From assembly GCF_017114985.1 (NCBI RefSeq), contig NZ_JABXKP010000049.1, positions 165,643 to 229,642 on the forward strand: DNA of 64,000 bases. The letters run 5' to 3'. The translations under genes were made by a program, and so were the position numbers. The stretch's first letter is position 1. Each line of letters opens with the position of its first letter. Source of the DNA: Nostoc sp. JL33. GTDB taxonomy: Bacteria; Cyanobacteriota; Cyanobacteriia; Cyanobacteriales; Nostocaceae. Below are positions 1-64,000 of this stretch, one piece after another. Below the pieces are notes generated by a model, which saw only the letters and a list, made by a program, of their open reading frames with translations, ran no database searches and had not been told where the DNA came from.

Positions 1-341
1 TAGCGATCGTGAAATTAATTTCATCAGGGAATCCCCTGTACAAGAAAACCTACCTTAATTTTGACGCCGACTTACTTACATTTATAATTCATTGTTCCTA
101 ATTTAGCAGATAGAAATTCATGTTTGCCAAATTTAAATACTTCTTTATAGTTAAGAATTGTAGTTATTTCGCGAAACAATTACACGGAGTTAGTTATCAA
201 TGTAAATAAACATATTTAAATACAAACTTGAGTATAAATAACTAGTTAGCCTTGGTTATTTATTAGCTTGGCATTGCCCAATCAACGAGGTAGTGCGAAC
301 TTTTGTTAGCTATAATTTGTGAATTTTTAATTACTAAAAAT
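1..341. other. AT-rich intergenic region before the first gene
   Basis: No open frame with coding character and no RNA gene is seen on either strand. The stretch is AT-rich and presumably holds the promoter of the downstream lipoprotein gene, but no promoter motif could be placed with confidence. Confidence 0.5.
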
Positions 342-3300
342 ATGATTATTAGATTTTTACTCCGTTGCTACTATAAAATTCTCCACCTCTTCCTTCGTGA
401 ACGCGTCCTTCTCTGCGAGACGCTGCGCGAACGCATCCTTCGAGGTTCGTTAAAAAAAATTGCACATTCCTCAAGTCGCAAGAGAAAAATACAGTTTATT
501 CTTCTCTTTACATTTATGCTAGGAATGACAGGGTGTAATTTTTTTGGGATCAACTCAAGTAAAGAACAACTCCCAACAGTTTCCCCACTCACGCCGCCGA
601 AATTACCAGATTGGATTGAACAAATTAGCCCGATTGGGGATGCGAAATCTCTTAACCAAATCCGCATCCGTTTTAAAGAAGCTTTAATCCCAGTTGAAAG
701 TCTTGATAGTCCAGAACAGCAAAAAATATTACAAAAATTTGCCCTTTCGCCGCCTTTACCCGGTCAATTTCGCTTTTTAACACCGCGTATGGTGGGATTT
801 CAAGCTGATAAAGCATTGCCAATAGCGACAAGATTTCAAGTCACTCTCAAAGCAGGTTTAGCCGATTTAAAAAATCATCACCTAGACAAAGATTTACCTT
901 GGACTTTCAATACCGAATCTATCAACCTGACTAATTTACCTGGTGTCAATCCCATTGAAAAGGCTGATATTGAACCAATTGATTTACAGCAGAAGTTACA
1001 GTTTACTTCAAATGTAGAATTGGATTTAGCTTCTCTACAAGAACATTTACAGTTAATCCCCGAAGGACAAAACAAGGGTGTAAGCTTTAAAGTTGAATTA
1101 AACAAACAAGAAAAACCATTAAAAAATGAAGAAGACCCTTTAGAAAAATTTGACCCTTCAGCACGCAATTGGATTTATAACCTCATCCCCCAGCAAAATC
1201 TCGAAAAAGCAACTCGTTATCGCCTGGTATTTTCTCCCGGAATACGTCCTGATTATGGTAATCTAGCTACAGAGAAAGAATTTGCCAGTAAGTTAGCAAC
1301 TTATTCGCCTTTGGCATTTCAGAAAATTAACTTTTACGGACAGCCAGATTCGGGGGGAACATTTGGAAGATTTCTTAAAGGGAGTCCACAGTTAGAATTT
1401 AATAATATCTTACTCCCAGATTCAGCTAAAGAAAATATTACGATTAATCCAGCACCGAAAGAAATTTCGAGAATTCTACAAGTAAATGATGAAGATAAAA
1501 TTGTCGGCATCAATCCTTATGCGCTAGAACCCGCCAAGACTTATACAATTACTATCGGTGCTAATCTCAAAGATAAGTTTGGACAGACTTTGGGTAAACC
1601 TGTCACACTTAAATATGATACTGGAGATTTAGCTGGGGATATCTGGGTACCATCAGATTTGAATATTTTCCCCACAAGTAAAGATTTACAGCTAAATATT
1701 AGTGCGGGAAATCTGCCAGAATCTAAATACAAAGCAGCTTATCGAGTAGTTAAACCGACAGATTTAGTTTATTTTAATAATAGTAGTGATTTATTACCAC
1801 AACCTTCTGATTGGCAAAGCTTTCAGGTATCGGGTAAGAAAAATCAATCAGTTGACATTGCTGTTCCTCTCCGAGAAAAAATAAGTGCTGCTACGGGAAT
1901 GTTAGCTTACGGAGTGCAAGCCCGCACTAATAAATATCAGGAGAATGGTAAGGAACTGTGGCGGGAACCGACAACTTACGGTTTAGTTGAATTGACGAAT
2001 TTGGGCGTATTTACTCAGTGGTTTCCTGAATCAGGCTTAATTCGCGTGAATCATCTTACAGATGGTTCGCCAGTGAAAGCGGCTGCTGTGGAAATTTATC
2101 AATCAAAATTACAGGCGAAATCTCGCCCGGAACCTATGCCTTGTGCAACAGGTAAAACTGATGACAATGGAATTTTTAGAATTGTTCGTGAAGCATTACC
2201 GCAATGTTATTCTGGAAATGAAAGCTCTAGTAAATCACCGCAATTATTAGTAATTGCCCGTGAAAATCAAGATTGGGCATTTGCTAGAACAGAAGAATAT
2301 AGCGGCAGTTATGGATATGGTATTGATGCGGGTTGGCAAGTTGGTAAACCAGAATCACGCGGAGTAATTTTCTCGGATAGACAGTTGTATCAACCAGGCG
2401 AAAAAGCTTGGTTGACTGGGTTTACTGACTACTTACAAAAGGGTGCAATTCAGCAAGATAAAAATGCTGGTTACCAATTAACTCTGGTAAATCCTGATGG
2501 AGAAAAGACCAATTTAGGTACGCAAACTACAAATGAATTTGGCACTTTTTCTCTGAAAATGCCAATTAAAACTACTCAGCGTTTAGGCTACTATACAATC
2601 CAGGCGAAGGGAAAGAATGGGCAAGAAATTTCTGGAGAATTTCGAGTAGCTGAGTTTAAGCCACCCAATTTTAAAGTCGAACTCAACTTAGATAAAGAAT
2701 TTGCTCTCATTGACGAGAAAGTTGATATTAATGCCACAAGTAATTATTTATTTGGTGCGCCTGTAGAAGGTGGCCAAGCAAAATATTTTATTACTCGCCA
2801 GCAGGCTAATTTTATTCCTAAAGGTTGGGAGGAATTTACTTTTGGTAGACAATGGTTGTGGCCGGAGGAAACTCCTACCATATCTAGTGATGTGTTGCAA
2901 ACTAATGCCCAACTAGATGTTAATGGTAAAAGTAGTCAGACTGTGAATGTGGCTAATGATTTACCATATCCGATGACTTACCGAGTAGATGTGCAAGTTG
3001 CAGATGTTTCTAATCTGTCTGTAGCGAATTCTAAAACTTTTACAGCTTTACCAAGTAATCGTCTTATCGGGTTAAAAAGTAATTTCATCGCTGATGCTGG
3101 TAAGGCTTTTCCCATTGAAGTGATTGTTACTGACCCTACAGGAAAACCGATAACAGGTCAACGGGTACGCCTGGAATTACAACAGATTAAATACAGCAGC
3201 GTCACGCAGTTGGTGGAAGGTAGCCGAACGCCAAAAAATCAAGTTGAATATAAAACAGTCGGACAAGCTGAAATTACATCTGCTAGCAATCCGCAATCGG

Positions 3301-6191
3301 TAAATTTGACAGCACCGGAATCTGCTTCATATCGGATTAGAGTTAATTTTAGCGATGCCAAAGGCGAATTAAGCGCCACAGATTTACAAATTTGGGCAAC
3401 TGGAGGAAATCCCGTATTTTGGGGTTCTAGAGAAGAAGATATCTTAGAAGTTAAATTAGATAAAAAAGAGTTCAAACCTGGTGAAACTGCTACTGCACTA
3501 ATTCAATCTCCCTATCCAGACGCAGAATTGTACTTTGCTGTAATTAAAGACAAGCCTCTTTATCAGCAAATTATCAAAGTTCAGGGAGGCACACCAAAAA
3601 TCCAGTTTCAAGTTACGCCAGAAATGCTGCCAAATGCAGCCATTGAAGCTGTGTTAGTCAGACAAGGTAAACCCATAAACCAAGTAGAAGCGGGAAGTTT
3701 AGAAAACTTGGTGAAGATTGGTTTTACACCTTTTAAAGTTAACTTAGAAGATAAGTATTTAAAACTCCAAGTTAAACCAGTGCAAGCATCACTAGAACCT
3801 GGTGCAGAGGAAACAGTTCAATTAGAATTGAAGGACAATCAAGGAAACCCCACCAAAGGACAGTTTACAGTCATGGTGGTAAATGAAGCGGTGTTACAAC
3901 TTTCTGGTTATCGTCCGCCAGATTTGGTAGATACAGTTTATGCAGAACAGCCAATATCTACCCGCTTTAGCGATAATCGACCAGATGTAATTTTACAACC
4001 ACAAGATGTAGCTAAACCCAAAGGTTGGGGTTATGGCGGTGGTTTCTCTACCGGTGCAGCTAATACTCGTACCCGCACCGATTTTCAAGCCTTAGCTTAC
4101 TACAACGGTTCTGTCCTCACCGATACAAATGGTACTGCACAGATAACCTTTAAACTCCCGGACGACTTAACTACATGGCGGGTGATGGCTGTCGCCACCG
4201 ATGGAAATCTGCGTTTCGGGAATGGGGACGCGACGTTTATCACCACAAAGCCACTGCTAACTAATGCCATCTTGCCACAATTTGCCCGTCCAGGCGATCG
4301 CATCCTCGCTGGTTTATCTGTAACTAATAACACTGGGACTACAGGAAATCTCTCAATTAATGGCGAACTTAGCGGTAATGTGAAGTTTGTTGATAAAAAC
4401 CCCACAAATACTTCTTTGCAAACCAAAGCTGAATCTGCAACTCATGCTTATCGCTTTCCAATCCTGGCGGATAGTGTGGGAGTTGCTAAAGTTCGCTTTA
4501 CCACTCAGCTAAATACAGCCGCAGATGCTTTTGAAGTTCCTTTGGAAATTAAGCCAATTGAAATTACAGAACAAGTCGTTGAAACTGGTGTCACTGAAAA
4601 AGAGGTGAAGATTCCTCTGAATGTTGATAAAAATACTTTCCCTGATGCGGGAGGTTTAGATATTCAATTGGCGAGTACTTTGATAACGGAGATTAAAGCA
4701 TCAGCAAAGCAAGTTTTAGAAGATGATGATTTGCCGTTTACTGAACCTGCTGCAAGTCAGTTAATAATTGCGGCTAATTTGCAAACTATTGCCCAAAAAT
4801 ATGGTCAGGCATTTGCAGAATTTAATCCTAGCCAACAGGCAAGTAAATCAATTGAAAAATTACAAAAACTCCAAATAGCAGATGGTGGTTTTGCTGCTTT
4901 TCCCGGACAAGAGAAATCCGACCCTTGGGTTTCTTCTTATACAGGTGAATCTTTGGCTAAAGCCAGTCAGGTGTTCCCTAATTTAGTCTATTCTGCAATG
5001 GTGTCTCGCCTGAAAGCTTATTTGCAAAAAGTTCTGGCGAATCCTGGAGAATACGATTTTTGCAAACAGCAATTATGTAAAAGACAACTGCAACTTAATG
5101 CTTTAATCGCACTTTCACAAATTGGGGAAAAACGCAATACTTTTCTTGCAGATATTTATGGACAACGCAATAACTTTGATGTCGTAACTCAAATTAAACT
5201 AGCGCGATACTTATCTCAATTCCCAGAATGGCAAGATGAATCTCAACAGATGGTGAACACATTACAACAAAATATCTATGAAACTGGTCGCACAGCAGTT
5301 GTAAGTTTACCAGATAGTTGGGGATGGATGAGTTCATCTACCGCGACGCAGGCGGAAGCTTTACGATTATTTATTGCCAAGCAGAGTAAACCCGAAGTTA
5401 TAGATAAGTTATTCCAAAGTCTTCTCGCATTACGACGGAATGGCACATGGCAAACTAACTATAATAATGCTCAAGCCTTAACAGCTTTGGTAGAATATAG
5501 CCAACTGCAACCCACGCCGCCTAATTTTGTTGCCACAGTGCAATTAGCTGGTAATAAGTTAGGAGAAAATCGCTTTGAAGGCTATCAAAATCCTAGTTTA
5601 CAGCTAAATGTGCCGATGAATAAATTACCTCGTGGCCGTAATGATTTAACGCTGCAAAAATCAGGTAATGGCACTTTGCACTATCTGGTTGCTTATAATT
5701 ATCGCTTGCAAGGAAATCAATCAGGCAGATTTAACGGCTTACGCATAACACGAGAAATTAGTCAAGTAAATAAAGAGAAAGTTTTACAAAAAACAGGTCT
5801 TTATGCTTTCGATAAACCCTTGACTTTAACCTCTGGACAGGTGTTTGATATTGGTTTAGAAATCATCGCCGATCATCCCGTAGATCATATAGTAATTAAA
5901 GATCCGCTACCATCGGGTTTTGAGGCGGTGGATGCGAGTTTTCAAACTACCACAGCTGCATTACAAGCAAAAGCCGATAGCTGGGAACTTGGGTTTAAGA
6001 ATGTGTACCGCGATCGCATTATCGCCTATGCCGACCACCTAGAACCAGGAGTTTATAGCTTGCATTACTTAGTCCGTTCTGTGACTCCTGGGACATTTTC
6101 TTGGCCTGGTGCCCAAGTTCACTTGCAATATGCACCAGAAGAATTTGGACGTACTGCTGAGTCTACATTAATACTGGAGGATGGAAAATAA
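342..6191 (+). CDS. Alpha-2-macroglobulin family lipoprotein, no thioester
   Basis: Bacterial alpha-2-macroglobulin-like protein, probably anchored in a membrane and thought from the family to trap attacking proteases. The ORF opens at a TTG (303), but the ATG at 342 is a better start. A basic stretch, a hydrophobic segment and a lipobox (LGMTGC) put the lipidated cysteine at residue 78 of the long ORF. A macroglobulin segment (FSDRQLYQPGEKAW) lies near residue 690 and the conserved A2M block (LPDDLTTWRVMAVATD) near 1290, followed by an alpha-helical thioester-type domain. Where thioester members carry CxEQ this protein reads PFTEPAASQ, so it cannot form the covalent bond and resembles thioester-less forms such as E. 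coli YfaS. No pbpC neighbour is present. Some 50 residues precede the lipoprotein signal and partly derive from a dispersed repeat, so the true N-terminus is uncertain. Confidence 0.85.
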   Translation: MIIRFLLRCYYKILHLFLRERVLLCETLRERILRGSLKKIAHSSSRKRKIQFILLFTFMLGMTGCNFFGINSSKEQLPTVSPLTPPKLPDWIEQISPIGDAKSLNQIRIRFKEALIPVESLDSPEQQKILQKFALSPPLPGQFRFLTPRMVGFQADKALPIATRFQVTLKAGLADLKNHHLDKDLPWTFNTESINLTNLPGVNPIEKADIEPIDLQQKLQFTSNVELDLASLQEHLQLIPEGQNKGVSFKVELNKQEKPLKNEEDPLEKFDPSARNWIYNLIPQQNLEKATRYRLVFSPGIRPDYGNLATEKEFASKLATYSPLAFQKINFYGQPDSGGTFGRFLKGSPQLEFNNILLPDSAKENITINPAPKEISRILQVNDEDKIVGINPYALEPAKTYTITIGANLKDKFGQTLGKPVTLKYDTGDLAGDIWVPSDLNIFPTSKDLQLNISAGNLPESKYKAAYRVVKPTDLVYFNNSSDLLPQPSDWQSFQVSGKKNQSVDIAVPLREKISAATGMLAYGVQARTNKYQENGKELWREPTTYGLVELTNLGVFTQWFPESGLIRVNHLTDGSPVKAAAVEIYQSKLQAKSRPEPMPCATGKTDDNGIFRIVREALPQCYSGNESSSKSPQLLVIARENQDWAFARTEEYSGSYGYGIDAGWQVGKPESRGVIFSDRQLYQPGEKAWLTGFTDYLQKGAIQQDKNAGYQLTLVNPDGEKTNLGTQTTNEFGTFSLKMPIKTTQRLGYYTIQAKGKNGQEISGEFRVAEFKPPNFKVELNLDKEFALIDEKVDINATSNYLFGAPVEGGQAKYFITRQQANFIPKGWEEFTFGRQWLWPEETPTISSDVLQTNAQLDVNGKSSQTVNVANDLPYPMTYRVDVQVADVSNLSVANSKTFTALPSNRLIGLKSNFIADAGKAFPIEVIVTDPTGKPITGQRVRLELQQIKYSSVTQLVEGSRTPKNQVEYKTVGQAEITSASNPQSVNLTAPESASYRIRVNFSDAKGELSATDLQIWATGGNPVFWGSREEDILEVKLDKKEFKPGETATALIQSPYPDAELYFAVIKDKPLYQQIIKVQGGTPKIQFQVTPEMLPNAAIEAVLVRQGKPINQVEAGSLENLVKIGFTPFKVNLEDKYLKLQVKPVQASLEPGAEETVQLELKDNQGNPTKGQFTVMVVNEAVLQLSGYRPPDLVDTVYAEQPISTRFSDNRPDVILQPQDVAKPKGWGYGGGFSTGAANTRTRTDFQALAYYNGSVLTDTNGTAQITFKLPDDLTTWRVMAVATDGNLRFGNGDATFITTKPLLTNAILPQFARPGDRILAGLSVTNNTGTTGNLSINGELSGNVKFVDKNPTNTSLQTKAESATHAYRFPILADSVGVAKVRFTTQLNTAADAFEVPLEIKPIEITEQVVETGVTEKEVKIPLNVDKNTFPDAGGLDIQLASTLITEIKASAKQVLEDDDLPFTEPAASQLIIAANLQTIAQKYGQAFAEFNPSQQASKSIEKLQKLQIADGGFAAFPGQEKSDPWVSSYTGESLAKASQVFPNLVYSAMVSRLKAYLQKVLANPGEYDFCKQQLCKRQLQLNALIALSQIGEKRNTFLADIYGQRNNFDVVTQIKLARYLSQFPEWQDESQQMVNTLQQNIYETGRTAVVSLPDSWGWMSSSTATQAEALRLFIAKQSKPEVIDKLFQSLLALRRNGTWQTNYNNAQALTALVEYSQLQPTPPNFVATVQLAGNKLGENRFEGYQNPSLQLNVPMNKLPRGRNDLTLQKSGNGTLHYLVAYNYRLQGNQSGRFNGLRITREISQVNKEKVLQKTGLYAFDKPLTLTSGQVFDIGLEIIADHPVDHIVIKDPLPSGFEAVDASFQTTTAALQAKADSWELGFKNVYRDRIIAYADHLEPGVYSLHYLVRSVTPGTFSWPGAQVHLQYAPEEFGRTAESTLILEDGK
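387..446. repeat. Dispersed repeat fragment inside the 5' end of the A2M gene
   Basis: The 17-mer GAGACGCTGCGCGAACG at 417-433 recurs in reverse complement at 54396-54412 inside the MITE-like element. Here it lies between the start codon and the lipoprotein signal and translates as an arginine-rich stretch (RERVLLCETLRERILRG) unlike a signal peptide. The outer limits of the fragment are estimated. Confidence 0.6.
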
Positions 6192-6270
6192 TAATTGTAG
6201 TTTATTGCATTTCTGCAACTGCAAGTAAAGTATAATCAAAATAATCACGGTAAGATTCGCTCTATTTAGC

Positions 6271-6810
6271 TTGGATAAACCCCAAGAGTTAGTATTAACT
6301 AAATTAGAAGAAGGACTACCCGCTATAACTCCATCTTTTGGAGCAGCTTTAGCAGAAGCTTGTGCGGTGTGTTTGGAGGATCAAGGTCATTTACAGGGTG
6401 TAGAACTCACAGTTAATGGAGAATTTACCGCCAGATTTAGACTATATTGGCAACCTGTTACACAGCAAATGCTCCGTTGCTGGAATGATAAAGAGTTCAC
6501 CACAGAACAAGCAGCTTATGGCATTGCTTTTATGCTCATCAGACAATTAACTCAGTTTACAGTCATTGAGCGATCGCGCAAAGGCACTGGATTTGATTAT
6601 TGGTTAGGTAGCGAAGATGAAGCAGGTGAACTCCCGTTTCAAAATAAAGTAAGGCTGGAAGTTTCAGGTATACGTAAAGCAGATGATAGCAGGGTTAGAG
6701 CTAGAATAAAACAAAAAATCGAGCAAACTAATCCTTCTGATGGCGAATTTCCAGCCTACATTATTATTGTTGAATTTAGCAGACCCCTATCTTTTATTAT
6801 GGAAAAATGA
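6271..6810 (+). CDS. Conserved hypothetical protein, first of a coupled pair
   Basis: Unrecognised 179-aa soluble protein with no signal peptide or membrane segment. The frame is closed by a TAA at 6226-6228, and the only standard start codon is the TTG at 6271, without a clear Shine-Dalgarno sequence. The fold looks mixed alpha/beta, with hydrophobic strands near the end (PAYIIIVEF). Its stop overlaps the ATG of the next gene in an ATGA, so the two are probably co-translated and may act together. It lies 79 bp after the macroglobulin gene and could share its transcript. No function is proposed. Confidence 0.6.
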   Translation: MDKPQELVLTKLEEGLPAITPSFGAALAEACAVCLEDQGHLQGVELTVNGEFTARFRLYWQPVTQQMLRCWNDKEFTTEQAAYGIAFMLIRQLTQFTVIERSRKGTGFDYWLGSEDEAGELPFQNKVRLEVSGIRKADDSRVRARIKQKIEQTNPSDGEFPAYIIIVEFSRPLSFIMEK

Positions 6811-7208
6811 GTCAGATTCAGGAGTTGCATAAACAGGCGATGGATTTGGCCGAAGCAGCTTTTATTGCTAAACTCAGAGGAGATTTAAAGCAAGCTAGTC
6901 ACGTTTCTCGACAAGCTTTTGAAAAAGAATCTCAAGCTGCTGCACTCATTGCCAATCAACTTGATGCCGAGCCGACTCGTTCAGTATTACATCGCAGTGC
7001 TGCAACTCTTGCAATAGACTGTGGTGAATTTCGAGCGGCAGAACGTTTGATTGCGATCGCATTATCAGGAAATCCACCCCAAAAAATTGCCCAAGATCTG
7101 AAAGATTTATTCATTAAAATAAATTTACGCCCATATTTTGAGCGTCACGGGCTTACTTTTGATGAAGAAAAATTGCGAAATCTAATAGTAGATAAACAGG
7201 GTAGTTGA
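6807..7208 (+). CDS. Hypothetical helical (TPR-like) protein, second of pair
   Basis: A 133-aa protein that looks wholly alpha-helical. Alanine-rich helix pairs (AEAAFIAKLRGDLKQASHVSRQAFEKE, then LHRSAATLAIDCGEFRAAERLIAIAL) resemble two tetratricopeptide-type repeats, suggesting a protein-binding adaptor. The start overlaps the stop of the preceding gene by four bases (ATGA), indicating translational coupling. No enzyme motif is seen. Function unknown; a role as partner of the 179-aa protein is inferred from the coupling alone. Confidence 0.6.
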   Translation: MSQIQELHKQAMDLAEAAFIAKLRGDLKQASHVSRQAFEKESQAAALIANQLDAEPTRSVLHRSAATLAIDCGEFRAAERLIAIALSGNPPQKIAQDLKDLFIKINLRPYFERHGLTFDEEKLRNLIVDKQGS

Positions 7209-7311
7209 AAGACAGGCGATCGCGCTACTCTAAGGGTAATTATAATAAATGGCGATCGGATTATTGCTTACGCCATCTTGAACCATTCTCTGGTCTGAGA
7301 CTAAACTATAA

Positions 7312-10101
7312 CTATTTATTTTCATAATATTTTCGTAGTTTTCTCAATACCTTAGCTTTTCTATTACGACGTATTTTTTTTAATGCCTTATCTGCTTCCT
7401 CACGCACCCATTCACTTTTATCAGTGAGAAGAATGTTTAGCTTTTGTTGTAATAACTCTGAAGTATCACCTAGATTGACTAAAGCCTCAGCTACAAATGT
7501 GAGTACAAAAGTCTCTTCCTCTGAAAGCAAATTTTGTAACTCTCGAACCACTAGCTTGGAGTTATTCCCTAGTTTGCCCAAAGCCTCAGCAGCACTGGCA
7601 CGTATAGCAAAATCCTGATTTTTGAGCAGCTTTAGTAACTCGTAAACAACTAACTCAGAGTTATTACCTAAATTGCCCAAAGCCTCAGCAGCGATAAGAC
7701 GCACACCTAGTTCTTTATCTATCAATAGTATCAGCAGCCCTTGCAGGACTAATTCAGAAGCAGTATTTAACTTGTACAAAACTTTAGATGCGCTAACACG
7801 CACACTCAAATCCTTATTTGCCATCAGTGCTAATAGCTCTTGCAGCAAAGGCTCTGAGGTATTACCTAACGTACTCAACGCCTCACACGAACTGAGACGT
7901 ACCAAAGTAATATCATCTGTAAGCATTCTTAATAGTGCTTGCTGTACTAGCTCAGAAGTATTACCTAAGTTACCCAATGCTTCGACTGCCATACGACGCA
8001 CTAAAGCAACTTCATCTGTAAGTAGATATAATATTCCTTGTAGAAATGGTTTTGAGTCATTGCCTAATATACCTAACGCCTCAGCAGCATTAGCACGCAC
8101 ATTATAATCCACATCTGCAAGCAATACCAGTAGCTTTTCTAGTACAGGATCTGAAGCATTGCCTAACTTACCCAACGCCTCAGCAGCACTCCCTCGCACC
8201 TTAGCATCCTCATGTTTTAAAGCTCTAAGGATTTCAGGAACCGCAGATTTGGCTAATGAACCAATATTTCCTATTTCTTCGGCAGCACGTTGCCTATCTT
8301 CTGCGTTTGCCTCTGGAGCAGACAAGTTGGTAATAAGTAGCCGAATACGTCGCTTCATTTGTTCTTGTTTTAGTACTTCCGGATCTAGTCCTGCGAGTTT
8401 ACCTAGTTCTTCTGCCACGAAAGCAGGTACTTTAGCCTCTGAGCCTTTAGCAATACAACATTCTCTCACTGCCAGCAAAAAACCTTTAATTTCTTCCTGT
8501 GGTTTACTCTCCGCTTGTGCCAAGAATTCGCGCCAAAATACCTCATTTTCACAGTAATGCTCTAGCAAATATAACCCAGCCAAATACTCAGCCAACGGAT
8601 CGAGAGCAAAGCGGATTTGGTCGTTATTGTATCCAATTGATTTAATCAGACGCAGATAATTTTCAAAATAGTTAAGGCACGCTTCTGCATTAGTTCCACC
8701 CAAAGCTACAACAACAGATTCACGTTTTACAGGTTTTGGTTTATAGTCGCCTTCAAGGCATTTCCAAGCAATTACCTTAGCATCTTCTTTAACAGTGGGG
8801 TATTGATTTCTGGTGTCTATTTCCCCCTGGCTATTTAGCTTTTCTAGGTGGTCAATTATCAAATCAGGAATGTTGTCAAGGGAACTTTCTGATGCTGATG
8901 AATTCTCTTTAGCGTTAATCATCCGCTCTGCATAAAGTTTAGCCAGTAAAACTGTAATTGTTTTCTTGTCTCCTACTATGCGTGCGAGTTGGGCACATTC
9001 TTGCAAAAATTCCTCCTGTTCATCCTCAAATAGAGTCCACTTTTCGCACTTCTTCAAGTACTGTTCGATAAAATATGCTAACTTCCCACCATCAAAGCGG
9101 AGAGTCTTAATTTTGCAGTCAATTCCTTGAAATTTTTCCTCAAGGCGTGAGGTAACTATTAAAGCATTAGCTGAAAATTTTAGATCATTAGGATTAATCT
9201 TACCTTGGGTTGGTTTACTCATCTCTGATAAATGATCCACAATCAAGAGAATTCGGCGCTGTCGCAGGAGTTGTTCTACGAGCAATTCATCAACAATTGT
9301 TTGCTCACTATCGATCAATTCCTGGATCTGTCCCATAATTGCTTCTATCAGAGGCTTCATCCCTTCCCCTGGTTGCGAGTCAAGTTCTTCCTCAATTAGA
9401 ACTGGTAACATCAAGTGTGTAGTCAGGCGTTTGGACTTGTCTTTTTCCATTGCCCATTTAGCAATCTGGCAGGCAATCGTCGTTTTTCCCGAACCTCCCT
9501 CTCCCCAAATCAGTAGTCGTACTCGCTTTTCTTGGGCAAAGCTTTCTCTTAATGTTTCCGCTGTTAATTCCTCTATTTCTTGCTTATTTAATAGCACTGG
9601 GAGAGAAACATAATCCTTGCGCTCATCAACAGTTTCATTCTCCAGAAATTTCTTCTGGAAAATATCAATGTGTTTCCCAACCCAAGCATCTAGAACTCTG
9701 GAACGGTACTTGAGCCAAATCACAAAACCAAGTGGGAGTTTGAACTCTGGGAACATTCCTATTTTTGGAATCTTCACTTCCGCAGGTAGTCGGAGTAGCA
9801 ATAGAGGATAAAACCGCAGAACTCCCAGGTACAAAACCACTACAATCCCAAATGCAGCGGCTGTTACAGTCCAAGGTAGATCCTGTTTTTTCTCTTGCGT
9901 TGGCGGATTTGTCTTTATTACCTCAGCAGGTTTAATCGATTGTGGTGTAGATTGCGCTGATGTTTGAGCAGACAAGAGACTATTGTTTTGCTTAGTATTT
10001 GCTTGCGCCCAATTATGACTTGTCAACAACAGGGGAAATGCAACTCCCAAAAGGGAAACTTTCAGCAATCCTAAGAAAGGTAGCCTTGTATACTTATTCA
10101 T
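7312..10101 (-). CDS. Membrane-anchored NACHT-type NTPase with HEAT repeats
   Basis: A 929-aa STAND-type NTPase. An N-terminal hydrophobic segment (about 10-34, ending WAQA) looks like a signal peptide or anchor, and a second membrane span lies at about 75-103. The NTPase domain follows, with Walker A GEGGSGKT at 200-207 and a Walker B-like strand (RRILLIVDHLSE) near 280. From about residue 600 to the end there are roughly nine to ten HEAT/PBS-lyase-like repeats (EALGNLGN, VRxxAAEALG). In related NLR-like proteins the repeats sense a ligand and the NACHT module oligomerises; here an effector domain is not obvious and the membrane segment might serve as one. It is a single gene, convergent with the unknown pair upstream. 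Whether it acts in signalling or in phage defence cannot be read from sequence. Confidence 0.8.
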   Translation of the reverse strand: MNKYTRLPFLGLLKVSLLGVAFPLLLTSHNWAQANTKQNNSLLSAQTSAQSTPQSIKPAEVIKTNPPTQEKKQDLPWTVTAAAFGIVVVLYLGVLRFYPLLLLRLPAEVKIPKIGMFPEFKLPLGFVIWLKYRSRVLDAWVGKHIDIFQKKFLENETVDERKDYVSLPVLLNKQEIEELTAETLRESFAQEKRVRLLIWGEGGSGKTTIACQIAKWAMEKDKSKRLTTHLMLPVLIEEELDSQPGEGMKPLIEAIMGQIQELIDSEQTIVDELLVEQLLRQRRILLIVDHLSEMSKPTQGKINPNDLKFSANALIVTSRLEEKFQGIDCKIKTLRFDGGKLAYFIEQYLKKCEKWTLFEDEQEEFLQECAQLARIVGDKKTITVLLAKLYAERMINAKENSSASESSLDNIPDLIIDHLEKLNSQGEIDTRNQYPTVKEDAKVIAWKCLEGDYKPKPVKRESVVVALGGTNAEACLNYFENYLRLIKSIGYNNDQIRFALDPLAEYLAGLYLLEHYCENEVFWREFLAQAESKPQEEIKGFLLAVRECCIAKGSEAKVPAFVAEELGKLAGLDPEVLKQEQMKRRIRLLITNLSAPEANAEDRQRAAEEIGNIGSLAKSAVPEILRALKHEDAKVRGSAAEALGKLGNASDPVLEKLLVLLADVDYNVRANAAEALGILGNDSKPFLQGILYLLTDEVALVRRMAVEALGNLGNTSELVQQALLRMLTDDITLVRLSSCEALSTLGNTSEPLLQELLALMANKDLSVRVSASKVLYKLNTASELVLQGLLILLIDKELGVRLIAAEALGNLGNNSELVVYELLKLLKNQDFAIRASAAEALGKLGNNSKLVVRELQNLLSEEETFVLTFVAEALVNLGDTSELLQQKLNILLTDKSEWVREEADKALKKIRRNRKAKVLRKLRKYYENK

Positions 10102-10238
10102 GAACTGGGCGCAGGAGGTAGGTTACTGAGATTTTATGGTAATTATCACGTTTTGCCCAGGTAAACTAGTGTAGACGCACTCAAGGCTTCTCGCTAAATA
10201 ATCGCTCTTTGCCAGCTATAACCAAATTACAAATGCGA

Positions 10239-11459
10239 TTATTTGGTTTCAGACTTCACAACTACCCATTGCGTCACACCCGCCATTGCTCGCCAGCCCA
10301 AAAATTTACCAATAGGTTCCGCCCGTTGAATGGCAATACGAGTTAAATCACCACCAACTCGTTCATGCCATTGAAATAAAGTTTGCTCACCCTCTACCGT
10401 CACTACATTTGCCACTAAACGCCCACCGGATCGCAGTGCTTCCCAACAAACATCAAAAAGTCCCGTTGCTGTCACCCCACCACCAATAAAAATCGCATCT
10501 GGTGCAGGTAAATCTTTCAGAACATGGGGCGCTTTACCTTCAATGATTTGCAGATTTGGAGTACCGAGAGTGGCGGCATTATCAACAATATATAGTAGTC
10601 TAGAAGAATTTTGTTCGATCGCGATCGCCCGACACCGAGGATTACTCCGCATCCATTCGATAGAAATTGAGCCGCAACCCGCGCCCACATCCCACAATAG
10701 TTGTCCCGGTGTGGGTGCCAAAGCTGCTAGGGTAATTGCCCTAACTTCACGCTTCGTTAACTGTCCATCGTGGTGGTAGGCGTTATCTGGTAGTCCTGGT
10801 AATCTTGGTAATGGGATAACCCCAGGATCAGCAATACAATAAACTGCGATCGCATTCAACACTGCAACTTCAGTTTCACTCCAAGATGCAGCCGTACCTT
10901 GGACAATTCTTTCATGAGCGCCACCCATACGCTCCAATACGGTAATTTTACTGCCACCATAGCCGCGATTTGTCAAAATTTCAGCAACAATGGCGGGTGT
11001 GTCCTTCCCTTCGCTCAAAATCAACAGCCGCGCTTCTGGATAGATATAAGACTGGAGTAGGGAGGATGGACGACCATTCAAACTCAAGGTTTCCACCTCA
11101 GTTAAAGACCATCCCACCCTGGCACAGGCGAGGCTGAAGGCTGAAGGTGCGGGGATAATCGTCATTTGGGAGACGGGAATACGCCGCATCAAGGTAACAC
11201 CAATGCCGTAACACATAGGATCGCCGCTTGCAAGTACGCAGATTGACTCACCCCAACGCCGGATAATTTCCTGTACAGAAACACTAATCGGGGATGTCCA
11301 GACTAGTTTCTCACGTTGGTCATCTGTAGAGAGCATTGCTAAATGGCGATCGCCTCCCACAATTACTTTAGCTTGATCGACTAGAGAACGAGCGATCGCG
11401 CTTAATCCCTGTAACCCATCTTCCCCAATCCCGACGATAGAAAGCCATTTCTCTGTCAT
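10239..11459 (-). CDS. cobL: Precorrin-6Y C5,15-methyltransferase (decarboxylating), CbiE-CbiT fusion
   Basis: Cobalamin (corrin ring) biosynthesis enzyme. The N-terminal half (about 1-205) is the CbiE-type tetrapyrrole methylase, with the glycine-rich start WLSIVGIGEDG and the GDPMCYGIG loop. The C-terminal half (about 215-406) is the CbiT SAM-dependent methyltransferase and decarboxylase with SAM motif LLWDVGAGCGSISIEW. Together they methylate C5 and C15 and remove the acetate carboxyl of precorrin-6B. A length of 406 aa is usual for the fused form. No other cobalamin gene is adjacent. Confidence 0.93.
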   Translation of the reverse strand: MTEKWLSIVGIGEDGLQGLSAIARSLVDQAKVIVGGDRHLAMLSTDDQREKLVWTSPISVSVQEIIRRWGESICVLASGDPMCYGIGVTLMRRIPVSQMTIIPAPSAFSLACARVGWSLTEVETLSLNGRPSSLLQSYIYPEARLLILSEGKDTPAIVAEILTNRGYGGSKITVLERMGGAHERIVQGTAASWSETEVAVLNAIAVYCIADPGVIPLPRLPGLPDNAYHHDGQLTKREVRAITLAALAPTPGQLLWDVGAGCGSISIEWMRSNPRCRAIAIEQNSSRLLYIVDNAATLGTPNLQIIEGKAPHVLKDLPAPDAIFIGGGVTATGLFDVCWEALRSGGRLVANVVTVEGEQTLFQWHERVGGDLTRIAIQRAEPIGKFLGWRAMAGVTQWVVVKSETK

Positions 11460-11583
11460 GCTAATTCATGATTAAATTAATAATTATTACTTCATAACTA
11501 AGACTTGACACTAATTCTAATTCTGAATTATTCCGTCAATTTTGGTAGGATATATTTTATAGTGCTGGATTGAGGATAACAGG

Positions 11584-11805
11584 ATGAACTCACTCCCAGA
11601 AATAGAAGCCGCTATTATGCAACTGTCTGAAGGTGAAATGCGGGATTTATCAAACTGGCTCCAAGAATATCTTAACGATGCTTGGGACAAGCAAATTGAA
11701 GCAGATGCAAAATCGGGTCGATTGGATCAGTTAATCCAGCGTGCAAAAGCAGATATTGAAGCTAATCGGGTGAAACCGTTAGATGAAATCCTTAACAACC
11801 CCTGA
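11584..11805 (+). CDS. Putative type II antitoxin
   Basis: A 73-aa acidic helical protein (PEIEAAIMQLSEGEMRDLSNWLQEYL) starting at an ATG eight bases after the GAGG of ATTGAGGATAACAGG. It overlaps the next gene by 23 bases, the usual antitoxin-first order. The identity rests on size, charge and its RelE/ParE-like neighbour; no DNA-binding motif is evident, so it may rely on a cryptic fold or not bind DNA. Confidence 0.7.
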   Translation: MNSLPEIEAAIMQLSEGEMRDLSNWLQEYLNDAWDKQIEADAKSGRLDQLIQRAKADIEANRVKPLDEILNNP

Positions 11806-12040
11806 TTTTTGGCGCTCTTATGCTGCACTTTCACCTGAAGTTAAAGAGCAAGCTAGAAAGGCGTATCGTCTTTGGATTAATAATCAATTTCATCCGTCTT
11901 TGCATTTCAAAAAAGTAGGAAATGATTTGTGGTCAGTCAGGATTAGTGGTGGATATCGCGCACTAGCAATTAAGAACGGCGAGGATTATTACTGGATCTG
12001 GATTGGTTCACATGATGAGTATGAGGCGCTGATTGGATAA
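11783..12040 (+). CDS. RelE/ParE-family toxin
   Basis: An 85-aa protein of the RelE/ParE superfamily. It shows the helical N-terminus (TPDFWRSYAALSPEVKEQARKAYRLW), then FKKVGNDLWSVRISGGYRALA, the core strand pair with the conserved arginine, then YYWIWIGSHDEYEALI. This last segment is typical of the HigB/RelE-like branch, which mostly cleaves mRNA at the ribosome. The gene overlaps its putative antitoxin by 23 bases, indicating translational coupling. The exact target is not predictable. Confidence 0.8.
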   Translation: MKSLTTPDFWRSYAALSPEVKEQARKAYRLWINNQFHPSLHFKKVGNDLWSVRISGGYRALAIKNGEDYYWIWIGSHDEYEALIG

Positions 12041-12187
12041 GAATATTGCTGCTTCATTCTTTAACTGATTTTGCAACTTTCTCGGCAATTACAAATGGAG
12101 ATGGGGAGACAAGGAGATGGGGAAAATAATAACTCCTCAGTCAACAGTCAGCACTCCCAATATCCAGTCCCCAGTCCCCAGTCCCTT

Positions 12188-13396
12188 TTAAACCAGCGCT
12201 GCTGTTGCTTTCATTGCAAAAATTTTCTCAATCACATCTTCTACTACCTTATCTGGAGTGGAAGCACCAGAAGTAATTCCCACAACAATTTCTCCATCTG
12301 GCAACCAGTTTTCTGTAGTTATTAACTGCCCATTTAATTGCCGATGTTCTATGGAATCTCCTGATTTAATCCGCTCAACAGTATCAATATGATAAGAAGG
12401 AATTCCGCGCTCAAAAGCAATTTGTTGCAACTGAGTAGTATTCGATGAATTAAACCCACCAATTACTACCATTAAATCTAAATTATGTTCCACTAACTCC
12501 AACATGGCATCTTGCCGTTCTTGGGTGGCGTCACAAATAGTATTAAAGCTTTGGAAATGCTGATTTAACTCGGTGGGGACATACTTCTGCAACATAGTCC
12601 GCTCAAAAAGCTTGCCGATTTGCTCAGTTTCGCCTTTCAGCATGGTAGTTTGATTTGCAATACCAACTCTTTGTAAATCTTGATCGGGGTCAAATCCTGC
12701 TGAACAAGCTTTAGCAAATTTTGTCAGAAATTCTTCCCGATTCCCACCATTGATAATATAGTCAGCAACATATTCTGCTTCTTGCAAATTCAACACAATC
12801 AAATACTTGCCAGCAAAAGAACTAGTAGCAACTGTTTCTTCGTGCTTATATTTACCGTGAATTATTGAAGTATAATCAATTTTTTTGTGCTTTTCTACTG
12901 TATTCCAAACTTTAGATACCCAAGGACAAGTTGTATCAACAATTTTGCAGCCTTTATCGTGAAGTATCTGCATTTCTTGAACGCTAGCCCCAAAAGCAGG
13001 TAATATGACTACATCACCAGTTCCAACAACAGAAAAGTCTTTATTCTTTCCTTCAATGGGGATGAATTCTACTTCCATCTCCTGCATACGCTGATTTACA
13101 GAAGGGTTGTGGATAATCTCGTTAGTAATCCAGATGTGTTCTGTGGGGAAGTGCTGGCGGGTTTCGTAGGCCATTGCCACAGCCCGTTCTACACCCCAGC
13201 AAAAGCCAAAGGCTTGTGCTAGTCGGATTGTCACATCACCTCGTTGTAGGGTGTAATTGCGATCGCGAATTTCCTGAATCAAGTTACTTTGATACTCAGA
13301 TTGCAACTGGGTGGCAACTTCTGCTTGATGACCAAAGCCCTTGCGATTATAATTTTCTGAATGTTGGAGGCTGCGCTTAAAAGCTTTTGTATCCAT
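12188..13396 (-). CDS. ispH: 4-hydroxy-3-methylbut-2-enyl diphosphate reductase
   Basis: Last step of the MEP isoprenoid pathway: reduces HMBPP to IPP and DMAPP with an iron-sulfur cluster fed by ferredoxin. The protein has the long (402 aa) cyanobacterial/plant-type form. Cluster cysteines lie in [12 protein letters not shown] and in [11 protein letters not shown], with a further one in [13 protein letters not shown]. The substrate-binding GGFNSSNT and the C-terminal [13 protein letters not shown] block are present. It supplies precursors for carotenoids and the phytyl chain of chlorophyll. It stands alone; the 12071-12325 frame over its 3' end is a shadow. Confidence 0.96.
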
Positions 13397-13515
13397 TAGA
13401 TTTGTCTACTTAAACCACTATTTTTTATTTTCTCGCGTCAAGACGCGATTTATACAGACTTGTATTCAAAGATATTACTTCTTTTTGTACTTTCCCCTTT
13501 TTCCCCCGAAAGACG

Positions 13516-14352
13516 TTAACGCTGGGGTTTTAATTCAATTTCGCTATAAATTTGCAATGCAGAACGCCAAACTATATACCCTTCAGGACTTAAGTGTAAG
13601 CCATCAGTAGTAAATTCGCGGCGGAGATTACCTTGCTTGTTGGTAAATAGGGGATATAAATCGAGATATTTGACACCTTTTTTGGTAGAAATCCTTTGTA
13701 GTTCTTCATTCAACTCGCGAATGCGACTATTGGCAACAACCAACAGTTTATCTCGTCCTTTCCAGGTTGCTGACTCTGCCCCATGTGGCAAAATCGATTG
13801 GACAACAATTTGCGCTGTGGGATGCACCTTTCGCAGGTAATTGATAATTTGCCTCTGATTATCTAAAATTACCCTATCGCTCATCCCCCTAATTAGGTCA
13901 TTAATGCCAATCATTACAAAAATCACCTCTGGCTGGGCGCGGTCAAATATCTTTAATCTCTTCAAGAGTCCATTGCTAGTTTCGCCAGAAATTCCTTGAT
14001 TGAGCCAATTTTTACCTTCGGGTAATAACTCAGGGGGAAACCACAAACTTAGAGAATCTCCCGCCAGGATGGTTAAATGTGGAGGACGTTGATCAGCAGC
14101 GACCTGGGCTTCTTGCGTGAGGATGTCTACCCACTCTTGGTAACTGAGTTGGTGACGGCGACCCAAATCAGGTGTAGGAATTTCGGGTGAGCTGTTCAAG
14201 TTCATTGACTCCGGGGATGTTATTATCCCCCCAAAAAAAGCGGTCAATCTCTGCTGTTGCCAAATTAGCAGGATGACCGCCAACATCAGGATGCCGTTGG
14301 TTAACAGCGATAAAAATGCCCAGATAGGAAAGGTTTTTGCAGAAGTAGACAC
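13516..14352 (-). CDS. Membrane-anchored SGNH/GDSL-type hydrolase
   Basis: A 278-aa esterase-like protein. An N-terminal membrane segment (FPIWAFLSLLTNGILMLAVILLIW) would tether the catalytic domain outside the cytoplasm. The four SGNH blocks are visible: GDSLSLW (nucleophile serine), NQGISGET (glycine), GINDLIRG (asparagine) and DGLHLSPEGY (Asp-His pair). The substrate is unknown; relatives deacylate lipids, cell-wall or exopolysaccharide acetyl groups. It is transcribed towards ispH, 119 bp away, and may be co-transcribed. Confidence 0.85.
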   Translation of the reverse strand: MSTSAKTFPIWAFLSLLTNGILMLAVILLIWQQQRLTAFFGGIITSPESMNLNSSPEIPTPDLGRRHQLSYQEWVDILTQEAQVAADQRPPHLTILAGDSLSLWFPPELLPEGKNWLNQGISGETSNGLLKRLKIFDRAQPEVIFVMIGINDLIRGMSDRVILDNQRQIINYLRKVHPTAQIVVQSILPHGAESATWKGRDKLLVVANSRIRELNEELQRISTKKGVKYLDLYPLFTNKQGNLRREFTTDGLHLSPEGYIVWRSALQIYSEIELKPQR

Positions 14353-14403
14353 GACTAGCCAAATTTACCAATTATTTGAATCAAATTTTAACGCTAGCGA
14401 TCG

Positions 14404-14466
14404 CAAATCAGGCCAATTTTGGATTTTGGATTGAAAGAAAAATCTAAAATCTAAAATCCAAAATTG
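14404..14466. repeat. Short AAATCTA/AAAATCC repeat patch
   Basis: The spacer between the hydrolase and the ammonium transporter contains GGATTTTGGATTG and AATCTAAAATCTAAAATCC. These are near-heptameric repeats that also occur around 16980, 22090-22180, 31150 and 31380. The patch is inverted around AAAGAAAA and could form a weak hairpin. Confidence 0.6.
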
Positions 14467-14482
14467 AATAACTCAGCACTCT

Positions 14483-15898
14483 TTAGTGAGTGGGGCGATC
14501 GCCAAACTCGGAGTTGTAACCTTCTTCACCGTGTTCGTTGATATCCATACCTTGCAATTCAGCTTCCTCTTTGACTCGCAGCCCGACTGTAGCATCGATA
14601 ATCTTGAGAATAATCCACGTACCAACACCTGCGATCACATAGGCAACGGCAATTGCTGCTAATTCAACTCCCAATTCACCCAAATTACCACGTAGCACAC
14701 CATCTTTACCTGCTCCGTTGACTTGAGTCGTGGCAAAGATCGCCGTTAAAATTGCCCCGACTGTACCACCAATGCCATGCACGGGAAAGGTATCTAAAGC
14801 ATCGTCAATTTCTAGCTTGTGCTTGAAACTGATCGCATAGAAGCAAACAAAGGCGGTGATGAAACCAATTAAAATCGCTGATAGCGGTGTGACAAATCCG
14901 GCGGCGGGAGTGATGCCAACTAAACCAGCAACGGCTCCGGTAGCCGCTCCCACGGCTGTCGGTTTACCCCGTAAAACCGCTTCCAAAATTAGCCACATTA
15001 AAGCCGCCGCCGCCGCCGCCGTATTGGTGGCAACAAAGGCGGTTGTTGCCACATTGGTGACTAAGTTACCAGAAGTTCCACTAGCAACAGATAGGGCACT
15101 TCCAGCGTTGAAGCCGAACCAACCAAACCACAGCAAGCCAGCACCCAGCAAAATAAACGGAACGTTGTGCGGTGGGCTAAGGCGATCGGGATGGGTTTTC
15201 CGAGGCCCAAGGACGATCGCAGCTACTAGGGCGGAAACGCCAGAACTAATATGAACTACTGTGCCACCTGCAAAGTCGAGGGCACCCAAACCACCATACA
15301 AACCTAAAAATCCACCTTTCGCCCATACCATGTGGGCTAGGGGAGCGTAAACAAAGGTTGACCACAGTAGCACAAACAGCGAATAGGCGCGGAAACTCAT
15401 CCGCTCTGCGATCGCCCCAGAAATTAAGGCTGGGGTGATAATCGCAAACATCGCTTGGTAGATCATGAATGCCTGGTGGGGTATCGTTCCGGCATAGGAG
15501 ACGACTTCCGGCGGGTTTGACCCTTTGAGATAATCGCTTATCTCTAACCCGACATTATTCAACCCGAACCATTGCAATCCCCCGATAAACGGTAAACCTG
15601 GCGCAAATGAAAGACTATAGCCCCAGAGAATCCAGGTAACTCCCACGATCGCCATCAACACAAAGCTCATCATCAATGTGTTTAAGACGTTGCGCGATCG
15701 CACAAATCCACCATAGAAAAACGCCAATCCTGGTGTCATTAACAGCACAAGTGCTGCTGAAATCAGCATAAAAGCCGTATCTCCAGTATCAGCAGTAGGC
15801 ACAGCAGGGGCTGGTGTTTGGGCAAAAGCATTGCCCATTAGCGGTACTCCCAAAAACAGTAGGGTGATAGCCGCAATCATCACAACTTTCTTCAACAC
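14483..15898 (-). CDS. amt: Ammonium transporter (Amt/MEP/Rh family)
   Basis: High-affinity ammonium uptake channel of the cytoplasmic membrane. The 471-aa protein begins with a cleavable signal (VVMIAAITLLFLGVPLMGNAFA), as in AmtB-type proteins. It then has about eleven membrane helices with family signatures (FYGGFVRSRNVLNTLMMSF, DFAGGTVVHISSGVSALVAA, GAGLLWFGWFGFNAGSAL, DALDTFPVHGIGGTVGAI). The pore histidines in DFAGGTVVH and DTFPVHG are intact. The start is a GTG preceded by AGGAAG. A perfect GTA-N8-TAC site lies just upstream, suggesting NtcA control by nitrogen status. No PII gene is adjacent. Which paralogue this is (amt1, amt4 or amtB) cannot be told. Confidence 0.95.
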   Translation of the reverse strand: MLKKVVMIAAITLLFLGVPLMGNAFAQTPAPAVPTADTGDTAFMLISAALVLLMTPGLAFFYGGFVRSRNVLNTLMMSFVLMAIVGVTWILWGYSLSFAPGLPFIGGLQWFGLNNVGLEISDYLKGSNPPEVVSYAGTIPHQAFMIYQAMFAIITPALISGAIAERMSFRAYSLFVLLWSTFVYAPLAHMVWAKGGFLGLYGGLGALDFAGGTVVHISSGVSALVAAIVLGPRKTHPDRLSPPHNVPFILLGAGLLWFGWFGFNAGSALSVASGTSGNLVTNVATTAFVATNTAAAAAALMWLILEAVLRGKPTAVGAATGAVAGLVGITPAAGFVTPLSAILIGFITAFVCFYAISFKHKLEIDDALDTFPVHGIGGTVGAILTAIFATTQVNGAGKDGVLRGNLGELGVELAAIAVAYVIAGVGTWIILKIIDATVGLRVKEEAELQGMDINEHGEEGYNSEFGDRPTH

Positions 15899-15926
15899 TT
15901 TTTTTCTTCCTAAGTACCAATGATTT

Positions 15927-15940
15927 GTATTCTTAACTAC
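15927..15940 (-). promoter_or_regulatory. Candidate NtcA box (GTA-N8-TAC) before amt
   Basis: On the minus strand the sequence reads GTAGTTAAGAATAC, an exact GTA-N8-TAC match to the NtcA consensus. It ends about 29 bases before the GTG start of the ammonium transporter. That is closer than usual for an activator site centred near -41.5, so either translation starts downstream or the match is fortuitous. Confidence 0.45.
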
Positions 15941-16268
15941 ATTTGATTACTTTTATTGACACATTTTTGTCTTGAAAGATACTTAACCTGAATTATTTGG
16001 AAATGTTAACAAAAATATTCTCCTGATTGTAGTTGCCAAAATTTAAATAAGGCTGTAGGTAATCATCACATCTTTTTTTTGAGGAATAGCATTTGATTAA
16101 CAAGGGGAATGGGAAAGGGGGAAAGGGGGAAAGGTAAAAAGCGTACTTCGTCCCGCTACGCGCTTTCGCCGTTAGTGGGTGACCTAATTTATCCCTTTAC
16201 CCCTGTTTTTTATTATTAAAACTGTATATCTTAAAAGTTATTGGTGAGAAATAATATAGAAATTTTAC
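15941..16268. other. Intergenic region with G-rich patch and repeat
   Basis: This holds the amt upstream region and, at 16108-16140, a G-rich patch (GGGAAAGGGGGAAAGGGGG). A repeat fragment follows (CGTCCCGCTACGCGCTTTCGCCGTTAG, typical dispersed-repeat text). No gene is supported here. Confidence 0.5.
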
Positions 16269-16592
16269 TTAATTTCTGGGTGCAAACATGATAATTAAAA
16301 CACTCACTAAAGCGAAACTTGCTCCTATTAGGTCGTAGCGGTCTGGAGTTACCCCGTCTACCTTCCAACCCCAAAGCATTGCCATTGCGATAAACACGCC
16401 ACCGTAAGCCGCATAAACTCTGCCAAAATTTGCCGATTGCAGAGTTGCAATAACCCCATAGAAAGCTAAAGCAATTCCCCCCAATATGCCCCACCAGAAG
16501 GGCTTACCTTCGCGCAACCACAACCAGATCAGGTAGCCGCCCCCGATTTCAAATAAACCAGCCCACAAAAAATACAGCAGCGACTTAATCAT
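16269..16592 (-). CDS. YnfA/UPF0060 family small membrane protein
   Basis: A 107-aa protein with four membrane helices (SLLYFLWAGLFEIGGGYLIWLWLREG, WWGILGGIALAFYGVIATLQ, VYAAYGGVFIAMAMLWGWKVDG, DLIGASFALVSVLIIMFAP). It matches the YnfA family, distant relatives of small multidrug resistance transporters. The length and the FEIGGGYL and GRVYAAYGGVFI blocks are typical. The transported substrate, if any, is unknown. The overlapping 16231-16494 frame is a shadow. Confidence 0.9.
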   Translation of the reverse strand: MIKSLLYFLWAGLFEIGGGYLIWLWLREGKPFWWGILGGIALAFYGVIATLQSANFGRVYAAYGGVFIAMAMLWGWKVDGVTPDRYDLIGASFALVSVLIIMFAPRN

Positions 16593-17047
16593 TTGAGCGA
16601 TTCTTTAATAAGGTCGAACTCAGTGAAATTACGCTAACGCTTTTAACTAAATTATTGCCATTAATTGAAGTAAGTTTGTTGAATTGGGCATGGGGCAAAC
16701 AGGGCAAACAGGGCATTGAGCATTGGCCAAGCCAATTCAATGCAAGGATTTTGGTGAAGCAGCGCGGTCTTTTCCCTCACGCGCGTGGCTAGCGCCAACA
16801 CGAAGCAGCGTCTCCAATTGGGGGTTTCCACGCCACTTGCTTCACTTGGGGAGACCCCTGTCCCCGCAGTGGCTCCCCATAAGCGACTGCTGTTAGCACC
16901 ACAAAGAGCGACGTAGGAGCGTCTTTTGGATTAAATTTCAATTCTTTAATTCTTTAATTCTTCAATCTAAAATCTAAAATCTAAAATCTAAAATTCTTAC
17001 TCCCCCTGCTCGTTTCCCAGTTCCCAGAATATAGATAAGGCTCAAGG
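16593..17047. repeat. Repeat-filled intergenic region with STRR-type heptamers
   Basis: No gene is seen. The region holds GGGCAAACA repeats (16692-16715) and a GC-rich composite repeat at about 16755-16925 with several small inverted repeats (GGGGAGACCCCTGTCCCC). Next come AATTCTTT repeats, and the heptanucleotide ATCTAAA repeated in tandem at about 16966-16996, a short tandemly repeated repetitive sequence typical of heterocystous cyanobacteria. Confidence 0.7.
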
Positions 17048-20000
17048 ATGAAAGCACCATTACCTGATAACGAAGCACAGAGAATCGAGACGCTTTTGGA
17101 GTATAAGATTCTTGACACGCCATCTGAAGCCGCTTTTGACGACCTCACACATTTAGCCTCGTATATTTGTCAAACTCCTATTGCCTTAATTAGCTTAATT
17201 GATACAAACCGTCAGTGGTTCAAGTCAAAAGTTGGTTTGGAAGCCCTAGAAACACACCGAGATTTGGCATTCTGTGCCCATGCTATTTTACAGCCTGATG
17301 TTTTTGTTGTGCCTGATGCAAGAGATGACGAACGGTTCGCTACAAACCCACTGGTAACATCTGATCCAAATATTCGATTTTATGCTGGCGTACCTCTGAC
17401 TAACCCTGAGGGATACGCGCTCGGAACCCTATGTGTGATTGACTACATACCACGGAAACTTACTCCAGAACAAGTGGAGGCATTACGAGCTTTGGGTCGT
17501 CAAGTCATAAAGCAACTGGAATTGCGCCGAAATTTAGCAAGTTTAGTACTTGTTACCAAGAAAGGCAAACAAGCCCAGAGGGTACCCAAGCAATTTTTTA
17601 AAAAGATTGTGGCAGGTTTTGGTTTGGCATCGGCAATTTTAGTTTTGATTGGCGTGGTTTCTTATCAAAATACAATAGCATCTACTAATAATCGCAGTAT
17701 AGTAAAAAAAACGTACCAAAAAATCAAAAGTCTAGACCAACTACTGTCCCAGATAAAGGATGCCGAAACTGGGCAAAGTAGTTACATTATTAGTGGAGAA
17801 AAAGTTTATCTAAAACCTTATCAATCAGCACTTACAAATGTCAATCAAGAAATTGCCAAGCTGAAGAATTTAACAGCAGAGCAACCGAAGCAACGACAGG
17901 AGATCGCAACCCTTGAATCTCTGATAACCGCTAAACTTACTGAACTAAAACAGACTATCGACTTGCGCCAGAACAAAGGATCAGATGCGGCGTTGCAAGT
18001 ACTACTGAGAAATAATCAAGAAAATCTCATCGAGAATATCGGCAAGATAATCAATGAGATGAAAAACGAGGAAATGGGGCGGATTCAGCAAGAGTTACAA
18101 GCAGCAAAGGCTCGGACTCGCAACACAATTCTGACACTTGCGATCGCCATTTGCTTAAGTTTTATCGTTCTTGCTGTAGTCTACTACTTTATCTATCGTG
18201 AGGTCAGTGAGCGGAAGAGGACAGAAGAAGCCTTAAACCAAGAACGCAACTTTATCTCAGCAGTCCTGGATACAGCCGACGCGTTGGTAGTAGTTCTCAA
18301 TTCTCAAGGGCAATTCGTTCGTTTCAATCAAGCTTGTGAGCAAATAACGGGTTACTCCTTCGATGAAGTCAGGGGTAGGTATTGCTGGAACTTGTTGCTA
18401 ATTCCTGAACAGGTGGAGCCGATCAAAGCAATTTTTGAGCAGTTACGAACTGGTCAAATCCCCAATCTCAAGGAGTACGAAAACTATTGGGTAATGAAGG
18501 ATGGCAATCGCCGACTGATTGCTTGGTCGAATAGCCTCTTAAAAGACTATGAAGGATCAGTGGAATACATTGTTGCCACTGGCATTGACATCACCGATGT
18601 CTCCGACGAGCTTCGCTTACGCAAACGATCTGAACGGCTTCTGAATGCACAATATGCTGCAACCCGCGTTTTAGCGGAGTGCGCCACGACGGGCGAGGCT
18701 ACTTACCAAATCCTGCAAGGGATCTGTGAGAGTTTGGGATGGGATTTGGGTGAAATTTGGATGGTAGATCAGCAAGCAAATGTGCTGCGTTTTCTCGACA
18801 TGTGGCATAAAGCATCTTTTGAGGTGCAAGAGTTTGAAGCAGTGAGTAGAAACACTACTTTTGTACCAGGAATTGGGCTACCTGGTCGGGTTTGGGCTAG
18901 TTCTAAACCTGTTTGGATCGCTGATGTTGTTAAAGAACTCAGTTTCTCCCGCTTCAAAATCAGCGATCAAGTACAACTACACGCAGCCTTCGGTTTTCCG
19001 ATCCGCATCGATCACAAAATCCTCGGTGTCATTACCTGCTTCAACCGGGAAATTCAGCTACCTGACGAAGATTTGGTAAAAACGATGAATTCGATTGGTG
19101 AGCAAGTCGGGCAATTTATCCAGCGTAAACAGGCTGAAGAAGAAATACAACGCCAAAACTTGCGATCGCAACTATTTACCGAAATCGCCCTGAAGATTCG
19201 CCAGTCTTTGCAAATCGAAGAAATTCTCCAAATCACTGTCCAGGAGATCCAAAAGATTCTCCAGACTGACCGAGTTTTGATCTATCAGCTTTTGCCAGAT
19301 GAATCTGTAACCACCGTTGTTGAAGCTGTAGTTTCTGGCTTACCAGCAATCAAAGAGCAAAATCTTACCCTCCCCTACTTTCAAGCGGAATATCTACAAC
19401 AGTACTATCTACAGCAGTACCGTCAAGGACGGATTTTGGGGCTGGCTAACTTGAATTTGCCAGAAGTTGAACAAAGCCATCTGGAATTAATGCAACAGTT
19501 TGGGGTCAAATTCAATTTGATTGTGCCCATTTTGGTGAAAGAAGAACTTCGCGGTTTACTCGTAGTTCATCAGTCTGACGATTCACACCACTGGTCTAGC
19601 TTTGAAACTAATCTCTTGCGGCAAATAGCCGATCAATTAGGTATTGCCTTAGCCCAAGCCGAACTATTAGCAGTAGAAACTCGTCAGCGACAAGAACTTG
19701 AAATTGCCTATCGCCAAGCCGAAATAGCTTCTCAAATGAAAAGTGCCTTTTTGGCGAATATGAGTCATGAAATTCGGACTCCGATGAATGCTGTATTGGG
19801 AATGACCGGTTTAGTGTTAGAGACTTCCTTGGACGAAGAACAGCGAGATTTTATTGAAACAATTCGTAGTAGTGGAGACGCGCTTTTAAGTTTAATCAAC
19901 GAGATTTTGGATCTTTCCAAACTTGAGGCCGGAGAGATGGCTCTCGAAACTCTAGATTTTGACCTATCCACTTGTATGGAAGAAGTGGTGGAATTGTTGG

Positions 20001-21763
20001 CTCCCTCAGCCTATAACAAGGGATTAGAAATTGCCGTCCTGATTGAGCACAACGTCCCCACCTACCTCAAAGGAGATGCTGGTAGGCTGCGGCAAATTCT
20101 GATGAACTTAATCAGCAATGCTATCAAGTTCACCAGTGTGGGCGAAGTATTAGTGCAAGCCGAATTGCGTATGTTTTCCTCTACTACAGCCACTATCCAT
20201 TTTGCGATTACAGATACAGGTCTTGGCATTAGTCCTGAAGACCAACGCAAACTCTTTATGCCATTTACCCAAGTGGATGCTTCTACGACTCGCAAATATG
20301 GTGGTACTGGTTTGGGATTAGCTATCTGTAAACAACTGGTAACTTTGATGGGTGGAGTGATTGGGATAGAAAGCCAGATGGGGAAAGGATCTAAGTTTTG
20401 GTTTGAGGTGCTTTTCTTGAAGCAAGTTGAGCCTGTTTTGCTAAAATGCGAACGCGGACTTTTGAGCGATCGCCGCTTGTTAGTCGTGGATAATAACACT
20501 ACTAATTACAAAATTATCTCCCATCAAGCGACTCATTGGGGAATGCAGGTAGATTACGCTGACAGTGTTGCTGCTGCCCTCAAAGCTATTCAGGAAACTG
20601 GTAAGCAGGGAAAATCCTATGATGTCGCCTTGGTTGATATGCAAATACCCCAAACAAATGGCGTGACAATAGGCGAACAAATTAAAGCCAATTCCGCAAT
20701 TGCTGAGATACCTTTAATTATGCTCACCTCTACTAATCAACGGCATGAAGTGCAGCAGGCGCTCAAAATCGGATTTGTTGCTTATTTGGTCAAACCCATT
20801 AAGCCATCACGACTCCTCGATACGATCATAACTATTTTAGAAACTCAGCCGGAATCAGAACAAGGGGCTAGAGACTGGAGGTTAGAGGGTACTGAAGAAA
20901 TCCAAAGTAGAGAAACTTCAGCCATTCTTACTTCCCTTTCCCCTAACCCCTCTACTAAATTAAAGTTAAGAATTCTCCTAGCAGAAGATAATTTTGTGAA
21001 TCAGAAAGTAGCCTTGAAGCAACTCCAGAGTTTGGGCTACAAAGCCGATGTCGTTGCTAATGGAAAGGAAGTTTTGCAGCTATTAAAAAAAATTCCTTAC
21101 GATTTGATTCTAATGGATTGCCAAATGCCAATTCTCGACGGTTTTGAAACCACAAAAGAAATTCATCGTTGGCAAGTGGATGCCTTTGTCCTGCGTCGTC
21201 GTCCTGTGGTGATTGCGATGACGGCTAATGCGATGAAAGAAGACGAACAAATGTGTCTCAATGCCGGAATGGACGACTATCTGAGTAAGCCAGTCTTTAA
21301 AGAAAAATTGGCTGCGACTCTAGAGTATTGGACAGGCGTGATCCTTTCAAAACAAGAGGCAGTTGTGTATGAACAGACAGTTTCCACTGACCTATTAATT
21401 GATTGGGAACACTTGCATCGGATATCGGGAAATGATGGAGAATTTGAATTAAATCTATTGCAAATATGCGTTGAAGATATGAAACCCCGTTTAGAGAGAA
21501 TTAAAACAGCGATCGCATCTCATGACTTTGGGCAAATTACGCGAGAAACTCATCATTTTAAAGGTGCTAGTGGCAACATTGGAGCCACAGCTATGTACCT
21601 AGCAGCTGACAAATTAGAACAATTGGCTTACCGTCAAGAGCGTAGAGGTACTATCAACTTAGTTTCCGAATTAGAAGAATTTGTCAACCGCATTGAAGAC
21701 TTTTTAATCAGAAACAAAGCAATAAATCAGACCTTATTACCAATCAAAAATCATGGGGCATAA
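17048..21763 (+). CDS. Hybrid sensor histidine kinase (GAF-CHASE3-PAS-GAF-GAF-HK-REC-REC-Hpt)
   Basis: A 1571-aa phosphorelay kinase. Order: GAF (about 1-165), membrane helix (about 190-211), CHASE3-type extracytoplasmic helical domain (about 215-355), membrane helix (about 360-386), PAS (about 398-515), two GAF domains (about 540-690 and 715-870), HisKA with phospho-acceptor His907 ([12 protein letters not shown]), HATPase, two receiver domains and a C-terminal Hpt with His1502 (HHFKGASGN). Receiver 2 is complete (AED, Asp1357, final KP). Receiver 1 keeps Asp1197 and VKPI, but its N-terminal acidic pair is DN (VVDNN) instead of DD, so its activity may be reduced. The relay could run His907 to Asp1357 to His1502 and then to a separate regulator. 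The GAF preceding the first membrane span is unusual. The signal is unknown. Confidence 0.93.
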
Positions 21764-22324
21764 ACCCGTAACGAAGACGACTTATAGATACTGTGAATCT
21801 CACCCTTTAAACCCTGGTTTGGCGTTGCTTTCCCGCCCTGCAATCAATTGCAAACTCAAAAATCTTCTTTAATATTCTCCATATTTAAAAATACTTGCTC
21901 TATACCTAGTGGGGTCAAGCCCTAACAGTTGCTTCCTTTACCCCTTACCGAATTTTAGATTTTAAATTTCGGAAAATGGAATTGTTGGGCGTTGCCTAAG
22001 AAGAGAAGATTCTTGCGTTCCATTATTTAAAAAGGTCTAAAGCCCCCGAATTTATACTCGCTCCGCGTGGTTCTTGCTACGTGGAATAAATCTAAAATCT
22101 AAAATCTGAAATTAAATGACAGAGCAAGTGACTTAATTGCTCTTTTCAATCTAAAATCTAAAATCTAAAATCTAAAATCTAAAATTGTGTGACCCTTTTC
22201 CCTTTCCGCCTCTTTGGTAATAAATTAGACTTTACAAACATCCTCTTAGACGACAAGTTTACTGATATAGTAGCTGATACCCGTCGCTACTTGGCGATTT
22301 CTGATTATTCCAGAGGTATTATTT
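21764..22324. repeat. Intergenic region with composite dispersed repeat and heptamers
   Basis: The stretch from about 21952 to 22186 is a repeat element. It starts GAATTTTAGATTTTAAATTTCGGAAAATGGAATTG, continues GGGCGTTGCCTAAGAAGAGAA, and ends with TTAATTGCTCTTTTCAATC and tandem ATCTAAA units. The same outer segments occur inverted at about 31141-31400 around a different core. The 22189-22488 frame over it is not a gene. Confidence 0.7.
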
Positions 22325-22750
22325 ATGAAACGCTTAATTTACATTATCCCCGTTACTGCAATTGGCTTACTGACATTGGTAGGATGCAACAGCGCTCAAG
22401 AATCTGCTACCCAGACTCCTGCTACCACACAAACTACTGCGGCAACAACGGTATCCAAAACTGCTGGTGCTACGCAGGGAGGTTTTGATACTTTGGTCAG
22501 TGTAGTTTCAAATACAAAAACTGCGGTGTCAGCCGGAAAGTTTGACAAAGCTCAACAGGAATTTGATAAGTTTGAAAACTCTTGGTCTAAGGTTGAGGAT
22601 GGTGTCAAAACTAAATCTTCAAAAACCTATAATGTAATCGAAGATGCTGCCACCCAGGTGAAAGGTGCGCTGAAAGCAAAAGATAAAGCGAAAGCTCTTA
22701 AGGGCTTACAAACACTTAGCACAAATATTGCCACTGTTTCTAAAGGTTAA
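22325..22750 (+). CDS. Small lipoprotein, function unknown
   Basis: A 141-aa lipoprotein. A signal peptide ending in the lipobox LTLVGC puts the lipidated cysteine at residue 21. A Thr/Ala-rich linker follows (about 22-57), then a helical domain of about 80 residues rich in Lys and Asp (GKFDKAQQEFDKFENSWSKVEDGVKTK), with a pattern suggesting a four-helix bundle. Similar small helical domains occur in periplasmic iron-uptake and cupredoxin-linked proteins, but no metal motif is visible here, so no role is assigned. It is followed at 122 bp by a small membrane protein gene in the same direction. Confidence 0.7.
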   Translation: MKRLIYIIPVTAIGLLTLVGCNSAQESATQTPATTQTTAATTVSKTAGATQGGFDTLVSVVSNTKTAVSAGKFDKAQQEFDKFENSWSKVEDGVKTKSSKTYNVIEDAATQVKGALKAKDKAKALKGLQTLSTNIATVSKG

Positions 22751-22872
22751 TTAACATATCAGTAGGAGTCAAAAGACAGTAAAAAAACAAGCTTTAAATC
22801 TGACTTTGAGATAAATAGTTTTGTACCTCATCAAGTTGCAAACTGCTATAGTTCCACTGGAGAATTTGGATA

Positions 22873-23154
22873 ATGCGTTCATTTCGCAAGTACCATCGAA
22901 CTCTAGCGATTATTTTGGCTTTACCGCTTGCTGTAACATTGTTAACTGGTATTGCAGCTACGTTGGTAGGTGAGTGGTCAGCTAACCTTGGAGTTCCGCG
23001 TAGTCTATTGCTTTCGATTCATCGTGGTGAAATCTTCGGTTTAGAGGGAATCTACCCGATTTTGAACGGACTAGGACTATTGGCGTTGTTGGTTACTGGA
23101 TTAAGTATGACTAGTTTGTTTGGCAGGAAAAGGCCAAAATCCGAGAAAGATTAG
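22873..23154 (+). CDS. PepSY-associated-type small membrane protein
   Basis: A 93-aa protein with two membrane helices (TLAIILALPLAVTLLTGIAATL and YPILNGLGLLALLVTGLSMTSLF). The HRTLAI start, the central IHRGEIFG segment and the closing GLSMTSLFGRK match the minimal PepSY-associated TM form found in cyanobacteria. Larger relatives bind or reduce iron-siderophore complexes; this short form has no catalytic part. A strong terminator follows 14 bp after the stop, closing the transcription unit. Confidence 0.7.
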   Translation: MRSFRKYHRTLAIILALPLAVTLLTGIAATLVGEWSANLGVPRSLLLSIHRGEIFGLEGIYPILNGLGLLALLVTGLSMTSLFGRKRPKSEKD

Positions 23155-23167
23155 AAAAGACATAACT

Positions 23168-23245
23168 TCACCTATTTCCGCAATTCCTCTCAGCGCTTCT
23201 CTTCGAGTAATCGGGAGCCTCCTTGGGGAAATAGGTGATTTTTTT
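23168..23245 (+). terminator. Rho-independent terminator with long loop
   Basis: TCACCTATTTCC (23168-23179) pairs perfectly with GGAAATAGGTGA (23227-23238) and is followed by seven T residues. The 47-base loop carries text of a dispersed repeat (CAATTCCTCTCAGCGCTTCTCTTCGAG). It ends the transcript of the PepSY-like gene. Confidence 0.85.
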
Positions 23246-23379
23246 GCTTAGATTCCCAGAACGCGACTTGACTTACTTGACTTAGGGTAAAACTCTAAAG
23301 AGACAGAGGGAAGGTTAGCCAATAGCTAATTACTCGCTAACAATAGCTCATAAATACTAACAAATGCTAATATAGTGGT

Positions 23380-24015
23380 ATGACTTATGTACCACTACGA
23401 GAGGCAGTTAAAAAACTTGGACTGCACCCAAACACATTAAGGAAGTACGCAGACAATGGGAAAATCCAAAGCATCAAAAACGAAGCAGGGCAAAGACTCT
23501 TTGATGTCGAGTCCTATCTTCGCGCAAAGTCTGCCACCGGGGAGTATCCCCGTGGCGAGCTTTGCGGTGCAGATAGAGCTTCCCTTATTTGCTACTGCCG
23601 AGTCAGTTCAACCAAGCAGCGAGACGACCTTGGTAGACAAATTGCTTATATGCAATCACTCTACCCAGATGCCGAAATCATCAAAGACATCGGCAGTGGA
23701 ATCAACTTCAAACGGAAAGGACTGCAAACCTTACTGGACAGACTTATGCAAGGAGATAAGCTCACGCTTATTATTGCCTGTCGTGACCGACTCGCAAGAT
23801 TTGGATTTGAACTTATTCAGTACATGGTCGAGCAAAACGGTGGACAAATCGTGGTTCAAGGGCAAACTGTACATTGCCCCGAATCAGAGCTTACCTCGGA
23901 TCTTCTCTCCATCCTCCACGTCTTCTCTTGTCGGATGCACGGACTCAGAAAGTACAGTAAAAAAATCAAGGAAGATCCGGATCTTCCTCACCGCATCGCA
24001 AAGACAGACCCTTAA
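23380..24015 (+). CDS. tnpA: IS607 serine recombinase TnpA
   Basis: Transposase of the element, a 211-aa serine recombinase. Residues 1-50 form a MerR-like helix-turn-helix (VPLREAVKKLGLHPNTLRKYADNGKI). The catalytic domain begins ICYCRVSSTKQRDDLGRQ, with the nucleophilic serine in RVSS, and continues with the arginine-rich active-site segment CRDRLARFGFELI. The C-terminal tail (HGLRKYSKKIKEDPDLP) is normal for cyanobacterial copies. The length is full, and the catalytic residues read intact, so it may be active. Confidence 0.92.
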   Translation: MTYVPLREAVKKLGLHPNTLRKYADNGKIQSIKNEAGQRLFDVESYLRAKSATGEYPRGELCGADRASLICYCRVSSTKQRDDLGRQIAYMQSLYPDAEIIKDIGSGINFKRKGLQTLLDRLMQGDKLTLIIACRDRLARFGFELIQYMVEQNGGQIVVQGQTVHCPESELTSDLLSILHVFSCRMHGLRKYSKKIKEDPDLPHRIAKTDP

Positions 24016-25066
24016 GCAATGGTTTGGTGTGTCTAGATTCGTCTACAACACCACCGTCAAATTACTGCAAGATTCCAGCATTAAAGCTAACTGGAAAGCG
24101 ATTAAAACTGACATACTGAACGGGTTACCAGAGTGGAGTAAATCAGTCCCTTATCAAATTAAGTCAATCGCTATCAAAGATGCTTGCAAAGCTGTTAGTA
24201 ACGCTAAGAAAAAGTTTAAAAATGGTGGAGGCATTAGCAAGGTTAGATTTAGGTCAAGAAAAGACCCTGTGCAATCTTGCTACATTCCCAAATCTGCGGT
24301 AAAAGACTTAGGAATTTACCACACTATATTAGGTGAGGCAACTTTCAAAGAAACTTTGCCACAAAGCTTTGGTGACTGTCGTTTAGTATTTGCTTATCGT
24401 GACTACTATTTGACGGTTCCAGAGAACGTGCCGCAACAAAAGTCTGATAACCAAGGACATGTTGTGGCACTTGACCCCGGCATCAGGACGTTTATCACAT
24501 TCTTTTCTGAATCTAGTTTTGGTGAAATCGGAACAGATGCTAGCTTACAAATTCAGAAGCTATGCTTCCGTTTAGATAAGTTGATTTCTAAGCTAACTAA
24601 AGCTAAATGCAAACAGAAAAGAAGAATGAAACTTGCAGCAAGTTCACTACGAGGTAAAATCAAAAATCTTGTAGACGAACTACACAAGAAAACCGCTCGG
24701 TTTTTGGTTGATAACTTTGACATTATTTTGCTACCAACTTTTGAAACATCGCAGATGTCTAGAAAGGCAAAGCGGCGAATTAGGTCAAAATCAGTACGCC
24801 AGATGTTGACACTCTCTCATTATCGTTTTAAGCAGTTCCTTAAACACAAAGCTTTTGAAACTGGCATTGTAGTGATGGATGTTAACGAGGCATATACATC
24901 AAAAACAGTTAGCTGGACTGGCGAAATAATCCACAAACTTGGTGGTGCTAAATTTGTCAAGTCTCCATCTGATGGGCGGGTGATGCCGAGGGATCTAAAT
25001 GGTGCGCGAGGTATTTTCCTTCGTGCATTGGTTGATACGCCCTCTCTCAAGGAGTGTATTTGTTAA
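23783..25066 (+). CDS. tnpB: IS607-type TnpB RNA-guided nuclease, zinc-finger cysteines absent
   Basis: TnpB protein, ancestor-type relative of Cas12, probably an RNA-guided DNA nuclease that keeps the element at its site. The frame is open from 23456 but only the part after tnpA looks TnpB-like, and no ATG lies there; GTG 23783 or TTG 23801 are possible starts, and the one given is a guess. The RuvC acidic residues are all present: Asp231 (VVALDPGIR), Glu321 (LLPTFE) and Asp404 (MPRDLNGARG). The usual CxxC...CxxC zinc finger between the second and third reads YTSKTVSWTGEI...FVKSPSDGRVMPRD, with all four cysteines replaced. I believe some cyanobacterial IS607 TnpBs share this form. Confidence 0.85.
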   Translation: MTDSQDLDLNLFSTWSSKTVDKSWFKGKLYIAPNQSLPRIFSPSSTSSLVGCTDSESTVKKSRKIRIFLTASQRQTLKQWFGVSRFVYNTTVKLLQDSSIKANWKAIKTDILNGLPEWSKSVPYQIKSIAIKDACKAVSNAKKKFKNGGGISKVRFRSRKDPVQSCYIPKSAVKDLGIYHTILGEATFKETLPQSFGDCRLVFAYRDYYLTVPENVPQQKSDNQGHVVALDPGIRTFITFFSESSFGEIGTDASLQIQKLCFRLDKLISKLTKAKCKQKRRMKLAASSLRGKIKNLVDELHKKTARFLVDNFDIILLPTFETSQMSRKAKRRIRSKSVRQMLTLSHYRFKQFLKHKAFETGIVVMDVNEAYTSKTVSWTGEIIHKLGGAKFVKSPSDGRVMPRDLNGARGIFLRALVDTPSLKECIC

Positions 25067-25499
25067 TGAATGTTAGCAAAAAGGTATCGGAAAAAGTACT
25101 TTCATGCGTCATAGTGTACATGATCTCTGGCTACTTACAGGAGAATTATCAAATAAAGCAGGTATAAAGCCTGTTTTGGAGACTTAGGTTGTGTATTCCA
25201 CCAAATTTAAATCCGCTGAAATTTGTACAGACATAACTTTTTCAATTGTTTGACAAGCTCCTGTCACATCAAGCTCTTAACTTAAAAAATATTAGTTTTG
25301 GCAAAATAATTATACGTGACAAAAACCCGAAAAATATTAACAAATTCTTGATTTTTACCTTTTAAAGTCAAGCTACAAACCGATTGCAGTCAAAATTTTA
25401 GTCTGAAACTCTCTTCTCTACGAGACGCGCAAAGAACAATTTTCGATTGTTAATTCCCTCTAAACCAACAAATATTTCTGAAGGTTCAAATAAATAACT
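25067..25499. other. Intergenic region: IS right end and sigma-factor upstream region
   Basis: The first part probably includes the IS607 right end and guide-RNA region. The rest is AT-rich and precedes the sigma factor. A short repeat scrap (CTCTACGAGACGCGCAAAG, 25415-25433) is present. No gene is supported. Confidence 0.5.
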
Positions 25500-26498
25500 A
25501 TGAATAATCTATCTAGCCGGTCTCTAGAAGGAAGTAATAAAAATGAAAAACCTTTATATACTGCTGATACAGTGCGTACTTATCTGAGCGAGATTGGACG
25601 TATACCTTTATTAACTCATGAGCAAGAGATTAATTTCGCCAAGCAAATTCAACAAATGATGGCTTTAGTTGCTGCGAAAGAAAAATTAGCTGTTCAATTA
25701 AAACGTCAACCGACACAACAAGAGTGGATTGAAAATATAAATATCGCTGAAAACTCTCTGCTGCAACAGCTAGATCAGGGATATCAAGCCAAGCAGAAAA
25801 TGATTCAAGCTAACCTGCGACTTGTGGTGTCTATTGCTAAGAAATATCAAAGACATAACCTAGATTTTCTCGACTTAATTCAAGAAGGAAGTTTAGGTTT
25901 AGAGCGAGGAGTTGAGAAATTTGACCCTACTAAAGGGTACAAGTTTTCAACTTATGGCTATTGGTGGATTCGTCAGGCAATTACACGAGCGATCGCCGAA
26001 AAAGGACGTATTATCCGCTTGCCTATTCATGTTACAGAAAAACTGAACAAAATCAAGCGTATTCAACGTGAACTAACTCAAACATTAGGCCGTACTCCTA
26101 CCGCAGTTGATATCGCCGAAGAACTATCTTTAGATCCCAAACAAATTCGAGATTATTTACTCTTAGCACGTCAACCTGTCTCTCTAGAATTGCGAGTTGG
26201 CTCAGAAAAAGATACAGAATTACAAGATATGTTGGAGGATGATGGACTCTCCCCAGAATTATACGCTGACCAAAAGTTTCTCCAACAAAATATTCAAGAT
26301 TTATTGTTAAAATTAACTCCTCAGCAACGAGAAATATTAACTTTACGTTTTGGCTTAACAGATGGAAATGAACTTTCTTTAGTGGAGATTGGTCAACGTC
26401 TGGGTATTAGTCGAGAACGAGTGCGACAGGTAGAGCAACAAGCTTTGGGTATTCTCCGAAGACATAAGGATAAGATACACAGCTATCTAGCTAGTTAA
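25500..26498 (+). CDS. Group 2 RNA polymerase sigma factor (SigB/SigC-like)
   Basis: A 332-aa sigma-70 family factor without the long region 1.1, hence non-essential group 2. Region 1.2 reads [21 protein letters not shown]. Region 2 includes [45 protein letters not shown], region 3 [21 protein letters not shown], and region 4 [37 protein letters not shown]. It should direct RNA polymerase to stress- or nutrient-responsive promoters of the -10/-35 type. Which Nostoc paralogue it is (sigB, sigB2, sigC, sigD or sigE) cannot be settled here. Region 2.4 reads [11 protein letters not shown] where many group 2 factors have IATQSRTIRLP, which may shift promoter preference. Confidence 0.92.
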
Positions 26499-26703
26499 TT
26501 ATGATGAGCGTAGGCTAGCAAAAACCGTAGGCTATCGCAACCTACAAAAACACAGATGGTGATGGTGAAGTGACGCTGTTCTGCTGTTGCAATGAAGGAA
26601 GCGATCGCTTCACACGCCACAGCCACGGTTAACATCAGCAGGTTTCGTGCTAGCGGATAATTAGTTATAAAATTGGCGTGAGAAGCAAATATCGATATAA
26701 CAA

Positions 26704-27426
26704 TTAAGGGACAAACGCCAACACCCCCACAGGAGAACCAGAACCACCACGCAACCTAAGAACTGCGATCGCTAAAGTAGTACCTTTAGGTGGCAGTTGA
26801 TCCAAATTTGTCAGATTCTCCAACACAATGCGCGGTTTTTCCAACACCAAGCGGTTAATTGCAAAGCTGTTATCCTGTCCAGGGTCTACGCCATGCGTAT
26901 CAATTCCTACCCCTGCTATTTGCCGTTCATTCAGTAATAATTGAGCCGCATCCCTGCCAAACCCAGGAAAGTGAGCAATTCCTTGAGCATCATGATTGAG
27001 GAATGCAGTTTTATCCAACCACTTTTTTTCCCAACCAGTATTTAGTATAACTACGCAGCCAGCAGAAATTTCACCGTATTGTTCTTCCCAAGCCAGAACA
27101 TCAGCAATAGTCAGGGCATAATCAGGATTAACGGCTGTGGCTTGGCAAATATTTATGACCACCGCAGGTACAACCAAAGACTGGGCTGGGTATTGGTCAA
27201 TTCCCACAGCATAACTATGAAAACTGTTAGGGGCGTTGATATGCGTAGCGCTATGTTCCCCCAAGGAGAAACGCCGCAGGTAATAACCATCATTATTTAG
27301 TTCAGCCACAGTTTCAAATTCTACTGTGGGGTCGCCAGACCATTGGGGAATATCTATGTCAATTACATGACTTAGGTGGATAACGCGTGTGTAGGTGATA
27401 CTATTTTGACTTTGGGGTTGTATCAT
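26704..27426 (-). CDS. Cyclase-family (kynurenine formamidase-like) metal hydrolase
   Basis: A 240-aa protein of the cyclase superfamily, which includes bacterial KynB and polyketide cyclases. The opening HLSHVIDIDIPQWSGDPTVEFE and the segment LGEHSATHINAPNSFH match the family metal-binding motif HxGTHxDxP, with Gly to Ala and Asp to Asn changes. A further conserved block is GVGIDTHGVDPGQD. The changed motif may alter the metal site, so the substrate is uncertain and kynurenine hydrolysis should not be assumed. It is a single gene facing the sigma factor. Confidence 0.8.
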   Translation of the reverse strand: MIQPQSQNSITYTRVIHLSHVIDIDIPQWSGDPTVEFETVAELNNDGYYLRRFSLGEHSATHINAPNSFHSYAVGIDQYPAQSLVVPAVVINICQATAVNPDYALTIADVLAWEEQYGEISAGCVVILNTGWEKKWLDKTAFLNHDAQGIAHFPGFGRDAAQLLLNERQIAGVGIDTHGVDPGQDNSFAINRLVLEKPRIVLENLTNLDQLPPKGTTLAIAVLRLRGGSGSPVGVLAFVP

Positions 27427-27817
27427 CCCAGCCTTCTATTTTATTTATACTCAGGGATTTTTTTCAAAGGTGCGATGCCTGGGTTAGGCTACGCCGAAGC
27501 AAACATAGTACTACCATTACAACCTTTTTTAATCGATTGAACTGGAACATTTCTATTCCTAATTCCCTATACTAGTACAACACGGCGGAAATTCAGCTAC
27601 CATCTCAATTAACCAGACTAACAAGTTGCTCACAGCAACTTGTTGAAGGTAGGTAAACTGACGCAACAGTGTACTAGGAGAAATAATCCCCCCAATTCCT
27701 GTAAATTCTAGGTTGTTGGGGGGTCAAATGTTGCAGCAAAAATTGAATTAATATCAGTTAACAACTAATAGATTAATTTTTAATTAACTTTAGGTCAAGA
27801 TTGCCTAATTTCTACGA
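27427..27817. other. Intergenic region containing a MITE-like element
   Basis: Apart from the 106-bp element at 27572-27677, the region has a repeat scrap (GCGATGCCTGGGTTAGGCTACGCCGAAGC) at about 27471-27500. No gene is seen. Confidence 0.5.
27572..27677. mobile_element. Small MITE-like element with CTAGTACA ends
   Basis: The element is bounded by perfect 8-bp inverted ends (CTAGTACA and TGTACTAG) and contains an internal hairpin CAAGTTGCT-CAC-AGCAACTTG. At 106 bp and with no coding capacity it looks like a non-autonomous miniature element or a structured dispersed repeat. Confidence 0.6.
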
Positions 27818-30703
27818 TCAAGATTCCTGCTTGAGTGGAATCACGATCACAAACTCAGCACCTTCTCCTGGCGCTGAAATACACTGGATTTTCCCATCGT
27901 GTTTTTTTACAACAATTTGGTAGCTAATTGATAACCCCATGCCAGTGCCTTTACCCACAGGTTTTGTAGTGAAGAAGGGGTCAAATAGGCGTTTGCAAAC
28001 TTCCTCAGTCATGCCTAGTCCATTGTCGGCAATGCTAATGATTACACGGTCTTCTTCGATGAGGGTGCGAATCCGAATCTGGGGAAAAGTCATTTTTCTC
28101 CGAAGTTCTGAGCGGAGGCTTCCTCCGCTCAGACTTCTCTCTTGGTCATTTGTCCTTTGTTCAGTCTTGTTTACTAATGACATAGGCGCTTCCGGCAGCG
28201 TATGACTAATGACATAGGCGCTTGGCCTTCCGGCAGGGTATGACTCTTCTAAAACATCGATCGCATTTGCCAACAGATTCATAAACACCTGATTCATCTG
28301 TCCAGCGTGACACACGACCGGTGGCAGGTTGCCGTAGTCTCGGATTACTTGGATTTCGGGATGTCCTGGTTTGGCTTTCAAACGATTTTGCAACAGCAGC
28401 AAGGTGCTCTCCATACCTTCATGAATATCTACTGGCTTCATACCGTCTTCATCAAGGCGAGAAAAATTACGTAAAGATAGGACAATCTGCCGAATGCGTT
28501 CGGCTCCCATGTTCATAGAATCGAGGATTTTCGGCAAATCGTGCTTGATAAAGTCTAAATCAATGGTGTAGATTTGTTGGTGAATCTCTGGTGTTGGTGG
28601 GCAGTAGTTCTGTTGATAAAGTTCTACTAAGTGCAGTAAATCCTTAGTATATTCACGGGCATGGCTAATATTGCCGTAGATGAAATTGATGGGATTATTG
28701 ATTTCGTGGGCAATACCTGCAACCAATTGTCCTAAACTGGACATTTTTTCAGTTTGAATCAGTTGCGCTTGGGTTTGTTGAAGTTCTAGCAATGCCGCTT
28801 CTAGTTGCTGGGCTTTGTCTTGGGCAGTTTGGGCAGTAATGCGACTTTGGGTGTAAAGTTTAGCTTGGTCAATGGCGATCGCTAGTTGAACTGTAACTGC
28901 TTGTAATAATTCTACTTCGTTGTCCAGCCAAGGGCGGAAGCCACTACAATCACCACAGCTAAATGTGCCAATTTCCCCAGATTGGGTGTGTACGGGCAGC
29001 GACATAAAGGCAGTGAAACCAAAATCTTGCAAAAACTGCCGTGCAGTGGGATGATCGCCCATAGTCTCAGCATCATCAATGCGGATGATTTCTCTATTTA
29101 AGGTTTTGGCTGCGATTAGTTCGATTTCTGCATTAGTTCCTTCTCGGTCATTAAGCAGACAGGGTAAAAAAGAACTTTTCGCTTCATATACTCTCTCCCA
29201 GTAGGGTACATCAACGTCTTGTCGATACCAAAAGAAGGCGCAGCGATCGATTTTGAATAAGTTGCCAATCTCCTGCACTGCGGTTTCCACAATGTGATTG
29301 AGATCCAAAGAAGCCCGAATTTGGCTAGAAAGACGATTGATTAGTGCTTCTCGCTGGGCGCTTTCTCTGAGTGCAATTTCTGCTTGTTTGCGCTCAGTGG
29401 TGTCATGGCAAATACCAACGAAGTTTAAAACATTACCATTGGTGTCTCTAATAGCAGATGAGTTGCTTGTATGCCATCGCCAACTACCATTTTTGTGTTT
29501 TATTCGATATTCAATTGGCAGAAGTTTTTCGCCTGTTGTCAAAAGTCTTTGAAAATAATCGGCACAGATAGGCACATCGTCAGGATGTACAAAGGGAACA
29601 AAAGATTTACCTTCAACCTCTGCAACCTCATGCCCAAAAATTTCAGTCCAGTTAGGAGAAACGTAGGAAAATATCCCTTCAAGTGTCAGCGCAAAAATAA
29701 TGTTATTGGCGTTTTCAACAATGCTGCGAAACTTGGCATCGCTTTCTATGAATGCTGCTTGGATGTCGCGGACAAGAACTATAATTTGCTGGTCTGGCAA
29801 TGGTAATAATCTAGCTTCAAAATTATTGTTCCCTTCTGGTAGCGGTAAGGTATATTCAAAACTGACTTCATATTGAGTTTCAAGTACTTGAGTTATTGCT
29901 TGGTGGAAGCGATCGCCTACAGCAATCGGTAGGCATTCTTGCAAACTCTTGCCCTGACAATCTCCTGGTGGAATAGACAGATTCTCTATTTTTCCTGGCT
30001 TGTAATCCAGAATAGTTCCATCAGCATCGAGACGAAAGTATAAATCAGGAAGCACTTGCAAAATCGCTGCAAATTCTGATGTTTTTTGGTGTAACTGTGC
30101 TTCAACTGCTTGGCGTTTTGCAGTTTCAGCTTGCAGTTGCGCCAGTATTTTTTGGAATTCTGCCACCTGGGCTTTCTCTGTAATATTACGTAGGCGATAT
30201 GAGGGATTTGTAGATGCGGAGCAGCTTTCTGTCAGGATAGGTCGGCTTCCTACTATTGTCATTTCTGTTATGTCTACACAATAACCGATGTAACCGACAA
30301 AGCTGCCATCTGCTGCAAATCGTGGTGCGGCTGTATCTAAAATCCAGCGATATTCGCCATCAGCCCGACGCAGGCGATATTCCCTCCAGAACGAATCACG
30401 CGCCGCAAATGCTGCTAAGTAGATATCTTCACATCGCTGTCTATCTTCTGGATGGACGCTGCAAGTCCAGATATTGCCTATCTCATCTTCTCGCGCAGAT
30501 GCAGATGCGCCTGTTATTAGATATGTTCCAATAAATTCCAGCCAATTTGAATTGAAGTAACAGTAAAGTGCATTGCATCCAGCTATCCAAATCATCAAAG
30601 GAGCAGTATCCACCTGGTGGCAAAATACTTTTTCATCCTGTTGTATTTCTTCCTCTTCAACTATGATTTGGCTAATGTAGCTCTGCACCTTTTTAGAAAA
30701 CAC
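27818..30703 (-). CDS. PAS-PAS-PAS-GAF sensor histidine kinase with repeat-derived insert
   Basis: A 961-aa soluble kinase. PAS 1 lies at about 30-150, PAS 2 at about 210-310, PAS 3 at about 325-445 and a GAF domain at about 465-610. A coiled coil leads into the dimerisation domain with phospho-acceptor His666 (GIAHEINNPINFIYGN), followed by the HATPase domain (N box VFMNLLANAIDVLEE, G boxes IADNGLGMTEE and GKGTGMGLSIS). Between the N box and the PQIRIRT strand sits an insert of about 46 residues (from SYPAGRPSAYVISHTLPE to LSGGSLRSELRRK) encoded by dispersed-repeat DNA. The insert keeps the frame and lies near the ATP-lid side of the fold, so activity could be retained. There is no receiver domain and no adjacent response regulator. 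Confidence 0.9.
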   Translation of the reverse strand: MFSKKVQSYISQIIVEEEEIQQDEKVFCHQVDTAPLMIWIAGCNALYCYFNSNWLEFIGTYLITGASASAREDEIGNIWTCSVHPEDRQRCEDIYLAAFAARDSFWREYRLRRADGEYRWILDTAAPRFAADGSFVGYIGYCVDITEMTIVGSRPILTESCSASTNPSYRLRNITEKAQVAEFQKILAQLQAETAKRQAVEAQLHQKTSEFAAILQVLPDLYFRLDADGTILDYKPGKIENLSIPPGDCQGKSLQECLPIAVGDRFHQAITQVLETQYEVSFEYTLPLPEGNNNFEARLLPLPDQQIIVLVRDIQAAFIESDAKFRSIVENANNIIFALTLEGIFSYVSPNWTEIFGHEVAEVEGKSFVPFVHPDDVPICADYFQRLLTTGEKLLPIEYRIKHKNGSWRWHTSNSSAIRDTNGNVLNFVGICHDTTERKQAEIALRESAQREALINRLSSQIRASLDLNHIVETAVQEIGNLFKIDRCAFFWYRQDVDVPYWERVYEAKSSFLPCLLNDREGTNAEIELIAAKTLNREIIRIDDAETMGDHPTARQFLQDFGFTAFMSLPVHTQSGEIGTFSCGDCSGFRPWLDNEVELLQAVTVQLAIAIDQAKLYTQSRITAQTAQDKAQQLEAALLELQQTQAQLIQTEKMSSLGQLVAGIAHEINNPINFIYGNISHAREYTKDLLHLVELYQQNYCPPTPEIHQQIYTIDLDFIKHDLPKILDSMNMGAERIRQIVLSLRNFSRLDEDGMKPVDIHEGMESTLLLLQNRLKAKPGHPEIQVIRDYGNLPPVVCHAGQMNQVFMNLLANAIDVLEESYPAGRPSAYVISHTLPEAPMSLVNKTEQRTNDQERSLSGGSLRSELRRKMTFPQIRIRTLIEEDRVIISIADNGLGMTEEVCKRLFDPFFTTKPVGKGTGMGLSISYQIVVKKHDGKIQCISAPGEGAEFVIVIPLKQES
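28108..28245. repeat. Repeat DNA inserted in frame in a histidine kinase
   Basis: This contains a perfect hairpin, CTGAGCGGAGG-CTT-CCTCCGCTCAG (28108-28132), and STRR-like text (GTCATTTGTCCTTTGTTCAGTC). Two direct copies of ACTAATGACATAGGCGCTT...CCGGCAG.GTATG follow (about 28173-28204 and 28205-28243). The total is a multiple of three and codes for about 46 extra residues. Confidence 0.8.
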
Positions 30704-30860
30704 TTTTGCCTGCCTGCTCTGCCTAAATTATTAAGGTAATAGTCGGAAAAGAGGATTTGTTAATAAATAGATATCATCTTGCTCACAACCTATTATTTAT
30801 TTTAATCCTTTATTGATTTTTATCTTTGCAATAATTCCTGTTTTACTGTAAATAAATTAA

Positions 30861-30902
30861 AAAAATGCTGAAGTTCTCATTAAGATTAGCCTCAGCATTT
30901 TT
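30861..30902 (-). terminator. Terminator-like hairpin without an obvious gene
   Basis: AAAAATGCTGA (30861-30871) pairs with TCAGCATTTTT (30892-30902) over 11 bases with a 20-base loop. On the minus strand the stem runs into seven T residues, better than the five on the plus strand. No coding gene on the minus strand ends here, so it may close a non-coding RNA or be a stray hairpin. Confidence 0.5.
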
Positions 30903-31140
30903 GGTGAGATTTAAACTATCGATGTGTTAAGGAAGTTTTTTTTTGTTTGTTCTTAAAATACTGATAAATTCATCTTAGCTATGTAATTGCATTGCTCAAA
31001 AACCTGATTTAGCTTCATCAAAACTATATGATTCTCTGTGAGCCACTGACGTCTTCATAATAAATTCACAATACTAAAGAATTTCATCCAAAATAAATAT
31101 TGATTTTTTATCAAGAAGAATTCAGGATGAATTAGAGTCT

Positions 31141-31400
31141 GGATCAGACAATGCAAGGATTTTGGATTTTAGATTTTAGATTGAAGAAAAGAGCAATCAA
31201 GTCAGGGGCAAGTCATTTAATTTTAGATTTTGCGGAAAGTTGCGTGGGCGGCTCTGCCGCGCCACTTCCTATAACGGGGGGAACCCCCGCAACGGAGTGG
31301 CTTGACTTGAGCAAACTTTCCAAGACGGATTAAAGAATTTTCTCTTCTTAGGCAACGCTCAACAATTCCATTTTCCAAAATTTAAAATCTAAAATTCGAT
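31141..31400. repeat. Composite dispersed repeat, inverted relative to 21952-22186
   Basis: The outer segments match the 21952-22186 element in reverse orientation: GATTGAAGAAAAGAGCAATCAAG and CTCTTCTTAGGCAACGCTCAACAATTCCATTTTCC. The cores differ: here a 99-bp element with ends GCGGAAAGTT and AACTTTCCAAGACGGAT (31232-31330) occupies the middle. Copies with different cores imply nesting of one repeat in another. Confidence 0.7.
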
Positions 31401-31725
31401 GATCGATGTAGCTTGCTTAAAATCAGGGGTATAAAAGCGTTTAATACTCACATTTATACTAAGCATCATTTAGTGATTATGTGGTATAAAAGCCCACTTT
31501 CTTCATTTATAATCCGGGATTATGACAAATGTATTCTTTTTTAATTTTCCAATTCAAACCCGATTTTTCAAAATTGTCTTGACCGTTTAAAATGCCTTAT
31601 ACCAAAATCGCAAATTAAATGATAGAAATGCTAAATGTGATATCAACACGTTGCAACAATGGCTAGCAATCGCGTTTTATATGTTATAAAGCTCACAGCA
31701 ATTCATGTTAGGCGGAAACTACTCT

Positions 31726-34269
31726 ATGGAACCAGATAAACTAGGCCGTTTTAAGGAGTACGGCGAATTCATCCTCCGAAAGATAGATTCTGTGCCCCAC
31801 TACCCTTCCAAACAAGAAGATTGGGTTCCAGCTAGTCTTGACGACTGTCTCCTTCGTCTGCGGTCAGCTGCCCAGAAAACTGTAGACCTTGCAACTTCGA
31901 CTGTCAAAATTGGTGTGATGGGGGAATTCAGCAGTGGGAAAACCTTACTTTTAGGCAGTCTCATTGGATATGCAGATGCTTTGCCAGTCAGTGAAAATCC
32001 GACTACAGGTAATGTTACTGCCATACATATTATACCACAAGATGAATTTACAACCACTCAATTAAGTAATTTTACTGTAGAGTATCTTTCTCATAAAGGA
32101 GTACATGAGTGTCTACGCTTCATGCTAGGGGAAGCCAATAAGCGGACAACAGCAGCCGGGCTTCCTCCTATACCTGTATCGAAACTCAACTCTGGGAAGG
32201 ATATTATAAGCTGGTGTGAAGAAGCATGGAATAGTAGTAACAATTTGGAGCTACGTTATTTACTCCGGGAGTTGGTATTATTCCTGCGGGCTTATCACGC
32301 CTATGGGGAAGTTATGTGTGGTGTCCGCTACCAGATTGATGCTACCACTGCCCGCGAGGGGCTACAGCTAGTCGAACAGCCAATGGCAATCCAAACTCTG
32401 AAATTTGAGGATCTACCTCCAGCACACATCCAATTACCAAGTCCACCTCAGAGGCTGCCAACAAAGTTATTGCAAAACAGTTTCCCACTCATCCGCCGTG
32501 TAGATATCGATGTAAAAATATCACGGGAAATTTGGGATTTTGCAGACGCAGCTAAATTTATTCTCATCGACTTTCCAGGATTGGGGGCTGCTAATTCCGG
32601 GGCTAGGGATACGTTTTTGTCACTGCGGGAATTGGCAGAAGTACAGACAATTTTGGTATTGCTAAATGGTAAATCTCCTGGTAGCGATCGCGCCAATAAA
32701 ATCTTTACGATGATGCAGCAGCAGCGACCGGGACAAGACCTGAAAGATTTAATTCTCGTCGGTGTGGGTCGCTTCGATCAACTACCCCTAGATAGCGAGG
32801 GTGGCGAAAGAGAACTTGACCAACTGATTGAAGATAGCCCAGATTTGCAGGAAGAAACCGTTTTCCAAAAACTCAAAGTTCTGCAAACTACCATTGATGG
32901 TGCAGAAGCGTTTACAACCCAAAAAGACCGCATCGTTTTACTGTCACCACTGTTGGGACTGGCCGAATTAGCAAAACGTTCTAGTACAGTCAAAGCAGGC
33001 TCACCAGAGTTTTTGGCTAACTTAGATTATCCTGATTACCTAGATCGGTCTAAACGGCTACAAGAGAAATGGGAGCTATTAAGTGAACAGCTACTAGAAT
33101 CTGACGCTCGTAGCTATTTGGGCAGACAGCTAGGTTACTTTAGTCAAGATGGGGGACTTAGTAAGCTGCGGGAATTGATTCAAACCCACGTAGCTACTCA
33201 TGGTCTAAAGCAATTGTATGAAGATACTAAAAGAGCTGCTGATGTGGTGAGTCAGCAACAAGATCACTTGAAAGACATCATAGATGAAATTCACGAGCAA
33301 GGTATCCCCACAGGCGATAGTCCCGCTTTTATGGAATTGCGCTTTGTGGTCGAAAGCTTGGATAAAATCTATAGGAATTTTCAAAAAGATTTAGGGAAAG
33401 AACCACTCAAAGACCGACGCGGTGTTGTCGTCAGCGATGTAGTAAAAGACGAACTCACTTTTAGAATCCTCAATTGGAACCAGTGGACTTTACTCTTCAA
33501 CAAAGCGAACAATGGAGCGATCGCTCTGGCAGAATCTAAAGGTGCAGCCGGGAAATTATTTGATCGAGGAAACCGTGTCAATAGTTCCCTTCCGACTAAG
33601 AGCGATGATTTTTATCCAGTATTTGAGAAAACCGTTAAAGAAGTAGAAGATTTTGCCCGCGATCGCATCCATCAAGCAGTGGTAGATTTGTTGAATCAAT
33701 TGTCAATTTTTGTAGCCCTAGAACGCGAACAATTGCAGGCATTTTTCCACCCAGAGATGGAACAAGAAATCGAAGAAAAATTTGGTTTTGAAGATGCTGA
33801 TCTCTTTTACAAATTATTACTAGGATGCGACCCTAACGAATGGAAAGAAGCAATCATCTCCGAAATTACTAGTAAAGACAAAACCGTTGCACCCGAAATC
33901 ATCTTCCCTTTAGCGCGTCAAGACGAGAAACACAACGTTGGTCAAATCTTTGACTGGGCACCAGAGAAAAGCCAAGCTTTACCCAGATCGAGCAACCACC
34001 AACTTTTTGTACTGCGACTCCGAGATGAAATTACTGCTAGCGCCAGTCTTCATCTTGTGCAGTATGTTAGCGAAGTTAATCAGCGAATTAATTCCGAACT
34101 AGAAGGTATTTTGGATCAAGTTATTCCTAGTTTGCAAAACCTTTCAAAGAAAGAAACTTTGCTAAGATATTTGGCGGCTGGAGAATTGCCATCTGAGATA
34201 CCAATTCCTACTTGGTTGCAGATTCTTTCAGAAATTTCGGCTGTTTCTTACTCAGATGATTTTATCTGA
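31726..34269 (+). CDS. Dynamin-like large GTPase (SrfC-like architecture)
   Basis: An 847-aa P-loop GTPase. The ORF opens at ATG 31705, but ATG 31726 is preceded by AGGCGG and is preferred. The G1 loop GEFSSGKT is at residues 66-73, a likely G2 threonine lies in NPTTGNVTA, and G3 is DFPGLG at about 282. These are spread over some 300 residues with large inserts, as in dynamin-like proteins. The C-terminal 450 residues are helical, with coiled-coil-prone stretches (VVSQQQDHLKDIIDEIHEQG). No transmembrane segment is seen. In the same direction downstream are a DUF2887 gene, an Hsp70-like ATPase and a 364-aa protein. Size and pairing recall SrfC with SrfB of proteobacteria, a link inferred from architecture, not alignment. 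Its role might be membrane remodelling or a conflict response. Confidence 0.8.
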   Translation: MEPDKLGRFKEYGEFILRKIDSVPHYPSKQEDWVPASLDDCLLRLRSAAQKTVDLATSTVKIGVMGEFSSGKTLLLGSLIGYADALPVSENPTTGNVTAIHIIPQDEFTTTQLSNFTVEYLSHKGVHECLRFMLGEANKRTTAAGLPPIPVSKLNSGKDIISWCEEAWNSSNNLELRYLLRELVLFLRAYHAYGEVMCGVRYQIDATTAREGLQLVEQPMAIQTLKFEDLPPAHIQLPSPPQRLPTKLLQNSFPLIRRVDIDVKISREIWDFADAAKFILIDFPGLGAANSGARDTFLSLRELAEVQTILVLLNGKSPGSDRANKIFTMMQQQRPGQDLKDLILVGVGRFDQLPLDSEGGERELDQLIEDSPDLQEETVFQKLKVLQTTIDGAEAFTTQKDRIVLLSPLLGLAELAKRSSTVKAGSPEFLANLDYPDYLDRSKRLQEKWELLSEQLLESDARSYLGRQLGYFSQDGGLSKLRELIQTHVATHGLKQLYEDTKRAADVVSQQQDHLKDIIDEIHEQGIPTGDSPAFMELRFVVESLDKIYRNFQKDLGKEPLKDRRGVVVSDVVKDELTFRILNWNQWTLLFNKANNGAIALAESKGAAGKLFDRGNRVNSSLPTKSDDFYPVFEKTVKEVEDFARDRIHQAVVDLLNQLSIFVALEREQLQAFFHPEMEQEIEEKFGFEDADLFYKLLLGCDPNEWKEAIISEITSKDKTVAPEIIFPLARQDEKHNVGQIFDWAPEKSQALPRSSNHQLFVLRLRDEITASASLHLVQYVSEVNQRINSELEGILDQVIPSLQNLSKKETLLRYLAAGELPSEIPIPTWLQILSEISAVSYSDDFI

Positions 34270-34322
34270 GCTAACTCAGAAAATGACTGATTGCGATCGG
34301 GTACGGATATGAGGATGTATTT

Positions 34323-35186
34323 GTGAGACGTGATGCGATTTTTTATACAATTTTCAAGCGTGTCCCAGGATTGTTTTTCGAGTTAGTAGAACAACCACCA
34401 GCAGAAGCTAGTAGCTATCGCTTTGAATCAGTTGAAGTTAAAGAACCAACATTTCGGATTGATGGGGTATTTTTACCTCCACCTGATGCAACATCTCAGA
34501 TGATCTTTTTTGCTGAGGTACAATTCCAAAAAGCGGAAAGTGCGGTCTTGGGGTCTCCCCAAGTAGAGCAACTTTCCAAGACAGATGAGTTATTGTACCA
34601 TCGGTTTTTCTCAGAATCCATGCTGTATATGTATCGTAACCCGTCGCTTTACGATGACTGGTACGGAGTAATTATTTTACAGTCTCGCAGCTTGGAACCG
34701 GAAAAAACCACTATTCACAGATCATTACTGAACAGTTCCCAAGTACAACGAATTTATTTAGATGAGTTAGGTAGTCCTGATGAGCAAAAAGTAGGTATCA
34801 GTTTGATGCAGTTGACTATTGCCTCAGAGACTCAAATGGTGCAAGAAGCGAAACGTTTAATTGAGCGGGTGCAACAAGAACAGATAACTGTCTTAGCTAA
34901 GGAGGAGATAATAGATGTAATCACAACGATTGCAGTTTATAAATTTGCCAACTTAAGTCGTGAAGAGGTAGAGGCTATGTTAGGAGTTAAGTTAGAAGAA
35001 ACTCGAGTTTATCAAGAAGCTAAACAAGAGGGGATGGAACTAGGATTAGAACTAGGAATCCAACGAGGACGAGAACAAGCAAAACTTGAACTTGTACCTC
35101 AGTTCTTAGCCCTTGGTATGTCGATGGAAGAGGTTGCCCAATTACTTAATTTAACTATCGAACAAGTAAGGCTTGCAGCTAAGTAA
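34323..35186 (+). CDS. DUF2887 (Rpn-like PD-(D/E)XK) protein with repeat-derived insert
   Basis: A 287-aa DUF2887 protein, a cyanobacterial family related to Rpn/PD-(D/E)XK nucleases. The N-terminal core includes FRIDGVFLPP and FFAEVQFQK, the likely nuclease D...ExQ/K residues. The tail is charged and repetitive (EAKQEGMELGLELGIQRGREQAK) before a closing helix-turn-helix-like segment (MEEVAQLLNLTIEQVR). Between EVQFQK and DELLYHRFFSE, usually contiguous in this family, lie about 18 extra residues encoded by a palindromic dispersed repeat. The gene sits between the GTPase and Hsp70-like genes and may be an intruder in that cluster. Nuclease activity is a family inference. Confidence 0.85.
   Translation: MRRDAIFYTIFKRVPGLFFELVEQPPAEASSYRFESVEVKEPTFRIDGVFLPPPDATSQMIFFAEVQFQKAESAVLGSPQVEQLSKTDELLYHRFFSESMLYMYRNPSLYDDWYGVIILQSRSLEPEKTTIHRSLLNSSQVQRIYLDELGSPDEQKVGISLMQLTIASETQMVQEAKRLIERVQQEQITVLAKEEIIDVITTIAVYKFANLSREEVEAMLGVKLEETRVYQEAKQEGMELGLELGIQRGREQAKLELVPQFLALGMSMEEVAQLLNLTIEQVRLAAK
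34533..34586. repeat. Palindromic repeat inserted in frame in the DUF2887 gene
   Basis: The segment begins GCGGAAAGTGCGG and ends AACTTTCCAAGACAGAT, with a central hairpin TTGGGG-TCT-CCCCAA. The same ends bound the 99-bp element at 31232-31330 (GCGGAAAGTTGCG...AACTTTCCAAGACGGAT). It is 54 bases long and leaves the frame open. Confidence 0.8.
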
Positions 35187-35242
35187 TCAAAACAATTACT
35201 GGTTATAAATTTGCCAACTTAAGTCGTGAAGAGGTAGAGGCG

Positions 35243-35518
35243 ATGTTTGAAATTAATTTACAAGAAACTAGGGTTTATCGAGAAGCTAAAGAAGAAGGAC
35301 GACAAGAAGGACTAAAACAAGCACTAGAAGAAATACGAGAAAAAGGACGAGAACAAGGAATACAACAAGGACGAGAACAAGCAAAACTTGAACTTATACC
35401 TCGGTTCTTAGCTTATGGTATCTCGATAGAAGAAGTTGCCCAGTTACTGAATTTAACTATCGAAAAAGTTGAACAAGTAAGACTTGCAACTGAGCAAGAA
35501 TCTTCGACATCAACTTAG
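35243..35518 (+). CDS. Partial duplicate of the DUF2887 C-terminus
   Basis: A 91-aa frame that repeats the C-terminal third of the preceding gene (ETRVYREAKEEGRQEG, GREQAKLELIPRFLAYGISIEEVAQLLNLTIEKV). The DNA similarity begins at 35183, right at the stop of the first copy (GTAATCAAAACAATTAC against GTAATCACAACGATTGC), and includes the 28-base identical string TTATAAATTTGCCAACTTAAGTCGTGAA before the ATG. The copy lacks the nuclease core and is in another frame relative to the parent. It may be a degenerating duplicate, or a truncated protein able to pair with the parent through the coiled tail. Confidence 0.6.
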   Translation: MFEINLQETRVYREAKEEGRQEGLKQALEEIREKGREQGIQQGREQAKLELIPRFLAYGISIEEVAQLLNLTIEKVEQVRLATEQESSTST

Positions 35519-35897
35519 TAACTGCCCTAATTTTCATAGCGATGCCTAGTTTGGGTTACGCCTACGTCCTTTCTATATAAAAGCGTAGCCCAACGTAGAT
35601 ATCGCGCCAAATAAAAAAGCCAGTGCTAAAGAGAATCAGTGATACAAGACCAACGATTAAAAGTCTTTACCACAAGTAAGTAGAGCGGTGTGAATAATTC
35701 AAGGTTTGTAGTGAGGGCTTCAGCCATCATTTGAGGACTAAAGTCCTCACTACGAACTAATCTCAAGATTTTTTACATTACTTAATCTAGTTTGATTTAT
35801 TCTCACGGACTTACTTATCCTCTAAATTTGTCATTTTATGATACAACACCACAGTTTTTAGTCGGCTATAAAACAAACAACAGAAAGTGATACTATA
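35519..35897. repeat. Intergenic region with two dispersed repeats
   Basis: At 35539-35609 there is a GCGATGCCTAG...GGGTTACGCCTACG / AGCGTAGCCCAACGTAGATATCGC repeat. At 35708-35753 there is an inverted repeat of the GTAGTGAGGACTTTAGTCC type (with three mismatches), related to the one at 60264-60323. No gene is seen. Confidence 0.65.
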
Positions 35898-38873
35898 ATG
35901 AACCCTTTTCAAGTCACCAAATATAGTGATCAAGAACCAAGCGAGAAACAACAAAAAAGATTTCCAGGGTGGTTTGCTTTAGATTTTGGTACGTCGAATT
36001 CGACAGTCACACTTTTCGATCCAATTGAAGTACCGATCGCAGAAATTTTACCCAAAGAACAAGAAATACGCTTACGCGATCGCTTATCACAATGGCTAAG
36101 TTCTCCCGCCTCAGTGGCTTTACCAGATGTCAGCAATGATGATTGGGAAAAGTTTATCGCAGAAATTAGCAAAAACCTGGAAATAGAACCCAGCCGATTG
36201 AGTGAAGTCTTTGAAAGTGACAATAAAGAGCGATTTTTGGAAGCAATTCGCCAAATTGAGCTTTCTTTAGGAAACAGCGAGAGGTTCCGCCGTGCTGTCA
36301 GCAAAAAACTTTACCAAATCTATCATGAGGTGTTCCGTGTTCCTACCCTAGAGTCGCAAAATCTGATCCCAGTTGTGCTGGATATCGATCGCCGCGATAC
36401 GGAAATTCCTAGCGAGTCGGAAATTTCGCAGTTAGGAGACTTAAAACTGCGGATGGGTAGGGAAGCTAGAGATAACAGAAAAAAAGCGATCGCTCAAGGT
36501 ACAAGCAGTTCTTTAAAGGAAATTATCAGCAGGTTTCATCATTCACCCAAACGCTATTTTGGTCAGGAGCGATCGTTTTCAGTTATTTTGGATGGTGAAG
36601 AAGAAACAATTACCGCAAATCAACTGATTCAATCTGCTTGGGCGCATTTAATCGAGTTAACTGAAGATTATCGCCAACGCGCACGACGCAGATTTTCAGA
36701 AGGAAATTTTTTGACAGCAGTTGTCACTTACCCAACTGTCGCCCCACCGGTTGTTCGCAAGGAAGTTAGGGAACTGGTTGAACAGTTGGGGATCGATGAT
36801 GTGCAAACTGCTTATGATGAAGCCGTTTCCGTGGCGATATTCTTTTTATGGCGAGAATTTGGCGGTAATCTCAACATTGGTATTGAGTCATTCAAAACCC
36901 GTTGTCATCAAGCAGGAAACAAATGGTCACAAAATGTCCTCGTCTTGGACATTGGTGGGGGAACCACAGACTTAGCTTTAATTGAACTCACCTTAGAAGA
37001 TAAAACCCCTACCTTTACCGACTATGAAGACCGAGGTTTAGGAGGACGTTACTATAAACTCACCCCCAAACTATTAGGTTCATCTGGTCATTTGCAATTA
37101 GGTGGTGAGTTAATTACACTGCGAATTTTTAGATTATTAAAAGTTGCGATCGCAGACTTTTTGTTGACAGCAGTAACAACAGGTGATATTGAAAACGAAA
37201 AGCTAGAAGATTTAATTAACTCTGAGTTAAACGAGCGGTTCTTAGAACAAGGAAAATTCAAAAGTGGCAGTCTTTTAAAATGTCTGGACAAAGAGAATCC
37301 CGAAGGTGATATCGCTTACAAAGATGCGCTTGATACTGCCGAGAAAGTATTGCCTACCCGTTGGCAACAAGCACCCCAACGCCTGCAATCTTTTTATATT
37401 CTCTGGGATCATGCAGAAGCAGCTAAACTGAAACTGGGACAAAAGCCACCAACAGATAATTCTCTATTAACCTTCACACTTTCTGAGCAGCAAATTTCCG
37501 AACTGCTCACCCAAAGCGCCGTTAAATTGCAAGTCAATGATCCAAATAGCATCTGCGTTACCCTAGATAACCAGCAATTTGAACGAGCCGCCGCTTCCGG
37601 TATTAAAGAAGCGATTGGTATTGCCAAAGGATTAATGGAAAGTCGTTTGCGTCCCGATGATCTCACCAAAGATTTTTGGAATTCCCAAAAAGTTGATTGG
37701 TTAATTTTGTCTGGTAAAACTTGTAATCTCGATATAGTGCAGCGCCAAATCTACCAGGAATTTAGTAAGTCTCCATATTTTGTCTGGAATCCAGAACGAA
37801 TTACCTTTGTGCTGGAATTTACTAAGCTAGCCACCTCCGCCGGTGCTTGCTATGCCGAGAAACTGCGAAGATTGAGATTCGATCCAGAAGAGTCTAAAAG
37901 CTTGCTGCGTAAGGGAGCCAACCAGCTAGAAATTGATGTCAAAAACCTATTTTATTATTTGCCCTGCAACTTCAAACGCAAAACCCAAAGCAACGATTTG
38001 TTAACTATATTCAAAGCTGGACAAGAACTCTATCAACTCGCACCTTGGGAAACTGTCGCCAAAGTTCGTACTCAATGGCAAGGCATACAATTAACTAATA
38101 TCATCTATCGTCAAGACTACGAGGATGGAGATTTACGACTTTGGGGTAGCTTTGACGGCAAAAACCTGATGAAGAAGCTAGGAATGGAAGAAGTAGAGTT
38201 TCTGAAAAAAATCAAAGTCCAGTTTGAGATTGACCAAACCCTGGAATTTAATGTGTTGCTTTGTCAGGGGAATCCCCATTATTTAATTGATATTCCTGGT
38301 ATTGATTTGGGATCGGTAGTTTCAGAAACATCAGCGCTATTTACTGATGGTAAATTGAACTGGAATATTGCAGTGGAGCGCTTCAATAAAGACTTGAACG
38401 ATGGTGATATTGCCGTCAATGTTATTGAGTCAGCAACTGTTGATCAACCAGATGCCTATCATCTTGTATTTGAAGTAGGAAATGATGGTAGTAGAAGGTT
38501 TCAAAAATTTCACTATTTGCGCGATGGGGTAACGCAACCAGGAAGCGGGTTAATTAGTAATCCTTTACCTCCCTTCCCGCAAACTGGCCAGCACACTTTC
38601 TATGTTTACCAAACAGATGCCGAAACCAACTGTAAAAAATGGATACGAATTGGCGCACTCAGCAAACCAGATGTAACTACCGATTACCCTTGCCAATATC
38701 GTGTAACTCTCGATGATCAAGGTATTCTGCGGATGCACGCTGGTGAAGTCCCTTACTGGACATCAAAAAGTCAGGAATGCCTAAAAGAAGAGGGATGCGT
38801 TTATGTTGCTGAATTAGAGTTGCAGCCCAACGAAGTTGATAAAGAACGCGATCCATTTTGTGGCATACATTAA
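35898..38873 (+). CDS. Hsp70-like ATPase, SrfB-like
   Basis: A 991-aa protein with an actin/Hsp70-type ATPase fold. Phosphate-1 loop DFGTSNST is at residue 29, phosphate-2 loop DIGGGTTDLALIEL at 351-364 and the adenosine loop LILSGKTCN at about 602. A long insert separates the first two, and about 330 residues follow the ATPase part, rich in beta strands towards the end (YQTDAETNCKKWIRIGAL). It is much longer than DnaK (about 640 aa) and lacks a recognisable substrate-binding domain. Length and motif spacing fit the SrfB-type group, often encoded beside a large GTPase, as here. Function unknown; a chaperone-like switch working with the GTPase is a reasonable inference. Confidence 0.8.
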   Translation: MNPFQVTKYSDQEPSEKQQKRFPGWFALDFGTSNSTVTLFDPIEVPIAEILPKEQEIRLRDRLSQWLSSPASVALPDVSNDDWEKFIAEISKNLEIEPSRLSEVFESDNKERFLEAIRQIELSLGNSERFRRAVSKKLYQIYHEVFRVPTLESQNLIPVVLDIDRRDTEIPSESEISQLGDLKLRMGREARDNRKKAIAQGTSSSLKEIISRFHHSPKRYFGQERSFSVILDGEEETITANQLIQSAWAHLIELTEDYRQRARRRFSEGNFLTAVVTYPTVAPPVVRKEVRELVEQLGIDDVQTAYDEAVSVAIFFLWREFGGNLNIGIESFKTRCHQAGNKWSQNVLVLDIGGGTTDLALIELTLEDKTPTFTDYEDRGLGGRYYKLTPKLLGSSGHLQLGGELITLRIFRLLKVAIADFLLTAVTTGDIENEKLEDLINSELNERFLEQGKFKSGSLLKCLDKENPEGDIAYKDALDTAEKVLPTRWQQAPQRLQSFYILWDHAEAAKLKLGQKPPTDNSLLTFTLSEQQISELLTQSAVKLQVNDPNSICVTLDNQQFERAAASGIKEAIGIAKGLMESRLRPDDLTKDFWNSQKVDWLILSGKTCNLDIVQRQIYQEFSKSPYFVWNPERITFVLEFTKLATSAGACYAEKLRRLRFDPEESKSLLRKGANQLEIDVKNLFYYLPCNFKRKTQSNDLLTIFKAGQELYQLAPWETVAKVRTQWQGIQLTNIIYRQDYEDGDLRLWGSFDGKNLMKKLGMEEVEFLKKIKVQFEIDQTLEFNVLLCQGNPHYLIDIPGIDLGSVVSETSALFTDGKLNWNIAVERFNKDLNDGDIAVNVIESATVDQPDAYHLVFEVGNDGSRRFQKFHYLRDGVTQPGSGLISNPLPPFPQTGQHTFYVYQTDAETNCKKWIRIGALSKPDVTTDYPCQYRVTLDDQGILRMHAGEVPYWTSKSQECLKEEGCVYVAELELQPNEVDKERDPFCGIH

Positions 38874-38909
38874 CTGGAGTGATCATAGCCTCACGCAAAT
38901 GCATTAAAC

Positions 38910-38989
38910 CTCTGCGTTCCTTTGCGCCAACTTTTGCGCTCCTGGAGCGTTTAAAAAATTAATGTTTTTAAACCCAAAGGAACGCAGAG
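38910..38989. repeat. Inverted repeat between Hsp70-like and third cluster gene
   Basis: CTCTGCGTTCCTTTG (38910-38924) is perfectly matched by CAAAGGAACGCAGAG (38975-38989). The loop carries CTCCTGGAGCGTTTAAAAAA. It belongs to the common dispersed-repeat text of such genomes and could attenuate transcription into the next gene. Confidence 0.7.
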
Positions 38990-39075
38990 TAAACGCATAG
39001 GGGCGCAGAGTTTTGCCAAATTGAATTCGCTACGAATTAATGATCACATACAGGTAATATTTGGAAGTGATATTC

Positions 39076-40167
39076 ATGCAGCACTTGCATCAGCTATTAG
39101 AAATAAAAAACTCGGAATTAGCCCGGTTACTGCGGTTGAGCCTGTATGGACTAGAGGCTACCTTAAATCAGGCTCGCACAGAATTTCCGCTAGATCCAGG
39201 AGCTAAGGTATGCGATGATGTGCTGCAAGAACTTCATAGCCTGTTGCAACCTGCGCCCCCACAGCAAAATACTGGTTGGGAAGATGCGCCAGATGATTTA
39301 AAACTAAGTCAACTCCGGGAAGCTTTCGATTCTGACTCAGAACTTAGTTATTATCTGGGTAATTCCCAACTGCAAAGCCAAACAGATTCTGATTTATGGA
39401 ATGAGATTCAACGCAAACTGCTGCGAGTTCCAGAGGATTTGGCTGCATCTTGGCGATCGCGCACCTTGGATATGGCTCAAGAAGTTGGTGCGATCGCAGA
39501 TCATTCTAATACCTTTCAACTTCCGTTTATCCGCGATGAAATTATCTACCCCGGTCTTAGTGGTACTATTCAAACTCAGGGATTGAGCTTGTCTCAACAA
39601 GGACTTTTAAATTATAAAGTTACTCAAGATAATACATCAGATATATTAGCAGGATTCCTATATTTATATCTAAAATTGATTGAAATTGACCCGGATTTAC
39701 ATCATGCCTTAAAGAGCGTTTTTAGCTTCGATGTTATCTCTTTACACTCCAAACCAGAACAGCGCCATCAATATATTGATGCTTTAAGCGATCGCTTCCA
39801 ACGCACCAAAAAAACTGAGGAAAATACTGATCCTCTATCAATTCTACGTGCCTGGATTGACATGGACGAAGCGATACATTCCCTAGTCTTTATACCACCG
39901 GCTGAACGCTATTCTTGGTGGGGAAAGCTACAACATGAATCACGACGCATCCTGAAAAAAGTCACTGATCAGGCAAATAATGCAGGTAATGAAGTGCGAA
40001 TTCGCCAATTATCGGGACTTTATGCAGATATCTGTGCTTTATCTAAGGATGACTTACAACTAGACTGTGGTGGTATTCCTGGCGAAGTCTTAACTTGTCT
40101 TCGGGTATATGCGCGAATTAATCAGGAAGAATCTCCAGGTCGTGTAATATTTCGCTCATCACGGTAG
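39076..40167 (+). CDS. Unknown protein, third member of the GTPase/Hsp70-like cluster
   Basis: The track starts at a TTG (39061); the ATG at 39076 gives 363 aa and is preferred (MQHLHQLLEIKNSELARLL). The protein looks soluble and helical, with a central part of shorter hydrophobic segments (PFIRDEIIYPGLSGTIQTQGLS) and a C-terminal helical half (DALSDRFQRTKKTEENTDPLSILRAWIDMDEAIH). No known motif is recognised. By position it would take the place of SrfA in a SrfABC-like set, but sequence evidence for that is lacking. A terminator hairpin follows 39 bp after its stop. Confidence 0.65.
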   Translation: MQHLHQLLEIKNSELARLLRLSLYGLEATLNQARTEFPLDPGAKVCDDVLQELHSLLQPAPPQQNTGWEDAPDDLKLSQLREAFDSDSELSYYLGNSQLQSQTDSDLWNEIQRKLLRVPEDLAASWRSRTLDMAQEVGAIADHSNTFQLPFIRDEIIYPGLSGTIQTQGLSLSQQGLLNYKVTQDNTSDILAGFLYLYLKLIEIDPDLHHALKSVFSFDVISLHSKPEQRHQYIDALSDRFQRTKKTEENTDPLSILRAWIDMDEAIHSLVFIPPAERYSWWGKLQHESRRILKKVTDQANNAGNEVRIRQLSGLYADICALSKDDLQLDCGGIPGEVLTCLRVYARINQEESPGRVIFRSSR

Positions 40168-40205
40168 GGTAATTGCGGATTTTTCGCAAGTTTTCTAATT
40201 CTTGA

Positions 40206-40257
40206 GATTATCAGGCAAGGCAGACAATTTTGCTAATCCCCGCCTTGCCTCATAATC
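40206..40257. terminator. Bidirectional terminator hairpin
   Basis: GATTATCAGGCAAGGC (40206-40221) pairs with GCCTTGCCTCATAATC (40242-40257) apart from one C-C mismatch. It sits between convergent genes, the third cluster gene and the Hlip gene, and may end both transcripts, though T-runs are weak. Confidence 0.7.
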
Positions 40258-40281
40258 TAATGAAGGTAAAAACGTTTAAAT

Positions 40282-40461
40282 CTAGAGGATGCCCCAGAAG
40301 TGTAAAATCCCTTGACCAGAAAAGGCTTCAAGTAGAACGACAGATAAAAAACCAATCATTGCAAAACGACCGTTCCAGTTTTCGCTCTGAGGAGTGAAGC
40401 CCCAGCGCAAAGCATTAGGATCTTCTGGAACCGAAAGCGTAGTCTTCTTGACGTCTGCCAT
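40282..40461 (-). CDS. High-light-inducible protein (Hlip)
   Basis: A 59-aa protein too short for the ORF track. It begins MADVKKTTLSVPEDP and carries the chlorophyll-binding helix signature ENWNGRFAMIGFLSVVLLEAFSGQG, with the ExNxRxAM motif of the light-harvesting-complex superfamily, and ends HFWGIL. Hlips bind chlorophyll and carotenoid, associate with photosystem II assembly complexes or ChlG, and dissipate energy under light stress. The ATG lies about 9 bases after a GGAG (CTCGGAGTATTATTT). It stands alone, convergent with the GTPase cluster. Confidence 0.93.
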   Translation of the reverse strand: MADVKKTTLSVPEDPNALRWGFTPQSENWNGRFAMIGFLSVVLLEAFSGQGILHFWGIL

Positions 40462-40686
40462 AAATAATACTCCGAGCTTTTATGTTGTAACAGTTATAAC
40501 TGCCTGTAAAGTAATGTAACAGACTTTTACAAAAATGCAACACTTAATTGGAGCAAAAATGAAATTTAGTTAGCTAGCATATATTAAGTATACGTAATTT
40601 ACCGTTAATATGCTGGGCGAGAGCTAGACACTGACCAAAAACTTGAAATTGATACACATTATCCCCGTTAGGGGAAGAGGTTATGT

Positions 40687-41088
40687 TCAGAAGGCAGAAG
40701 GCAGAAGTTGAACCCGATCAGAAAACTTTTCTGCAAACTTGCGATCAAAGGTGATTACTTGAACTTGCTCTTGAATTGCGGCGGCAACAAACACCGCATC
40801 ATAAAAAGAATGGTTTTTCTGTACTGCTAGCTCTAGCGCAGTATCTCGAATATCAATAACAGGAATAATTTTAGTTACCAATGATTCCGCATCTTTCAAA
40901 ACCTCAAGCCCAATAGTTAGCGGTAGCTGTCTAAATACAATCCATTGCCATACAACATTACCCAATTCAGCAAAGAAAGAATCGGGAACAATAATTTGTT
41001 CCGCTCTTTCTAAAGCAGAAAGTGCTTGCTCATGTTGAGATTCTACACGTAACAAAGCATACACGAAAACCATCGTATCAATCACCAT
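40687..41088 (-). CDS. PIN-domain ribonuclease toxin (VapC-like)
   Basis: A 133-aa PIN-domain protein. The ORF in the track is longer, but the ATG at 41088 overlaps the antitoxin stop (TGATG) and starts the domain directly (MVIDTMVFVYALL). Four acidic residues expected in the active site are present: Asp4, Glu41 (FFAELGNVVW), Asp97 (SFYDAVFVAAA) and Asp115 (ITFDRKF). VapC toxins cleave tRNA or rRNA with Mg2+ or Mn2+. Which RNA this one cuts is unknown. It is translationally coupled to the upstream gene. Confidence 0.88.
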   Translation of the reverse strand: MVIDTMVFVYALLRVESQHEQALSALERAEQIIVPDSFFAELGNVVWQWIVFRQLPLTIGLEVLKDAESLVTKIIPVIDIRDTALELAVQKNHSFYDAVFVAAAIQEQVQVITFDRKFAEKFSDRVQLLPSAF

Positions 41089-41303
41089 CAAAGTCGTCCT
41101 TGTTCTTTCCACTCTTGCAGTTGGCTGCTCGACTGAATCGGCAATATCTCCCAACGTTTACGGATTCGAGCGATCGCTGCTTTTCTTGTTGACTCATTTG
41201 CTCCCTTCACTTCTGCCAGCAGGTAGCTAATTAACCTCAGCCGTGCTGAGTTTGAGAGGTCTTTCGTTTGATTCATCAGTTCTTGTAGCTGTTCTTGACT
41301 CAT
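41088..41303 (-). CDS. Putative antitoxin of the PIN toxin
   Basis: A 71-aa helical protein (EQLQELMNQTKDLSNSARLRLISYLLAEVK) ending in a charged tail (RKRWEILPIQSSSQLQEWKEQGRL) that could wrap the toxin. Its TGA shares one base with the toxin ATG. No AbrB, RHH or Phd motif is evident, so the DNA-binding class is unassigned. The call rests on position and size. Confidence 0.7.
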   Translation of the reverse strand: MSQEQLQELMNQTKDLSNSARLRLISYLLAEVKGANESTRKAAIARIRKRWEILPIQSSSQLQEWKEQGRL

Positions 41304-41720
41304 TTAGTGCTCCTTAATGGCATCCCGAATATCTTGTAAAATGTTGTGATAAAATTTCCCGTTGGTCATCAAAGCTTTTTATCTCATCTCATTCCATCAT
41401 TTTCTCTCATCCCTTGCTAAATCTCTGCCTCCAACGGGAGCCAAATTGCCTCCGCATTACCCAAAGGTTTCGAGTAATTTTCCCTTTAGCTTCTGGTTTA
41501 ACTCACTTTTTGCGTAGTTTAACAAATCTTCTAGACTCGCAACCGAATTAAGGACTTGGCGGCCTTGCGTCCGAACTCATGGTGGAAGCATTAACCTCAG
41601 TTACGCTACAGGAGCAGACAATGAAAGCATTAATGGTGATTTAGTCAGAGCATACAACAATAGTTTTTAGCAAACAAATTGAGTGTTTCTATTACCCTAA
41701 GTGTGACATTTATACGAATT
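41304..41720. other. Intergenic region with possible gene remnant
   Basis: No intact gene is seen. On the minus strand, 41576-41457 encodes a protein-like stretch without a start (GRQVLNSVASLEDLLNYAKSELNQ, ending LLETFG and stop), perhaps the end of a broken gene. The region also has C/T-rich text (CTCATCTCATTCCATC) near 41380. Confidence 0.35.
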
Positions 41721-42566
41721 ATGCTCAAAAGTCCCCTACGATATCCTGGTGGTAAGTCGAAAGCAATAAATCAAATAGTCGAATATTTACCAGAGAGCTT
41801 TTCAGAATTTCGAGAGCCTTTTGTCGGTGGTGGTTCTGTATTCATTTATTTAAGACAAAAGTTCCCTAATCTAAAGATTTGGATTAACGATTTAAACCGC
41901 GAACTCTTCTTATTCTGGAAGTTTGCCCAATCTGATTTATCTAAGTTAGTTAAAGAAATTCGACATATTAAAGTTAAATATACAGATGGCAAATTACTCT
42001 TTGCAGAATTAACAAGTGTAGATGTCAACAATTTATCTGATTTTGAAAGAGCCGTTCGCTTTTTTGTCCTCAATAGAATTACTTTTTCAGGAACTGTAGA
42101 ATCAGGTGGCTTTTCCCAAGAAGCTTTTTATAAAAGATTTACTGATTCTTCAATAGAACGATTAGAAAAATTAGAATATATTCTGGACAAAAATGTTCAA
42201 ATTACTAATTTGGATTACAGCCACCTATTAAAATCAGAAGGGGAAGATGTATTTATATTTTTAGATCCGCCATATTTTAGTGCTACAAAATCAAAACTAT
42301 ATGGTAAAGACGGTGACTTGCACACTTCTTTTGAACATCACAGATTTGCTAACCTTTTGCAACAATGTCATCATCGCTGGCTAATTACCTACGATGACTC
42401 ACCGCAGATTCGAGAAAATTTTCAATCGGCTAATATCTCAGCATGGGAATTACAGTATGGGATGAATAACTATAAGCAGAGTGGTGCGGCTAAAGGAAAA
42501 GAGTTATTCATTACTAACTACGAAGTTCAACGGAATTTAGACAAAATCGCATCTTCTATTGCATAG
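41721..42566 (+). CDS. D12-class N6-adenine DNA methyltransferase (Dam-like)
   Basis: A 281-aa DNA adenine methylase; the ATG at 41721 is used because MLKSPLRYPGGKSKAI is the normal start of the family (motif X). The SAM-binding motif is FREPFVGGGSVFIY and the catalytic motif DPPY lies at 182-185. Order X-I-IV is the alpha class that includes Dam and phage DpnM-type enzymes. Its target is unknown; a GATC specificity would modify every HIP1 site, but this is speculation. No restriction gene is adjacent, so it may be an orphan. Its last 40 bases overlap the convergent epimerase gene. Confidence 0.88.
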   Translation: MLKSPLRYPGGKSKAINQIVEYLPESFSEFREPFVGGGSVFIYLRQKFPNLKIWINDLNRELFLFWKFAQSDLSKLVKEIRHIKVKYTDGKLLFAELTSVDVNNLSDFERAVRFFVLNRITFSGTVESGGFSQEAFYKRFTDSSIERLEKLEYILDKNVQITNLDYSHLLKSEGEDVFIFLDPPYFSATKSKLYGKDGDLHTSFEHHRFANLLQQCHHRWLITYDDSPQIRENFQSANISAWELQYGMNNYKQSGAAKGKELFITNYEVQRNLDKIASSIA

Positions 42567-43552
42567 TCCAGCAACCACGGTGTCGCAAACTGCTGCGGTT
42601 CTTGAGGTGGATGAGTCCTCTGCCAATCAATGGTTTGCCGCAACGCTTCATCTAACGGTACAATTTCCTTGTATCCCAACTCTTGACGGATACGAGTTGA
42701 GTCTACAAACCAATCTTGCTCTGCATTGAGAGGTAATTTCCACTCTGATGGTAACTGGCTTTTGGGTACGATAACAACTTTGCCCTGCCATCCTGCTATT
42801 TTCCCGACTCTGGTGATGCGTTGAGCTTCGGTAAGTGCTTCTACATCAGCGACATGATAAATGCGACCAGTTGCGCGTTCATTTGTCACTGCTAGTGCGA
42901 TCGCATACGCTACATTTTCTACATAGCCGTAAGAGCCACGCCATCGAGCCGTACTGTCTTCCAAAACAATCGCAGGACGGTTATCATCCATCCGCCGAAG
43001 ATAGGAATACAGGCGATGCCGGAAATCTCTGGAACCATATACCATTGGCAGGCGTATAATCGTTCCGGGTAAGTTGGATGCCATCACCACCTGCTCCACC
43101 AGAATCTTTTCATAATCAATTGGGACAGCGATCGGTCTAGAGGGCATTTCCCGGTATGGACAGAGTTGTTGGCGCAGGGGCGAATCTTCAGTAAGTGGTA
43201 CAGGTACAACATCAGATTCCTTACGCCAAAGTACATCGTATGCACGATACACATCCATACTGCTGATTACAACAACACGCTGGGCAATATCCTCAAATGT
43301 GTTCGTGAGAGTGAGTGCATCTTGTTCGTTATAGGCAATCATATCTACCACAACTTGAGGCGAAAGCTGCCTAAACTTGCTTTTCATCTCCAAAAGATGG
43401 GAGCGATCGCCCAAAATTTCATGCACATTTGGTGGTAAGTTAGTTGTAGTTTTTCCGCGATGAAATACGCTCACTTCATGACCCATTGCAATCAGTTGAC
43501 GAACTACAGGAGGGCCAATAAAATTTGTCCCACCAATGACGAGTATTTTCAT
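42527..43552 (-). CDS. NAD-dependent epimerase/dehydratase (extended SDR)
   Basis: A 341-aa extended short-chain dehydrogenase-like protein. The ATG at 43552 overlaps the clpP stop by four bases (ATGA) and begins [20 protein letters not shown], the Rossmann NAD-binding motif. Unlike true epimerases, the YxxxK region reads DYEKILVEQ, so the catalytic pair could be Tyr-Lys there; DVYRAYD follows the active-site strand. Relatives include chloroplast RNA-binding CSP41 and sugar epimerases. Substrate unknown. The coupling to clpP suggests a shared transcript. Confidence 0.82.
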
Positions 43553-44211
43553 TTTTGGTTTCCATTCCATTGCTGTTTATCGATATTAGAGTTATTTGCA
43601 GATTGAATAGATGCAGATGTTTTCCAGATGATACTGTCAATTAAACCGTAAGCTTTTGCTTCTTCGGCACTCATGAAAAAGTCACGTTCCGAGTCCAGTT
43701 CAATCTGCGCTGGCGATTTACCAGTATTGGCAGCGAGTATTTTGTTAATTAATTGGCGGAAATACAACATTTCTTTGGCTGCAATTTCAATATCAGATGC
43801 TTTTCCCTGAGTGCCTCCTGATGGTTGATGAATCATAATTCGAGCATTTGGTAAAGCATATCTTTTGCCATTAGTTCCAGCAGCAAGCAAGAATGATCCC
43901 ATTGAAGCAGCAAGACCGATGTATACAGTACATACTTCTGAACGAATTTGATTTATGGCATCGTAAATAGCCATTCCTGCTGTCACCGAACCTCCAGGAC
44001 TGTTAATATACAATGTGATATCTTGCTCTGGATCTTCAGCATCAAGAAATAGCATTTGTGCAACGATGAGGTTAGCTGTCTCGTCTGTAACTTCGTTTCG
44101 CAAAAAGATAATTCGCTCTGCAAGTAAGCGTGAATAAATGTCTAATGCTCGTTCCCCTCTATCTGATTGTTGAATAATCATTGGAATGCTGATTTGAGTC
44201 TGGTCATTCAT
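43549..44211 (-). CDS. clpP: ATP-dependent Clp protease proteolytic subunit
   Basis: A 220-aa ClpP peptidase. The track starts at a TTG, but that TTG carries the GGAG Shine-Dalgarno for the ATG at 44211 ([15 protein letters not shown]), which is therefore chosen. The catalytic triad is intact: Ser103 (GLAASMGSF), His128 (MIHQPSGG) and Asp177 (SERDFFM). The tetradecameric barrel degrades substrates fed by ClpC or ClpX. Cyanobacteria have several clpP genes and also the inactive ClpR; this one is an active-type subunit. No clpX is adjacent. The next gene is coupled by ATGA. Confidence 0.94.
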
Positions 44212-44422
44212 ATTTGATATCTCCAAAAAAGATAAAATAACTCCTCAAATATTCCCGTTTCAAAAATAAAACTTGGAATAATCAAGTCTGTTTAGTCATA
44301 TTTAATTTTCCCAAAGCTCAATTTAATTTGCCTTGGCTAATACTTATCTGAGTACAGATGATAATGTTGCCAATCTTTGAATTTAAATGTAGATATTGGC
44401 GTGCAATATGTGAATTTCCGCT

Positions 44423-44992
44423 TTAACTGGTGCAATGTGTGACTAAGATTTGCGGTAGCTTTTCATGCAAACTGTAGTTCCATCCACCATTGAGAAAATA
44501 ACTAAGAACGATACTATCTAATGCCTTATATCTACCAACGGGTATTGATGAGAATACAGTGCTGCGATTATTTGGTGCTAGTGTCTGTGTCCCTGCCTTG
44601 GACTCAGGCATAAATTTGCCTTGCCAGGGTTGGGAAAGTTGCATTGGTTCATTTGGCTTGATGGCTTTTTGAATCAAACCTTTATGTTCGAGTAGAAGTT
44701 TCGTACCCCCAACTACGGGTTGGATTGTCCAGGTAACAATTGAAGGCTGGCACATCATACTGTCTTGCCAAGTGAAGGCAAGGCATCTTGGCTCATCGAG
44801 TTCAATTACCTCACAGTCTATGTTTCCCTCCAGCCCTGGTAGTGTCGAATGCAAAAATCGGAATTTGTGTCCCAAACGCGGCTCAAAGTCGTTTTCCATT
44901 AACCATACTGCCAATGCCTGACGGTTAGTGAGTACCTGCCAAACCCGTTGGGGAGGATAGGGATAAAACACTTCCATATTCAATCGGAGCAT
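44423..44992 (-). CDS. SRPBCC/AHSA1-type domain protein
   Basis: A 189-aa protein. The ATG at 44992 shares one base with the stop of the ArsR gene (TGATG), so it is chosen over the longer frame. The N-terminal 130 residues form an AHSA1-type START-like domain (VFYPYPPQRVWQVLTNRQALAVWLM, then LAFTWQD...VTWTIQPVVGGTKLLLEHKG). The remaining part (from about residue 130) is less typical. Such domains coupled to ArsR regulators bind small hydrophobic ligands. The ligand is unknown. Confidence 0.85.
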   Translation of the reverse strand: MLRLNMEVFYPYPPQRVWQVLTNRQALAVWLMENDFEPRLGHKFRFLHSTLPGLEGNIDCEVIELDEPRCLAFTWQDSMMCQPSIVTWTIQPVVGGTKLLLEHKGLIQKAIKPNEPMQLSQPWQGKFMPESKAGTQTLAPNNRSTVFSSIPVGRYKALDSIVLSYFLNGGWNYSLHEKLPQILVTHCTS

Positions 44993-45312
44993 CAATTTTC
45001 CTCCAAATAATTGCCAAGGGCATCGAGTTTTTCTTGCCAAAATTGCTCGTAATGAGCAATCCATTCAGATATCTGTTTCAATGGCTCCGGGTTTAACCGA
45101 TAGAAGCGCTGTCGCCCTGCTTTCCGCATTTGTACTAAGCCTGCTTCGCAAAGAATCTGTAAGTGCTGAGAAATAGCTGGCAAGCTCATGGCAAATGGCT
45201 GGGCTAGTTCTTTGACTGGTTGCTCACCACTACGTAACAGATCCAGTAGCGCCCTGCGTGTGGGATCTGCGATCGCCACAAAAACATCGGCACTGGCAGC
45301 AGGTCTACTCAT
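44992..45312 (-). CDS. ArsR-family winged-helix repressor
   Basis: A 106-aa ArsR-type regulator (VAIADPTRRALLDLLRSGEQPVKELAQPFAMSLPAISQHLQILCEAGLVQMRKAGRQRFYRLNPEPL). It lacks the metal-binding ELCVCDL motif in helix 3, so it is of the SdpR/non-metal type commonly paired with an SRPBCC protein, as here. It probably represses its own operon until the partner or its ligand relieves it. The spacer to divergent trpD could hold the operator, including ATATTTAAGCAAACGCTTAACTATTT with the near-palindrome TTAAGC-AAAC-GCTTAA at 45329-45344. Confidence 0.9.
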   Translation of the reverse strand: MSRPAASADVFVAIADPTRRALLDLLRSGEQPVKELAQPFAMSLPAISQHLQILCEAGLVQMRKAGRQRFYRLNPEPLKQISEWIAHYEQFWQEKLDALGNYLEEN

Positions 45313-45328
45313 TCCAATTAACCATATA

Positions 45329-45344
45329 TTTAAGCAAACGCTTA
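45329..45344. promoter_or_regulatory. Candidate ArsR operator (TTAAGC-n4-GCTTAA)
   Basis: TTAAGCAAACGCTTAA is a perfect 6-bp dyad with a 4-base centre, placed about 17 bases before the ArsR start codon. A half-related TTGCTTAAA follows at about 45370. The position suits autoregulation. No experimental motif is known to me for this protein. Confidence 0.45.
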
Positions 45345-45539
45345 ACTATTTATAGAATACATAAGTAATTGCTTAAATGTCAACCCCTAAGAATAGCAAA
45401 AGCTATCGTTGGTGTACTTCAGCTGATCTCCGTTCTGATCAGGTACAAAGCCAATCAGTTGGATTTTAGTTTCCCAAGCTTGGCTGCTACTTTCTCATTT
45501 TTCGGTAGGATAGCTCCCATACCCACAAAAACCTTAGCT

Positions 45540-46607
45540 ATGATAACTTCCCCGATCGCTGCTCAAGAATCCTCTGTTAGCTGGTATATCCTGCTGCAAC
45601 AATTAATAGATGGGCAATCCTTGTCTCGTACTCAAGCTGCTGAATTGATGCAAGGTTGGCTCAGTGAAGCGGTTCCCCCAGAGTTATCAGGGGCTATTTT
45701 AACAGCGCTGAACTTTAGAGGCATTTCTGCTGACGAGTTAACCGGCATGGCTGAAGTATTACAATCTCAATGTTCTCCACTCAGCGCTCACCAGTCAGCA
45801 CTGACTACTGTAATAGATACCTGTGGCACTGGCGGAGATGGGTCATCAACCTTTAATATTTCCACAGCAGTTGCATTTGTTGCCGCAGCCTATGGTATAC
45901 CCGTCGCCAAACACGGCAATCGTTCAGCGTCAAGTCTCACGGGAAGTGCAGATGTATTAGAAGCCTTGGGTGTAAACTTGAGTGCCTCTAGCGAAAAAGT
46001 GCAAGCCGCACTACAAGAAGTGGGGATCACTTTCTTGTTTGCCCCTGGTTGGCATCCAGCACTCAAGGCGGTTGCCTCATTACGGCGGACTTTGAAAGTA
46101 CGAACAATTTTTAATTTGCTCGGGCCGTTAGTAAATCCCTTGCGTCCTACTGGGCAGGTGGTAGGGTTATTTACTCCTAAGCTTTTGGCAACAGTTGCCG
46201 AAGCTTTACAGAATTTGGGCAAGGAAAAGGCGATTGTGCTGCACGGGCGAGAAAAACTTGATGAGGCTGGGTTAGGAGATGAAACTGACTTAGCGGTGTT
46301 ATCAGATGGAGAAGTGCAGTTAACTACGATTAATCCCCTAGATTTGGATCTAACGCCTGCTACCATAGGCATGATTCGGGGTGGAGATGTCCAAGAGAAT
46401 GCACTGATTCTCAAGGCGGTGCTGCAAGGTAAGGGAACTCAAGCACAACAGGATGTAGTTGCCTTAAATGCGTCGTTGGCGCTGCAAGTAGGGGGTGCGA
46501 TCGCATTCCTCGATCACGCCCAAGGTATTAAAATCGCTAAGGATATTCTACAAAGCGGCGCGGCTTGGACGAAGTTGGAACAGTTAGTTGAGTTTCTGGG
46601 GAATTGA
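45540..46607 (+). CDS. trpD: Anthranilate phosphoribosyltransferase
   Basis: Second step of tryptophan synthesis: joins anthranilate and PRPP. The ATG at 45540 ([22 protein letters not shown]) gives 355 aa, near the family norm; the longer track frame has no support upstream. The PRPP-binding glycine loop is [18 protein letters not shown] and the [21 protein letters not shown] block follows, with [29 protein letters not shown] downstream. It stands alone, as trp genes are usually scattered in cyanobacteria. Its 3' end overlaps the convergent protease gene by 71 bases. Confidence 0.95.
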
Positions 46608-47583
46608 TTGGCGATCGCAGTTGCGGGCGAAATTCTACCACATTACGTTTGATGGTGACATCGTAGTTGCCAAAAAAGTCATGTCCTAAAAGTCCAGTTT
46701 CAAGTTCCGCACCGGCGATCGCTACTGCTACTTTATTCACTATTACCCCGCCAACTGCCATCGAATTAACATAGCCCACAGGAAATTCTACAGCTCTAGA
46801 ACTAGCGGTGTTTGCCTTCGCTTTCCCGACTGGGACGATTCCCAAAGCATTGGCCATATCTTGGGTGATGACAGTGCCACTGGCTCCGGTATCCACAATC
46901 ATCTCAAATTGTTGCTGACCATTGAAGGTGACTTCGACAATTGGCGTGCCACCAATCCGCCTTTTAATCGGGGCTGTAAATACTGCTTCATCGGGAATCA
47001 GCACTACTGATGAAGGCAAACCTGGCTCTGGTGATAACGGTTTTGTTGCTACAGGAGGTGATACAGGTAAGGTGAATTTTGGTGTGGTTGCTCTATGGGG
47101 AACAACAATTACTATTTTCTGAGGTTCGGCAACGCGCACAGGGCGAGGATTGGCTTGCTGTCGGGCATATCTGATTTGCCGCCGATATTCAGTAATTTTG
47201 GTTTGAGCGATCGCAAATTCTACGCTTTGTCGCCGCACTTTTCGCATCAGCGTGATCGCTTCTTGGTACTGACTCACCACCAAATTCCAATCCTCTGGAG
47301 ATTGAGCAGATTGGCTAATACTCCAAGCGCCAACAGCTTTGTCTCGCCCCATCTCAAAAAGACTTGGTTCACTTTCAGACGGTAGCGGCTGCGCTTTGGG
47401 GGTAGCTGCTGGTGTTACTGGTTTGACAGTAGGCTGTACTGATGCCAGATCCCCAATTGGCGTGGGTTGCTCATTGCCACCAGTTGCAGTGTTCCGTTTG
47501 TCTTCACTACAGGCAACACACAAAACTGCTAAAGCGCTTGATAGAAAAATTAGGGTTGCACGGGATAAAAAGGACTGAAGCAT
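46537..47583 (-). CDS. Exported retropepsin-like aspartic protease
   Basis: A 348-aa protein of the clan AA single-domain aspartic protease family. The ATG at 47583 starts a signal sequence ending in a lipobox-like CVAC or LAVLC ([29 protein letters not shown]), so it is probably a lipoprotein. A Pro-rich linker and helical stretch lead to the C-terminal protease domain with active-site [12 protein letters not shown] (Asp231), followed by [24 protein letters not shown]. Retropepsins act as dimers. The substrate is unknown. It overlaps the end of trpD by 71 bases on the other strand. Confidence 0.85.
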
Positions 47584-47775
47584 AATTAATTTTAACTGCC
47601 CAAGCTTTGCCAAATCCACTCCCGCTACTTTATTTAATTCCCTTTTAATTTTAATTAACTATCCTAAAAATTCCCAATTGCTAAACTCATGGGATAATTA
47701 ACAATCGCAGTATTGGCAAATCGGCAAGAATTTTCCCAATGCCCTGTTTGCCCGATCCCCACTCCCCAATCTACT

Positions 47776-48942
47776 ATGCCCCTGACTGACGCAGTACCAG
47801 CTTTACTTGTCCTCGCAGATGGAACCACTTATCGCGGTTGGTCTTTCGGTGCTACGGGAACCGCGATCGGAGAAGTGGTATTCAACACTGGCATGACCGG
47901 CTATCAAGAAGTGCTGACTGACCCTAGTTACTCCGGTCAGATTGTGATTTTTACCTATCCTGAATTAGGGAATACTGGTGTCAATCCTGAAGATGAGGAA
48001 TCACAGCGTCCCCAAGTCCAAGGTGCGATCGCACGCAATATTTGTCACCGACCAAGTAACTGGCGATCGACACAATCCTTGCCTGACTACCTGAAACAAA
48101 ACCAAGTACCAGGAATCTACGGCATCGATACCCGCGCCCTCACGCGCAAAATTCGGATGTTCGGAGCGATGAACGGTGGCATTTCCACAGCGATTCTCGA
48201 TGAAGCGGAATTGCTAGAGCAGGTACAGGCTGCTCCCAACATGGCGGGATTGAATCTGGTTGGTGAAGTCACCACCCCAACGGCTTATGAATGGTCAGAT
48301 GCCACAATTCCAGCTTGGGAATTCAACTCTGAGGCTGCGGAAAATCTTGGGGAACCCTTTACCGTTGTTGCTCTTGACTTTGGCGTAAAACGCAATATTT
48401 TGCGTCGCCTCACAAGTTACGGTTGTCGGGTGATTGTTGTGCCTGCGGATACGTCACCAGAAGAAATTCTCAACTACAATCCAGATGGTGTGTTTCTTTC
48501 TAATGGGCCTGGTGACCCTGCTGCCGTCACTGAAGGGATTGCAACTGCCAAAGCGCTGCTGTTAAGTCAAAAACCCATCTTTGGTATTTGTATGGGACAC
48601 CAAATTTTAGGTCATGCGCTAGGAGCAGAAACCTATAAACTCAAATTTGGTCACCGTGGTTTAAATCAGCCTGCTGGCTCACAACAACGCGTAGAAATTA
48701 CCAGCCAAAACCATAGTTTTGCTATTGACCCAGATTCTTTATCTACCACAGCTGTGGAAATCAGCCACCTGAACTTAAACGATCGCACCATTGCTGGGAT
48801 ACGTCACAAATCTCTGCCTGTATTCTCCGTACAGTATCACCCAGAAGCCAGTCCTGGCCCCCACGATGCTGATTACTTGTTTGAGCAATTTGTTCAAGCC
48901 ATGCGAACAGCACGTCAATCCCAAAGGGTAATTCAAAATTAA
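47776..48942 (+). CDS. carA: Carbamoyl phosphate synthase small subunit
   Basis: Glutaminase subunit of carbamoyl phosphate synthetase, giving ammonia for pyrimidines and arginine. The ATG at 47776 ([28 protein letters not shown]) is chosen by family fit, giving 388 aa. The N-terminal domain is normal ([26 protein letters not shown]). The class I amidotransferase domain has the nucleophile Cys272 ([15 protein letters not shown]) and the His-Glu pair in [13 protein letters not shown]. carB is not in the window; a separated carB is common in cyanobacteria. Confidence 0.96.
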
Positions 48943-49174
48943 AAATTCAAAATTCAAAATGAAAGATTTCTTTTTGAACTATCCATTTTTAATTGGGAAT
49001 TGGAGCAAAGCGTGAGTCAAGTTGTCGCATCTGGGATTAAATAAAAATAGCAAAATGCAAATAGGGGACTAGGAACAAGGAGAATAACCCAGACCCAATG
49101 ACTAATGCCCTATTCCAGCAGATTGTAGACAATTTGCTCAAAAACCATCTATACTTGAGCGTTCACTTTAACTC

Positions 49175-49191
49175 ATGAGGAGGGAATTATT
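49175..49191 (+). promoter_or_regulatory. Strong Shine-Dalgarno preceding a probable ATT start
   Basis: ATGAGGAGGGAATTATT places a perfect AGGAGG five to six bases before an ATT that is in frame with the STAS protein. No ATG, GTG or TTG in that frame has a comparable site; the ATG at 49175 is in another frame. Confidence 0.6.
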
Positions 49192-49557
49192 GCTGAGCCA
49201 CTAAATCTAACCGTTAGCCTGAGGGGCACTCGTGAAGTCCGGGATAACTGTCAGCTATTCCGCCTCACAGGTTTGTTAGATGCCTTTTCTGAGCCGACAT
49301 TTCGCAAGGTACTTGGCAGCAAGATTGACGAGGTTGGAGTCTCTAAGAACATTATTTTGGATCTCTCACAAATCGACTTTGTTGATAGCTCTGGCTTGGG
49401 TGCTCTGGTGCAGCTAGCCAAGCAGGCTCAAACTGCTGAGGGCACTTTACAAATTGTTACGAATGCCCGCGTCACTCAAACGGTCAAGCTTGTTCGCCTA
49501 GAGAAGTTTCTCTCCCTGCAAAAATCAGTTGAAGACGCTCTAGAAAACGTCAAGTAG
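49189..49557 (+). CDS. STAS-domain anti-sigma factor antagonist
   Basis: A SpoIIAA-like STAS protein. The track begins at an internal TTG (49273), which would cut off the first strand; the coding similarity extends upstream (AEPLNLTVSLRGTREVRDNCQLFRLTG) to an ATT at 49189 preceded by AGGAGG, giving 122 aa. The phosphorylatable serine lies in DFVDSSGLGALVQL (residues 67-68). Such proteins release a sigma factor or other partner from a kinase/anti-sigma protein, or act within a PP2C switch. No kinase or phosphatase is adjacent. A terminator hairpin follows. Confidence 0.88.
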   Translation: MAEPLNLTVSLRGTREVRDNCQLFRLTGLLDAFSEPTFRKVLGSKIDEVGVSKNIILDLSQIDFVDSSGLGALVQLAKQAQTAEGTLQIVTNARVTQTVKLVRLEKFLSLQKSVEDALENVK

Positions 49558-49587
49558 TCTTGATTGCTCGACCTGAGAGATCAATTT

Positions 49588-49625
49588 AGCTATCCAGATT
49601 CAACATCGGATAGCTTAATTTTTAA
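49588..49625 (+). terminator. Terminator after the STAS gene
   Basis: AGCTATCC (49588-49595) pairs with GGATAGCT (49608-49615) and is followed by TAATTTTTAAAA. The stem is 8 bp with a 12-base loop, 31 bases after the stop. Confidence 0.75.
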
Positions 49626-50101
49626 AACTTCTGGCAGAAAACCTCTCTCCTTGTGGGAGAGGAACAAAGCCAGTTAAGCTATTATATTTAAAGTTGAGCA
49701 ATAACAAAGATATAGACACCCAGTTTTTGGGTATGTCATTGTTGGCTAAAATAGTCGGATAAACAATCAAGTCCGAAAAAGTTGTCAGAAATACAAAGCC
49801 AGCAGATTTATCTATAGTCTAAGTTGACTTAATACTGTATACTTAAAAATTGTCGCTTAACTAAGTAAGCATGGCAATGGGATCAAGTAGCTGTCAAGTG
49901 AGTTTGATGTCAAAATTTTACACTATCTTAGGCACAGACTACAAGGAGTAGGCGAAATTTGGCTTATAGGCTTTGACATTAGGGTGATTTAAAATGCCAA
50001 CTCTCAATCAAAAAGATGAAATTAGGAAGTAATTTTGATAGTATTGATTATGCTAAGTATACTATCATGGCATACTTCAGAAAAATCAGTCCTTGTGAAG
50101 A
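49626..50101. other. AT-rich intergenic region
   Basis: No gene is seen. It contains a small dispersed hairpin (CCTCTCTCCTTGTGGGAGAGG, 49641-49661) and a long AT-rich stretch before the Mini-RNase III gene. Confidence 0.5.
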
Positions 50102-50620
50102 ATGCCTGCCAAATTTAGCCCGTCAAGGAATGATTTATTTGTGAAGTCAGAGGAGGAAGAGCTATTAGATGCACAAGATGAAACTCCCAAACAGAGTTTA
50201 TCTTGGACTCAAGCACTCTTGGCAACCACAGCGCCATTCCAACAGATTTCCCTCTCACAAGTGCAACAAATTTCTCCTAGTGCTTTAGCATATCTGGGGG
50301 ATGCTATTTATGAGTTGTATGTTAGAATTTTCTATCTGCTGCCATTGCAGCGCTCAGGAATTTACCATCGTCTGGTAGTGGGGCAGGTAAGAGCGGAAAC
50401 CCAAGCGCTACATTTGCGATCGCTGATTCCTCATCTCAGGGATACCGAATTAGAAATTGTCCGACGGGGTAGAAACGCCGCAACAGGACGCCCTAAGCGA
50501 CTTAATCCCGAAATTTATCAACAGGCAACTAGTCTAGAAACCTTAATTGGTTACTTATATCTCACCGATTACCAGCGTCTAACCGAACTGTTGCAAATAC
50601 TTCATGTAGAAAAAGAGTGA
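50102..50620 (+). CDS. mrnC: Mini-ribonuclease III
   Basis: A 172-aa RNase III-type nuclease lacking the double-stranded RNA-binding domain. The catalytic core is at [19 protein letters not shown], with the key Asp in YLGDAIYE, and the second acidic helix [17 protein letters not shown] carries the partner Glu. In bacilli and cyanobacteria Mini-III trims 23S rRNA ends. About 45 residues precede the core. The next gene, an rRNA methyltransferase, overlaps by four bases (GTGA), so two ribosome-maturation enzymes are translationally coupled. Confidence 0.92.
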
Positions 50621-51852
50621 GAACTCAATTTCATAATGGCGACAACAGTAGATTAGGCTCAAGAAATTCAGGTAATCAGGATAATCAACCATACGCTATA
50701 TCCATAACTAAAATGCAGGATAAACCAAGAAAAGTCAAAACTTCTAGCGAACCCAATCGTGGGCAACCGGTAAAAATTAAAGGTAAGCGTATTGCTACTA
50801 ATCCGACTCGCAATCCCAGGAAAGTAGATAGCAATCCTGTTGTATCTGTTGTCAATCCGACTCGCAATCCCAGGAAAATAGATAGCAATCCTGTTGTATC
50901 TGTTGTCAATCCGACTCGCAATCCCAGGAAAGTAGATAGCAATCCTGTTGTATCTGTTGTCAATCCAACTCGCAATCCCCGGAAAGTAGATAGCAATCCT
51001 GTATCTGGCAACTCCCGCCAACGAAATAGCAACTTCTCCCAGCCATCTGTATCTACACCGACAGAAGAAGATAACGATCTCATCTACGGTCGTCATCCAG
51101 TATTGAGTGCGTTGCAAAATCAGCGCAATCTCAACCGTCTCTGGATTACTACCCGTCTGCGCTACGATCCCAGCTTTCACCATTTTCTCTTGCAAGCAAA
51201 GGAAAATGGCACAGTTATTGATGAGGTTGAACCCAAACGCTTAGACTATCTCACCAACGGGGCTAATCACCAAGGTGTAGCGGCACAAATTGCTCCCTAC
51301 GGCTACATCGAATTGGCGGATCTAATTGAGCAGTCCAAATCTGTAACTGATGCCGTAATTGTCGTCGCTGACGGAATTACTGATCCCCACAACTTAGGAG
51401 CAATTATTCGCACCGCCGAAGCAATAGGCGCTCAAGGCTTGGTGATTCCCCAAAGAAGGGCATCTGGGATCACTTCCACTGTGATGAAAGTGGCAGCAGG
51501 CGCTTTAGAAAATTTTGCTGTAGCTAGAGTTGTCAACCTTAGCCGCGCCTTAGAAGAATTAAAAGAAGCTGGCTTTTGGATTTACGGCACGGCTGCAAGT
51601 GGTAGCGAACCCGTGCATACAGTCAATTTCACTGGGCCAATCGTTTTGGTAATCGGCTCAGAAGGTGAAGGTCTGAGTATGTTAACTCAACGCTCCTGTG
51701 ATTTTTTAGTATCGATTCCTCTACAAGGTAAGACTCCCAGTCTGAATGCTTCGGTAGCAGCAGGTATGGCACTTTATGAAATTTATCGTCAGCGATCGCT
51801 AAATACTACGGTGCACTTAGATAAATTACAAAAATTTTCTTTGAAAAAATAA
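50617..51852 (+). CDS. rlmB: TrmH/SpoU-family 23S rRNA 2'-O-methyltransferase (RlmB-like)
   Basis: A 411-aa SPOUT methyltransferase starting at a GTG that overlaps the mrnC stop (GTGA). The catalytic part starts at [13 protein letters not shown] (substrate-binding domain, about 155) and has the three SpoU motifs: [33 protein letters not shown] and [23 protein letters not shown]. RlmB methylates G2251 of 23S rRNA. The first 150 residues are a low-complexity basic extension with an 18-residue unit ([18 protein letters not shown]) repeated nearly four times. This extension may bind RNA or simply be a tandem expansion. Confidence 0.92.
50800..51006 (+). repeat. 54-bp tandem repeat coding for an 18-residue unit
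   Basis: Units start at 50800, 50854, 50908 and 50962 (AATCCGACTCGCAATCCC, then AGGAAAGTAGATAGC), nearly identical at the DNA level; the last is incomplete. The high identity indicates recent expansion by slippage or unequal recombination. Confidence 0.92.
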
Positions 51853-51940
51853 CCGTAACTAGAGTATAAAGAAATGTAAAAGATAATCAAGTAACATATC
51901 GTTTAACACCCTGTAGCACGTTTATAAATCGGCGAAAACC

Positions 51941-52243
51941 ATGAAAACCATTTGGCATAACCTCAAGGAAGTGTTAATTAACACATTCGACTACATCGGC
52001 TTGGCTTGGTGGGTAGAGATTGTGACGCAAAATCCCCGATGCACGTACTACTTCGGGCCATTTCTGAGTTCTTCTGATGCAAAATTGTCAAGCATTGGAT
52101 ATATAGAAGATTTGGAGATTGAAGGAGCTACGGGAATTGCTGTTCATGTCAAGCGCTGCAAACCTAATACCTTAACAATCGCTGAAGATTTGGGGGAAAG
52201 ATTTGACCGCAAAGTACAGCCTATCTTTGGCGGTCAAATTTAA
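51941..52243 (+). CDS. DUF1816 domain protein
   Basis: A 100-aa cyanobacterial protein with the DUF1816 core WWVEIVTQNPRCTYYFGPFLSSSDAKLSSIGYIEDLEIEGATGIAV. The family is distantly related to the CpcD linker domain and is found in photosynthetic bacteria; its role is not established. The start is ATG, with no good Shine-Dalgarno. The adjacent spacer carries AATTCGT heptamers. Confidence 0.85.
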   Translation: MKTIWHNLKEVLINTFDYIGLAWWVEIVTQNPRCTYYFGPFLSSSDAKLSSIGYIEDLEIEGATGIAVHVKRCKPNTLTIAEDLGERFDRKVQPIFGGQI

Positions 52244-52259
52244 GTTAGGCCACAGTTAA

Positions 52260-52300
52260 GGTAATTCGTAATTCGTAATTCGTAATTTGTAATTTCGAGT
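52260..52300. repeat. STRR-type heptamer repeat (AATTCGT)
   Basis: GTAATTCGTAATTCGTAATTCGTAATTTGTAATTTC is a tandem of the heptanucleotide AATTCGT, followed by its inverted form (AATTACGAATTA). Such arrays are typical intergenic repeats of Nostoc and relatives. Confidence 0.85.
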
Positions 52301-52342
52301 TCTAATTACGAATTATTTGCTCAAGAGTCAAAAACTTTTGAA

Positions 52343-53179
52343 CTATTGACTACTAATTACCTGCGGATGTTGTTCCAGCCAATGGTCAATATCATTGAGC
52401 ACCAACTGCGGAACTTCCCACGGGAAAAGATGGGCGGTGTTAGGATAGCACTGCCACTGACAATTGTTGAAATGTCGAGCAGTTTCTAAGCTGGAATCAG
52501 AAGTGATATGGCGGTCTTGTTCACCAGCAAGTACTAAACTAGGACATTGTATTTGTTGCAAATCGAGAAGTCGGTTGTATCCCGATTGAATTGCACTATA
52601 GAGGGCGCGAGTAGCAGCAGGTGAGGTTTGCAAATAAGCTGGTACTGCTTCAGTGGCGATGTAGTTGTAAGTGGTAGATGTATGTTGTTGGATTAAGTAG
52701 CGGAAAAGCGATCGCTTGCCAAAAGTTTCAATATTCCATTGCCAACTCGGTTTTATATAGTTTAGTAGGCCAGCAACGCCAGTATATAAATTATCCTGCC
52801 AAGTGATAGGAGGATGGCTGCCACGGGGTTTTGCGGCTGTCGCTACCAAAATCAGCCCTGTAATGCGCTCTGGCAAACGTAATGCCAGTTCCATTGCCAG
52901 AATGCCCCCAAGTGACCATCCCAATACTAGACACTTTTCAATCTCAAAGCGGTCTAGCAGCGCTTCTAAATCAGTCAAATGGTCATTCATATCAAAATTG
53001 CCATTCCAGCGACTTTTGCCGTATCCACGTAAATCAGGGGCAAAAGTTTGATAACGTTTTGATAAATGATTGGTAAAGACAGAAAGACTACGGCCAGTAC
53101 CAGGATGACCGTGTAAGCCCAGAATCGGGAATCCTTGACCTTTGATGTAGACATTGAGACGTGCAGCAGTAGTATTCAA
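52343..53179 (-). CDS. Alpha/beta hydrolase
   Basis: A 278-aa alpha/beta-fold hydrolase, starting at a TTG eight bases after GAAGG and 26 bp after the truB stop, so it is probably co-transcribed with truB. The oxyanion region is GLHGHPGTG, the nucleophile is Ser89 (GWSLGG), the acid lies in AGEQDRHI and the histidine in NTAHLFPWE. Relatives include esterases, peroxidases and MenH-like enzymes; the substrate cannot be predicted. Confidence 0.87.
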   Translation of the reverse strand: MNTTAARLNVYIKGQGFPILGLHGHPGTGRSLSVFTNHLSKRYQTFAPDLRGYGKSRWNGNFDMNDHLTDLEALLDRFEIEKCLVLGWSLGGILAMELALRLPERITGLILVATAAKPRGSHPPITWQDNLYTGVAGLLNYIKPSWQWNIETFGKRSLFRYLIQQHTSTTYNYIATEAVPAYLQTSPAATRALYSAIQSGYNRLLDLQQIQCPSLVLAGEQDRHITSDSSLETARHFNNCQWQCYPNTAHLFPWEVPQLVLNDIDHWLEQHPQVISSQ

Positions 53180-53205
53180 ATTTAAACCTTCAATTCAGCA
53201 CGATG

Positions 53206-54090
53206 TTAAGAAATCGGTTCATAAACCATTTGGGGAATTAACGCTTCGTCTTGTAATTGCCCAATACCTAAAAAGCGAGTCTCTTGATCATAAACTCGCA
53301 CTATTTCGGAAATATCGAAAGTTAGAGAAATTTGCTGACCTTGACACCATTTTTGAGCAGATGTTGCTGGTAAAGTCACAGATGACAAATGTTTCAAGGC
53401 TACATCAGGTACAAGAGGTTGAAATGTCTCGGCTTGCAGTTTAGTTTCTAAGTCTATCAAAGTAAGACTATCTGTTAAATCGAAACCACTGCTTTGGGTA
53501 CGGATCAAAGCTGCAAGAGTGCCACCAGTTTCTAAGATTGCGCCTAAGTCACGAGCGATCGCTCTAATATATGTACCAGAACCGCAGGCGATCGCAACAT
53601 CCAATTCCGGGAAATCTCCTTCTCTCCAGTCCAAAATATCTATCTGAAAAACTTCCACTGTTCGCACTGGAACTTCTACCGTTTTCCCTTGGCGTGCTAA
53701 GTCGTAGAGACGTTTACCATCCACTTGGATTGCACTGTAACTCGGTGGTATTTGCTCAATCTTGCCTTCAAATTGCGCCAGTGCAGTTTTCACTTCTGCT
53801 AAACTCAATCCAGCACAAGCTTGAGAAGTGATGATTTCACCTTGTAAATCATCGGTTGTAGTACGCACACCCAGGCGAATCGTAGCCTTGTAAGCTTTGT
53901 TTTCTGGCAGATATTGCAATAATCTTGTAGCTTTACCAAGTGCGATCGGTAACACCCCAGTAGCAGCTGGATCTAAAGTTCCTGCGTGTCCTACACGTTT
54001 GAGGCGCAACAATTTTCGCACCCGCGCCACACAGTCGTGGGAAGTCCAGTCGAATGGTTTGTTTAAGTTGAGAAAACCTTGAAATAACAC
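53206..54090 (-). CDS. truB: tRNA pseudouridine-55 synthase
   Basis: Makes pseudouridine 55 in the T loop of tRNAs. A 294-aa protein starting at GTG ([28 protein letters not shown]). The catalytic Asp40 lies in [29 protein letters not shown]; a second conserved block is [22 protein letters not shown] and a third [16 protein letters not shown]. The length is normal. The alpha/beta hydrolase gene follows closely in the same direction. Confidence 0.96.
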
Positions 54091-54356
54091 AAAATCAATA
54101 GTTACAGCTTCTCAATTCTATAAAATACTCATTCATAATAATGCTCAAAACATTAATATTCAGCAGTTAATACTTGATAAAGCATTAATTTATACGCATT
54201 AACCAGGCTCAAGATATGCTCTCAGCGCCTTACGGAATAATACACAAAAAACGCAGATAATGCCGGGGATTTTCTGCAAATATCACGATGTCACTTATAA
54301 GTTTAAATACATAAAACTCTAAGAATAGAGAAATATCATCAAAAACTTAATATAGT

Positions 54357-54571
54357 AGGACTTACGCAAAATATCTCTGAAACTCTGATTTCCACCGTTC
54401 GCGCAGCGTCTCCCTTTGGGAGAAGTTCAGAGACGCTCGCGGACTCGCTACCGCTACGCTAACGGCGGAAGCCGCCGCTCCGACTTCTCTCCGTGTCCTC
54501 TGCGCCTGGAGCGGTAGCCTGCGGCAAGCCGCTCCGCGTCTACGTGATTCCGTAACTCGTGCGTAAGTCCT
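54357..54571. mobile_element. MITE-like element with AGGACTTACGCA ends
   Basis: AGGACTTACGCA (54357-54368) and TGCGTAAGTCCT (54560-54571) are perfect 12-bp terminal inverted repeats around 191 bp of GC-rich repeat text, flanked by TA-rich sites (TATAGT and ATATA). No gene is inside; the 54362-54616 frame on the minus strand is a shadow. It carries the GAGACGCTGCGCGAACG motif that also lies in the macroglobulin gene. A non-autonomous transposon is likely. Confidence 0.8.
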
Positions 54572-54676
54572 ATATAGGTTTAGCATATATCTGAGATAGC
54601 TGTAACCTGTTGCCATTTGAAAAGTCTAATTTATTGCTAGCCGGGCGACTAGAAGTCGCGGCTATACAGTCAAAAC

Positions 54677-54731
54677 CCACCTCCGTGGGTTAGAAAACCT
54701 TGATTTTGTATTAATTACTCCACGGAGGTGG
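54677..54731. repeat. Inverted repeat CCACCTCCGTGG
   Basis: CCACCTCCGTGG (54677-54688) and CCACGGAGGTGG (54720-54731) are perfectly complementary with a 31-base loop. Just before it lies GCGACTAGAAGTCGC, another small palindrome. This is dispersed-repeat text and may also act as a transcription barrier before the monooxygenase gene. Confidence 0.75.
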
Positions 54732-54839
54732 ACGAGAGTTTGTGTAGTAGCGAATTCTAATCGCCCAATACTTTTCAAACATCCTCTAAGCTGGATATAA
54801 TCTGCTGAGATTTTTTACTCATAGAATTAACCTGACAAT

Positions 54840-56030
54840 ATGAACACAAATCTAACTCAGGAATTATCCAAACCGATACTAGAAAAAGTTGCCATTGTCG
54901 GTGCTGGCCCAGGTGGTTTGGCTGCTGCGATCGCACTTAGAAGCCAAGGGATAGATGTTCAAGTGTACGAAAAAGCACAAGAATTTCGTCCGGCTGGAAC
55001 TGGACTAGGGCTGGCTCCCAATGGCTTGAACTTTTTAGATGCGATTGCGCCGGGAATTGTCGAAACCCTGAAAAGTTCAGGATGCGAGGTTCACCACACA
55101 GTTTTAAAGAATATTCAGGGAGAAACAATCCGCACTAACGCAACCAAATACTTGGAGCAATACGGACAGCCATTGTTGACTATTTGGTGGTATCGTTTAC
55201 AGCAAGTCCTAGCGTCTAGATTACCATCTGATATCATTCACCTCAATCATCGCTGCATCGGCTTTGAGCAAGATGAAAACGGTGTGGAAATTCATTTTGA
55301 TGGTGAGAAATCGGTATATGCAGATTTGCTGATTGGGGCTGATGGCGTCAACTCTGTAATAAGAGAAACTTTATTTGGCGAGACTAAGCCTAATTATATC
55401 GGTAGTATGTGTTGGCGTGCCGTCATCAAGTATCACCACGAGCTATTTAGTGACTATCAACTAGTTTTTGTCAAAGGCAATAAACAGTTTATGTACATTC
55501 TCAATGTGGGCGGTGGCTATACCAGTTGGATTAGTCGTAAGTTGTCACCTGAGTACTCTCTTTCCCACAGTGCTGATCAAGTGAAGTCTCGTATTCTCGA
55601 TGAATTAGCCGACTGGGATGAATCATTTCGGGCGATGGTCGAAGCAACACCAGCCGAGCAAATTTGGGAAGGGCCGATTTGCGATCGCCCACCGTTAAAC
55701 CACTGGAGTCAAGGCAGAGTTACTCTCTTAGGCGATGCCGCCCATCCAATGGCACCTGCTATGGGACAGGGAGCCAATACCACTTTTGAAGATGCTTATG
55801 AACTGCAAGAGTGTTTTTCCCATTCAGCTAATCTCCAAGAAGCTTTAACTAGTTACGAACAGCGTCGCATTGAGCGCACAAAAATCATCCAAGCTCGTAG
55901 TGCTTTGGGTGAAATGCGTTACTACGATGACACATTCGCATCTCCTGGACAGACACAGCAACGGCAAATGACGCTCAATGAAGATTTTCATAAATGGTTG
56001 TATGATTACAAGCCATCTGTAACAAGTTAA
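54840..56030 (+). CDS. FAD-dependent aromatic-ring-type monooxygenase
   Basis: A 396-aa flavoprotein of the PHBH/UbiH superfamily. The FAD dinucleotide motif is VAIVGAGPGGLAAAIALRSQGIDVQVYEK, the middle motif is LLIGADGVNSVIRETLFG and the C-terminal FAD motif is TLLGDAAHPMAPAMGQGANTTFEDAYEL. Close relatives include salicylate hydroxylase-like and zeaxanthin epoxidase-like proteins; the substrate is open. No neighbouring catabolic gene gives a hint. It follows the inverted repeat and a long AT-rich spacer, and stands alone. Confidence 0.9.
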   Translation: MNTNLTQELSKPILEKVAIVGAGPGGLAAAIALRSQGIDVQVYEKAQEFRPAGTGLGLAPNGLNFLDAIAPGIVETLKSSGCEVHHTVLKNIQGETIRTNATKYLEQYGQPLLTIWWYRLQQVLASRLPSDIIHLNHRCIGFEQDENGVEIHFDGEKSVYADLLIGADGVNSVIRETLFGETKPNYIGSMCWRAVIKYHHELFSDYQLVFVKGNKQFMYILNVGGGYTSWISRKLSPEYSLSHSADQVKSRILDELADWDESFRAMVEATPAEQIWEGPICDRPPLNHWSQGRVTLLGDAAHPMAPAMGQGANTTFEDAYELQECFSHSANLQEALTSYEQRRIERTKIIQARSALGEMRYYDDTFASPGQTQQRQMTLNEDFHKWLYDYKPSVTS

Positions 56031-56496
56031 ATCTTAGTGTTACAAATTGGATTGCGGAAGCCATTGCTACTTTTTTTCAAAATAGAAGCAAAAATCTGGG
56101 CAATTAGCTTAAAAACTTATAATAAGTCCTAATCTTATCGAGTAATTTGAGGATATCAAAAGTGGCTGTTTTTAGTCAAGTCCTCAAACATAACAAATTC
56201 GTGGAATAGTTGAGAATTATTCGCGCAAAATCAACACAACTTAATCAAAATGTTAATTTTTATAAGATAAGAAATTTATATTCTATATTTTGCAGGGTAT
56301 GCAGATAAATTATCGTTGTGTATCCGATATCCATCTTTTAAGAATACCCGTCCATAGTCCATTGTCTAGAATCACTTAGCTATATGTCTACTATGCCAAA
56401 TCTGAAATAGATCAGGCTATTGTTCGCTCTAGCTCAATAATTTAGGAAAAATCTATAAATTAATATTCCCCAGCAGAGCCAGGGAATAAGAGAATG
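56031..56496. other. AT-rich intergenic region without recognisable genes
   Basis: About 465 bp between the monooxygenase and leuD, both of which end here. No frame with coding character, no tRNA and no clear terminator was found. Confidence 0.5.
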
Positions 56497-57105
56497 CTAA
56501 CTCGCGGCTAAATTGCCCCAACCCACATAAGGTAATTTTGCAGCCGTTGCCCGAACTTGGTCAGCATTCGCCACCAACTGACCGCAAGCGTCCCAAGTTC
56601 CAGAAATAAATGTGCTTCTGGTACCTTCTTCGATCGCAACTGGGGCAGTGTAATCACCAATTTGCACTTGCAAGGTTTCCAAATTTACTGTCACGGCGGC
56701 TTGGGGATTGGCAGTGACTAACTCTTGCAGTTGTTTAACAGTAACAGCATCGGCTGTCAGACAAGGTATGCCCATTGCGACACAGTTACCGAAAAAGATT
56801 TCCGCGAAGCTTTCACCGATTAAAGCTTGGATTCCCCATTTTGCGATCGCTTGCGGTGCATGTTCCCGTGATGAACCACAGCCAAAATTCCTATTGACTA
56901 TTAAAAGATTCGCCCCTTGGTATTGGGGTTGGTCAAAGGGATGTTCACCTTTAAGTGCTGTCCGGTCGTCAATAAATGCGCCTTCGCCTAACCCATCAAA
57001 GGTAATGGCTTTCAAATATCGCGCGGGAATGATGCGATCGGTATCTATATCATTGCCCACTAAGGGTATACCGTGCCCTGAAACTGTTTTAACTTCACTC
57101 ACCAT
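56497..57105 (-). CDS. leuD: 3-isopropylmalate dehydratase small subunit
   Basis: Small subunit of isopropylmalate isomerase in leucine synthesis. The ATG at 57105 ([32 protein letters not shown]) gives 202 aa; the longer track frame runs into repeat text. The segment [35 protein letters not shown] is the signature swivel-domain block. It follows leuC by 111 bp on the same strand, with a repeat scrap between, so the two are probably one transcription unit. Confidence 0.95.
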
Positions 57106-57216
57106 AAATTTTATAGAAAACGAACCGCGAAGGACGCATAGACACGAAGTGGCTTCCCGAAGGGTAGGACACAAAGAAAGAAAGTTTAAGAGAGTTTTCT
57201 CCGTCACAAGATGGGG

Positions 57217-58620
57217 TTACAGCAACTCCCGCACATCAGAAACTTCGCCTTTAATGGCAGCAGTGGCGACCATCGCCGGACTCATTAATAATGTTCGACC
57301 GGAAGAGGAACCCTGTCTTCCTTTAAAGTTGCGATTAGAAGAAGAGGCGCTGATTTGTCTTCCTTGTAGCTTATCCGGGTTCATGGCTAGACACATAGAA
57401 CATCCAGGTTCACGCCACTCAAATCCGGCTTCTTGAAAGATTTTATCCAGTCCTTCAGCTTCCGCCTCTTCCTTCACCCTTTCAGAACCAGGGACAACGA
57501 AGGCTTTGATTCCCTCAGCGACGTGGCGACCTTTGGCGATTTTCGCCGCTTCCCGCAAATCAGTAATCCTGCCGTTGGTGCAACTACCAATAAAGCAGAC
57601 ATCTATTTTAGTGCCCTTGATCGGTTGACCAGGATATAAATCCATGTAGCGATAAGCTTCTTCGGCAATAAATCGGTCTTCTTCAAGTAGTTCTTCTGGT
57701 TGAGGTACTGACTGGTTGACACCGATACCTTGACCGGGAGTAATTCCCCAGGTGACAGTAGGAGAAATTTCAGCCGCATCAAATATCACCACATCATCGT
57801 ACTGGGCATCAGCATCGCTCTTGATGGAATCCCACCAAGCCACTGCTTTATCCCAATCTGCACCAATGGGTGCAAAATCTCTGCCTTTGAGGTAATCGTA
57901 GGTGACTTGATCGGGATTGACGTAGCCGCATCTAGCACCGCCTTCGATCGCCATATTGCAGACAGTCATCCTCTCTTCCATATTCATTTGCTCAAAGGTC
58001 GTACCTGCAAATTCGTAGCCATAACCCACACCACCTTTCACGCCAAGGGTGCGGATGATATGCAGGATGACATCTTTGGCATAAACTCCTGGGTTGAGAG
58101 TACCGTTAACTTCAATTTTGCGGACTTTCAGTTTGGAGAGAGCCAGAGTTTGGGAAGCCAGAACATCCCGGACTTGACTAGTACCAATCCCAAATGCGAT
58201 CGCACCAAATGCCCCATGACTCGAAGTATGACTATCTCCACAAGCGATCGTCATTCCTGGCTGAGTCAGTCCAAGTTCGGGAGCGATGACATGAACTATA
58301 CCCTGACTGCCAGAACCGATATTGTAAAAAGTTATGTTATTTTCTTGACAGTTATGTTCGAGCGCCTGAATCATTTCCTCTGCCAAGCTATCGGCAAAGG
58401 GACGCGCCTGGTTTTCTGTGGGTACAATATGATCGACTGTGGCAACGGTACGCTCTGGAAACAGTACTTTTAAACTTCTCTCGCGTAACATCGCAAAGGC
58501 TTGGGGACTGGTGACTTCATGAATTAGGTGAAGCCCGATAAATAGTTGCGTCAGCCCTGAGGGAAGTGTACCAACGGTGTGTAAGTCCCAAACTTTATCA
58601 AACAGGGTACCTTTGCTCAT
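57217..58620 (-). CDS. leuC: 3-isopropylmalate dehydratase large subunit
   Basis: Large subunit of isopropylmalate isomerase, an aconitase-fold enzyme with a [4Fe-4S] cluster. The 467-aa length is normal. Cluster cysteines are visible in [13 protein letters not shown] and in [13 protein letters not shown]. Other blocks are [24 protein letters not shown] and [26 protein letters not shown]. Start [22 protein letters not shown] is typical. It is followed by leuD. Confidence 0.96.
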
Positions 58621-58914
58621 ACGTCAATCAATATTTAAAGAGTCCGGACTTAAATAGTATCAAAAAAGAGTCTCGGTTTTTGCAGATAACTTAATATTAC
58701 TTACATCATAGCCCCCTCCTCGCTTGCTCTTAGGGGGTTGGGGGTGGGGTTCTTGTATCTCGCTCAAGGGACAACAGTCCTAAAACCATTAGCTGACCTT
58801 TGAGGCAGCAAGAGCGAAAATCATCCGAAATATTGAGATGCAAAAATGTAAATAACTTTATCCTTTTTAACAGGAATATCTAAGACAATACGAGATAATT
58901 GCACTACCAGCATT
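58621..58914. other. Intergenic region with a C-rich/G-rich inverted repeat
   Basis: Around 58710-58752 the text CCCCCTCCTCGCTTGC...TAGGGGGTTGGGGGTGGGG forms a G/C-rich inverted repeat typical of dispersed repeats. The rest probably holds the divergent promoters of leuC and the ATPase gene. No gene. Confidence 0.5.
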
Positions 58915-60267
58915 ATGCCCATAGATTTACGGGAATTTTATCAGGCTAGCGATCCCAGCAGAACTCTGTTTGTCAACAATAGCTCTGATGGCAAGTATTA
59001 TATAGATTTTTCCTCGGTACGAGGCGGGGATATTCTTGGCAAGCTGAAGCAGAAAATTACTTTTTTTAAGCCCAATGAACCCACTTGTACTTTATTTACT
59101 GGGCATATTGGTTGTGGAAAATCGACAGAACTATTACGGTTACAGGCAGAATTGGAAAAGTTAGGCTTCCACGTCGTCTATTTTGAGTCTAGTGAAGACC
59201 TGGAAATGACCGATGTCGATATTGCTGATGTGCTGCTAGCGATCGCTCGGCGGGTAAGTCAAAGTCTGGATAAAATTACCCTGGAGTCACCTAACAAGTT
59301 TAATGAGTTGCTCCAAGGTGCTTGGAAAGTTTTAAACTCCGAGGTGACGGGGGTAAAAGTTAAGGTTCCGAATGTCGGCGATTTTGGTGTCAGTTCTGAA
59401 AAAGAAAAATTGTCTTTGTCTGTGGGCATTGGTGAAATCACCGCGAAGATGAAAAATGACCCAACGCTGCGAGAAAAACTCAATCAGTATTTAGCACCAC
59501 AAAAAACCAAACTGCTGGAAGCGATTAATCAAGAATTATTGGAACCGGCGATCGCTAAACTCAAACAGCAGGGTAAAAATGGTTTAGTGGTAATTGTCGA
59601 TAATCTTGACCGCATAGATAATCGTGTCAAACCTTGGGGCCGTCCGCAGCAGGAATATTTATTTGTCGATCAGGGTGAGTGTTTGACGAAGCTGAATTGT
59701 CATCTAATCTACACCATGCCCTTGTCTTTGAAGTTTTCCAATGATTACGGAATGCTAACCCAGCGTTTCCCAGAAGATCCCAAGGTGTTACCAATGGTAC
59801 CTGTGCAATGGCCTGATGGCAGTGTTCATACAGAGGGAATGGCGCTGATGCAGCAGATGGTACTAGCTAGAGCTTTTCCTGACATGACACCAGAAGAGCG
59901 TTTAAATAAAGTTACGGAGATTTTTGATCGTGCTACTAGCCTAGAGCGGTTATGTAAAATGAGCGGTGGTCATGTGCGGGACGTGCTGAGGCTGCTGAAT
60001 ACCTGGATTATGGAAGAAATGAGTCTTCCCCTAACTCGTGAAACCTTAGAGCAAGTTATTCGTTCTCGTCGGAATGAAATAATGTTACCGATTTCTGAGG
60101 ATGAGTGGCAATTGTTACGTCATGTCAAAGAAAAGAAAAAGGTAAGTGATGACCAGGGATATCAAAAATTGATTCGCAGTCGGTTTGTCTTTGAATATCG
60201 CGATCGCGGCGAGTCTTGGTTTGATGTTAATCCCATTTTGGCTGAAGCCAGGGAGTTAGGTTTGTAG
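58915..60267 (+). CDS. P-loop ATPase (AAA/STAND-like), partner of the STAND-WD40 gene
   Basis: A 450-aa P-loop ATPase. Walker A GHIGCGKST is at residues 63-71, Walker B GLVVIVDNLDRID at 224-236 (Asp229), and the C-terminal part has AAA-like lid helices followed by a winged-helix-like tail (EDEWQLLRHVKEKKKVSDDQGYQKLIRSRFVFEY). There is no membrane segment. It ends in an inverted repeat, and 75 bp further begins a large STAND NTPase in the same direction, so the pair may be one operon. The role might be signalling or defence; no experimental link is implied by sequence alone. Confidence 0.8.
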   Translation: MPIDLREFYQASDPSRTLFVNNSSDGKYYIDFSSVRGGDILGKLKQKITFFKPNEPTCTLFTGHIGCGKSTELLRLQAELEKLGFHVVYFESSEDLEMTDVDIADVLLAIARRVSQSLDKITLESPNKFNELLQGAWKVLNSEVTGVKVKVPNVGDFGVSSEKEKLSLSVGIGEITAKMKNDPTLREKLNQYLAPQKTKLLEAINQELLEPAIAKLKQQGKNGLVVIVDNLDRIDNRVKPWGRPQQEYLFVDQGECLTKLNCHLIYTMPLSLKFSNDYGMLTQRFPEDPKVLPMVPVQWPDGSVHTEGMALMQQMVLARAFPDMTPEERLNKVTEIFDRATSLERLCKMSGGHVRDVLRLLNTWIMEEMSLPLTRETLEQVIRSRRNEIMLPISEDEWQLLRHVKEKKKVSDDQGYQKLIRSRFVFEYRDRGESWFDVNPILAEARELGL

Positions 60268-60323
60268 TAAGCACTTTAGTGCTTATTATTCCATATCTTT
60301 GAAAGCACTAAAGTGCTTACTAC
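60264..60323. repeat. 21-bp perfect inverted repeat overlapping the ATPase stop
   Basis: GTAGTAAGCACTTTAGTGCTT (60264-60284) and AAGCACTAAAGTGCTTACTAC (60303-60323) are exact complements with an 18-base loop. The left arm contains the TAG stop of the ATPase gene. It belongs to the same family as the repeat at 35708-35753. Confidence 0.9.
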
Positions 60324-60342
60324 GAACTAAACACATAAGCTT

Positions 60343-63300
60343 ATGAGTCCACAGCAATCACCAGAAGATGACCATGTAAACAACGATCGCTCTCTGAAAC
60401 AATTAGCTTGGGCGATCGAGTCCTCTGTGGGACAGTTTAAGCTGATTTTGGCACGCTGTAATTATGCTAGAGAGCGCGATCGCTTAATCTCCAGATTGCG
60501 TGAAATTTGTCAAGTCGAAATTCATGTCTTGGCGGTGCAGCACTCGAACAGGACTCTTTATACTGCGATTCAGTCAGAACTGGGCGAAGAAATACCAGCC
60601 TGTGTAATGGTTGTGGGTTTGGAATCAGTGCAGAATTTGTCTGTGATGTTAACTTCTGCTAATCAGGTGCGGGAAGAGTTTCGCAAGAATTTGCCTTTTC
60701 CCTTAGTGTTGTGGATTGACGATGAAATCTACAAGCAACTAATACAGCTTGCGCCAGATTTGGAAAGTTGGGCAACTACGAGAAATTTTGCTATATCAAC
60801 ACAAGAATTAATAGATTTTATCATCGAAACGGCTAATCAATGGTTTAGTAATAAATTCAATTTTAGCGCCGATGTATATATCAAACTGGAAGATGAGTTA
60901 GAAGCAACACAAAGATATTTACTTAAAAAGCCAGATGTTTATAATTTAGAAATTCAAGCTAGTTTAGAATCTTTATTAGGTTTTATCAAACAGATAAATA
61001 ATCAAAAAGATTCGGCGCTACAGCATTATCACAAAGCTTATAAGCTGTGGCAGCAAACTAATAATTTAGAATATCAGATAAAAATCCTCGGTGAGATTGC
61101 CTTTTGCTATTATCTGAAAGCTTTTAAACATCAAGATATCGATCATCCAGATTGGCAGACAACCTGGCGTTACGTTCAAGAGTATATAAATTTTATTAAC
61201 CAGTTTAAAAGTCCAGATTTAATTGCTAATGCACTAGTTAAATTTGGTGATATCTTGCGAGACTTGGAAAAGTGGGAAACTTTGCAGAGTCTTTCAAAAC
61301 AAGCTTTAGTAATCCATGAAACTAACAACCAGTTAAGGGAATTAGCCAAGGATTACGGTTTTTTAGCTGAGGTGGCTTTGGCTCATAATAACTGGGTGGA
61401 AGCAAATCAGTTAGTTAAGCAAGCCTTGGAGGTTTTTGCCGCGATTCCTAATCTGGAACCAGCGAATGTGTCAGGGGTTTTATTTGATATTCACGAAAAG
61501 GATTTCAAATCAAAAGACTTGAGCTTATATCAGTTTATTTTAGGCCGTTCTCAATACCATTTAGGTCAAATTCAACAGGCAACTCTCAGCTTAGAAACTG
61601 CTAGAGATGTGGGTAATCCCTTAGAAGATGTCAGGGTTTACTTGGATATTCTCAGGTTTTTGCAGCAGCTTTATTTTGAGCAGAAAGAATATCTCCAAGC
61701 ATATAACATCAAACAGCAACGGCGTTCCATTGAACAGCAATTTGGCTTGCGGGCTTTTATTGGTGCGGGTAGGTTAGAAGCTACAAAACAGGCATTTGTA
61801 GAGACATTGCGCTCAAACTCTTCTCAAGGAAATATTGCCCCAGAAATTGCTGCATCTGGTCGCCTATTGGATGTAGAACGTTTGATTGAACGCATGGGTC
61901 GCCCTGATTATAAGTTGATAGTAATTCATGGGCAATCGGGTGTAGGCAAAAGTTCCCTGGTGAATGCCGGACTGGTGCCAGCTTTAAAGAATAAAGCGAT
62001 CGGTATTCAAGATTATTTGCCGGTGGTAATGCGTGTTTACACCAACTGGGTGGAAGAGTTGGGGAAGCTTTTGGGAAGAGATGAGGGGGATGAGGGAGAT
62101 GAGGGGGATGAGGGAGAGTTAGAACTTCAAGCTTCGACCTCAGAACTGGGAACTTCGACCTTTGAACTCGGAACTTCAACCTCAGAACTCGGAACTTCGA
62201 CCTCAGAACTCGGAACTTCGACCTTTGAACTAGAACGTTCAGCCTCAGAACCTCAACCTTCGACCTCAGAACTCGGAACTTCGACCTTTGAACTCGGAAC
62301 TCCGACCTCAGAACTCGGAACTCCAACCTCAGAACCTCAAAATCCCCACTCCCTCCTCTCCCAACTCCGCAAAAACGAACAGCGCAACCTCCGCACGGTG
62401 TTAATTTTTGATCAATTTGAGGAATTTTTCTTTGTTTACACCGAACCAGCACAAAGGAAGCAATTCTTTGAGTTTTTGGGAGAGTGTCTGAATGTTCTAT
62501 CGGTGAAAGTTATCTTATCGCTGCGGGTGGATTACATTCATTACTTGCTGGAGTGCAATGATTTGTCCAGTCTCAAGATTATTGGCAATGATATTCTCAG
62601 TAATAATGTGCTTTACAAGTTGGGGAATTTCTCACCTGCTGATACGAAGTCAATTATTCAGCGTTTAACTGAAAATACTAGTTTTCATTTAGAACCTGCT
62701 TTAGTTGAACAACTGGTGCAGGATTTAGCCGGAGAATTGGGTGAAGTTCGCCCCATTGAGTTGCAGGTTGTGGGGGCGCAACTGCAAACGGAGAATATTA
62801 CAACTCTGGCAGAATATCGGCAGCGTGGTACTAAGTACGAATTGGTTAAGCGTTATTTGGATGAAGTTGTTAATGATTGCGGTGTTGAAAATCAGCAGGC
62901 AGCAAATATATTACTGTATTTGCTCACCGATGAAAAAGGAACTCGCCCTCTGAAGACTCGCGCTGAGTTGGAACGCGATTTGCTCCCGTACTTCTCGGAG
63001 ATCCCCCCAACCCCCCTTAAAAAGCAGGGCTTTATTCTTTCTATTCCCTTTTTAAGGGAGTCGCCGCAGGCGGGGGGATCAGAAGCTAGGGCGGAACAAG
63101 CTTCTAAAATCAGTAAATTAGATTTAGTGTTAGAAATTGTTGTCCAATCAGGCTTGGTGGTTTTGCTACCAGAAAACCCTTTTGACCGTTATCAACTGGT
63201 ACATGACTACATCGCCGCCTTTATCCGCCAGCAACAGGAACCGAAGTTAAAGCAGGTGATGGCGGAACTGCAAAAGGAACGAGAACAAAGAAAACTGAGT

Positions 63301-64000
63301 GACGCAAAACTCAATGGCTTTCTCAAACGCGCCCTTTTTGGTTCAGTTGCAGCCGGATTAGTCTTAGCTGGACTAACAGTTACAGCCTGGGATGCAGCAC
63401 AAAGGGCAGAACAGGAAAGAAAACAAGCTGCAATCAGTGAAATCAACGCCCTTGCTAACTCTTCAGCTACCTTTTCTGCCTCTGGGCAAATCTGGGAGGC
63501 ACTGACAGAAGGCTTAAAAGCGAATGGAAAACTGAAAAATGCCGGGAAGGTGGCGGTAGATACCCAGATGCGGGTTGTGGGAAGTTTGCAGAAAGCTGTG
63601 TACTTACAACCAGAGAACAAATTCCAAGAATTGAATACATTAGAAGGGCATAGCAGTGCGGTCTATAGCGTGGTGTTCAGCCCCGATGGGCAAAGGCTGG
63701 CTTCTGCCAGTGCTGACAACACCATAAAACTCTGGAATGTCGCCACAGGCAAACCTCTGCAAACCCTTACTGGGCATAGCAGTGCGGTCTATAGCGTGGT
63801 GTTCAGCCCCGATGGGCAAAGGCTGGCTTCTGCCAGTGCTGACAAGACGATCAAACTCTGGGATGTCGCCACTGGCAAACCTCTGCAAACCCTGACTGGG
63901 CATAGCAGTAGGGTCTTTAGCGTGGTGTTCAGCCCCGATGGGCACAGGCTGGCTTCTGCCAGTGCTGACAAGACGATCAAACTCTGGGATGTCGCCACTG
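60343..64000 (+). CDS. STAND NTPase with WD40 repeats, runs off the window (partial)
   Basis: A frame open from ATG 60343 to the window end (1219+ codons), absent from the track because it has no stop. Order: an N-terminal domain of about 165 residues without Walker A (FKLILARCNYARERDRLISRLREIC, then FPLVLWIDDEIYKQLIQLAPDLESW), helical TPR-like repeats (about 180-480), and a STAND NTPase with Walker A GQSGVGKSS at 530-538 and Walker B VLIFDQFEEFF (Asp690). A membrane helix follows at about 997-1017 (ALFGSVAAGLVLAGLTVTAW), then WD40 repeats from about 1100. Two repeat-derived inserts lie inside the NTPase region. WD40 propellers in such proteins sense a ligand. The N-terminal domain is seen in other cyanobacterial WD40 proteins; its function is unknown to me. 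Confidence 0.9.
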   Translation, partial: MSPQQSPEDDHVNNDRSLKQLAWAIESSVGQFKLILARCNYARERDRLISRLREICQVEIHVLAVQHSNRTLYTAIQSELGEEIPACVMVVGLESVQNLSVMLTSANQVREEFRKNLPFPLVLWIDDEIYKQLIQLAPDLESWATTRNFAISTQELIDFIIETANQWFSNKFNFSADVYIKLEDELEATQRYLLKKPDVYNLEIQASLESLLGFIKQINNQKDSALQHYHKAYKLWQQTNNLEYQIKILGEIAFCYYLKAFKHQDIDHPDWQTTWRYVQEYINFINQFKSPDLIANALVKFGDILRDLEKWETLQSLSKQALVIHETNNQLRELAKDYGFLAEVALAHNNWVEANQLVKQALEVFAAIPNLEPANVSGVLFDIHEKDFKSKDLSLYQFILGRSQYHLGQIQQATLSLETARDVGNPLEDVRVYLDILRFLQQLYFEQKEYLQAYNIKQQRRSIEQQFGLRAFIGAGRLEATKQAFVETLRSNSSQGNIAPEIAASGRLLDVERLIERMGRPDYKLIVIHGQSGVGKSSLVNAGLVPALKNKAIGIQDYLPVVMRVYTNWVEELGKLLGRDEGDEGDEGDEGELELQASTSELGTSTFELGTSTSELGTSTSELGTSTFELERSASEPQPSTSELGTSTFELGTPTSELGTPTSEPQNPHSLLSQLRKNEQRNLRTVLIFDQFEEFFFVYTEPAQRKQFFEFLGECLNVLSVKVILSLRVDYIHYLLECNDLSSLKIIGNDILSNNVLYKLGNFSPADTKSIIQRLTENTSFHLEPALVEQLVQDLAGELGEVRPIELQVVGAQLQTENITTLAEYRQRGTKYELVKRYLDEVVNDCGVENQQAANILLYLLTDEKGTRPLKTRAELERDLLPYFSEIPPTPLKKQGFILSIPFLRESPQAGGSEARAEQASKISKLDLVLEIVVQSGLVVLLPENPFDRYQLVHDYIAAFIRQQQEPKLKQVMAELQKEREQRKLSDAKLNGFLKRALFGSVAAGLVLAGLTVTAWDAAQRAEQERKQAAISEINALANSSATFSASGQIWEALTEGLKANGKLKNAGKVAVDTQMRVVGSLQKAVYLQPENKFQELNTLEGHSSAVYSVVFSPDGQRLASASADNTIKLWNVATGKPLQTLTGHSSAVYSVVFSPDGQRLASASADKTIKLWDVATGKPLQTLTGHSSRVFSVVFSPDGHRLASASADKTIKLWDVAT
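62077..62345. repeat. Tandem repeats (9 bp and 21 bp) inside the STAND NTPase
   Basis: First GATGAGGGG/GATGAGGGA repeats at 9 bp (about 62080-62118; DEGDEGDEG). Then about ten units of a 21-bp motif (ACCTCAGAACTCGGAACTTCG and variants, 62138-62343) coding for TSELGTS-type heptads. Both keep the frame and sit between Walker A and Walker B. Confidence 0.88.
63001..63080. repeat. GATCCCCCC-type inverted repeat inside the STAND NTPase
   Basis: ATCCCCCCAACCCCCCTTAAAAAGCAGGG is matched by CCCTTTTTAAGGGAGTCG and by CGGGGGGATC at the right end, a common intergenic repeat of these genomes. Here it is in frame and codes for EIPPTPLKKQGF...PQAGGSE. Confidence 0.8.
63649..64000 (+). repeat. 126-bp WD40-coding direct repeats
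   Basis: Nearly identical 126-bp units begin at about 63649, 63775 and 63901 (GGGCATAGCAGTGCGGTCTATAG, then GCGTGGTGTTCAGCCCCGATGGG), each coding for a 42-residue WD40 blade (SPDGQRLASASADKTIKLWDVATG). The array continues beyond the window. Such DNA identity implies recent duplication or gene conversion among blades. Confidence 0.92.

What the first reader, a model, noticed from the sequence alone, without database searches (positions are those of the whole stretch)
31726..40167. Dynamin-like GTPase, Hsp70-like ATPase and an unknown third protein: a SrfABC-like cluster in a cyanobacterium
Seen: an 847-aa P-loop GTPase (GEFSSGKT, DFPGLG), a 991-aa Hsp70/actin-fold ATPase (DFGTSNST, DIGGGTTD, LILSGKT) and a 363-aa protein without known motifs, all in one direction, closed by a terminator hairpin. 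Known: proteobacteria carry SrfA-SrfB-SrfC, with SrfB a long protein of this type and SrfC a large P-loop protein. Inferred: the sizes and pairing match, so this could be a cyanobacterial counterpart acting as a two-NTPase switch in toxin delivery, membrane repair or phage defence. I know of no characterised cyanobacterial case.
Basis: partly seen in the sequence, partly recalled or inferred. Interest (0 to 1): 0.75.

Follow-up and report, generated by a model that had tools for sequence, protein, structure and literature searches.

The report
Dynamin–Hsp70-like three-gene cyanobacterial module
A membrane-remodelling-type (dynamin-like) GTPase, an Hsp70-like ATPase and a third, unnamed protein are encoded side by side in essentially every sampled member of the window's cyanobacterial family (mostly heterocyst-forming genera) and, in the same order, in a few actinobacteria (a myxococcus contig holds the last two genes), so they are very probably one unstudied machine, only remotely related to the SrfB/SrfC virulence proteins.

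Summary
The 847-aa GTPase (31726-34269), the 991-aa Hsp70/actin-fold ATPase (35898-38873) and the 363-aa third protein (39076-40167) are real genes under purifying selection. The trio sits in the same order in 42 of 49 named relatives: many heterocyst-forming genera, three non-heterocystous filamentous ones, Nocardia and Streptomyces. A Myxococcota contig has the last two genes, its GTPase on another contig end. In a 386-genome cyanobacterial sample all 43 genomes with a match belong to the window's own family. The fold model puts the GTPase among dynamins (SynDLP, BDLP). The Hsp70-like protein's closest Pfam family is SrfB, but over ~75-120 of 992 positions and mostly below the cut-off; the cyanobacterial GTPases do not match SrfC. 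SrfABC membership is therefore not shown. The third protein weakly resembles the Hsp70 exchange factor GrpE. In Nostoc KVJ20 a second GTPase-Hsp70-like pair occupies the variable-effector slot of a MoxR-vWA-iSTAND conflict operon. Best reading: a dynamin membrane machine controlled by a dedicated Hsp70-type ATPase. Function remains inferred.

The parts
31726..34269 (+). Dynamin-like GTPase, 847 aa: G1 GEFSSGKT (66-72), G3 DFPGLG, G4-like GRFDQLP, long helical stalk
   Evidence: ORF; Dynamin_N 30.4 bits over cut-off 27; model pLDDT 84 with top PDB matches SynDLP 5.5e-14 and BDLP 1.7e-10; invariant motifs across phyla
34323..35186 (+). DUF2887 / Rpn-type nuclease-like gene, 287 aa: insertion seen only in the window's genus, not part of the conserved module
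   Evidence: PF11103 E 3e-67, TIGR01784; absent from other genera
35243..35518 (+). 91-aa fragment, partial tandem duplicate of the DUF2887 gene's 3' end
   Evidence: direct repeats D1/D2/D4, 79-86%; tblastn overlap
35898..38873 (+). Hsp70/actin-fold (ASKHA) ATPase, 991 aa, distant SrfB relative; in most relatives about 130-180 aa longer at the N terminus
   Evidence: ORF; SrfB best Pfam match 22.9 bits, cut-off 27.1, 16/16 members; motifs conserved across phyla; N-terminal loss
39076..40167 (+). Third protein, 363 aa, no family; helical with C-terminal beta part; weak GrpE resemblance
   Evidence: no Pfam hit; homologues next to the Hsp70-like gene in cyanobacteria, Myxococcota, Nocardia, Streptomyces; model pLDDT 88; Foldseek top hit GrpE E 0.04
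40205..40258 (+). Strong hairpin after the third gene, possible terminator
   Evidence: RNA fold z -4.0; not found by the T-tract consensus scan
38890..39020 (.). Palindromic element between Hsp70-like and third gene
   Evidence: DNA fold z -4.5; two inverted arms

Best explanation
The three genes encode one machine: a dynamin-superfamily GTPase that binds and remodels membrane, controlled by a dedicated Hsp70-type ATPase that, with the third protein as its cofactor (perhaps a GrpE-like nucleotide-exchange factor), loads, holds or disassembles the GTPase according to a trigger such as envelope damage or infection. In heterocyst-forming cyanobacteria it is a vertically inherited core function, most likely membrane surveillance or repair along the filament; elsewhere it is a rare accessory module. 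Shown: gene identity, dynamin-like fold, ASKHA motifs, conserved adjacency and order in more than one phylum, purifying selection. Inferred: physical complex, direction of control, membrane target, trigger.
For: Same order GTPase-Hsp70-like-third in 42 of 49 named loci (third gene counted), including Nocardia and Streptomyces, and in a further sampled actinobacterium. In Myxococcota Hsp70-like and third are adjacent and the GTPase lies on another contig end. In a 386-genome cyanobacterial sample the 43 matching genomes are all of the window's family and none lies outside it; shared chromosomal flanks. Distances of the three proteins correlate r = 0.96-0.99 and dN/dS is low. GTPase model matches SynDLP, BDLP, IniA, mitofusin and dynamin. 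Complete ASKHA motif set. Third protein: top Foldseek hit is GrpE, with mitochondrial GrpEL1 lower, and a 12-residue stretch (IEIDPDLHHALK) matches the GrpE signature (FDPNLHEAVM) above all 60 shuffles.
Against: No biochemical data. GTPase-to-dynamin TM-scores are low (0.2-0.35 by query length), the shapes being elongated. No membrane-spanning or strongly hydrophobic segment in the GTPase. The GrpE link is weak: TM 0.18/0.34, no profile significance, and the C-terminal part does not align above shuffles. In the window itself the genes are split by insertions, so one transcript is not assured. One genome has decayed copies of the GTPase and Hsp70-like genes with no third found (G334), so the machine is dispensable there.
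Confidence: 0.45

Rival explanations
1. The trio is itself a conflict (immune, abortive-infection) system of multicellular bacteria: on infection the Hsp70-like ATPase releases the dynamin GTPase, which seals, lyses or partitions the infected cell. It would be a cousin of the GTPase-centric and MoxR-vWA systems of Kaur et al. 2020.
For: In Nostoc KVJ20 a second GTPase-Hsp70-like pair is the end of an operon EAD1/VMAP-M1/iSTAND - MoxR - vWA, with the GTPase fused to a ~210-aa domain that in 20 of 20 sampled loci follows a vWA gene and in ten scanned is fused to FGE-sulfatase (6), KAP NTPase, VanY, pentapeptide or FHA domains. The Nocardia copy lies near another Hsp70 and a DO-GTPase2 gene. Rare in sampled actinobacteria (2 of 297), as an accessory system would be. 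B. subtilis DynA gives phage resistance (PMC8844932 abstract).
Against: The core copy is family-wide, usually single-copy, often syntenic and strongly conserved, unlike typical patchy defence genes; no nuclease or toxin domain in the conserved trio; PADLOC gives only a weak LeoA P-loop match (16.8 bits) and a chance-level candidate; no match in plasmids or PHROGs. The KVJ20 fusion is one case.
Confidence: 0.28
2. The module is a cyanobacterial SrfABC: GTPase = SrfC, Hsp70-like = SrfB, third = SrfA, acting in export or delivery as proposed for proteobacterial SrfABC.
For: SrfB is the best Pfam match, found in all 16 members, and its profile matches nothing else in 146 cyanobacterial genomes; Streptomyces Hsp70-like protein 26.5 bits over 122 residues and Nocardia GTPase a weak SrfC match at the P-loop; lengths close to SrfC profile 878 and SrfB profile 992.
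Against: SrfB match limited to about 75-120 positions and mostly under cut-off; SrfC profile not matched by any cyanobacterial member at E<=1 or genome; third protein unmatched; no secretion system recognised among the conserved neighbours.
Confidence: 0.12
3. A filament-specific housekeeping role: remodelling of septal or thylakoid membranes, for example during heterocyst differentiation or septal-junction assembly.
For: Found in the window's family and in none of the other sampled cyanobacteria; three non-heterocystous filamentous genera have it too; other hosts include filamentous Streptomyces and Nocardia.
Against: Rare in actinobacteria, so not needed for filaments in general; the held septal-junction paper does not mention dynamin, DnaK or GTPase; one decayed copy pair.
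Confidence: 0.15

Closest known systems
cBDLP 'chaperone clade' (cyanobacterial dynamin-like proteins with a DnaK-domain gene downstream; PMC5827413, 2018)
   Same: dynamin-domain protein followed by an Hsp70-type gene in cyanobacteria; probably includes this family
   Different: that paper describes only the pair, does not mention a third gene, non-cyanobacterial relatives or SrfB in the section read; its gene list is in a supplement that could not be read here
SynDLP (Synechocystis Slr0869) and BDLP1 (Nostoc punctiforme)
   Same: fold: G domain plus long helical bundle; best solved matches
   Different: 12-14% identity; no Hsp70 partner mentioned in the passages read; different P-loop extension (LLLGSLI here, L/INALL/I in most cyanobacterial dynamins)
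SrfB / SrfC (PF07520 / PF10139) of the srfABC operon
   Same: large ASKHA-type protein next to a large P-loop protein; weak SrfB match around phosphate-2
   Different: no SrfC match in cyanobacteria, third protein matches no named family, module is core in a family of free-living cyanobacteria
GTPase-centric and MoxR-vWA ternary conflict systems (Kaur et al. 2020, PMC7159879)
   Same: GTPase with HSP70 (and GrpE) genes; enriched in multicellular bacteria; KVJ20 copy embedded in an iSTAND ternary operon
   Different: their GTPases are DO-GTPases, not dynamins; the GTPase-centric systems are reported as nearly absent from cyanobacteria; the word dynamin does not occur in the paper
LeoA dynamin (PADLOC LeoA, NF041922)
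   Same: bacterial dynamin; P-loop region matches weakly
   Different: 12-17 bits only; the partner genes here are an Hsp70-like ATPase and an unknown protein

Membership tests
Dynamin superfamily | dynamin-type G domain (PF00350) | tested here: met
   30.4 bits over cut-off 27; 16 of 16 members match
Dynamin superfamily | helical bundle/stalk after the G domain | tested here: met
   model with helices 438-459, 478-525, 533-555, 630-671, 758-808; Foldseek 5.5e-14 to SynDLP, low TM-score
Dynamin superfamily | membrane binding and GTP-dependent remodelling | not testable with these tools
   needs biochemistry; no strongly hydrophobic segment by hydropathy
Hsp70/actin (ASKHA) ATPases | phosphate 1, connect 1, phosphate 2, adenosine and connect 2 motifs | tested here: met
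   DFGTSNST, DEAVSVAIFF, DIGGGTTD, LILSGKT, KLATSAGAC, conserved across phyla; motif assignment by eye
SrfB (PF07520) | whole-protein score over Pfam's 27.1-bit cut-off | tested here: not met
   window protein 22.9-25.1 bits; 3 of 146 genomes reach cut-off
SrfB (PF07520) | similarity over most of the 992-position profile | tested here: not met
   only positions about 508-623 align
SrfC (PF10139) | profile match of the GTPase | tested here: not met
   no match at E<=1 in 16 members, none in 146 genomes; Nocardia member 14.8 bits
srfABC operon | SrfA-like third protein | tested here: inconclusive
   no NCBIfam or Pfam match; no SrfA sequence compared directly
GrpE | PF01025 profile match of the third protein | tested here: not met
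   no Pfam hit at E 0.1; hhalign probability 1-2% for the full profile
GrpE | GrpE fold | tested here: inconclusive
   top Foldseek hit, E 0.04, prob 0.80, TM 0.18/0.34
MoxR-vWA iSTAND ternary system | MoxR, vWA and iSTAND genes in the operon | tested here: not met
   the KVJ20 genes find no relative in the window by tblastn; met only by the KVJ20 second copy
PADLOC anti-phage systems | match to defence profiles | tested here: not met
   only weak LeoA P-loop 16.8 bits and PDC-M61B 11.6 bits

The most novel reading that the evidence does not exclude
A two-NTPase membrane machine not described as a system in the papers searched: a bacterial dynamin operated by its own Hsp70-type ATPase and a GrpE-like exchange factor, fixed in the core genome of a family of mostly heterocyst-forming cyanobacteria and, in at least one Nostoc, plugged as the variable effector into a MoxR-vWA-iSTAND conflict operon.
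Probability: 0.3. Interest if true: 0.85.

Novelty: new variant of a known kind. Interest (0 to 1): 0.6.

Why it matters
Hsp70 chaperones act around membrane-coat and dynamin cycles in eukaryotes (own knowledge), but I know of no characterised bacterial dynamin under dedicated Hsp70-type control; this trio offers a strictly conserved, testable case in genetically tractable Anabaena/Nostoc. It adds a third gene and further phyla to a pairing noted only in passing in 2018, explains the SrfB resemblance as distant kinship, and the KVJ20 fusion links it to the conflict systems proposed for multicellular bacteria.

Tried and rejected
PDB sequence searches with single proteins and profiles: no significant relatives. 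Plasmid tblastn: none. PHROGs: none. Rfam in the region: none. DUF2887 genes as part of the system: rejected, genus-only insertion. SrfC search in cyanobacteria: nothing, but no positive control rang. Myxococcota survey too small to judge (5 genomes). GrpE as a proven family for the third protein: rejected as unproven; only a 12-residue match exceeds shuffles. The held heterocyst core-genome and septal-junction papers do not mention the genes under the names tried.
Full report
What is there. The three genes are real and intact. The first encodes an 847-aa GTPase from ATG 31726. The second encodes a 991-aa protein with a full set of Hsp70/actin (ASKHA) motifs. The third encodes a 363-aa protein with no family. 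Between the first two lie a DUF2887/Rpn-type nuclease-like gene (PF11103, E 3e-67) and a partial tandem copy of its end. Both are found only in the window's genus among the loci compared, so they are an insertion. A palindromic element separates the second and third genes and a strong hairpin follows the third.

Conservation. In 386 cyanobacterial genomes, 43 have the Hsp70-like gene. All 43 belong to the window's own family. Genomes without a match appear to be listed by kinship and begin at 'same order', so no family member seems to lack it; this is read from the list order, since most rows without a match are not shown. The profile search gave the same picture. In one genome (G334) the GTPase and Hsp70-like genes are decayed and no third was found. 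In 30 loci the GTPase lies upstream and the third gene downstream of the Hsp70-like gene, except where the short fetched stretch shows only the DUF2887 genes on the GTPase side. The chromosomal flanks (a histidine kinase upstream, a D12 methylase downstream) are shared by nearly half of 40 wider neighbourhoods. dN/dS values are 0.085-0.10 (GTPase), 0.05-0.08 (Hsp70-like) and 0.18-0.23 (third), and the distance matrices of the three proteins correlate at r 0.96-0.99 over 39 loci; shared vertical inheritance alone would also give this.

Outside the family. A scan of 85,462 genomes returned 49 loci with organism names (the pattern limit was reached, so more exist). They include many heterocyst-forming genera and the non-heterocystous filamentous Okeania, Hormoscilla and Oscillatoria princeps. 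They also include a Myxococcota assembly (36% identity), Nocardia tenerifensis (31%) and Streptomyces sp. VRA16 (29%). The GTPase lies before the Hsp70-like gene in 48 of the 49 and the third gene after it in 42. Absences are partly contig ends; Calothrix NIES-3974 and the KVJ20 second copy appear to lack the third gene. In Nocardia, Streptomyces and a further actinobacterium the order is the same. In the Myxococcota genome the GTPase is on a separate contig end. In actinobacteria the module is rare: 2 of 297 genomes, one of them the seed. The tree of the Hsp70-like protein separates a Nostoc-type and a Calothrix/Fischerella-type cyanobacterial group; Nostoc KVJ20 and Calothrix PCC 7103 each carry an additional divergent copy.

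What the proteins are. The GTPase passes the Dynamin_N cut-off. Its model (pLDDT 84) finds SynDLP (5.5e-14), BDLP (1.7e-10), IniA, mitofusins and dynamins, with low TM-scores. The Hsp70-like protein matches SrfB in all 16 members (best E 4e-6), ahead of HSP70 and MreB. In 146 cyanobacterial genomes the SrfB profile matches this gene alone at E 0.001. The match is confined to about positions 508-600 of 992 and reaches the cut-off in 3 genomes. The SrfC profile matches no cyanobacterial GTPase at E<=1 and no genome; the Nocardia GTPase gives 14.8 bits at the P-loop. Homology to SrfB is therefore likely but remote, and SrfABC membership is not met. Most relatives have an extra N-terminal domain of about 130-180 aa on the Hsp70-like protein, lost in the window's clade and several other lineages.

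The third protein. Its model is confident (pLDDT 88, pTM 0.73), though only the best of five models scored so high. No PDB structure passes E 0.001. The best hit is GrpE (E 0.04, prob 0.80), with mitochondrial GrpEL1 lower. A stretch IEIDPDLHHALK aligns to the GrpE signature FDPNLHEAVM and beats 60 of 60 column shuffles, but nothing else aligns. GrpE is the exchange factor of Hsp70, so the idea fits the neighbourhood; it remains a lead.

A link to conflict systems. In Nostoc KVJ20 the second copy follows, with overlapping or nearly touching genes, an EAD1/VMAP-M1/iSTAND protein, a MoxR-like AAA+ and a vWA_CoxE protein. This is the layout of the iSTAND ternary system of Kaur et al. 2020 (PMC7159879). 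The GTPase there has an extra ~250-aa N terminus. That domain occurs in 32 of 367 cyanobacterial genomes. In all 20 loci inspected it directly follows a vWA gene. In ten scanned it is fused to FGE-sulfatase (6), KAP NTPase, VanY, pentapeptide or FHA domains, so it appears to mark the variable-effector slot, filled in KVJ20 by the dynamin. The Nocardia trio lies close to another Hsp70 and a DO-GTPase2 gene. That supports a conflict connection for accessory copies; the window's copy has no such neighbours.

Known work. A 2018 review (PMC5827413) defined a cyanobacterial dynamin 'chaperone clade' with a DnaK-domain gene downstream; this is probably the same family, but the supplement could not be read. 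No third gene is mentioned there. None of the papers searched describes the trio.

Verdict. A real, widespread and unstudied three-gene module. The most likely role is a dynamin membrane machine under Hsp70-type control. An immune role is the strongest rival. The SrfABC label should be dropped in favour of 'distant SrfB relative'.

Noticed in passing
34323-35518: DUF2887/Rpn-type gene plus a partial tandem duplicate inserted between GTPase and Hsp70-like gene, where other genera encode the Hsp70-like protein's N-terminal domain; remnants of different lengths in related genomes (L002-L006).
   Followed up: partly
L106:476-10961: Nostoc sp. KVJ20: operon EAD1/iSTAND - MoxR - vWA - GTPase (with slot domain) - Hsp70-like; third gene absent.
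   Followed up: yes
L166-L185: A ~210-aa domain that follows vWA genes in cyanobacterial MoxR-vWA systems and is fused to varied domains (FGE-sulfatase, KAP NTPase, VanY, pentapeptide, FHA); no Pfam match to the domain itself in ten scanned.
   Followed up: partly
L143:14983-18787: A pair of further dynamin-family genes a few kb downstream of the trio in an actinobacterium (G598).
   Followed up: no
40288-40461 (-): Small protein MADVKKTTLSVPEDPNALRWGFTPQSENWNGRFAMIGFLSVVLLEAFSGQGILHFWGI, recognised by eye as a high-light-inducible (chlorophyll-binding-like) protein.
   Followed up: no
40687-41154 (-) and 41679-42566 (+): PIN-domain protein (possible toxin of a toxin-antitoxin pair) and a D12-class adenine methyltransferase; the methyltransferase is shared by 18 of 40 trio neighbourhoods.
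   Followed up: partly
L050: One family genome (G334) with the GTPase and Hsp70-like genes decayed and no third gene found: a natural loss.
   Followed up: partly
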